NCBI GenBank assembly: GCA_018692315.1 | Contig: JABHKC010000183.1 | Span: 1 to 32,461 of the forward strand | DNA from: Bacteroidota bacterium | Lineage (GTDB): Bacteria; Bacteroidota; Bacteroidia; Bacteroidales; JABHKC01 | Reading direction: 5' to 3' | Length of the DNA: 32,461 nt | Shown: positions 1 to 32,461 of the stretch, in pieces | How positions within the stretch are numbered: the stretch's first letter is position 1 | How the letters are laid out: each line of letters starts with the position of its first letter | Position numbers and translations under genes: made by a program | The notes under the pieces: generated by a model | Seen by the model: the letters and a program-made list of their open reading frames with translations, nothing else | Database searches by the model: none | What the model was told of the DNA's origin: nothing

Positions 1-2703
1 GCCCCAAATGGAAATTGCAAGATTTTTACCTGTATAAACTCCCGATCCTACAAGCAAACCACTCACACTAAATACTCCGATCTCACTAATCATTACCGGT
101 TTTGTTTCCCATGCTGTTTTTGGAATACCCAAAGTCATATTTGAGCCTGTGTTTATTGTTGTTTTGAAATGTTTTGGCTGAGGGATTTGTATGATAGATT
201 TCGAAACATTTGCAGAGTTTGGTGGATAGGTCAAATTAGCTGCATTGTTCATTTTTATTTGATAGCCTTCGCCGGGAACCATATCGCCGAAAACATTAAT
301 TCCATAAGTAGGCCAATAAACCTGCCCTAATGAGTTCTTGACAATCTCAATATCGCTGGTGATTGTACTTAACATTTCGACAATTGGAGCGGCATCGGTT
401 CGCAAATAAGGAATGAGATACCAGCCAAGCGGAATAGGGCAATCTGTTAGTTCGGGAACTATTTCCGATCCGTTTATTGTCAGAATATCAGAGCTTGCCA
501 TTTTTACTTGATAAGCCTGAGTAATTGAATAATCTCCGATTGAATTAACCTGATACGCAGGCCAATAAACCTGACCCATATAGTTTTTAACAATTTCCAC
601 ATTCGAAACTATATCACTCAAAATTGAATCGAATGGCACTTCCAAAGGTGAAATATATGTTGAAAAATAGCACCAGTTCAGCGGCAGAACTATTTGTTGC
701 GATGTTGACATTGTTGAAACAGACAATGAGGATAAACCACTCATTCCATTTACAGCAAAAAACTGTTGGTCGGTCATAGGAGGAACGGGCATGTAGTTGG
801 CATTTACATAATACTCAATACTATCAGAAATATCCCAGATTTTCCATTTAAACATTTCACCATCAGTAAAACCATTATTCATTCCAACTTCTGTACCCCA
901 TGCTGCAATTGAAGTTGTGTTATTTTGCCAAATTTGATATCCGCCGCATGCAAGTGTTCCCAAGGAATCGTAAAATACGCCAATATAATCTCCTGCATCT
1001 ATAGGATTACCATTTATTATAATAGTTACGGTATCAGGAATTAAGATAGTATGATTTGTTGAAGTTACTGTGTATGGCCAATTTGGTGCATTAGGGTCTA
1101 TCGGTTGGTTTATTTCAAAACTGGTATTTATAGTACATCCATTATTATCATATACTACAACTGAATAATTTCCTGCATTTAGACTTGAAATATCTTCAGT
1201 GTTCATTCCGTTCGACCACTGAAAATAGTAAGGACTCGTCCCACCGTCAATTGTCAAGTCAATATCACCATCATTAGCACCAAAGACACTTGCATTGCTT
1301 ACTATCGACGATAAAATAAGTTCTAAAGGTTCAGTTATCTCAATTGTATCCGATATTGTATTTCCATTAAAATCACCAATCGTAACATAATAAAAGCCGG
1401 CTGCCAAATTTGATAAATCCTGAGTCGTATTTCCTGTATTCCACAAATATACATAGGGTGTCGTTCCACCAAAAACCGTAAGATTAATTTCGCCGGATGA
1501 ATCGTTGTAGCAGTTTAAGTCAGAGGTGTTTATCACAACATCAAAATCGGAAAAATAGAAATAATTCGACACAAAAGTTGGTAGTCCTTCTCCACATATC
1601 TCTAAACCTGGAGTTGAAGAAACATCTATATTTATCGCATTTTGGGTAAAAACACTAAGCCCTCCGGTAGATAATGGTGGGCTAATACTAGACAACCAAT
1701 ATTGATCGTCTCTGGCACAGTAAACTTTACTATCTGTGGCAAGCTGAACAGCACCACCATCGCCATAAGTTTGGGATCCTAACCAACCAACTGTAAGGTG
1801 AGAGTTTAAGAAATTGCTTAAGTTAGGTAGTTGATATAAATCCCATTGATGTACTTCGTTATCCCATCTATTTACGGCATATAAATAATGCTCATCTGGC
1901 GAAAATTCACAACCGTAAGCATCACTATATCCGTTTATTGTAATTGGATTTGATAAAATTCCGGTGTTATTATCAAAATTAAATAATTCATAAGTAGCCA
2001 TTCCTTCAATTGCAACAATCAACCGACTACCACTTGGCGATAGTTTCATATAGCCTCGCGAATCAGCAGAAGATCCGCTGTGTACAGTCCCAACATTTGA
2101 TTGCACATATAAACTTATGTCAATATTTGCTGAAGTAATTAGGTAAGAACGAAAAGTATTGTTGTTCCACTCATGAACAACAACCCAATAATCTATTCCA
2201 TTTGCGTGTTTTGTAACTGCAATTTTCTCAGGTGAAGTAGGTAAAATTGGGATGTTTTTTTCCAAAGGATCAATATCGCCGAGCCCACCATTTGCAGTCA
2301 TGTCAATTCTGGAAAATGCTAATCCGCCCGATCCAAGATTATCATCAACTGTGAAAATATAGTATGTGTTTGGGTCATAAGGTTTTGGTACAATTACAGC
2401 AGACATAGTAGATGAGTTATCACCGGTCAGTCCATACCCGTTTGGCATTTGGTTCATATTTGCATCCCAAACAGTAGCCCCATCGCTAAAAAACAACAAG
2501 TTGCAATTTTGATCGCTAATTGTTGCCACTCCTTCGTTAGTAAAAAGGGGGCTACCTCCAACTGCCGATGGAGAAACTGTTACACAATCCCACGAAACGC
2601 CTGCATTTGAACCAAAAATCCAATTACTGGTTTCGCCACTTTGGGCATAGGTGTTTGAGATTAAAATCGAAACTAATAGAAATGTAAAAATCTTTGTTTT
2701 CAT
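1..2703 (-). CDS. Large secreted T9SS-type surface protein, N-terminal 901 codons (3' end outside window)
   Basis: The reading frame is open from an ATG at 2701-2703 to the left edge, so the gene is cut by the window. The start is chosen because it begins a signal peptide (MKTKIFTFLL..., likely cleaved after Ala20 in NTYAQ). Residues about 20-370 read like a beta-propeller of the kind seen at the N terminus of Bacteroidota gliding or adhesion proteins (repeated TYYIFTVDD, HEWNNNTF, YLYAVNRWD segments). Two SprB-like repeats follow at about 393-450 and 470-525 (GGTTPYVYLWNTGNTTQDLS; GGTSPYYFQWSNG). A module at about 540-660 (TNHTILIPDT ... GDYIGVFYDSLGTLACGGY) matches the repeated module of the 1775-aa protein at 25131-30458. 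Two YWPAYQVN/YWPTYGIN segments near residues 714 and 795 and a NTGSNMTL segment follow, again as in that protein. A sorting domain is therefore expected just past the left edge. Role inferred: secreted or cell-surface structural protein or adhesin. Confidence 0.85.
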   Translation of the reverse strand, partial: MKTKIFTFLLVSILISNTYAQSGETSNWIFGSNAGVSWDCVTVSPSAVGGSPLFTNEGVATISDQNCNLLFFSDGATVWDANMNQMPNGYGLTGDNSSTMSAVIVPKPYDPNTYYIFTVDDNLGSGGLAFSRIDMTANGGLGDIDPLEKNIPILPTSPEKIAVTKHANGIDYWVVVHEWNNNTFRSYLITSANIDISLYVQSNVGTVHSGSSADSRGYMKLSPSGSRLIVAIEGMATYELFNFDNNTGILSNPITINGYSDAYGCEFSPDEHYLYAVNRWDNEVHQWDLYQLPNLSNFLNSHLTVGWLGSQTYGDGGAVQLATDSKVYCARDDQYWLSSISPPLSTGGLSVFTQNAINIDVSSTPGLEICGEGLPTFVSNYFYFSDFDVVINTSDLNCYNDSSGEINLTVFGGTTPYVYLWNTGNTTQDLSNLAAGFYYVTIGDFNGNTISDTIEITEPLELILSSIVSNASVFGANDGDIDLTIDGGTSPYYFQWSNGMNTEDISSLNAGNYSVVVYDNNGCTINTSFEINQPIDPNAPNWPYTVTSTNHTILIPDTVTIIINGNPIDAGDYIGVFYDSLGTLACGGYQIWQNNTTSIAAWGTEVGMNNGFTDGEMFKWKIWDISDSIEYYVNANYMPVPPMTDQQFFAVNGMSGLSSLSVSTMSTSQQIVLPLNWCYFSTYISPLEVPFDSILSDIVSNVEIVKNYMGQVYWPAYQVNSIGDYSITQAYQVKMASSDILTINGSEIVPELTDCPIPLGWYLIPYLRTDAAPIVEMLSTITSDIEIVKNSLGQVYWPTYGINVFGDMVPGEGYQIKMNNAANLTYPPNSANVSKSIIQIPQPKHFKTTINTGSNMTLGIPKTAWETKPVMISEIGVFSVSGLLVGSGVYTGKNLAISIWG

Positions 2704-2880
2704 AATCCAAGTTATAAGTTAGAATTTAAAATTTCAAAAAAATCATTATAAAGACAGATATCTTGTATTGAAGTTGCCTATAAAATGTAATTTTTAGAAA
2801 AAAAACAGGATTTTATAGTTTTAAAGGAAAATTGAAAAAATAGATTTATAAATATTTTCTGTAACTAAACAGTATGTTTA

Positions 2881-3003
2881 GGGAACATCTAAAAATGCAA
2901 ATTTCATCGTTGTTTCAAAATTTTAAAATCCTCATTTACAACGGTAAACTGCGGTTTTAAAATTTATTACGCCTTGAAATTTACTATTTTTAGAAGTCCC
3001 CTT
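2881..3003. repeat. 123-bp quasi-palindromic repeat, copy 1 (MITE-like)
   Basis: The copy aligns without gaps to 15659-15781, with about 17 differences in 123 bases. Both ends carry an inverted motif (GGGAACATCTAAAAAT at the left; ATTTTTAGAAGTCCCC at the right), and the interior is also roughly self-complementary around the centre (near CATTTACAACGGTAAACT). No protein is encoded. It looks like a miniature inverted-repeat element or a REP-type palindrome. Target-site duplication is not obvious. Confidence 0.75.
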
Positions 3004-3080
3004 TATATTGTTGATTTTATGATTGCTGCAAAATTTATCGTACCGTAAAAAAGGCTATGTTGTTGATTATGTTTTCTTTG

Positions 3081-3112
3081 CAATGTTCGCGATTTACATC
3101 GTGAACATTGCG
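3081..3112. repeat. Strong 14-bp hairpin
   Basis: GCAATGTTCGCGAT at 3081-3094 pairs with ATCGTGAACATTGC at 3099-3112 across a 4-base TTAC loop; the only imperfection is one G-T pair. Outside it, AAAATTTATCG near 3030 is roughly complementary to CGGTAAATTTTTT near 3112-3124, so the folded unit may be larger. There is no clean U-run, so it is not a typical terminator. Confidence 0.65.
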
Positions 3113-3267
3113 GTAAATTTTTTATTTCACAATAGGAAAGCATATTACAATTTAGTTTCCTACACTAATTACTTATTTCGAATAATTATCATACCACAAG
3201 TTTTAAACTTAAGGCAGAATTTAGGTGTATGACAAGCAACTTGACAAACTTTTCAACTTTCAACTAC

Positions 3268-3708
3268 CTAATCCAACTTCCGTGTCCAAATTGCTGTACG
3301 TCCAAATAGCGTTATTCCAATATATCCGGTAATTTCCAGGACATTGTCATTTTCCAATTCCATTACACAACTGTATGTTTTGCCGTTTTTAGGATCATAA
3401 ATAGTGCCGTCTTCCCATTCGTCATCGTCAAAAACAAAATTTTTCAAAATGACCAATCCAAGTTTTGATTGTTTTCGTTTACTCGGATCAGGATTATTTA
3501 TATCGTATCTTTCAGCATTTTTGTCGAGAATTTCAACTATTTTCCCATTATATTTGTTTCCTACTTTATATATTTCAACAACTCCTTTTTTGTCTTCTGA
3601 AAACCATTTTCCGAGCACTTTGTCTTGTTTGGAAATTTTTTGAGCATTCACCAAATTTGGCAATGCCATAACGGCAACAAGCAATAAAACAAATATCTTT
3701 TTCATCAT
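3268..3708 (-). CDS. DUF2147 family secreted protein
   Basis: A 146-residue protein with a signal peptide (MMKKIFVLLLVAVMALPNLV, cleavage expected near NAQ at residues 21-23). The mature part has the DUF2147 (PF09917) pattern: VLGKWFSEDKKGVVEIYK near the start, YNGKIVEI, a basic NNPDPSKRKQ loop, LGLVIL, then WEDGTIYDPKNGKTYSC and a closing VLEITGYIGI ... GRTAIWTR. Length is normal for the family. The family is a small lipocalin-like beta-barrel, periplasmic or outer-membrane associated, with no established biochemical function. A good Bacteroidota promoter sits 33 bp upstream of the ATG, so the gene is probably transcribed alone. Confidence 0.85.
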   Translation of the reverse strand: MMKKIFVLLLVAVMALPNLVNAQKISKQDKVLGKWFSEDKKGVVEIYKVGNKYNGKIVEILDKNAERYDINNPDPSKRKQSKLGLVILKNFVFDDDEWEDGTIYDPKNGKTYSCVMELENDNVLEITGYIGITLFGRTAIWTRKLD

Positions 3709-3741
3709 AAAAACGTTAAATTATACATATTTCAAAAAAAT

Positions 3742-3770
3742 CAAAAATAGTAAAACTTTCAGTAATTCAA
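3742..3770 (-). promoter_or_regulatory. Bacteroidota-type promoter for the DUF2147 gene
   Basis: Read on the minus strand: TTTG with its TTG at 3770-3768, an 18-bp spacer, then TATTTTTG at 3749-3742, matching the TTG/TAnnTTTG consensus. The -7 box lies about 33 bp upstream of the start codon. Confidence 0.55.
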
Positions 3771-3911
3771 ATTTAATCAAAAATCTCCTTAATTCGGCAT
3801 GGGAGTTTTAGCTCCCTGAGAGACCACAGAATTTCATATAAAAAAGCTATATACATTTGAGCCAAGCTGTTTCTACGGAAATCCGTGTAATTTGCGGGAA
3901 ATAAAAAATTT

Positions 3912-5336
3912 CTACCTTCTGTAAAGATATTCTCCCTTTAAATTTTTGTTTAAAAGTTTGCCGGATTTTATTACAATTTTTCCATTTATGATTACGTATT
4001 CCGGCGAACCAATAGTTTTGAAATTTTCGTATGCGTTATAATCACAATTTTGATGATGAGTTTTTGCCGAAATAGTATTTGATTTTTTAGTATCCCAAAT
4101 CACAATATCGGCATCCGAACCAACATTTATAGCTCCTTTTTTTGGATACATACCAAAATGTTTGGCTGCATTGGTCGAACAAAGTTCCACAAATTTTTGT
4201 TTGCTCAGCAGACCTTCTAAAACTCCATAAGTATAAATTAAACTCAAGCGATGCTCCACCCCGCCAATGCCGTTAGGAATTTTTGTAAAATCTTTGGAAC
4301 CTGTGTTTTTTTGACCGGCAAAATGAAAAGGGCAATGGTCTGTAACAATGGTCTGTACACGTCCGTTAGCGATCGCTTTCCAAAGTTTTTCTTGATGCGA
4401 TTTTTCGCGTAGGGGAGGGCTCATTACATATTTTGCACTTTCAAAATTCTTTAAGTTATAAAGTTTTTCGTCTAAAAGCAGATATTGTGTGCAAGTTTCT
4501 GCAAATATATTTTTGTTTGATTTTTGCGAAAGTTCAATTTGTTCAACCGATTCTTTTGCTGAAACATGAACTATATAAATTTTTGTTTGAAATTTTTCCG
4601 ATAAATTTATAAGAGATTTTACTGCCTCAGATTCTGCTTTCGGAGGCCTCGATTTTGGATGATAAAACGGGGAAAGTTTATTTTTATTTATTAATTCTGA
4701 TTGCATATTTTTTATGATAGTATCATTTTCGCAATGAACACATACAGTTGCATCTAATTTTTTCGCATTTTCTAAAACTTTAGAAAGCTCGTTTTCAGAA
4801 ATGCCAATAGTATCCTGATATGCCAAATATACTTTAAACGAATTAATGCCTTCGTGCTCAACACATTGTCGCATTTCTTTTGCTGTGTTTTTGTTCCATG
4901 AAGTGATGCTCATATGAAACCCATAATCTATGAAACAGTTTTTCGCAATCTGTTTTCTTTCGTTTAGAGCTTCTATTAATGATTGTCCGGGCAAAGGCGT
5001 TACAAAATCGATAATCGAAGTTGTGCCTCCGAAAAGTGCTGCACGACTGCCAGTTTCAAAACTATCGGAAGATTTGCCAAGTGGTGTTTCCAAATCGAAA
5101 TGCACGTGCGGATCTATGCCACCGGGAAAAACCAATTTGTTTTTTGCATTAAGCACAATTGTTTCATTTTCATCGAACTGAATATTATTTCCGATTTCAG
5201 TTATTTTTCCGTTTGACAATAAAATGTCGGCATTAACAGAATCGACTGAATTTACTATTGTGCCGTTAGAAACTATAATGTCTTTAGTGTTTTCATGGGC
5301 TTTTCTATCTGTGTAAGAATTGTCAAATTTGTTCAT
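3912..5336 (-). CDS. hydA: Dihydropyrimidinase / D-hydantoinase-like cyclic amidohydrolase
   Basis: A 474-residue cytosolic metal-dependent amidohydrolase of the dihydropyrimidinase/hydantoinase group, which opens cyclic amide rings (dihydrouracil, dihydrothymine, hydantoins). Visible metal ligands: PGGIDPHVHF (H77, H79), K168 in INSFKVYLAYQ (the lysine carbamylated in this family), H201 in CVHCEN, H257 in IVHVSA and D333 in VTDHCPFH. SPPLR (306-310) and IPNGIGGVEHR are also family marks. Length is normal, with a roughly 18-residue N-terminal extension before the usual DIIVSNGTIV strand. The start overlaps the stop of the upstream gene by 4 bp (ATGA type), so it is translated in an operon with it. 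No dihydropyrimidine dehydrogenase or ureidopropionase is nearby, so the substrate is not fixed; an allantoinase or plain hydantoinase role remains possible. Confidence 0.85.
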   Translation of the reverse strand: MNKFDNSYTDRKAHENTKDIIVSNGTIVNSVDSVNADILLSNGKITEIGNNIQFDENETIVLNAKNKLVFPGGIDPHVHFDLETPLGKSSDSFETGSRAALFGGTTSIIDFVTPLPGQSLIEALNERKQIAKNCFIDYGFHMSITSWNKNTAKEMRQCVEHEGINSFKVYLAYQDTIGISENELSKVLENAKKLDATVCVHCENDTIIKNMQSELINKNKLSPFYHPKSRPPKAESEAVKSLINLSEKFQTKIYIVHVSAKESVEQIELSQKSNKNIFAETCTQYLLLDEKLYNLKNFESAKYVMSPPLREKSHQEKLWKAIANGRVQTIVTDHCPFHFAGQKNTGSKDFTKIPNGIGGVEHRLSLIYTYGVLEGLLSKQKFVELCSTNAAKHFGMYPKKGAINVGSDADIVIWDTKKSNTISAKTHHQNCDYNAYENFKTIGSPEYVIINGKIVIKSGKLLNKNLKGEYLYRR

Positions 5337-5839
5337 ACAATTATTGAAGCTAATTCGTTGTCGTTTGCATCTTCCACTTGTGGAATTTGCATCTGTTTGG
5401 CATTTTCGTCGGCTTTCAGAAAATCCCAGTTTCTACGGGCAGCATTTATCACCATTCCTAAAACAAAGCGAATTGCCAAATATTCCATGTTTTCGGGAAT
5501 ATATGGAATGTCGATTTGCCGGTTTGCCAATTTCGAAAGTCTGATTATCAGTCGTTTTGCTTCATGTTCGTCAATTCCTTTTTCCGAACTTCTGATTAGG
5601 TCGTAGAACTCGTTTGGAAGATTATTGTAGAGGAAAGTATCAATTTTCACTACGATTTTTATAAGTATCTTTTCTTCACCGGTTTCAGTGATTAACGGTA
5701 CGTTAATTTTTGTATTTAGGTTTTTTGCTATTTGTCTGATTTCGTCGAGATTAAGTTTTTGCCGTTTTTTGGGTTTTGCAAAATAACCGGCCAGGAGCTC
5801 TTTAAATTCTTTTACTGTAAGGTCGTTTAAAGTTTTCAT
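5333..5839 (-). CDS. Conserved-looking hypothetical protein, 168 aa
   Basis: I do not recognise a family. The protein is soluble, charged and mostly helical by eye: a basic N-terminal stretch (KPKKRQKLNLDEIRQIAKNL), a central VPLITETGEEKILIKIVVKI strand region, then LIRSSEKGIDEHEAKRLIIR and a hydrophobic MEYLAIRFVLGMVINAARR segment too polar to be a secure membrane helix. The tail is acidic. It lies 18 bp downstream of the 577-aa secreted protein gene and overlaps hydA by 4 bp, so the three probably form one transcript, but the context gives no functional hint. Confidence 0.65.
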   Translation of the reverse strand: MKTLNDLTVKEFKELLAGYFAKPKKRQKLNLDEIRQIAKNLNTKINVPLITETGEEKILIKIVVKIDTFLYNNLPNEFYDLIRSSEKGIDEHEAKRLIIRLSKLANRQIDIPYIPENMEYLAIRFVLGMVINAARRNWDFLKADENAKQMQIPQVEDANDNELASIIV

Positions 5840-5857
5840 ACTGAGGCATTAAAGTTT

Positions 5858-7591
5858 TTATTTTGGTGATTTTGTTTGTTGCAAGTAGGTTGGTTCATCT
5901 CTTAGATGTTCCATGACATTATCAACATCGTGTTTACCAAGCTTAAAATGATTGCGTCCTAAATTATATGAAATAATATCTATGGCAATATCTATGTCGT
6001 TGACATCAGTGCCTGTGGGATTCATGTTTGATGGTCTGGTAACTACTTCTTTCATTCCAAGCATTCTGTGATATTCTTTGAAAAATTGTCTTGGAAATGA
6101 AATACTATTTGTTATATTTGCACCGAGGTTAACATGTTCTCCTGAAGGTAGTATGTGTGTTACTTCTGTGCAATTACTGCTTCCTGGAGAAATGTTAACA
6201 CCTACACTATCGGGTGTGGTTGTGTATGGATTGTAATTAGGAATTGGATAAATGAATTGTTGAGAATGTATTTTTGTAGGAATCCCTGTGTATGATTCAA
6301 ATAAGTTTTCAAGCATTTCAGCACCATCAAGCTGAGCTTGAGAAAAACTAGGACTGTGCCAGACGTGAATAGTATCATATAAAGCAATTTGAATGTTAAA
6401 TCTTCGTATCATTAAAGCAATGTTTTCTGTGGAGATGAAAACTGTTGTGTCGTTTAATCCTGAATGAACTGTGTCAGGGATTAGTGTGTAGTTTTTTTCT
6501 GTTGTTAAAGTGTCTCCATAACCATCGGCTGAAGGAAGAGTTATTTGCATACCTTCCCAAAATTTATAATTATCTTTACCAATACCAATAGTGAATGTTT
6601 CTTCTTCTTCAAGATCTGTAAAAGTTGCAGAACCATCACTGCCCGTTCGTAAACTATCAATGTTTCCTGAAGAATCTTTTATGTAAACTAAAGCACTATC
6701 AATACTTGTTGAATCCATTAAATTCCATGCGTTTATCTTGAAGTTTAGTACTGTGATGGGAACTGGATTAATAAAAATAGGTATGTAACTATTGTCACCT
6801 TCATGAATTGTTAATGTAGTGTCGCCACCATAATAACCTTCAATACTATCCCAACTAACTTTATACGTTGCAGAAGCTGTTTGCAAATTTTTAAAATTAT
6901 ATTCTGAATTGTTTAAAGATGGAGTGTGGTTTTCAAACTCAGGTTTAAAGATTTGACCGATAGGTGAAGTATTAGTTTTTACAAATTTTTGAGTGAAAGA
7001 TTTATTATCATCAGTTTGTACATTAATTAAATAAATTCCATTTGCAAGATCTGAAAGATTATTATAATATTTATTATCTGAAATTTTATCCTGGAATATT
7101 TGTTGACCTGCAATATTGTGAATGAAAATATTTGCATTTATATGTTTTGAAAAGAACATGTTAAAATCACTACCTATGTTTGGTTGAGTCTTAACATTTT
7201 TAAGGAGCTCTTTATTAGTTATGATGTTTAAAGTATCGATAGTTGTAGTGTCGATGTATGTGGTGTCGATTCTGACAGGAAGAGAAAAATCAAGCATTGA
7301 AGAAAGACCCATATTATACTCAAAAACAGTATCTGGTGTGAATTCTTCCATATCAAGAGGTTTAAGCTTAAGTGCTAAATTAGGAATTGAGTATCCTGTT
7401 TCATCATTAAAAAGATGTAATGTTCCTGTTCCCCAGAGAATATCTGATTCGATGACTTGAGCTTGAGATTGGTTTGAGATACTAACTGCCATAATTGTTC
7501 CAAGAATTGCTAAGGAGATTGGCTTAAACGCCACTTTAGCCCCTTTTCGGGCATATTTGCCAAGTTTTCCCATGGTGTCTAACAGATTCAT
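5858..7591 (-). CDS. Secreted protein with internal sorting-domain-like module and degenerate metalloprotease-like C terminus
   Basis: 577 residues. The N terminus has a basic stretch (MGKLGKYARKGAKVAFK) before a hydrophobic signal core (ISLAILGTIMAVSI), with cleavage likely near QSQAQ at residue 45. Residues about 150-207 (INANIFIHNIAGQQIF ... GIYLINV ... KFVK) look like a T9SS type A sorting domain, but it is internal rather than terminal. Residues about 280-372 resemble a carboxypeptidase regulatory-like beta-sandwich (VYIKDSSGN, GSATFTDLEEEETFTIGI). In the last 180 residues KEYHRMLGM (505-513) and PSNMNP (520-525) line up with the HExxHxxG and Met-turn of matrixin-like metalloproteases, but both histidine positions are Lys and Arg. 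If the alignment is right it is a pseudoenzyme. First gene of the run leading to hydA. Confidence 0.7.
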   Translation of the reverse strand: MNLLDTMGKLGKYARKGAKVAFKPISLAILGTIMAVSISNQSQAQVIESDILWGTGTLHLFNDETGYSIPNLALKLKPLDMEEFTPDTVFEYNMGLSSMLDFSLPVRIDTTYIDTTTIDTLNIITNKELLKNVKTQPNIGSDFNMFFSKHINANIFIHNIAGQQIFQDKISDNKYYNNLSDLANGIYLINVQTDDNKSFTQKFVKTNTSPIGQIFKPEFENHTPSLNNSEYNFKNLQTASATYKVSWDSIEGYYGGDTTLTIHEGDNSYIPIFINPVPITVLNFKINAWNLMDSTSIDSALVYIKDSSGNIDSLRTGSDGSATFTDLEEEETFTIGIGKDNYKFWEGMQITLPSADGYGDTLTTEKNYTLIPDTVHSGLNDTTVFISTENIALMIRRFNIQIALYDTIHVWHSPSFSQAQLDGAEMLENLFESYTGIPTKIHSQQFIYPIPNYNPYTTTPDSVGVNISPGSSNCTEVTHILPSGEHVNLGANITNSISFPRQFFKEYHRMLGMKEVVTRPSNMNPTGTDVNDIDIAIDIISYNLGRNHFKLGKHDVDNVMEHLRDEPTYLQQTKSPK

Positions 7592-7645
7592 CCTACTTTT
7601 GTTTTTTTAAATCTAAAGAAAGTCATTCTTTTGTTAAAGTTTTTA

Positions 7646-7891
7646 TCATTGCTTGTATTTTGCTTCTCTAAGCCCTTGTTGATAACCTTGTTCATAAGCA
7701 TATGTTAAAGTATTATATAAATCTCTTATTCGATGCAATTCTGCTTCAAAAAGTTTAGGTTCTTCATTTTTAAAATTAGATTCATCTAAAAAATCGAATA
7801 TTTCATTGTAAATATTCATATCAAGGTATCTTTCGCCATTTTTATCGTAGAAAACATCTAATTTTTGATTTACCCAATCACAATAATCCAT
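7646..7891 (-). CDS. Small Rpn-associated protein, 81 aa
   Basis: An 81-residue acidic protein overlapping the 3' end of the Rpn-family gene by 14 bp. Its C terminus (AYEQGYQQGLREAKYK) resembles the helical tail usual in Rpn/PD-(D/E)XK transposase-family proteins (EGxxEGxxEG type). It may be a helper protein or a detached fragment of a second Rpn copy. It has no promoter of its own that I can see, so it is probably co-translated. Function unknown. Confidence 0.55.
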   Translation of the reverse strand: MDYCDWVNQKLDVFYDKNGERYLDMNIYNEIFDFLDESNFKNEEPKLFEAELHRIRDLYNTLTYAYEQGYQQGLREAKYKQ

Positions 7892-8768
7892 TATTCAATT
7901 TGTTAATTTCTTCTTCTGATAATCCTGTATATTTTTTAATTTTATCAATAGGTTCATTGTCTTTTATCATTTCATAAGCAATTTCAGTCTTTCCTTCGAC
8001 TTTACCTTCGACCTTACCTTCAACCTTACCTTCTTCCCGAGCCGTATCAACTGAATTCTTTATATCTCTGTATGCATTTAAACTTTCCTGATATTTACGG
8101 AATTCTGCCTTGTCTAATTTTGCTATCTCGGCTGTTTCAAATAGTTTTAAAAAAATATTTTCTTTCAGTTCAACAGGTATTCTGTCTAACTTATTCAGAT
8201 TTTTTAATACAAAAAGCCATTTATGAAATTTAGTTTCTAATTCTTTTTCTGTCTTATTAAATTTTGGCATTTCTAAATATACAAATGTCAATTTTTCGTA
8301 AAAGACCTTTTTTGTTTCAATATCCGACAATTTTACATTATATCTGAATTTTTCAGCTTGATTTTTATCTTCATCAAAAACAAAATCTAAAATGGCTATC
8401 AAATAAACATTTTTTAACTTAAAATCCCAATCCTGTCCGACAATAGCCTGCTCCTGAATTGGAAAAGTTGAATAATATAAAGTTCTGTCTTTAAAATATT
8501 TCTGCTTGGTTTTCTGAATTTCAACAATGAATTTTTCACCTTTTTCATTGGTGCAATATATGTCAAAAACAGCCTTTCTGTCTCCTTGTGAAATTGGCAA
8601 TTTTTCGGCAGGTAAATACGAAATTTCTTTTATCTCTCCTTCTTGTTCTTTAAGTAATTCATTTAAAAAATCAAGCAATAAATCTTTGTTTGGCTCTTCA
8701 CCAAATAATTTCTTAAATCCGTAATCTGTGAATGGATTTATATATTTTTCTCTAAACTTCTTCATCAT
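7878..8768 (-). CDS. Rpn family PD-(D/E)XK nuclease / putative transposase
   Basis: 296 residues. The opening INPFTDYGFKKLFGEEPNKD is the hallmark of the Rpn/PF12784 group (recombination-promoting nuclease, RpnA-like). The nuclease core shows VFDIYC (Asp) followed by EKFIVEIQKTKQ (ExK-type EIQK), the expected PD-(D/E)XK pair, then YYSTFPIQEQ. The C-terminal part has a run of KVEG repeats (EEGKVEGKVEGKVEGKTE) before a helical AYEMIKDNEPIDKIKKYTGL tail. Rpn proteins cut DNA and promote RecA-independent recombination; some are now viewed as defence or toxin-like. A good promoter lies directly upstream, and the 81-aa gene overlaps the stop. Confidence 0.85.
   Translation of the reverse strand: MMKKFREKYINPFTDYGFKKLFGEEPNKDLLLDFLNELLKEQEGEIKEISYLPAEKLPISQGDRKAVFDIYCTNEKGEKFIVEIQKTKQKYFKDRTLYYSTFPIQEQAIVGQDWDFKLKNVYLIAILDFVFDEDKNQAEKFRYNVKLSDIETKKVFYEKLTFVYLEMPKFNKTEKELETKFHKWLFVLKNLNKLDRIPVELKENIFLKLFETAEIAKLDKAEFRKYQESLNAYRDIKNSVDTAREEGKVEGKVEGKVEGKTEIAYEMIKDNEPIDKIKKYTGLSEEEINKLNNGLL
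7991..8033 (-). repeat. 12-bp in-frame tandem repeat inside the Rpn gene
   Basis: About 3.6 copies of a 12-bp unit (minus strand GAAGGTAARGTY) encode KVEG repeats. As the unit is a multiple of three, copy-number change would lengthen or shorten a linker without a frameshift. Confidence 0.8.
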
Positions 8769-8785
8769 TCAATTTATTTCTTCTA

Positions 8786-8815
8786 CAAAAATACATACTT
8801 TTTCTTGGTAATCAA
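8786..8815 (-). promoter_or_regulatory. Bacteroidota-type promoter for the Rpn gene
   Basis: On the minus strand: TTG at 8815-8813, a 19-bp spacer, and TATTTTTG at 8793-8786, close to the consensus. The -7 box is only about 18 bp from the ATG, so the leader is very short. Confidence 0.6.
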
Positions 8816-8854
8816 GTTTTTTTCATAACGAACATCTAATTCATTGGTAGAAAC

Positions 8855-9796
8855 TTAAATGTTGTAAAATTTCCCTTGCCATGTATTTCTCTCCTTCAGT
8901 CGTTTTTCTATTTTCACTAAAATCTGGTCGTTTCTGATAAGTCCCCAGTTTGGCCCGGCAATAAATCGTGGTGGAACTTCGCCTGCAAATCGCTCAACTA
9001 CAAAATTTGGATTTAACAGCTCTAAAAAATCAATAATAAAATCGATATATTCGTCTAATTCGAAAAATCTGAAATTCTGCGGATTTTTAGCAAATTGCTT
9101 TTCCATCATCGTATCTTTAATTATTTGCAGCTGATGAAATTTTATATTGTTTAGAGGCAATGCAGAAATTATTTTGGCTTCATCAAGCATTTTGTTTTTC
9201 GATTCGCCGGGCAAACCAAAAATTAGATGAGCTCCGGTTTTTACTTCTTTTTCCGCAGTGAGTTTAATTGCATTTTCTGAATCTTCGAAAGTGTGCCCTC
9301 TGTTAATGTTTTCTAAAGTTTCATTATAGCATGATTCAACACCGTATTCGAGCATCACATAGTTTTCTTCAGATAAATCTTTAAAATAATTTAGCTTTGT
9401 TTCATCAACGCAATCGGGGCGTGTTCCAATCACAAGGCCTACAATTCCTTCAATTTCAGTTGCTTCCCGATAAATCGATTTTAAATGTTCAATATCAGCA
9501 TAGGTATTTGAATATGCCTGAAAATATGCAAGATATTTATTTGCTCGTCTGTATCTTCGTTTATGAAATTCTATTCCCTCTTGAATTTGTTGGCTTACAG
9601 ATTTTTTGTTGCTGCAATAGGAAGGATTAAAAGCATTGTTGTTGCAAAATGTGCAACCGCCCACTGCTACCTTGCCATCGCGGTTTGGGCATGTAAAACC
9701 AGCATCTATCGAAACTTTTTGCACTCTTTCGCCAAATTGTTTTCTGAAATAATTTGAATAAGCATTAAATCGCCGCTCGTGTCCCCATTCGTACAT
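8855..9796 (-). CDS. TIGR01212-type radical SAM protein (YhcC-like)
   Basis: 313 residues. The Fe4S4-binding cysteines are C36, C48 and C51 in CPNRDGK ... GGCTFC, the spaced form (C-x11-C-x2-C) typical of the TIGR01212/YhcC group rather than the usual CxxxCxxC. Later marks of the fold are YLAYFQAYSNTYA, LVIGTRPDC, MLEYGVESCYNETL (SAM contact region) and GAHLIFGLPGESK. Length is normal for the family. It is a cytosolic enzyme whose substrate is not established. A TACTTTTG box at 9832-9825 (minus) could be its -7 element, but no well-placed -33 is visible. It is the promoter-distant neighbour of no obvious partner gene. Confidence 0.85.
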   Translation of the reverse strand: MYEWGHERRFNAYSNYFRKQFGERVQKVSIDAGFTCPNRDGKVAVGGCTFCNNNAFNPSYCSNKKSVSQQIQEGIEFHKRRYRRANKYLAYFQAYSNTYADIEHLKSIYREATEIEGIVGLVIGTRPDCVDETKLNYFKDLSEENYVMLEYGVESCYNETLENINRGHTFEDSENAIKLTAEKEVKTGAHLIFGLPGESKNKMLDEAKIISALPLNNIKFHQLQIIKDTMMEKQFAKNPQNFRFFELDEYIDFIIDFLELLNPNFVVERFAGEVPPRFIAGPNWGLIRNDQILVKIEKRLKERNTWQGKFYNI

Positions 9797-9897
9797 AGCA
9801 AATTGTTTGCGTTATAAAAAAGTGCAAAAGTACTTAATTATCAGAAAATTAAAAATGAGCAAAAAGCCGAACAATAGTTTTTGGGTTTCGATTAGTA

Positions 9898-10698
9898 TCA
9901 ATTTTTTATCATTTTTTTTGATAAAACATAATCTTCGGAAGCTTCGCTTATTGCCTTAACTTTTAGTTTGCAAAAATAAATTCCTGAACTAATTTCTTCA
10001 GAAGGCTTCCAAATATACTGATACATACCCGAGTTGAGCCAACCATCTGCGAAGGTCTCCACTTCTTGGCCTACTAAACTGTAGATTTTCAAGGAAACAT
10101 TCGCTGCATTATTTAGTTCAAAACTAATATTTGTTTCATCTTCGAAAGGATTTGGGAAATTTTGTAGCAGACAGATTTTATGCTTTTCTTCAGGAATTTG
10201 CTCTGAAGTAATAATATTTCCAAGATTTTCTATTTCTACCAAATCTACCAAAATTCCGCCAGTTCCGGCAAAACCACCACCACCTTCAAGAATTATAGAA
10301 ATTGTATCGGAAGGAGAATGGAAAAATGTGTCGATTATGTTGATTTGAGTCCAGTTCGAATCTGAAACAAATACACCGGCATATCCATCGGACCATGAAA
10401 CATTGCCTCCGCTATAAAGACCTATAACTTTTGCCTGGCAGCGAAGTTCCCAAATTTCGCCGCTTTCGATTTGTGGAATTTTCTGCGAACAACTCACCCA
10501 CATGCAACCGCCGCATAAACTTAAAGACCAAAATCCACCGTTTGGAGGTGTATCAGCCGATTCTAATCCTCCATTGTTTTGCCAACCTTCTGTGGTGAAT
10601 AATCCAAAATCTTCCTCGAAACTGCCATTTACGACTTGTGCATTCGAGTTCACTAATAATCCAAAGATTAGCAGAACTGATATTAATATTGTTTTCAT
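9898..10698 (-). CDS. T9SS type A sorting-domain cargo protein with carbohydrate-binding-like domain
   Basis: An in-frame ATG lies further out at 10734, but the ATG at 10698 starts directly at a signal peptide (MKTILISVLLIFGLLVNSNA), so I use that; the protein is then 266 residues. The mature part (VVNGSFEEDFG ... GWQNNGGLESADTPPNGGFW ... GEIWELRCQAKV ... ILEGGGGFAGTGGILVDLVEI) resembles the beta-sandwich carbohydrate-binding-like domains often attached to T9SS cargo. The last 80 residues are a classic type A sorting domain (LLQNFPNPFEDETNISFEL, VSLKIYSLVGQEV, SGIYFCKL, SKKMIKN), removed on export through the outer membrane. Transcribed away from the Septu-like operon. The exact ligand is unknown. 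Confidence 0.85.
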   Translation of the reverse strand: MKTILISVLLIFGLLVNSNAQVVNGSFEEDFGLFTTEGWQNNGGLESADTPPNGGFWSLSLCGGCMWVSCSQKIPQIESGEIWELRCQAKVIGLYSGGNVSWSDGYAGVFVSDSNWTQINIIDTFFHSPSDTISIILEGGGGFAGTGGILVDLVEIENLGNIITSEQIPEEKHKICLLQNFPNPFEDETNISFELNNAANVSLKIYSLVGQEVETFADGWLNSGMYQYIWKPSEEISSGIYFCKLKVKAISEASEDYVLSKKMIKN

Positions 10699-10777
10699 AG
10701 CATCCATTTTTATCATATATATAATTCTTAACAATTGTAAATATACGAAATTGATGGTTTATTTTTTTTGAATTGTC

Positions 10778-10806
10778 TTGTTTTTTTTTCAATCTTGTTA
10801 TATTTG
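10778..10806 (+). promoter_or_regulatory. Promoter of the Septu-like operon
   Basis: TTG at 10778-10780, an 18-bp T-rich spacer, then TATATTTG at 10799-10806, a good match to the Bacteroidota consensus. The -7 box is 23 bp upstream of the ATPase ATG at 10830. Confidence 0.6.
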
Positions 10807-10829
10807 CAATAGTGTTAGGAGTTAAATAA

Positions 10830-12065
10830 TTGATTATGAGAATTACAGATTTATTTTTAAAAAATATTGGCCCTTTTAAAGAAGCAAAAATTGATTTTAT
10901 AGAAAATAATATTGAAAAGCCTCCTGTTACAATAATTACTGGAGAAAATGGGACTGGTAAAACAATTGTTTTAGATGCAATTCGTGGGCTTTTATTTGCA
11001 AGATATGATAAGTTAGAAAGAAAAATCGTCAGATTCTACCAAGACTTTAATATTAGTGCTAATTTTCATAAACCTCAGATTTTAGATGGTAAAACCAATT
11101 ATGAAAAAACAGAAGTATCGTGCCAAAAAATTGCTAATGGCACTTTTTTTATTCCAGATAATATGTCAATTAGCCGAGTATTGGCAAATATTGAACCAAA
11201 TCCTGATTGGATAATAAATTATTGGACTTCAATGATTTCGAATGATTCTTTCGAAATAAAAAATTTAGTAGCTCCAAAACCTGAAATTTACCTTAGAGAT
11301 TCTTTAAACGGTATTCATAGAAATGTGGAACTTACTCAGTTGGTTTGTTTTTTCGATTATTTAAAATCGAGTGACAATGTGGAAGAAAAGATTTTAGGGG
11401 AGTTTCTTTTTGCAATCCTTAAAAAGATTTTTAAGCATAGTTTAATAAACGGAGAATTTAAATATGTTGAACGAAGCACATTAACCCCAATTGTATCGCA
11501 AAATGGTTTCGATGTTCCTATTGAAAACCTTAGTAGTGGAAATTTATATTTAGTACAAAGGCTGGTTTCTTTATTAGGACAAATGTACTCGGTTCATGTA
11601 TTAAATTCAGGAAAAATTGAGGAACTTTGCAAAACGCCAGGTTTGCTTTTGATTGACGAAGCTGAAAATCATTTACATCCTAAATGGCAGAAAACTTTTA
11701 TTAATTCGATATTAGAAATTTTTCCAAATCTGCAAATTATTGTAACTACTCACTCACCTTTTATAGTTTCTTCAGTCGAAAATGCACGAATATATGTTTG
11801 CAAATCTATGCAAGATCATTCCATCATTGAAGACATGACTAGCGAATACTCTAATAAACCGATAGAAGAAATATTGTTATCACCCGTTTTTAATACAAGT
11901 ACTTTTAACATAGAAATTACAACTTTATTATCGGAAAGAAAAAATGCTTTAGAAAATGGCAAAAATCAAAAAGCAGAGGAAATAAAAAATAAATTAAAGC
12001 AATTAAACCCTGAGTACTTCTCATATTTCGATGTAGAAAATCTTTTACATAATATTTCAAAATAA
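10830..12065 (+). CDS. ptuA: AAA/ABC-type ATPase, PtuA-like (Septu defence)
   Basis: 411 residues of the OLD/SMC-like ATPase group. Walker A is GENGTGKT (38-45), the ABC-type signature is LSSGN (234-238), Walker B is LLLIDEAE (272-279), and the switch histidine is in TTHSPF (307-311). The last 60 residues hold a charged helix (KNALENGKNQKAEEIKNKLK) as in the retron- and Septu-linked ATPases. The N-terminal MRITDLFLKNIGPFKEAKI is typical of the group. In Septu the ATPase forms a complex with an HNH nuclease that attacks nucleic acid after phage infection. The HNH gene starts 6 bp downstream. No reverse transcriptase gene lies near, so a retron-type arrangement is not supported. The symbol rests on the gene pair rather than a search; a non-Septu ATPase-HNH pair is possible. 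Confidence 0.7.
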   Translation: MIMRITDLFLKNIGPFKEAKIDFIENNIEKPPVTIITGENGTGKTIVLDAIRGLLFARYDKLERKIVRFYQDFNISANFHKPQILDGKTNYEKTEVSCQKIANGTFFIPDNMSISRVLANIEPNPDWIINYWTSMISNDSFEIKNLVAPKPEIYLRDSLNGIHRNVELTQLVCFFDYLKSSDNVEEKILGEFLFAILKKIFKHSLINGEFKYVERSTLTPIVSQNGFDVPIENLSSGNLYLVQRLVSLLGQMYSVHVLNSGKIEELCKTPGLLLIDEAENHLHPKWQKTFINSILEIFPNLQIIVTTHSPFIVSSVENARIYVCKSMQDHSIIEDMTSEYSNKPIEEILLSPVFNTSTFNIEITTLLSERKNALENGKNQKAEEIKNKLKQLNPEYFSYFDVENLLHNISK

Positions 12066-12071
12066 TTAAAG

Positions 12072-12734
12072 ATGAGATATTTAAAAAGACTTCTGAAACC
12101 CGAAATTTTAGTAAAGAAGGAACAAGAATGGACAGAAAAATTTTTAATTTCGAAAAAAAAACGTCCTGATAACAGTAAATATGGACATACTAAAATAAAA
12201 GAGCAGCTTAACTCAATGAGTTTTCATAAATGCTTTTATTGCGAAACAAAACTTAAAAATACGCCTAAACAAATTGACCATTACATAGAAATTTCAGAAC
12301 GAGCAGATATAGCATTCGATTGGAATAATTTGTATTTATCGTGCACAAACTGCAATAGCAAAATTGCAAATAAGGAAATCTCTGTAAATGAGGCATTAAA
12401 TCCTTGTAAAGATTCGGATAATAAAATACAAAATCATTTAACATTTGAAAATGAAATTATTACTGCCAAAAATAATTCTGAAATAGGATTGCAAACAATA
12501 AAAAAATTCCGCTTAGATTCTAATTTATTAGACAATCTTAGAGCAAAACAACTAATTCAATTTCAACAATTACTTGTTAAAATTTTTCAAAATAAAGAAA
12601 ATGAAGGAAGAAAAAAGATGAATAAGACTGAAATTGAAAGTTTAGTTAGGTTTTCTCAAGTTGATTATTCGTTTTCTTTAATGTTCAGGATTCTCTTGCA
12701 AAAATTTGGAATAGTTGATTTATCTGAACACTAA
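12072..12734 (+). CDS. ptuB: HNH endonuclease, PtuB-like / TIGR02646 family
   Basis: 220 residues. The start MRYLKRLLKPEILVKKEQEW matches the usual opening of TIGR02646/PtuB proteins. The HNH core has CFYC (C54, C57), IDHY (D69, catalytic H70), WNNLYLSC and CTNC (C91, C94) with K97: a zinc-stapled beta-beta-alpha nuclease with all expected residues. The C-terminal half is helical and charged. It follows the ATPase gene by 6 bp and would be the DNA- or RNA-cutting effector of the pair. Its stop overlaps the ATG of the transporter gene by one base (TAATG), so all three can be on one transcript. Confidence 0.75.
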   Translation: MRYLKRLLKPEILVKKEQEWTEKFLISKKKRPDNSKYGHTKIKEQLNSMSFHKCFYCETKLKNTPKQIDHYIEISERADIAFDWNNLYLSCTNCNSKIANKEISVNEALNPCKDSDNKIQNHLTFENEIITAKNNSEIGLQTIKKFRLDSNLLDNLRAKQLIQFQQLLVKIFQNKENEGRKKMNKTEIESLVRFSQVDYSFSLMFRILLQKFGIVDLSEH

Positions 12735-13972
12735 TGAAAAAACCAACAAACTGGCTCCCCCTCTTTTCAACCAATTTTCTCGGAGTTTTCAACGATAATT
12801 TCCTGAAAAACCTGATTTGTTTTGTCTGCATTTATTGGTTTGCTAAAGAAAATCATTCCATGATAATTGCAATAGCATCATCGCTTTTGGTAATTCCTTA
12901 TATCTTTTTTTCGCCGCTTGCAGGTAGTTTTGCAGGCACAAAATCGAAAGTCAAAATAGTTAGAATGGCAAAATTGCTTGAGATGCCAATAATGCTAATT
13001 GCTATTGCTGGGTTTTATGCAGAATCGATATATATTGTACTTTTTGCAATGCTTTTGATGGGGATTCAAAGTGCCATATTTTCACCTTCTAAATATGGAC
13101 TTATTCGTGATATTGGCGGCGTTGAAGGAATTTCGTTCGGCACCGGTTCAATGGAAATGCTAACTTTTGTAGCCGTTTTGATAGGAACTTTTGTGGCTGG
13201 TGTGGTTTCCGATATTCAAAATTATCGGGAGATTATTCTGGCAAGTATTTTAATTTTGGTGGCTCTTTCAGGTTGGCTTACGAGCAAAAAGATTGTAGCA
13301 AAAGAATCGGACCCGGAGAGTATTAGCAAGGAATCTGTCAATCCGGTAGTCTTTCTCAGAAATTCGTTTAAATATGCAATGTCTATCAGTGGTTTGAATT
13401 ATATTGTCCTTTCGCTGTCAACTTTTTGGTTTATAGGCTCTATGCTTCAAATGAATCTGCTGATTTATTGCCCAAATTCTCTCGGTATGAGCAACACTGA
13501 GACAGGTATTGTGATGTCGCTGGTGGCAATTGGGATTGGTTTGGGTTGCGGTTTTGCAGGTTTAGTTTCTAAAGATAAAATCAATCTTAAACTTTTACCT
13601 TTTGGCGGAACAGGCTTGAGTTTAAGCATCAGTTTGATATATATTCTTGAACCTGACGGAATTGTTTTCAAGATATTACTGGTTTTGGCTTCATTCTCGG
13701 CCGGATTGTTTAAAGTGCCATTAAATGCCTGGATTCAGAAATATGTTACGGGCAGAAAACTTGGTGAAATGATTGCCTATAATAATCTGGTCGTTTTTAT
13801 TTTTATACTTATTTCGGCAGGTGTTTTTGGGCTAATGGAAAGTTATTTTAATTCGAGAATTATTTTTTTAATCATTGCTGTTTTTTCGTGGCTCATAACC
13901 ATTGTGGCACTTTTGAAAATTCCGAATACGGCAAAGCAGTTTTTTGGAATTTTTAACACTCGGCGTTCATAA
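12734..13972 (+). CDS. LplT-like MFS transporter (lysophospholipid transporter family)
   Basis: 412 residues with about 12 hydrophobic segments. The opening WLPLFSTNFLGVFNDNFLKN and GIQSAIFSPSKYGLIRDI are marks of the LplT / Aas-linked MFS group, which moves lysophospholipids across the inner membrane for re-acylation. SFGTGSMEMLTFVAVLIGTF follows as expected. Length fits the stand-alone form, with no fused acyltransferase or acyl-ACP synthetase. The start overlaps the HNH stop by 1 nt, and I see no separate promoter. By eye, base and codon use are less AT-rich than in the two defence genes, which hints that the pair was inserted upstream of this gene rather than evolving with it. Confidence 0.75.
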   Translation: MKKPTNWLPLFSTNFLGVFNDNFLKNLICFVCIYWFAKENHSMIIAIASSLLVIPYIFFSPLAGSFAGTKSKVKIVRMAKLLEMPIMLIAIAGFYAESIYIVLFAMLLMGIQSAIFSPSKYGLIRDIGGVEGISFGTGSMEMLTFVAVLIGTFVAGVVSDIQNYREIILASILILVALSGWLTSKKIVAKESDPESISKESVNPVVFLRNSFKYAMSISGLNYIVLSLSTFWFIGSMLQMNLLIYCPNSLGMSNTETGIVMSLVAIGIGLGCGFAGLVSKDKINLKLLPFGGTGLSLSISLIYILEPDGIVFKILLVLASFSAGLFKVPLNAWIQKYVTGRKLGEMIAYNNLVVFIFILISAGVFGLMESYFNSRIIFLIIAVFSWLITIVALLKIPNTAKQFFGIFNTRRS

Positions 13973-14001
13973 ATTAAATTATAAAAAATATAAATTATTT
14001 A

Positions 14002-14166
14002 TTATGAATAATTCAACTCCTTAGTATTTATTAAATTAGCATATTTTTTTCTAATCTCTGATAACCTTTTTTCTCGTAACTCAGGATTAGATACATATAA
14101 TTTATGATGATTATCGCGAATTTCTCTCATCATCTTCACCGAATCAAATTCTTTTTTAGTATTCAT
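14002..14166 (-). CDS. Small putative antitoxin, 54 aa
   Basis: Read from ATG at 14166 to TAA at 14002. The product starts MNTKKEFDSVKMMREIRDNH, a form I know from short proteins paired with PIN-domain toxins (FDxVxMMREIRD), followed by a basic helix (NPELREKRLSEIRKKYANL). It overlaps the 3' end of the PIN gene by 11 bp. The role as antitoxin is inferred from pairing and motif. It lies downstream of the toxin gene, opposite to the common order. The short length and amphipathic helix suit toxin binding; a DNA-binding domain is not visible. Confidence 0.6.
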   Translation of the reverse strand: MNTKKEFDSVKMMREIRDNHHKLYVSNPELREKRLSEIRKKYANLINTKELNYS

Positions 14167-14635
14167 TGTCTTCAAATTTTATTATTTCTCTTGGGGTTCT
14201 AATTTCTAAAAGTGAGTATCCATTTTTCAAATTTACCGCATTATAAACCCGGATTCTGTCCAAATTAACTATATGTTTGAAATTCCAACTTGCTAATACA
14301 TTTACTTGATTGATTGTAGATATTGCAATATGCAGTGCATCTTCATAAAACTTTGTTGAAATTGCTTTTTCAAGAATATATAAATTTGCGAGTTTTTTAG
14401 TTTCAGAGTTTGAAATTAAAACTTCTATTGAATCATCGTGAATAGTTTTAAAATTGTCTTGTACATACTTTGGAGCATCAGATAATTCATCTAAAGTAAT
14501 ATCTGATATTACAGCAATTTTTTTGAAAGATTTAAATTCATTGAATAGCCTATTTGAGTATTCTTCAAACTCCTTATCAAAACAACCACCAATTACTGAA
14601 GTATCAATATAAACTCTTTGTTTCATATTATTCAA
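14156..14635 (-). CDS. PIN domain toxin-like ribonuclease
   Basis: 159 residues with the PIN fold. Acidic residues are in the expected order: VYIDTSVIGG (first Asp), SDITLDELSD (Glu), YEDALHIAIS (Asp) and LASWNFKHIVN. An alternative start at M4 (14626) begins right before KQRVYIDTS and is equally possible. PIN toxins cleave RNA in a metal-dependent way and are held by a small antitoxin. The 54-aa gene overlapping its end is the likely partner. I did not see a convincing promoter upstream; 14636-14804 is AT-rich and featureless apart from the -7-like box used by the sirtuin. Confidence 0.75.
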   Translation of the reverse strand: MNNMKQRVYIDTSVIGGCFDKEFEEYSNRLFNEFKSFKKIAVISDITLDELSDAPKYVQDNFKTIHDDSIEVLISNSETKKLANLYILEKAISTKFYEDALHIAISTINQVNVLASWNFKHIVNLDRIRVYNAVNLKNGYSLLEIRTPREIIKFEDNEY

Positions 14636-14804
14636 TTAAATTTTATCAAAGATACAAAAACTTATTTTATGCTCATATTGATATTCTAAAACTATTATAA
14701 GGAAAACTTACGCTTTCGATTATTAAAATCAAGTACATTTTAAAAAAAACAATATAATCTTTTATAAAAAGTTTTTTCAGACTATTTTTGAAATAAATTT
14801 TTTA

Positions 14805-15653
14805 ATGAAAATTTGGAGAATGAACATTGAACAAAACATAGAAAAGGGAAAAGAGATAATTCAAAATTGCGATGCACTTCTTGTAACAGCAGGAGCTGGC
14901 ATTGGAGTAGATTCCGGTTTGCCAGATTTTAGAGGAAATGAAGGATTTTGGAAGGCATATCCACCGATTGCCAAACTTGGAATAAGTTTTTCGGAAATGG
15001 CAAATCCACATTGGTTTTTCGAAAATCCTAAGTTGGCATGGGCATTTTATGGGCATCGTTTAAATCTTTATAGAAAAACTATCCCTCATGATGGCTTTTC
15101 AAAACTTTTAGAAATAGGAAAATCGAAAGAAGGAGGCTATTTTGTTTTTACATCGAATGTAGATGGGCAGTTTCAAAAAGCCGGTTTCGATGACGAAAAA
15201 ATAGAAGAATGTCATGGTTCTATTCATCATTTTCAGTGTTCTGAAAATTGCTCGTATGATATTTGGGATGCCAAAAATATTGAAGTAGAGCTTGATGAAG
15301 ATCGCTTTGTAGCATACGATCCGCTCCCTCAATGCGAAAATTGCGGGAGAATTGCCCGACCAAATATTTTGATGTTTGGCGACTGGCATTGGCTTAGTAG
15401 GCGAACAGATGAGCAATCGAGACAGCTAAATTCTTGGTTAACGGACAATCGCAGAAAAAATTATAAACTTGTAGTCATAGAATTAGGTGCTGGCGAATCT
15501 GTGCCAACTGTTCGATTTAAATCGGAAAGAACTGCAAGTCAGTATAATGGAACTTTAATTCGGATAAATCCAAGAGATTATTATGTTCCTTCCGGGAATA
15601 TTTCTATTCCATTGAATGCTAAAGAGGGGATTATGAGGTTATGTGATTTTTGA
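14805..15653 (+). CDS. Sir2 family NAD-dependent protein deacylase (sirtuin)
   Basis: 282 residues. NAD-binding TAGAGIGVDSGLPDFRG (28-44), TSNVD (116-120), catalytic H137 in ECHGSIH, and zinc cysteines C145, C149, C177 and C180 are all present, so it should be active. It uses NAD+ to remove acyl groups from lysines, giving nicotinamide and O-acyl-ADP-ribose. FFENPKLAWAFYGHRLNLY matches the bacterial class. Start: an ATG at 14805 and another at 14820 (MNIEQN) are both possible. A TATTTTTG box at 14783-14790 would leave almost no leader for the first, so 14820 may be the real start. The end lies 5 bp before repeat copy 2. The target is unknown. Confidence 0.9.
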   Translation: MKIWRMNIEQNIEKGKEIIQNCDALLVTAGAGIGVDSGLPDFRGNEGFWKAYPPIAKLGISFSEMANPHWFFENPKLAWAFYGHRLNLYRKTIPHDGFSKLLEIGKSKEGGYFVFTSNVDGQFQKAGFDDEKIEECHGSIHHFQCSENCSYDIWDAKNIEVELDEDRFVAYDPLPQCENCGRIARPNILMFGDWHWLSRRTDEQSRQLNSWLTDNRRKNYKLVVIELGAGESVPTVRFKSERTASQYNGTLIRINPRDYYVPSGNISIPLNAKEGIMRLCDF

Positions 15654-15658
15654 TTTAT

Positions 15659-15781
15659 GGGAACTTCTAAAAATGCAAACTCCTGCGTTGTTTCAAAATT
15701 TTAAGATGCTCATTTACATAAGTAAACTCCGCTATTAAAATTTTTTACGCCTTGAATTTTGCTATTTTTAGAACTCCCCTT
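15659..15781. repeat. 123-bp quasi-palindromic repeat, copy 2 (MITE-like)
   Basis: Same length as 2881-3003 and alignable without gaps, roughly 86% identical by eye. The inverted ends are GGGAACTTCTAAAAAT and ATTTTTAGAACTCCCC. The interior pairs with itself around CATTTACATAAGTAAACT, so the transcript could fold into one long hairpin. It starts 5 bp after the sirtuin stop and ends about 44 bp before the lipoprotein gene, so it may also shape the transcript ends there. Confidence 0.75.
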
Positions 15782-15824
15782 ATTATTTTATATTTTTTTT
15801 TGACTCAATTAATAAAATATCTAT

Positions 15825-16565
15825 ATGAGAAAATACCAATATTTGCTGTTGCTTTTTAGCTTATTTTTATGCTCATGTAATACAATTAACGACCTTGGAT
15901 TGAAATATTTCCCAGACGATTATGTTTTTGAAAAAGCAGATGGAAGTACCTATAGAACATGGAATATTGCAAAGGATAGGCAAAATTACAAAAACAGGAC
16001 AAGCTTGAAACTTGGCGATTTTAATAAAAATGATATTAATAAATATTACGAAAATATAGATTCTTCGACCATTCAAGAATTGACAGTCAAAGATTTGCAA
16101 ACCCAATTTAATGAATTTGACTATACACTTATTAGCATTTGGTATGGATGCCCAGGCACATATTTTTATGAACTTTGGCAATATCGGGATTTGGTGGATA
16201 CGCTTTCAAAAATTGCAGAAAATCCAAATAAAATAGCTTTTGTATTGGCTTCGCTCACATACGATTATAGAATAATTGATAGAGTTTTGAAAGGATATAA
16301 GTATCATTATCAGTCATACATTATTCCTTCAAAACCGTATAGTGAAAAATGTTTGTTGAAAACTATTTTTTTTGCAAAAGAATTATGTCCTGAATGTTAC
16401 GCCAAACTCAAAGATGATATAAGTGAAAATACAATTTTTCTACTTGATAGAAATGGAAAAGTTGTTAAAATGATTGATTATCAATATGATGAAGAAACTT
16501 GGAAAAAAGAAATAAAGGATTATGATAAAGTTAGGGATGAATTGATTTCATTAATGAAAAAATAA
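15825..16565 (+). CDS. Thioredoxin-like lipoprotein, 246 aa
   Basis: The N terminus (MRKYQYLLLLFSLFLCSCNT) is a lipoprotein signal; C18 in LCSC fits the lipobox best. Residues about 90-130 (LQTQFNEFDYTLISIWYGCPGTYFYELW) look like a thioredoxin fold with GCPG where a redox CxxC would sit, so only one cysteine is present there. A second pair, CPEC, lies in AKELCPECYAKL. The end NTIFLLDRNGKVVKMIDYQ is the TlpA/AhpC-like strand-turn. It is probably an envelope protein with a degenerate or atypical redox site. I cannot name the family. It is alone on its strand between the repeat and the cofactor cluster. Confidence 0.6.
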   Translation: MRKYQYLLLLFSLFLCSCNTINDLGLKYFPDDYVFEKADGSTYRTWNIAKDRQNYKNRTSLKLGDFNKNDINKYYENIDSSTIQELTVKDLQTQFNEFDYTLISIWYGCPGTYFYELWQYRDLVDTLSKIAENPNKIAFVLASLTYDYRIIDRVLKGYKYHYQSYIIPSKPYSEKCLLKTIFFAKELCPECYAKLKDDISENTIFLLDRNGKVVKMIDYQYDEETWKKEIKDYDKVRDELISLMKK

Positions 16566-16650
16566 CGATAATTGAAGTGAAAAAAGCCACAGATTAACAA
16601 ATCTTGATAAATTTTAATCATTGAACCAGTGGCAACTTTTGTTAAAAAAC

Positions 16651-17163
16651 TCAAATTTTCTCAATTAATTTTAAAGCATTCAAAAAACGGTTTTTCCCTG
16701 TTCCTGAAACTATTTCGTATTTAAATTTATAGAAATCCAATTCTGCTTTATATTTCTGAAAAAGATAATCTCTTTTGTTTTTATTTTCCCGCAAAGGGTC
16801 TTCAGCCCATTCAATATCAGGTTTGCATAAAAGGAATAAATCTATTTTAGAGGAAATGATATGTTCGTGAATCCAGTCTGGAACATTTTTATAAACTTCA
16901 GTGAACCAAACTTTTGTGATGATTAACCAAGTGTCAATAAACACTAAATCATTTGTCTTCTTAAAAATTTGTTTATCAGTTTCAATTTGCTTTTTTGCTA
17001 TTTTTTCTACATCCTCAAAAGTGTAAGCTCTATCTAAATTTTCAACATATTCACGTGCATACTCCGGAATCCAATCTGTTTTAAAATGTTCTGCAAGTTG
17101 TTTTGATAGTAATGTTTTTCCTGTTGATTCAGGTCCTGTTATTACAATTCGTATTAATGACAT
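16651..17163 (-). CDS. NadR-like AAA_28 kinase (nicotinamide riboside kinase)
   Basis: 170 residues. P-loop GPESTGKT is at residues 10-17, followed by WIPEYAREYVEN, the highly conserved segment of the ribosylnicotinamide kinase domain of NadR, then LVFIDTWLIITKVW. It lacks the adenylyltransferase domain of full NadR, so it should only phosphorylate nicotinamide riboside to NMN. It lies 40 bp downstream of pnuC on the same strand, which supports a nicotinamide riboside salvage role. A weak inverted pair (GCCAC at 16586-16590, GTGGC at 16629-16633) lies beyond its stop; its role is unclear. Confidence 0.8.
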   Translation of the reverse strand: MSLIRIVITGPESTGKTLLSKQLAEHFKTDWIPEYAREYVENLDRAYTFEDVEKIAKKQIETDKQIFKKTNDLVFIDTWLIITKVWFTEVYKNVPDWIHEHIISSKIDLFLLCKPDIEWAEDPLRENKNKRDYLFQKYKAELDFYKFKYEIVSGTGKNRFLNALKLIEKI

Positions 17164-17203
17164 TTTTTGGATTTGCTTTTTTGCAGATTTAAAGAGAGTT
17201 GAT

Positions 17204-17806
17204 TTATAATTTCAGGTTTTTTTGGTATTCCTTTTTCCATTCAAAATATCCTATAACAGCAATCAAACTATATATAAAAAAAAGAAAAGAAGTTGCATAT
17301 AAGCCTTTATAAATGTACAATCCAAGCGATACTAAATCGACTATAATCCAGATTATCCAATGTTCAATTTTTTTATGTGCCAGCATCCAGGTTGCAACTA
17401 TCGATGCCGAAGTAGTGAAAGCATCCCAATATGGAATTGTGCTATCTGTTTGATTTAAAATTATGGAATAAATTAGAAAAATCATTAAAGTTACAAATGT
17501 TAGAATTAGTGCAGATTTAAGTTTTGTTTTCGATACCTTTAATTCGTTTTCAGAGCCATCGTTTTTGTTGCCCGACCAAATAATCCAACCGTAAATGCTT
17601 ATAAAAACATAATAGAACTGCAAAGACATATCGGCATAAAATTTAGAAACAAAAAAAACATATATATATAGTATAGAAGAAATTATTCCGAGTGGCCAAA
17701 GCCAAATATTTTGTTTTACCGAAAAATATAAATACAATAATCCTGAAATTGTTCCAAGAACTTCAAGGTAATTTTCTGTAAACCAGTCTATAATGATTTG
17801 ATACAT
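17204..17806 (-). CDS. pnuC: PnuC family nicotinamide riboside transporter
   Basis: 200 residues, almost entirely hydrophobic with about seven membrane segments. NIWLWPLGIISSILYIYVFF, FYADMSLQFYYVFISIYGWIIW and HWIIWIIVDLVSLGLYIYKG are typical PnuC segments. The family imports a vitamin by facilitated diffusion and traps it by phosphorylation; here the neighbouring NadR-like kinase argues for nicotinamide riboside rather than thiamine. The 41-bp gap to apbE holds no riboswitch-sized element. Probably translated from the apbE transcript. Confidence 0.88.
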   Translation of the reverse strand: MYQIIIDWFTENYLEVLGTISGLLYLYFSVKQNIWLWPLGIISSILYIYVFFVSKFYADMSLQFYYVFISIYGWIIWSGNKNDGSENELKVSKTKLKSALILTFVTLMIFLIYSIILNQTDSTIPYWDAFTTSASIVATWMLAHKKIEHWIIWIIVDLVSLGLYIYKGLYATSFLFFIYSLIAVIGYFEWKKEYQKNLKL

Positions 17807-17847
17807 TTATGTTCGTTTAATCCTTAAATCTCAAGATTTCAAATCAA

Positions 17848-18861
17848 CTAATTATTTGTTTGAATCATCTTATTTAATCCGTCGCTGGAATAGACTTTGT
17901 AATTCCCGTTTTCATCAGAATAAATAAAGTAAACCTCAAGCCAATTATTTTTTTCTACAAAATCTATACTCTTCGTTAATCCCATGACCATGAATGCAGT
18001 AGCATATGCATCGGCTGTCATGCAATCCTTGGCAAGAACTGTTGCGCTCAACAAATTATGTTCGACAGGAAAACCGGTTTTCGGATCTATTGAATGAGCA
18101 TATTTAATTCCATCTTTTTCAAAATACTTTCTATAATTTCCTGAAGTTGCTAAAGCCTTGTTATTCAATAATATAATTTCCTGAATTTGCCTATTTGCTG
18201 CTGTTGAGTCGTCAATTGGTTTGTCGATCCCAATTCGCCAAAATGTCCCATTTTTGTTTTTCCCTTTTGCTTTTAGTTCTCCACCCAATTCTATTACATA
18301 ATTGTTAATTCCTTGTTTCTCAAAATATTGCACTAGCACATCAACAGAATATCCTTGAGCAATGGCGTTCACATCAAGCTTAATATTTGGATTATCTTTG
18401 ATAACAGTATCGCCGGAAAGTCTAACTTTTTCATAACCGATAAATTCTAACAGACTATCAATTTTATGACTATCAATCTTTTCTTTTTTTTCATTTCCGA
18501 AACCCCAAGCATTCACAAGTGGCTTGACTGTGATGTCAAAAAATCCATTAGTTTTTTCCGAAATTTCTTTTGCTTTAAAAAAAACTGTTTTAAAATAATC
18601 ATCTACAACTATATTCTTTTCATTTCTGTTAATTTTAGAAATTATTGATTGAGGTTTATAAGTACTCAAGGAGAGATCAAAATCGTTTAGAATTGAATCT
18701 ACTTTTGTTTTTTCAACTTTTGCATTATCGCTACAATAAGTTATATGATAGGTAGTTCCTTGAGTAAAACCTTCAATATAATCGTAATTTGTTTGCTTTT
18801 TTTCGCACGAAAAAAAAACAAGAAAACCCAAAACTGAAATTATAGCAACTTTTATTTTCAT
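17848..18861 (-). CDS. apbE: FAD:protein FMN transferase (ApbE)
   Basis: 337-residue predicted lipoprotein: a hydrophobic start MKIKVAIISVLGFLVFFSCE with lipobox cysteine C19. It attaches FMN from FAD to threonines of target proteins (for example Na+-NQR or Rnf subunits). Family marks: GTTYHITYC near the start, VDVNAIAQGYSVD, NNYVIELGGELKAKGKN, ATSGNYRKYF, HSIDPKTGFPVEH, and DCMTADAYATAFMVMG with metal-binding Asp and Thr. Length is normal. It is the first gene of the minus-strand cluster apbE-pnuC-kinase; all three serve flavin or NAD cofactors. No flavinylation target is in the window. Confidence 0.92.
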   Translation of the reverse strand: MKIKVAIISVLGFLVFFSCEKKQTNYDYIEGFTQGTTYHITYCSDNAKVEKTKVDSILNDFDLSLSTYKPQSIISKINRNEKNIVVDDYFKTVFFKAKEISEKTNGFFDITVKPLVNAWGFGNEKKEKIDSHKIDSLLEFIGYEKVRLSGDTVIKDNPNIKLDVNAIAQGYSVDVLVQYFEKQGINNYVIELGGELKAKGKNKNGTFWRIGIDKPIDDSTAANRQIQEIILLNNKALATSGNYRKYFEKDGIKYAHSIDPKTGFPVEHNLLSATVLAKDCMTADAYATAFMVMGLTKSIDFVEKNNWLEVYFIYSDENGNYKVYSSDGLNKMIQTNN

Positions 18862-19006
18862 CTTAAAATACTATTTATTTTCGAATTTATTTTTTTGCAA
18901 ATAAATGGAAAAAATTGGCATTTTCATAAAGATTTAATATAAACAAAACATCATTAATCTGAAAAAATATTTTAATTTTGTCTAATCAATTAATTTGATA
19001 TTAATT

Positions 19007-19099
19007 ATGAAGCAACAATTTTTGCAATTTAGAAAACGAAACTTACTTGTACTAAAAAATGAAAATCCTGGCAAAGAGTGGGAATTTGTCTTTAGATAA
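19007..19099 (+). pseudogene. Possible gene remnant, 30 codons
   Basis: A short frame MKQQFLQFRKRNLLVLKNEN... runs from ATG at 19007 to TAA at 19097-19099, with a -7-like TAATTTTG at 18973-18980. It is too short and unplaced to call a gene. It may be the broken start of a gene cut when the restriction-modification cassette entered, or chance. Confidence 0.2.
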
Positions 19100-19162
19100 C
19101 ATAGTTACAGGCAAGCTGAGAAAACCAAACAAAACAAATTTCATGACACAAATTATAATGAT

Positions 19163-19170
19163 TATCTTTG
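19163..19170 (+). promoter_or_regulatory. Candidate -7 box of the restriction-modification cassette
   Basis: TATCTTTG matches TAnnTTTG, about 23 bp before the methyltransferase ATG. No TTG is seen at the right distance, so the promoter is weak or differs. Confidence 0.35.
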
Positions 19171-19193
19171 TTCTTTGATTAAAAGGATTTAAA

Positions 19194-20501
19194 ATGAGTT
19201 TTAAAACGAAACACAAAATTATAAATGGAGACAGCCGTGAAATGACTGAATTAAAGGATAAATCAGTTGATTTGGTTATCACTTCTCCACCATATTGGCA
19301 GTTAAAAGATTACGGAACAGAAAATCAAATTGGATATAATGACAATTATGAAGAATATATAAACAACTTAAATCTTGTTTGGAAAGAAAGTTATAGAGTT
19401 TTAAATAATGGATGTCGTTTATGTGTTAATATAGGTGACCAATTTGCAAGAGCCGTTTATTACGGTCGATATAAAGTTATTCCTATAAGAACAGAAATAA
19501 TTAAATTTTGTGAAGCTGTTGGATTTGACTATATGGGAGCTATAATTTGGCAAAAAAAAACAACTTCAAATACAACTGGCGGAGCTTCTTTAATGGGTAG
19601 TTATCCTACACCAAGAAACGGTATTCTTTCAATTGATTATGAATTTATTCTATTATTCAAAAAATTAGGAACGCCAATAAAACCAGAAAGAGAACTAAAA
19701 GAGCAATCTAAAATGACCAAAGATGAATGGAAAACATATTTTGATGGACATTGGAATTTTGGTGGAGCAAGACAAGATGGTCATATTGCAATGTTTCCAG
19801 AAGAATTACCAAAAAGATTAGTAAAAATGTTTTCGTTTGTTGGAGATACTATTCTTGATCCATTTCTCGGAAGTGGAACAACTTCACTTGCTGCAAGAAA
19901 TTTAAACCGAAATTCAGTTGGATATGAGATGAATCCTGAGTTTATCCCATTTATTGAAAGAAAACTTGAAATAAATCAAGGTGATATTTTTAATTCAGAT
20001 TATAAATTTCTAAAACAAGAAAAGCTAAATATTGATTTTAAAAGTCAAATAAAAGAATTACCGTATATTTTTAAAGACTTCCATAAGTTTGAAAAAAAGA
20101 CCGACCCTAAAAAGTTACAATATGGTTCAAAAATAGACCAAAATGGCACAACCAAACGAGAAGATTATTTTTTAGTAAAAGAAATAATAAGCCCGGAATT
20201 AATGAAACTGAATAATGATTTAGTTGTCCGACTTATTGGTGTTAAAGAAAAAAAGGAAGCAAACGGTAAGGCTATTGAATTTTTACAACTCAAAACAAAA
20301 GGACAAAAAGTGTTTTTTAAATATGACGAGACTAAGCACGATGAGAATAATAATTTAATGGTCTATTTATATTTAAAAAATAAGACATTTTTAAATGCAC
20401 ATTTGATAAAAAATGGTTTTGTAAATGTCAGTACAGACTTCACTTACAAAAATAAAGATAAATTTATAAAATTGGAGAAAGATTTTGTTCAATCAAAATG
20501 A
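19194..20501 (+). CDS. Type II DNA methyltransferase (MjaI-like, beta class) with C-terminal SNase-like domain
   Basis: 435 residues. Catalytic motif IV is TSPPYW (30-35), before motif I DPFLGSGTT (222-230): the order of a beta-class N4-cytosine/N6-adenine methyltransferase, and SPPYW favours N4-cytosine. TLDPFLGS-like AdoMet binding continues as GYEMNPEFI. After about residue 325 comes an extra domain (VVRLIGV 344-350, GQKVFFKYD, MVYLYLKNKTFLNAHLIKNGF) that lines up with the staphylococcal nuclease fold. The Arg before LAYIYA in SNase is Asn here (NNNLMVYLYL), so nuclease activity is unlikely. It is the first gene of a cassette with a wHTH protein (17-bp overlap) and an MjaI-like endonuclease, and would protect host DNA against it. 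Target site CTAG is only inferred from the endonuclease. Confidence 0.82.
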   Translation: MSFKTKHKIINGDSREMTELKDKSVDLVITSPPYWQLKDYGTENQIGYNDNYEEYINNLNLVWKESYRVLNNGCRLCVNIGDQFARAVYYGRYKVIPIRTEIIKFCEAVGFDYMGAIIWQKKTTSNTTGGASLMGSYPTPRNGILSIDYEFILLFKKLGTPIKPERELKEQSKMTKDEWKTYFDGHWNFGGARQDGHIAMFPEELPKRLVKMFSFVGDTILDPFLGSGTTSLAARNLNRNSVGYEMNPEFIPFIERKLEINQGDIFNSDYKFLKQEKLNIDFKSQIKELPYIFKDFHKFEKKTDPKKLQYGSKIDQNGTTKREDYFLVKEIISPELMKLNNDLVVRLIGVKEKKEANGKAIEFLQLKTKGQKVFFKYDETKHDENNNLMVYLYLKNKTFLNAHLIKNGFVNVSTDFTYKNKDKFIKLEKDFVQSK

Positions 20502-20817
20502 TATTAATATACTAATTCAGAATATTCCAAATGGTAGACAAAATGCTATTACAGCAAGGGTAATAGCTCAAAGATTAGGTTATCCAGTTGGTGGCAATCA
20601 AGTAAAAATAAGAAAATTAATTGATTTTGCTATTGATAATAGCAATGTTATTTTGAGTTCATCTGGTAGGGTGCCAAAAGGTTATTGGTTTTCAATAGAT
20701 AGACAAGAAACAATCGAATACATAGCTTCATTGCGAAATAGAGCGAGTGAGATTACTGATAGGGCTGATAATCTTAGAGCTGGATGGAATAATGTCAACC
20801 CAAATAATAGAATATAA
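20485..20817 (+). CDS. Small winged-helix-like protein of the restriction-modification cassette
   Basis: 110 residues starting at TTG 20485, overlapping the methyltransferase gene by 17 bp; no in-frame ATG is available near. Residues 10-75 (ARVIAQRLGYPVGGNQVKIR, LIDFAIDNSNVILSSSGRVP, KGYWFS) read as a winged helix, with an HTH followed by a wing ending in the GYW strand. The last 35 residues (YIASLRNRASEITDRADNLR) form a helix typical of small phage-type wHTH proteins. It could be a regulator of the cassette, like a C protein, or a subunit of the endonuclease. Its stop is 2 bp before the endonuclease ATG, so the three genes are one operon. Confidence 0.6.
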   Translation: MFNQNDINILIQNIPNGRQNAITARVIAQRLGYPVGGNQVKIRKLIDFAIDNSNVILSSSGRVPKGYWFSIDRQETIEYIASLRNRASEITDRADNLRAGWNNVNPNNRI

Positions 20818-20819
20818 TT

Positions 20820-21539
20820 ATGGCTAAAAAAGAAATAGAGAAATACGCAAAGCCTTTTGGGAAAAAGGAAAAAGTATTAAACTACACAAGTAATACTTAC
20901 CAACTAACAAGACCGAACAAAGTTGATGCAGTTATGGCATTAATAAGAGAATGTCAACCAAAAGCACTAGATGAATGGGAAAAGTTCTATTTTAAAAAAG
21001 CTTATACCAAGAAAAAAGATAGTGTTAAAATAACAAAAGAAACATTGGACGAACTTGGAGAAAGACTGTATGCAAAAATAACAGAAGTAGTTATTCCTGA
21101 ATGGACAGCAGCTTTTAATGATTTAACGTTACAAGACTGTAAAGATTATATTTATGAAGTTACAATTGTTCGAACTTATGATGGCTTTTTACTTGAAAAA
21201 TCAGTAATAAATGATGGACTTGCAAAAACATTTCCAGATATAGAGTTTGAAGAAAGCGACCCTGAATTAGACCACGCTGGTGATATTGATTATCTTGGAA
21301 AAGTTGGGAACAAATATTTTGGCATTCAAATAAAGCCAGTTACAGCAAATGCGAATTTTGGCAATTACAAGATTACTGAGAGAATGAGTGCAAGTTTTCA
21401 AGATTTTGAGAATAAATATGGCGGAAATGTTTTTGTAGTTTTTTCAACTCGAACTGGTGATAAAAAAGTCATTAAAAACAAAGAAGTTGTTGACGAAATA
21501 AGAACCGAAATTGAACGATTAAGGAAAGCCAGCTTGTAA
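20820..21539 (+). CDS. MjaI-like type II restriction endonuclease
   Basis: 239 residues. The PD-(D/E)XK core is readable: ELDHAGDIDYLGKVGNKYFG (D155/D157), then IQIKP (Q170, K172), with E125 upstream. This arrangement and the NYTSNTYQLTRPNKV opening resemble the MjaI endonuclease family (PF09568), whose type member cuts CTAG. The position directly after a beta-class methyltransferase and a small wHTH protein supports a restriction role. The active-site Gln instead of Glu in the QIK triad is seen in several restriction enzymes. Specificity is inference. The gene ends 122 bp before an inverted-repeat element, which may mark the cassette edge. Confidence 0.68.
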   Translation: MAKKEIEKYAKPFGKKEKVLNYTSNTYQLTRPNKVDAVMALIRECQPKALDEWEKFYFKKAYTKKKDSVKITKETLDELGERLYAKITEVVIPEWTAAFNDLTLQDCKDYIYEVTIVRTYDGFLLEKSVINDGLAKTFPDIEFEESDPELDHAGDIDYLGKVGNKYFGIQIKPVTANANFGNYKITERMSASFQDFENKYGGNVFVVFSTRTGDKKVIKNKEVVDEIRTEIERLRKASL

Positions 21540-21858
21540 AATCTTACCTACCTTATATACAAAACAGTTGAATTCGTATTTTATATTAGAAAAATAATAA
21601 TAATACTGAGTTCAGCATTTATAATATTGCAAAAAATCATATTAATACTTGAATAATACTAAAATTGAGCGATTGTGAATAAAGAAAATTGGTAATGCTT
21701 TGGTGCGAGAAGGATACAATAAAATTTGAGGACAGCTTGTTGGTATGTGAAAATTCTTTGTGTTTTTTCTCGTGCGGAATGATTACTGATTTTTAAAGTT
21801 TACAATCGCTCAATTTAGCTTAAATCTGCAAATTATTGTAGCCATCGAAAAAAATAAA
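21540..21858. other. Non-coding stretch with inverted-repeat element
   Basis: 319 bp between the endonuclease and the DksA-like gene. The right half is the inverted-repeat element 21662-21816; the left 120 bp is AT-rich with no gene or clear terminator seen. Confidence 0.55.
21662..21816. mobile_element. 155-bp MITE-like element with 15-bp perfect inverted ends
   Basis: AAATTGAGCGATTGT at 21662-21676 is matched exactly in inverse by ACAATCGCTCAATTT at 21802-21816. The inner flanks also pair loosely (GTGCGAGAA near 21702 against TTCTCGTGCGG near 21768), giving a long imperfect hairpin. No coding frame and no clear target duplication are seen. Sequence is unrelated to the 123-bp repeat. It may be a non-autonomous element or a structured RNA. 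Confidence 0.6.
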
Positions 21859-22182
21859 ATGGAAACAAAAGAAATAGAAGAAAGAATTATAAAAGAAATT
21901 TCAAAGACTGAGAAATTAATTGTAGAATACAAGGAATTGACAAAGCCCATTGCACCTGATGTTGCAATTGGACGAATCTCGCGCATGGACGCAATAAATA
22001 ATAAAAGTGTTACTGAAGCATCTTTGCGGCAGGCTCAGGAAAAGTTGAAAAATCTAAAACGTGTTTTTTCACAATTTGGAAGAAAAGAATTTGGACTTTG
22101 TTTGAAATGCAAAAATGAAATTCCTCTCGGAAGAATTTTATTTCGTCCTGAAAGTTTATTATGTGTGAAATGTGCAAGATAA
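21859..22182 (+). CDS. TraR/DksA family zinc finger protein
   Basis: 107 residues: an N-terminal coiled coil (EIEERIIKEISKTEKLIVEY), the DVAIGRISRMDA tip region usual in TraR/DksA proteins, and a C-terminal C4 zinc finger (C81, C84, C102, C105 in FGLCLKC ... LLCVKC). DksA-type proteins bind the RNA polymerase secondary channel and adjust promoter output. The length is shorter than full DksA and close to short DksA/TraR forms. It lies just upstream of rtcB on the same strand (about 90 bp), perhaps co-transcribed. Confidence 0.82.
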   Translation: METKEIEERIIKEISKTEKLIVEYKELTKPIAPDVAIGRISRMDAINNKSVTEASLRQAQEKLKNLKRVFSQFGRKEFGLCLKCKNEIPLGRILFRPESLLCVKCAR

Positions 22183-22274
22183 ATATCTTTTTCCTGGGCA
22201 TTAAACTTTTGTTTAGAAATAACATCTGAAGTTCTAAAATTTGAAATATAGAACTATTTTAATTGGTTGAAGAA

Positions 22275-23438
22275 ATGGAAAAAGTGCTGAAAACTGAAAG
22301 TGGCCTAATAAAAATGTGGTTAGGCCAAGTAGAGGAAAGTGCAATGAGGCAGGCGGAAAAAATTGCAAATCTGCCATTTACTTTTAAACATGTTGCCCTC
22401 ATGCCCGACTGTCATACCGGCTACGGAATGCCAATTGGTGGAGTTTTGGCCACCAAAGGCGTTGTTATTCCAAATGCTGTAGGCGTTGACATTGGTTGCG
22501 GTATGTGTGCAATAAAAACTTCGTTAAATGAAATTCAGACCAACAATTTAAAATCCATTTTAGATAAAATAAGGAAAAGAATTCCTGTTGGTTTCGATTG
22601 GCATAAAGAAAAACAGGATGAAGCCTTATTGCCTCAGTGTCAAGAATTTCCCGAGTTTGTTAAAAGTCAGTATCAAAGAGCGAGTTACCAAATAGGCACT
22701 CTTGGTGGCGGAAATCATTTCATTGAAATTCAGAAAGGCGACGATGGACATATTTGGATAATGGTTCATTCAGGTTCAAGAAATTTGGGTGCAAAAGTTG
22801 CAGAACATTACAACAAAATTGCTGTAAGAATGAACGATTTGTGGTTTTCGGAAGTGCAAAAAAAATGGGAATTGGCATTTTTACCAATCGAAAGCAAGGA
22901 AGCAAAATCATATTTTGAAGAGATGAACTATTGTGTCGATTTTGCTTTTGCCAACCGGAAACTTATGATGGACAGGATTGTAGAAGTATTTTTCGATACT
23001 TTTCGTGGAAAAGTAGAATTTGAACCAATGATAAATATTGCTCACAATTATGCACGATGGGAAAACCATTTCAATAAAAATGTGATAGTGCATCGCAAAG
23101 GAGCCACAAGTGCCCGAAAAGCTGAGATTGGAATAATTCCAGGTTCACAAGGATCAAAATCCTACATTGTTGAAGGGCTTGGAAATTCCGAAAGTTTTGA
23201 AAGCTGCTCGCATGGGGCAGGGCGGCTGATGGGTAGAAAGCAAGCTCAGCGACAGCTAAAGCTCGAAAATGAAATTGAGAAACTCAATAAACAAGGAATT
23301 ATTCATAGCATAAAAACTACTAAAGACCTTGACGAAGCATCAGGAGCTTATAAAAATATCTCTGAGGTTATGAACTTTCAAAAAGATTTGGTGAAAGTAA
23401 AGCTCGCACTAAAACCTTTGGCAGTGATAAAAGGATAA
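22275..23438 (+). CDS. rtcB: RtcB family RNA ligase
   Basis: 387 residues from ATG at 22275; a TTG at 22263 would add four residues but ATG is preferred. RtcB joins RNA 2',3'-cyclic phosphate or 3'-phosphate ends to 5'-OH ends using GTP and Mn2+. Visible marks: MPDCHTGYGMPIGG, GVDIGCGM (metal-binding Asp and Cys), GTLGGGNHFIE, MVHSGSRNLG, NIAHNYARWE, VHRKGATSA and the closing SCSHGAGRLMGR with the guanylated histidine. The length is short of the E. coli protein but normal for the compact bacterial form. No archease or PrfH gene is seen next to it. Confidence 0.92.
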   Translation: MEKVLKTESGLIKMWLGQVEESAMRQAEKIANLPFTFKHVALMPDCHTGYGMPIGGVLATKGVVIPNAVGVDIGCGMCAIKTSLNEIQTNNLKSILDKIRKRIPVGFDWHKEKQDEALLPQCQEFPEFVKSQYQRASYQIGTLGGGNHFIEIQKGDDGHIWIMVHSGSRNLGAKVAEHYNKIAVRMNDLWFSEVQKKWELAFLPIESKEAKSYFEEMNYCVDFAFANRKLMMDRIVEVFFDTFRGKVEFEPMINIAHNYARWENHFNKNVIVHRKGATSARKAEIGIIPGSQGSKSYIVEGLGNSESFESCSHGAGRLMGRKQAQRQLKLENEIEKLNKQGIIHSIKTTKDLDEASGAYKNISEVMNFQKDLVKVKLALKPLAVIKG

Positions 23439-23506
23439 TTTTATACAGCTCAAAATTCACATTTTTGAAAATTGAAATTTGATATATTTAATTATGTAAA
23501 TATGTA

Positions 23507-23514
23507 TATATTTG
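23507..23514 (+). promoter_or_regulatory. Candidate -7 box for the small membrane protein gene
   Basis: TATATTTG, 20 bp before the GTG start at 23535. The nearest TTTG (23478-23481) is 25 bp upstream, longer than usual. Confidence 0.35.
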
Positions 23515-23534
23515 CAAAAATAAAATATTGAAAA

Positions 23535-23735
23535 GTGATAGAAAAAATAAAGAAATATCTAAGCTTTAAATTTTTAGCCGGAATTGTTATTGGCGGGCTT
23601 GCCGGATATGCCTACTACTATTATATTGGTTGCAGTTCAGGAACTTGTGCAATAACTTCAAATCCATACAATAGCACTTTGTATGGAGTTTTGGCAGGTG
23701 GCGTTTTGTTTTTTGGCAAGAAAAAGGAAGAATAA
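23535..23735 (+). CDS. DUF6132-like small membrane protein
   Basis: 66 residues from a GTG start. A basic MIEKIKKYLSFK is followed by a glycine-rich membrane segment (FLAGIVIGGLAGYAYYYYIG), a cysteine pair (CSSGTC), the polar ITSNPYNSTLYG and a second segment (GVLAGGVLFF) with a basic KKKEE end. This form matches the small DUF6132-type proteins of Bacteroidota, often found near thiol or sulfur-transfer genes; the function is unknown. The two cysteines may bind metal or be redox active. Confidence 0.7.
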   Translation: MIEKIKKYLSFKFLAGIVIGGLAGYAYYYYIGCSSGTCAITSNPYNSTLYGVLAGGVLFFGKKKEE

Positions 23736-23804
23736 TCTTCCGGTTCTTAAAAATCCAAGTTCGATTTTGCTTGAAATTTGCATAAATTTGCGAAAAAATT
23801 GAAA

Positions 23805-25073
23805 ATGGCTATATTTTTAAAAAATGCAAATTTTATCGATTGGAAAACTTTAGAGTTCAAAGTAAAAAGTGTTAAAGTAGAAAGTGGAATTTTTGGAAAA
23901 GTATCATTTTTGGATACTATTCCTGAAAACTTAAATCAAGACGATGAAATTATAGATTGCACCGGAAAAATAGTTACAAAATCCTTTGCAAATGCTCATC
24001 ATCATATTTATTCGGCTTTGGCAATAGGAATGCCGCCTCCAAAACACAATCCAAAGAATTTTGTTGAAATACTGAAATATATTTGGTGGAATCTCGATAA
24101 AAAACTTGATAAAGAAATAATTGAAGTAAGCGCCTTATCGGCTGCAATTGAAAGTGTAAAGAATGGAGTAACTTTTGTCATAGATCATCACTCTTCGCCA
24201 AATTGTATTGAAAATTCGCTTCATACAATTTCTGATGCTTTCGAGAAAGTTGGCTTGTCGCATTTGTTATGTTATGAAATTTCGGACCGCGATGGTGCAA
24301 TTGCCACAGAACGAGCTTTTGCAGAAACAGAGAATTATTTAAAACAAAAACAGGCTTTGGTTGGTTTGCACGCTTCGTTCACGATAGGAGAGGAGACCTT
24401 GGAACGAGCTGTCCGCTTGGCTGAAAACTTCGATTCGGGAATTCATATCCATGTTGCAGAAGATAAATTTGACCAAAAACACTGCCTCGAAAAATATAAT
24501 AAAACTGTAGTTGAAAGACTTAAAGAATTTGGGGCATTAGAATCATCGAAAACAATTTTAGCTCATTGCCTTCACATTTCTAAGATTGAGAGGGAAATAT
24601 TAAGAAAATCCGAAACCTTTGTTGTTCAAAATTCTGAAAGCAATTTAAATAATAAAGTAGGTTTTTTTGATGGAAATAAAATTGAAAAAAGCATTATGAT
24701 AGGAACCGATGGGATGCACAGCGATGTTTTGCGGAGTGCAAAATCGGCATATTTTGTTGGAAAAAAATTTGAAAACATTGAATTTCCGGATGTTTATCGT
24801 AGATTTAGAAATGTCCATAAATATATAGCCAAAAACAATTTCCTTGGCGATGCTGATAACAATTTTGTAGTCTTGAACTATAATTCTCCAACGGAAATTA
24901 ATGAAAGCAATTTCCTGTCTCATTTTATTTTTGGAATAGAATCGAAACATATTGAGCATGTTATTTCAAGCGGAAAATTAATTATTAAGGATAGAAAATC
25001 TACTCTTGTTGATGAAGATAAAATAAGGAATTTCTCTATAGAAATGGGAAAAAAACTATGGAAAAGCTTATAA
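23805..25073 (+). CDS. SsnA/cytosine deaminase-type aminohydrolase
   Basis: 422 residues from the ATG at 23805; an upstream TTG frame start at 23778 is less likely. It belongs to the amidohydrolase superfamily (COG0402 type). Metal ligands: NAHHHIYSA (HxH form), HIHVAE, ILAHCLHIS and IGTDGMHSD (Asp). SKSAYFVGKK-like and NFLGDADNNFVVLNY segments fit the SsnA group, which is usually found with purine or hydantoin-degrading genes, though here it stands alone. Probable deamination or hydrolysis of a cyclic nitrogen compound; substrate not readable. Ends at a bidirectional terminator. Confidence 0.75.
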   Translation: MAIFLKNANFIDWKTLEFKVKSVKVESGIFGKVSFLDTIPENLNQDDEIIDCTGKIVTKSFANAHHHIYSALAIGMPPPKHNPKNFVEILKYIWWNLDKKLDKEIIEVSALSAAIESVKNGVTFVIDHHSSPNCIENSLHTISDAFEKVGLSHLLCYEISDRDGAIATERAFAETENYLKQKQALVGLHASFTIGEETLERAVRLAENFDSGIHIHVAEDKFDQKHCLEKYNKTVVERLKEFGALESSKTILAHCLHISKIEREILRKSETFVVQNSESNLNNKVGFFDGNKIEKSIMIGTDGMHSDVLRSAKSAYFVGKKFENIEFPDVYRRFRNVHKYIAKNNFLGDADNNFVVLNYNSPTEINESNFLSHFIFGIESKHIEHVISSGKLIIKDRKSTLVDEDKIRNFSIEMGKKLWKSL

Positions 25074-25113
25074 AAAAAAATCGTGTGCTTCATACAAAAC
25101 ACACGATTTTTTT
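25072..25113. terminator. Bidirectional rho-independent terminator
   Basis: TCGTGTG (25081-25087) pairs with CACACGA (25100-25106), flanked by a run of A on the left and of T on the right, so it can stop both the plus-strand aminohydrolase and the minus-strand 1775-aa gene that converge here. Confidence 0.85.
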
Positions 25114-25130
25114 AATAGAACAAATAGTTT

Positions 25131-28100
25131 TTACTTAACAATATTCATAGTCTTTGTTTTAACAAAGTCGCCAGCTTCCATTTTATAAAAATAGGTGCCT
25201 GCCGGTAATTTGCTTGCATCAAAATCAAATGAATGATTTCCCGCATTTAAATTTGTAAAACTTAAAACATCCAATTTTTCTCCTAAAATATTAAATACTG
25301 AAATCTCAACATCGGAAATTTCCATAACAGAGAAACTAATATTTGTAGTTGTAGAAAATGGGTTAGGATTGTTTTGTAACAGTTGGAATTCTGCTATTCC
25401 AAATTCCGAACCTGCCAGTTTTTCAACAACAGAAATTTTATTAACTTCAAAATATTCATTTCCTTCAAGCCAACTTACTATCTGAATATTAGTTTCATCA
25501 ATTCCGTTCCAATATTTTAGAATAAATTTTTCATTTTCAATCATTCCATCAATTTGGTTGGAGTATTCATCATTTCCCCATATTGATATTGCTAAATTAT
25601 CTCCACTAAATACGGATGAACCAACAAGTTTTCCGTGTTCGCTAAAAATACCAATTTCATCCCCGATAACAGGAGTCTTACTACTCCAGGCAGAAATTGG
25701 AATACATAATGACATGTTTGAACCGGTATTTTCAACTTCAGTAAATTTGACAGGAAGCGTCAAATCGGTATATCCTGCTTTATTTAAATTTGCACTATTT
25801 GCTGGAAAATAGAAGGTTACAGCATTGTATAATTGAATCTGATAACCTTCGCCAGGTTTCATATCTCCAATAAGATTTATACCATAAGCAGGCCAATACA
25901 TCATTCCTAAACCATCTTTAACGATGCTGATATCTGATACCATTGAACTCAATACATCGGAAATTAGGGTTTGAGTTTGACGAAGATATCCCATAATACT
26001 CCAGCCTGCAGGAATAGGTACCGGTGTAAGTTCTGGTACTGCGGCCATTCCTTCAATACTTAAAACGTGAGCTGCATTCATTTTAATTTGATATCCTTCA
26101 CCAATAGCCATATTTCCAATTAAATTGATGCCATAAGCAGGCCAATACATCATTCCTAAACCGTTTTTAACAATTTCTACATCGGTAGCAATATTGACAA
26201 AAACATTACTGATAATTGGATCAAAAGGTTCAATGTAAGTTGAGAAGATTCTCCATCCTACTACTAAATTTATATCTTGAATTTGCGAAGTATGTGCAAT
26301 AAGCTCTGTGATACCACTCAATCCATTCACAGCAAATGAGCCCGTATTAGGAAAATTAGTAGTATTGTATAGTGCAGCAGCATCATATTCTGCTTCTTCA
26401 GAAACATCGTAAATTTTCCAATTAAATTCTTCACCTGTAGCAAAACCATCGTTGCCTGCATCTACTCCCCATGCAGTAACTGCAGTTGTAATTCCTGTCC
26501 ATTCTAAAAATCCTCCGCATGCTAATGTTCCAAGCGAATCGTAGAAAACTCCAATTAAATCACCAATGTCAATATTGTTGGTATCAATCATTAATGGAAT
26601 AGTATTTTGAATTAAAATAGTATGATTGATTCCCGTGTTGGGCAACACCCAAGGAGCAACAAAAATATATTTATCATTTGAAACATTCATACAACCATTT
26701 AAATCAGTTACAGCAACTGAATAAGTTCCTGTAGTGCCAACATCTATTGATTGCCCTGTTTCACCATTATTCCACAAATAGCTCGTAAAACCTGCACCAG
26801 CATCAATAATTAATGTCTGATTGTTACCAATAGTTGCATTATCGCCAATATCAACTTGTGGAAGTGTTAATACTTCTGCAATATTCATTGTTGAAAATGA
26901 ACAACCTACTGAATTTGTAACAGTTAATGAAATAATATAAGTACCAGAATTTGCATAAGTATGCTGTGGATTATTTAAATTTGAAATATTTCCATCATCA
27001 AAATCCCACAGCCAGTCCGTAATGTTGGTACTGCCAGTACCAGCCGTTGTGGTAACAATAGTTGGATCTCCAAGGCATGCAGTTGACGCTGTAAAAGAAA
27101 CATCAGGAAGTTCATTTACAGTAACAGATTGAGTAATATAATCACTACAATTGTTTTGGTTAACAACTAATAAAAAAACAGGAATAGTTCCTGCATCGGA
27201 GAATTCGTATGAAGGATTTTGCAAGGTAGATGTATTGCTAACTCCGAAAGTCCAACTCCAAGAAATTAAAGGTGAGCCTGAACCATCAGATAAGTCGGTA
27301 AATACAGTGGCTTCTCCAACACAAACTTCAGTGAAAGTAAAATCGGCAACAGGTGAGGCATATACTTCAACAGATTGTGTTATTGAATTTATACAATGAT
27401 AATCTGATACTGTAAGAGTAACATTAAACAAACCAGAGTTTTGGTATATATAAAACGGATTTTGCACATTGCTTATATTTCCATTTCCAAAATCCCAAAG
27501 CCAGTTAATAATTGTTCCATTTGCCGGAGTTGATAGATCTGTATATACATTGGCACTATCGAGACACACTGCAGGTGCTGAGAAATTGGCAGTTGGCAAA
27601 TCAAATACTAAAACATCTTGTACGATTGAAGAGCTACAACCGTTTGAATTGGTTGTAGTCAAGCTTACTGCATGGATTCCTGCATTTGAAAATGTATGAA
27701 CCGGATTAGACAAGTTGGAAGTTGTACCATCGCCAAAATCCCAAAACCAAGTTGTTAAACTTACTGTGCCACCAGTACTAGCACCGAATGACAGATCGGT
27801 AAAATGTGTTTCATTTCCAAAACAAATTGTATCTCCATAAAAATCTGCAAAAGGTTCAGCAAAAACTATAACACTACTTGTAACAATATCTAAACAGCCA
27901 AAAGAATTTGTTACAGTTAAAGTTACAGAATAAGTTCCATCTTGCAGATATACATGAAGTGGATTTTGAAGAGTTGAGTTATTTCCATCACCAAAATCCC
28001 AAAACCAAGACACTATGTTGGAGTTTGTCGAAAATGAAAAATCGTTAAAAACTGTGGTATCTCCTATGCAAACATCATTTCCCATAAAATATGCCATTGG

Positions 28101-30458
28101 CAAATTGTTAACAATAGCTTGATTTGTCATTGAATTTGTACAACCAAAAATATCTGTAGCAGTTAGTGTTACATCATATGTACCCGGCAATGCGTAAATG
28201 TGTGTGGTACTTTCTCCAACTGCAAAAGTACCATCACCAAAATCCCAAGAATAGGAGGCATTCTGACCTGGAAAAATAGATGAAATAGCAAGAATCGTTG
28301 CTTCACCAAGACAAGCCATATTATCTACACTAAAATCAACAATTGGAAGCGGATTCACTATTACTATTTGGGTTTCAAAATTTGTGCATCCATTCGCATC
28401 TGCGTATGTATATTTAATCTCATGAGGACCTTGGCCAGCTACACTTGGGCTGAAAATATTAGAAGCAATTCCGACACCATTAAATGTTCCACCTGCTGGC
28501 AATCCAATAAGTGTTACTGGAGAATGGTTTTCGCAATAACTTAATGCTAAACCAGTGAAACTGACAACCGGCAGTGGATAATGTTCAACAGTTTCTGTAA
28601 TAACTGATCCGAAACCTGTGAATGCTGAAATAGCGTAGCTTCCAATAATTGATAAGTCTGCTGTTTGCTGGAATGTATAATTAATACTTCCTCCTGAAGG
28701 AACTACAGCATATACAGTTTCAGATATAGTATTATTTGCATCAATTTGGTAAGAAACTGAAAAGCCGGTGGCATCCTGAAAATTGTAATTTGTAATTTCA
28801 ACAGTAAGCAATTCGCTGGCACTTAAATCGCAACCGGAAACTGGTGAAGTAATTGCAGTAACTGCTTTAGTTATAGCAGAGAGTGCTTGCAGGGAACTGA
28901 GGCCATTAACAAAGAAAGTGCTATCGTTGGCAAAATTGGAGTCGTAAGAAATATTTTGCATCAAATACTCGTTTCCGGTAGTAGCATCCCAAATTACCCA
29001 TTTGAAAGTTTCGCCTGTGGCAAAGCCATCATTTCCAATATCGGCTCCCCAGGCAGATATTGCAGTTTGTCCTGTCCATTCTGCATAGCCTGCACATGCC
29101 AGTATACCTAAAGAATCAAAGAAAACACCAATATAGTCTCCAGAGTCGATTGCCATTCCATCAATGGAAGTAATAATAGTTTGAGGGATTAAAATGGTAT
29201 GGTTGGTCGCTGTAATAGAATATGTCCAGCCAGGATCGGTGGCAATAGAAAATGGTGCAGTCAAGGAAGCCAATCCGCTTAGACCATTCACTACAAAATT
29301 GCCTCCATTAGGGAACATTCCAGTAAGATTATATTGAGCTTCTGCCATAAATTCCATATTTTCGGAGGCATCAAATACTTTCCAAATAAATTCTTCGCTA
29401 GGTGCAAAACCATCGTTTCCAACATCTGCACCCCAGGCTGTGATGTTTGTTGTCTGTCCTTCCCAGGCAGCATATCCCCCACATGTTAATGCTCCATTAG
29501 CCTGATAGAAAACCCCAAGATAATCGCCAGATTCAATCTGAACACCATTTATAGTAAGTGGTATTGTATTTTGGATTAAAATAGTATGGTTCGAGCCTGT
29601 TATCTGGTATGTCCAATTTGGAGCTGGCAAAGTGGCAGCAACTAAGGATTCTAATCCACTTATTCCGTTAACAGTAAAATTTCCACTATTAGGAAATGCT
29701 ACTGAATAAGTTGCAGAAGCTAATAATTCTGTATTTGATGAAGCATCCCAAATTTTCCAGACAAATTCTTCACCAGCAGCAAATCCATCAAGTCCTATGT
29801 CAGCTCCCCATGCAGAAACACTATTTGTTTGACCGTTCCATTCAGAGTAACCACCGCATTTTAAAGTTCCGAGCGAATCGAAAAATACCCCAATAAAATC
29901 GCCTGACTCAATTGCCAGACCATCAATTGTCAAAGGTATAGTATTGGGTACTAAAATGGTGTGATTCGTTCCAGTAACCGAATAGTCCCATTCTGGTGCT
30001 ACAGGATTAACAACTGGCGAAGTAGCTGATAATGATGCTAATCCACTCATTCCATTTACAGCAAAACTATTTCCATTTGGAAAACCAGTGCTTATAAAAG
30101 TCGCTGTAGCATCAAGATCTAAATTTGTGGAAGCATCCCAAATTTTGAAATTAAATATTTCATTATTTACAAATCCATCGTTTCCTATATCTGTACCCCA
30201 GGCAGCAATAGTAGAAGAAGTTCCAGCCCATTCAACAAAACCACCACAGGCTAATACTCCAAGTGAATCGTAAAAAACTCCAATATAGTCACCACTTTCA
30301 ATCTGAACACCATCAATTGTCATAGGAATCGTGGACTGCAACAAAATGGTGTGGTTCGTACTAGTAATCGGCTGATACCAATTAGGTTGCGAAAAACTTG
30401 CAGTAGAGATTAAAATACCCACCACAAGACATGCAATTTTTAATAGTTGTTTTTTCAT
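25131..30458 (-). CDS. 1775-aa secreted T9SS repeat protein (PKD repeats, repeated module, sorting domain)
   Basis: Signal peptide at 1-24 (LKIACLVVGILISTASFSQ). A roughly 120-residue module with TNHTIL, SGDYIGVFYDSLG, LACGGY, AWGxDIGNDGF and KIWDAS motifs occurs four times in tandem (about 27-146, 157-274, 281-400, 411-528) and a fifth time at 1270-1389. Six PKD-like domains (about 706-1197; WDFGDG cores, the fourth WDFGNG, the fifth a weaker WTFGVSN, the sixth WDFDDG) sit between. An SprB-like segment (YLWNNGETGQSIDVGTTGTY) follows. Two YWPAYGINLIG segments (1438-1449, 1521-1532) come next, then NTGSNMSLCIP and a type A sorting domain at about 1690-1775 (LLQNNPNPFSTTTNIS, VFNILGEKLD, PAGTYFYKM). 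Exported across the outer membrane and anchored or released; probable adhesin or structural role. The left-edge protein shares the module and the C-terminal assembly. Confidence 0.9.
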   Translation of the reverse strand: MKKQLLKIACLVVGILISTASFSQPNWYQPITSTNHTILLQSTIPMTIDGVQIESGDYIGVFYDSLGVLACGGFVEWAGTSSTIAAWGTDIGNDGFVNNEIFNFKIWDASTNLDLDATATFISTGFPNGNSFAVNGMSGLASLSATSPVVNPVAPEWDYSVTGTNHTILVPNTIPLTIDGLAIESGDFIGVFFDSLGTLKCGGYSEWNGQTNSVSAWGADIGLDGFAAGEEFVWKIWDASSNTELLASATYSVAFPNSGNFTVNGISGLESLVAATLPAPNWTYQITGSNHTILIQNTIPLTINGVQIESGDYLGVFYQANGALTCGGYAAWEGQTTNITAWGADVGNDGFAPSEEFIWKVFDASENMEFMAEAQYNLTGMFPNGGNFVVNGLSGLASLTAPFSIATDPGWTYSITATNHTILIPQTIITSIDGMAIDSGDYIGVFFDSLGILACAGYAEWTGQTAISAWGADIGNDGFATGETFKWVIWDATTGNEYLMQNISYDSNFANDSTFFVNGLSSLQALSAITKAVTAITSPVSGCDLSASELLTVEITNYNFQDATGFSVSYQIDANNTISETVYAVVPSGGSINYTFQQTADLSIIGSYAISAFTGFGSVITETVEHYPLPVVSFTGLALSYCENHSPVTLIGLPAGGTFNGVGIASNIFSPSVAGQGPHEIKYTYADANGCTNFETQIVIVNPLPIVDFSVDNMACLGEATILAISSIFPGQNASYSWDFGDGTFAVGESTTHIYALPGTYDVTLTATDIFGCTNSMTNQAIVNNLPMAYFMGNDVCIGDTTVFNDFSFSTNSNIVSWFWDFGDGNNSTLQNPLHVYLQDGTYSVTLTVTNSFGCLDIVTSSVIVFAEPFADFYGDTICFGNETHFTDLSFGASTGGTVSLTTWFWDFGDGTTSNLSNPVHTFSNAGIHAVSLTTTNSNGCSSSIVQDVLVFDLPTANFSAPAVCLDSANVYTDLSTPANGTIINWLWDFGNGNISNVQNPFYIYQNSGLFNVTLTVSDYHCINSITQSVEVYASPVADFTFTEVCVGEATVFTDLSDGSGSPLISWSWTFGVSNTSTLQNPSYEFSDAGTIPVFLLVVNQNNCSDYITQSVTVNELPDVSFTASTACLGDPTIVTTTAGTGSTNITDWLWDFDDGNISNLNNPQHTYANSGTYIISLTVTNSVGCSFSTMNIAEVLTLPQVDIGDNATIGNNQTLIIDAGAGFTSYLWNNGETGQSIDVGTTGTYSVAVTDLNGCMNVSNDKYIFVAPWVLPNTGINHTILIQNTIPLMIDTNNIDIGDLIGVFYDSLGTLACGGFLEWTGITTAVTAWGVDAGNDGFATGEEFNWKIYDVSEEAEYDAAALYNTTNFPNTGSFAVNGLSGITELIAHTSQIQDINLVVGWRIFSTYIEPFDPIISNVFVNIATDVEIVKNGLGMMYWPAYGINLIGNMAIGEGYQIKMNAAHVLSIEGMAAVPELTPVPIPAGWSIMGYLRQTQTLISDVLSSMVSDISIVKDGLGMMYWPAYGINLIGDMKPGEGYQIQLYNAVTFYFPANSANLNKAGYTDLTLPVKFTEVENTGSNMSLCIPISAWSSKTPVIGDEIGIFSEHGKLVGSSVFSGDNLAISIWGNDEYSNQIDGMIENEKFILKYWNGIDETNIQIVSWLEGNEYFEVNKISVVEKLAGSEFGIAEFQLLQNNPNPFSTTTNISFSVMEISDVEISVFNILGEKLDVLSFTNLNAGNHSFDFDASKLPAGTYFYKMEAGDFVKTKTMNIVK
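28875..30380 (-). repeat. Four tandem copies of a roughly 120-codon module
   Basis: Coding repeats of about 360-390 bp inside the 1775-aa gene. The fifth copy is at 26292-26651 and a related copy at about 720-1086 in the left-edge gene. They are clearly homologous but not identical, so they look old rather than recent duplications. Confidence 0.85.
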
Positions 30459-30923
30459 AATTTATAAGTTTAATTAATTAATTAATTTATTTTATCTATC
30501 ATTATTAAAATTTCCTCAAAATTTCCTTCACAGTGAAATAAACGTTGAGGCATATAAAAAGTTTCAAAGGCCAAATTTCATCGCTATGAAAGCCATTTGT
30601 TTAAATCTTCTTTTCTAAATTATCTCATTATCACACAAAAACATTTTAGAACAAAATTAAAAATAATTGTAAGAAATGAAAATTATTTAACTAAAAATTA
30701 TATTTCAATGCAAGAAACGATATATATATAAACTTCCGTAACTAATTCTGATTCAAGATATTATATCATTTTGGATGTTCATGAAAAATTGATTACATTT
30801 GAACAGTGAGAAAATATTTGAGATTTAATTATGAAACTGCTGTGGTTTTCGAACCAATTGGTTTAGAGTGCAATTTAATCTTTGAAGAATGCAATTAAAC
30901 CTGAGAATTTATTAGAGAGCAAT
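30459..30923. other. Divergent intergenic region
   Basis: 465 bp between divergent genes, AT-rich. It holds a TTAATTAATTAATT run near 30471-30487, a TATATATATA run at 30721-30730, a CAAAATTA (minus-strand TAATTTTG) at 30652-30659 that may be the -7 box of the 1775-aa gene, the promoter at 30771-30801, and the 12-bp palindrome AACCAATTGGTT at 30852-30863, a possible operator. No gene or RNA seen. Confidence 0.5.
30771..30801 (+). promoter_or_regulatory. Bacteroidota-type promoter for the PocR/PAS sensor
   Basis: TTG at 30771-30773, a 20-bp spacer, then TACATTTG at 30794-30801: a near-consensus pair. The leader to the ATG would be about 115 nt and includes the AACCAATTGGTT palindrome. Confidence 0.55.
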
Positions 30924-32461
30924 ATGAAAACTAAACCTACGAAAAATACATTAAATCAACTGGAATTATCAGATTTAATTCCTCTGGAAACCTTGCAAAA
31001 GCTACAAGATGGATTTGCTGATAGTTATAATATTCCTAGCTCGATAATCAGGCAGGACGGATCTCCTATAACCAATCCATCTCGCTTTACAGAATTTTGC
31101 AAGTTTGTTCGTACATCGAAAAAGGGGCTCGCCAATTGCGAAAAATTCGATACAGATTTGATGAAAGTACTTTCAGAAAAACGGAAACCTTATATTCGTA
31201 AAGGATGCACACTGAAAAATATAATTACAGGTCATGCTCCAATAATAATAGAAGGTAAACATGTTGCCAGTTTGAGTATAGGGCAATTTGTAGAAGACGA
31301 TTTTGATTTTGAGGAGATAAAAAATTATGCAAAAGAAATTGAGGTTGATGAAAAAAAACTTATAGAAGCTGCCAAAACTCTAATCTCAAATGAAAATAGA
31401 GACTTTCAATCTGCTCTACAATTCATTAATACTCTTGCACAAACTATAGGCAATCTGGCAGAAGGGAAATTAGAGCTAAAGAGAATACTTACTAAGAATA
31501 AATCTACAGAAAAGAAACTTAAAGAAAACAATGAACATTTTCAGGAGGTAGTTTCAAATATAACATCAATAGTTTGGCGGGCAGATATTGACACAGATGG
31601 TTCTTTCATAAATACCTATATTTCTCCGGTTGCTGATGAAATATTAGAGCTTTCGTTAGGCACAATTAACAATTCATGGGAAAAGTATATTAGTTATGTC
31701 AAAGCTCAATATCTGGAACCAATAGATAAAGCCTTCAAAGATGGTATCATAACTCCCGGAGCAGTAATTTCTTTAGAATATGAAGTAGTTAAAGAAAGCG
31801 GTCAAACTGCCTGGTTTTATTCTACCGGACGGTGTTTTAATAGAGATGGAAGCTTACATATTTTTGGTTCAACCATCGATATTACTGAAAAAAAGAAATC
31901 TGAACGAGCATTATCGGAAAGCGAAAGGAAACGAGAAATATGGATAGAAAATTCACCGGTTTGCACTAAAATAGTTGATCCGGATTTCAATCTTCTTTAC
32001 ATGAGTTCTTCCGGCATCAGAGAGTTGAAAATTGATAATATTCAAGAATTCTACGATAAGCCCTATCCCTTCAATTTTTATCCCGATTCCTTTAAAATTC
32101 CCATGTTAGAAAACATGAAAGAAGTAAAAGAAACCGGAACAACTATTACGCAGGAAGCCTCGGTATTGGATGTTGAAGGAAATGAATTATGGTATCAATC
32201 AAGCATTGTTCCGGTTAGTGATGAAAATGGTAAACTTGATTATTTATTGATAGTTTCATTGGAAACAACTGAACGAAAAGAAGCAGAAGAAATTCTACAG
32301 GAAAGTGAAGAGAAATATCGTGAAGTAGTAGAACGAGCTCATGACGGTATTTTTATAATTCAGGATGATATTGTTAAATTTTCAAATGCTAAACTGGCAG
32401 AACTATATGGAGGAGATTTAGATGATATTATTGGTACATCATTTAGAAATTTTGTTCATCC
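30924..32461 (+). CDS. PocR-domain and PAS-domain sensor protein, N-terminal part (3' end outside window)
   Basis: An open frame from ATG at 30924 to the right edge (512 codons). Residues about 17-185 are a PocR ligand-binding domain: LETLQKLQDGFADSYNIPSS, conserved cysteines C59, C72 and C95 (EFCKFVR, ANCEKFD, KGCTLKN), H104 in TGHAPIII, and SLSIGQFV. A helical linker follows, then PAS domains at about 193-325 (WRADIDTDGSF ... GSTIDITEKKKSE) and 330-455 (WIENSPVCTKIVDPDFNLL ... LETTERKEAEE), and the start of a third (EEKYREVVERAHDGIFIIQD). A histidine kinase or other output domain is expected after the edge but cannot be seen. PocR domains sense small molecules such as hydrocarbon derivatives; the ligand is unknown. 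It may be cytosolic, as no membrane segment is visible. Confidence 0.85.
   Translation, partial: MKTKPTKNTLNQLELSDLIPLETLQKLQDGFADSYNIPSSIIRQDGSPITNPSRFTEFCKFVRTSKKGLANCEKFDTDLMKVLSEKRKPYIRKGCTLKNIITGHAPIIIEGKHVASLSIGQFVEDDFDFEEIKNYAKEIEVDEKKLIEAAKTLISNENRDFQSALQFINTLAQTIGNLAEGKLELKRILTKNKSTEKKLKENNEHFQEVVSNITSIVWRADIDTDGSFINTYISPVADEILELSLGTINNSWEKYISYVKAQYLEPIDKAFKDGIITPGAVISLEYEVVKESGQTAWFYSTGRCFNRDGSLHIFGSTIDITEKKKSERALSESERKREIWIENSPVCTKIVDPDFNLLYMSSSGIRELKIDNIQEFYDKPYPFNFYPDSFKIPMLENMKEVKETGTTITQEASVLDVEGNELWYQSSIVPVSDENGKLDYLLIVSLETTERKEAEEILQESEEKYREVVERAHDGIFIIQDDIVKFSNAKLAELYGGDLDDIIGTSFRNFVH

Follow-up and report, generated by a model that had tools for sequence, protein, structure and literature searches.

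Locus and methyltransferase core

The window considered here, the whole 32,461-nucleotide stretch of contig JABHKC010000183.1 from a Bacteroidota genome (GCA_018692315.1), encodes a DNA methylase that is followed on the same strand by a short open reading frame (ORF) and an endonuclease gene:

19194-20501, + strand: DNA methylase ORF, 435 amino acids (ORF list)
19194..19973, + strand: beta-class N4-cytosine/N6-adenine DNA methyltransferase core, residues 1-260 (PF01555, 2zie, 2zig)
19284-19298, + strand: motif IV, SPPYW, residues 31-35
19857-19883, + strand: motif I, DPFLGSGTT, residues 222-230
20037..20165, + strand: Lys-rich linker LPYxFxDxHxxDKKxDPKKLxFGSKID, residues 282-324 (columns conserved across 87 relatives)
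20166..20501, + strand: staphylococcal nuclease (SNase)-like OB-fold domain, residues 325-435 and stop codon (PF00565, AlphaFold model, active-site comparison)
20485..20817, + strand: 110-amino-acid ORF with a TTG start, overlapping the methylase 3' end and lying between methylase and endonuclease
20820..21539, + strand: type II restriction endonuclease of the MjaI family, 239 amino acids (PF09568, PADLOC REase_II)

Residues 25-254 of the methylase match PF01555 (N6_N4_Mtase) with 145.5 bits, and a search of the sequences of solved structures returned 2zie with an E-value of 4e-52. The core of the full-length model superposes on 2zig (TTHA0409) with a Z-score of 24.8 and 38% identity over 218 residues. 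Motif IV precedes motif I, which is the permuted order of the beta class, and residues ~1-260 constitute a complete permuted beta-class methyltransferase. The enzyme most likely transfers the methyl group of AdoMet to an exocyclic amino group, with N4-cytosine favoured by the SPPY motif. PADLOC assigned the methylase to MTase_II (PDLC03259, a profile of 423 positions) with 612 bits over residues 5-426, and the downstream endonuclease to REase_II (PDLC03450, 286 bits); the latter also matches PF09568 (RE_MjaI) with 93.5 bits (cut-off 22.7). By these family calls, methylase and MjaI-family endonuclease form a type II restriction-modification system, in which the methylase gene supplies the modification function.

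The intervening 110-amino-acid ORF has no family match in Pfam, NCBIfam, or PADLOC, and counterparts of low identity occur at a minority of the related loci; from its sequence, we would guess that it may encode a small DNA-binding protein. Homologues of PtuA and PtuB of the Septu defence system are encoded at 10830-12734, about 6.5 kb before the methylase, and together with the methylase locus they likely form a defence island. Further downstream, at 25131-30458 on the - strand, the ORF list contains a secreted-looking protein of 1775 amino acids with repeated GDYIGVF-type segments and PKD-like repeats, which ends in a sorting-like tail.

The C-terminal tail has an SNase fold

Behind SPPYW and DPFLGSGTT, the 435-amino-acid ORF continues with VVRLIGV, GQKVFFKYD, and MVYLYLKNKTFLNAHLIKNGF, the strings from which the sequence-only reading had proposed an SNase-like domain at 20166-20501. 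These coordinates correspond to residues 325-435 plus the stop codon and fit the domain boundary well. The proposed SNase match was borne out, as PF00565 is matched at residues 357-429 of the full methylase with 26.6 bits (E 8.7e-6) and by the tail domain alone with 29.4 bits (cut-off 21 in both cases), and all 31 aligned relatives of a diverse set match it as well, the best with an E-value of 8.8e-11. Structure prediction and fold search led to the same fold. AlphaFold2, run on the tail alignment, gave a confident model at model residues ~43-156 (block pLDDT mostly 85-92), in which four strands lead into a helix, followed by two more strands, a second helix, a short strand, and a final helix. 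The 50 best PDB matches of this model in Foldseek are all staphylococcal nuclease, with Z-scores of about 16, and the VIA-align superposition on SNase structures reached a Z-score of 16.6 with an rmsd of 1.9 Å over 113 residues; residues ~318-435 of the full-length model gave a Z-score of 16.9. Sequence identity to the SNase structures is 17-20%, and neither the tail alone nor its profile matched the sequences of solved structures at E-values up to 10, so the link to SNase rests on Pfam and the fold. The tail profile also retrieved genuine free-standing SNases from genomes of the same phylum, and a search of the source genome revealed no further SNase. On profile and model evidence combined, the tail of the methylase is an SNase fold.

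Degeneration of the active site

Active-site residues were compared by aligning the tail with free-standing SNases from related genomes (L164-L168, L171), which keep DGDT, R-x-x-G-[IV]-[DN]-[AT]-P-E, and, ahead of the L-x-Y strand, [NG]-R; residue counts for the tail family refer to 92 non-identical loci. Three codons mark replaced positions:

20196..20198, + strand: Glu335, corresponding to metal ligand D21 of SNase (Glu at 82 of 92 loci)
20244..20246, + strand: Lys351, corresponding to metal ligand D40 of SNase (Lys at 86 of 92 loci)
20352..20354, + strand: Asn387, corresponding to R87 of SNase (among 92 loci, Asn 63, His 9, Ile 4, Arg 4, and others)

The position of R35 (residue 346) is occupied by Arg in 59 and by Lys in 33 of the loci, and the loop bearing E43 has lost about 12 residues or more. 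The tail shares with the staphylococcal nuclease family (PF00565) its fold, its strand order, and the structural residues D77, D83, Y91, Y93, and N100, each retained in 89-92 of the 92 loci, but differs in being fused to a methylase, in the deleted E43 loop, and in the missing C-terminal ARENxRGLW segment. Thus, against the catalytic set of active staphylococcal nuclease (metal ligands D21 and D40, E43 as general base, and the arginines R35 and R87), the tail presents E335, K351, a deleted loop, R/K346, and N387.

The replacement of R87 by Asn, on which the sequence-only reading had based its view of a catalytically dead domain, is present here, though the position is variable in the family. 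Larger losses, overlooked in that reading, accompany it (D40 to Lys, D21 to Glu, the E43 loop, and the C-terminal ARExxRGLW segment), and judged by these residues the description as dead is well supported. Given the Lys at the D40 position and the missing E43 loop, the likelihood of inactivity rises considerably, and the tail is very probably inactive as a nuclease, having lost metal binding and catalysis. Some caution is warranted, as Glu335 is still acidic at the D21 position and tempers this interpretation. Tudor-SN (SND1), to which the tail had been likened, resembles it in carrying SNase-fold domains with degenerate catalytic residues inside a larger protein. This likeness is looser than proposed, as Tudor-SN is a eukaryotic protein that combines a Tudor domain with five SN domains and is itself an active ribonuclease through SN1 and SN3, whose active sites keep one metal ligand only (PMC5900569). 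Since Tudor-SN cuts with degenerate sites, degeneracy alone is no proof that the tail is inactive. With a Lys in the metal site and a missing loop, the tail is further degenerated than SN1 and SN3. In contrast to the tandem SN and Tudor arrangement, the methylase has one SNase-like domain and no Tudor match in Pfam.

Several divergent fused members (L101, L111, L113, L173, L174) have a shorter linker. Two of them, L101 and L173, retain the D21-T22 pair and have lost R87 and the E43 loop; these residues suggest that the active site may have been lost stepwise after the fusion.

Conservation of linker and tail

Within the linker, Y291, F293, D295, D304, G311, and D315 are invariant in 87 sequences, and the median pairwise identity is 0.66. 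It looks like a part of the functional unit. On its own, the linker is predicted to be disordered (pLDDT 31-32 in blocks 301-320 of the full-length model), and with a pTM of 0.62, this model does not settle the position of the tail against the core. Median dN/dS, calculated from pairs with a core dS below 1.2, is lowest in the core (0.033), followed by the linker (0.069) and the SNase-like part (0.090); these values are rough, as synonymous sites are near saturation. With a dN/dS of ~0.09, the tail is under strong purifying selection and is not decaying.

Distribution and domain variants

A species-level scan with one genome per species yielded 564 confirmed relatives, the best 80 of which match the methylase over nearly its entire length. 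The fused methylase is thus present at 80 loci at least, in Bacteroidota, Ignavibacteria, Calditrichota, Cloacimonadota, Desulfobacterota, Spirochaetota, and other phyla. Identities of these best 80 of 564 relatives are 67-88%, and this multi-phylum spread at such identities suggests that the fused methylase has been transferred horizontally. An RE_MjaI endonuclease is encoded in the retrieved stretch at 72 of the same best 80 loci. In a sample of 395 genomes from the same phylum, RE_MjaI scored above the cut-off in 61 and the tail profile matched in 77, the latter number including free-standing SNases and gene remnants. No plasmid or phage record covers 80% of the full methylase, and a search of plasmids with the tail returned one weak match; among viral contigs, the relatives are L153 and L154 only.

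One locus, L169 (G444:C84:3000-9500, 1640-3034), is a natural domain swap. It keeps the core and linker, and the SNase-like tail is exchanged for an unrelated tail of ~130 amino acids that has no Pfam match. This gene adjoins an SPPYPM-type methylase and two RE_MjaI genes. In a single genus, partial copies of the methylase lie on the same contig (L155, G408:C43; L156, G400:C13; L157, G283:C20; L158, G327:C101), with ~87-97% DNA identity where L155 and L156 were compared, and those of L155 adjoin a full methylase copy and the endonuclease. At least three partial copies in two genomes share a common deletion that joins 'SFPY.R' of the core to 'KLTFGSRIE' of the linker and removes the AdoMet motif. 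These partial copies look like the result of repeated amplification and decay, or like a cassette array.

Target recognition and the adjacent endonuclease

That the tail is an addition beyond the methyltransferase, as the sequence-only reading had assumed, is supported by homologues that are complete at ~260-300 amino acids without it, namely 2zie/TTHA0409 and archaeal, viral, and plasmid enzymes. Plasmid, phage or viral, and PDB homologues align mostly to residues ~2-280, that is, without the tail. The closest solved structure of the core, TTHA0409 of Thermus thermophilus (2zie/2zif/2zig), a putative modification methylase, is a 297-residue chain that lacks an SNase-like tail. A role as target recognition domain was therefore rejected, because these related methylases, as well as other methylases adjacent to RE_MjaI, are complete without the tail. 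The sequence-only reading would have been abandoned had the extension turned out to be an ordinary target recognition domain found in all family members; essentially all members of this methyltransferase clade do carry the tail, which is nevertheless not a target recognition domain. Methylases with an SPPYPM motif beside RE_MjaI (L089, L092, L094-L097, L099) have no match to the tail profile, and those of L089, L092, and L095 showed no SNase domain in a Pfam scan.

The tail is independent of the identity or presence of an adjacent endonuclease. At five loci (L017, L020, L029, L041, L067), the methylase has the tail and the retrieved stretch contains no RE_MjaI; the neighbours of L017, L020, and L029 are ordinary genes, e.g. 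leucyl-tRNA synthetase. At L067, a 239-amino-acid ORF without a Pfam or PADLOC match follows the SNase-tailed methylase directly (5301-6017) and is a candidate for a new endonuclease partner. Distances between tails correlate with those of the core with r 0.74 and with those of the endonuclease with r 0.24 (core vs. endonuclease, 0.25). After correction for the core, a small partial correlation of 0.08 between tail and endonuclease is left, which calls for cautious reading because the permutation null also breaks the relation between core and endonuclease. That the tail belongs to the endonuclease by co-evolution was rejected, as its distances track the methylase core. Counts of CTAG, the site of MjaI and a candidate target here, are lower relative to expectation than those of any other 4-base palindrome in genomes bearing the system (observed/expected 0.22), but they are low in genomes without the domain as well (0.37), and GGCC, GATC, GCGC, and CATG shift alike.

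Comparison with known methylases

The CTAG 4mC methylases M.MjaI, M.MthZI, and M.BfaI are beta-class enzymes like the methylase described here, but with about 303-364 amino acids (PMC5867850) they are shorter than its 435. The SPPYPM enzymes beside RE_MjaI at L089, L092, and L095-L097 are probably of this kind. The best PADLOC match of L095 is PDLC03283, a profile to which the present methylase scores 170 bits, far below its best match to PDLC03259. If L095 is taken to represent the M.MjaI/M.MthZI subfamily proper, the present methylase would lie outside it. PDLC03259 models the methylase including its tail, but is labelled as type II methyltransferase only and leaves the nature of the tail unstated.

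Possible functions of the tail

Our preferred interpretation, to which we assign a probability of about 0.5, is that the methylase of this type II system carries an inactive SNase module, exapted and basic, which together with the linker would add DNA contacts beside the target site. The contacts made by tail and linker could clamp the methylase, increase its processivity, or orient it, so that the tail may help the enzyme to hold or scan DNA. The net charge of the tail is positive in all 31 members (+2 to +13), which is weak evidence for DNA binding. A related role, which we regard as quite unlikely, is that of a pseudoenzyme in which the dead domain and the invariant linker sense DNA structure or a partner and gate methylation for regulation or targeting; no description of such gating control was found in the literature among type II methylases. 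The main rival to the DNA-contact role is a protein-docking or dimerisation module without contact to DNA, whose partner would be another copy of the methylase, the endonuclease, or a factor of the host. The new invariant residues YLKNKTF.NAHLIK and K419xK/RxxF, the resemblance of the invariant linker motif to a docking peptide, the binding of Metadherin by SN1-SN2 of Tudor-SN (PMC5900569), and the small partial correlation with the endonuclease that is left after correction (0.08) would all agree with docking. However, the tail persists without an adjacent RE_MjaI and beside endonuclease types that are only ~37% alike, and the small downstream 110-amino-acid protein is encoded at a minority of loci, making this alternative possible but rather unlikely.

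The remaining explanations are less probable than DNA contact. A mainly structural tail, which packs on the core and stabilises it or completes the DNA cleft without a separate activity, would fit its retention throughout the clade and its divergence together with the core (r 0.74), but homologues without the extension, such as 2zig (Z 24.8), are folded and complete, the linker is predicted to be flexible, and L169 combines core and linker with an unrelated tail; we consider this doubtful. A tail that is still a nuclease or nickase, so that one protein combines modification and cleavage, is very improbable given the Lys at D40, the E43 loop deletion, the loss of R87, and the dedicated separate endonuclease gene next to it, even if the Glu at D21 and the Arg/Lys at R35 are conserved and Tudor-SN cuts RNA with its degenerate SN domains (PMC5900569). 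Finally, an identity of only 17-20% to SNase structures might indicate a chance resemblance or a generic OB fold without SNase homology. The Pfam scores above the cut-off, the matches in 31 of 31 relatives, the top 50 structures being SNase throughout (Z about 16), and the retrieval of genuine free-standing SNases by the tail profile make such a coincidence extremely improbable.

Implications

In the literature on SNase in connection with DNA methylation or restriction and on PF00565, judged by titles and abstracts and with most subscription journals outside the coverage, we found no paper describing an SNase-methylase fusion. The domain architecture is conserved and already visible to profile libraries; what we did not find described is the SNase nature of the tail. 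A match to PF00565 in such methylases does not warrant annotation as a nuclease. The natural variants with the tail, without it, or with another tail provide a test set for accessory domains of DNA methylases. The tail is a clear case of a nuclease fold that many phyla retain, inside a mobile defence system, beyond the loss of its active site.
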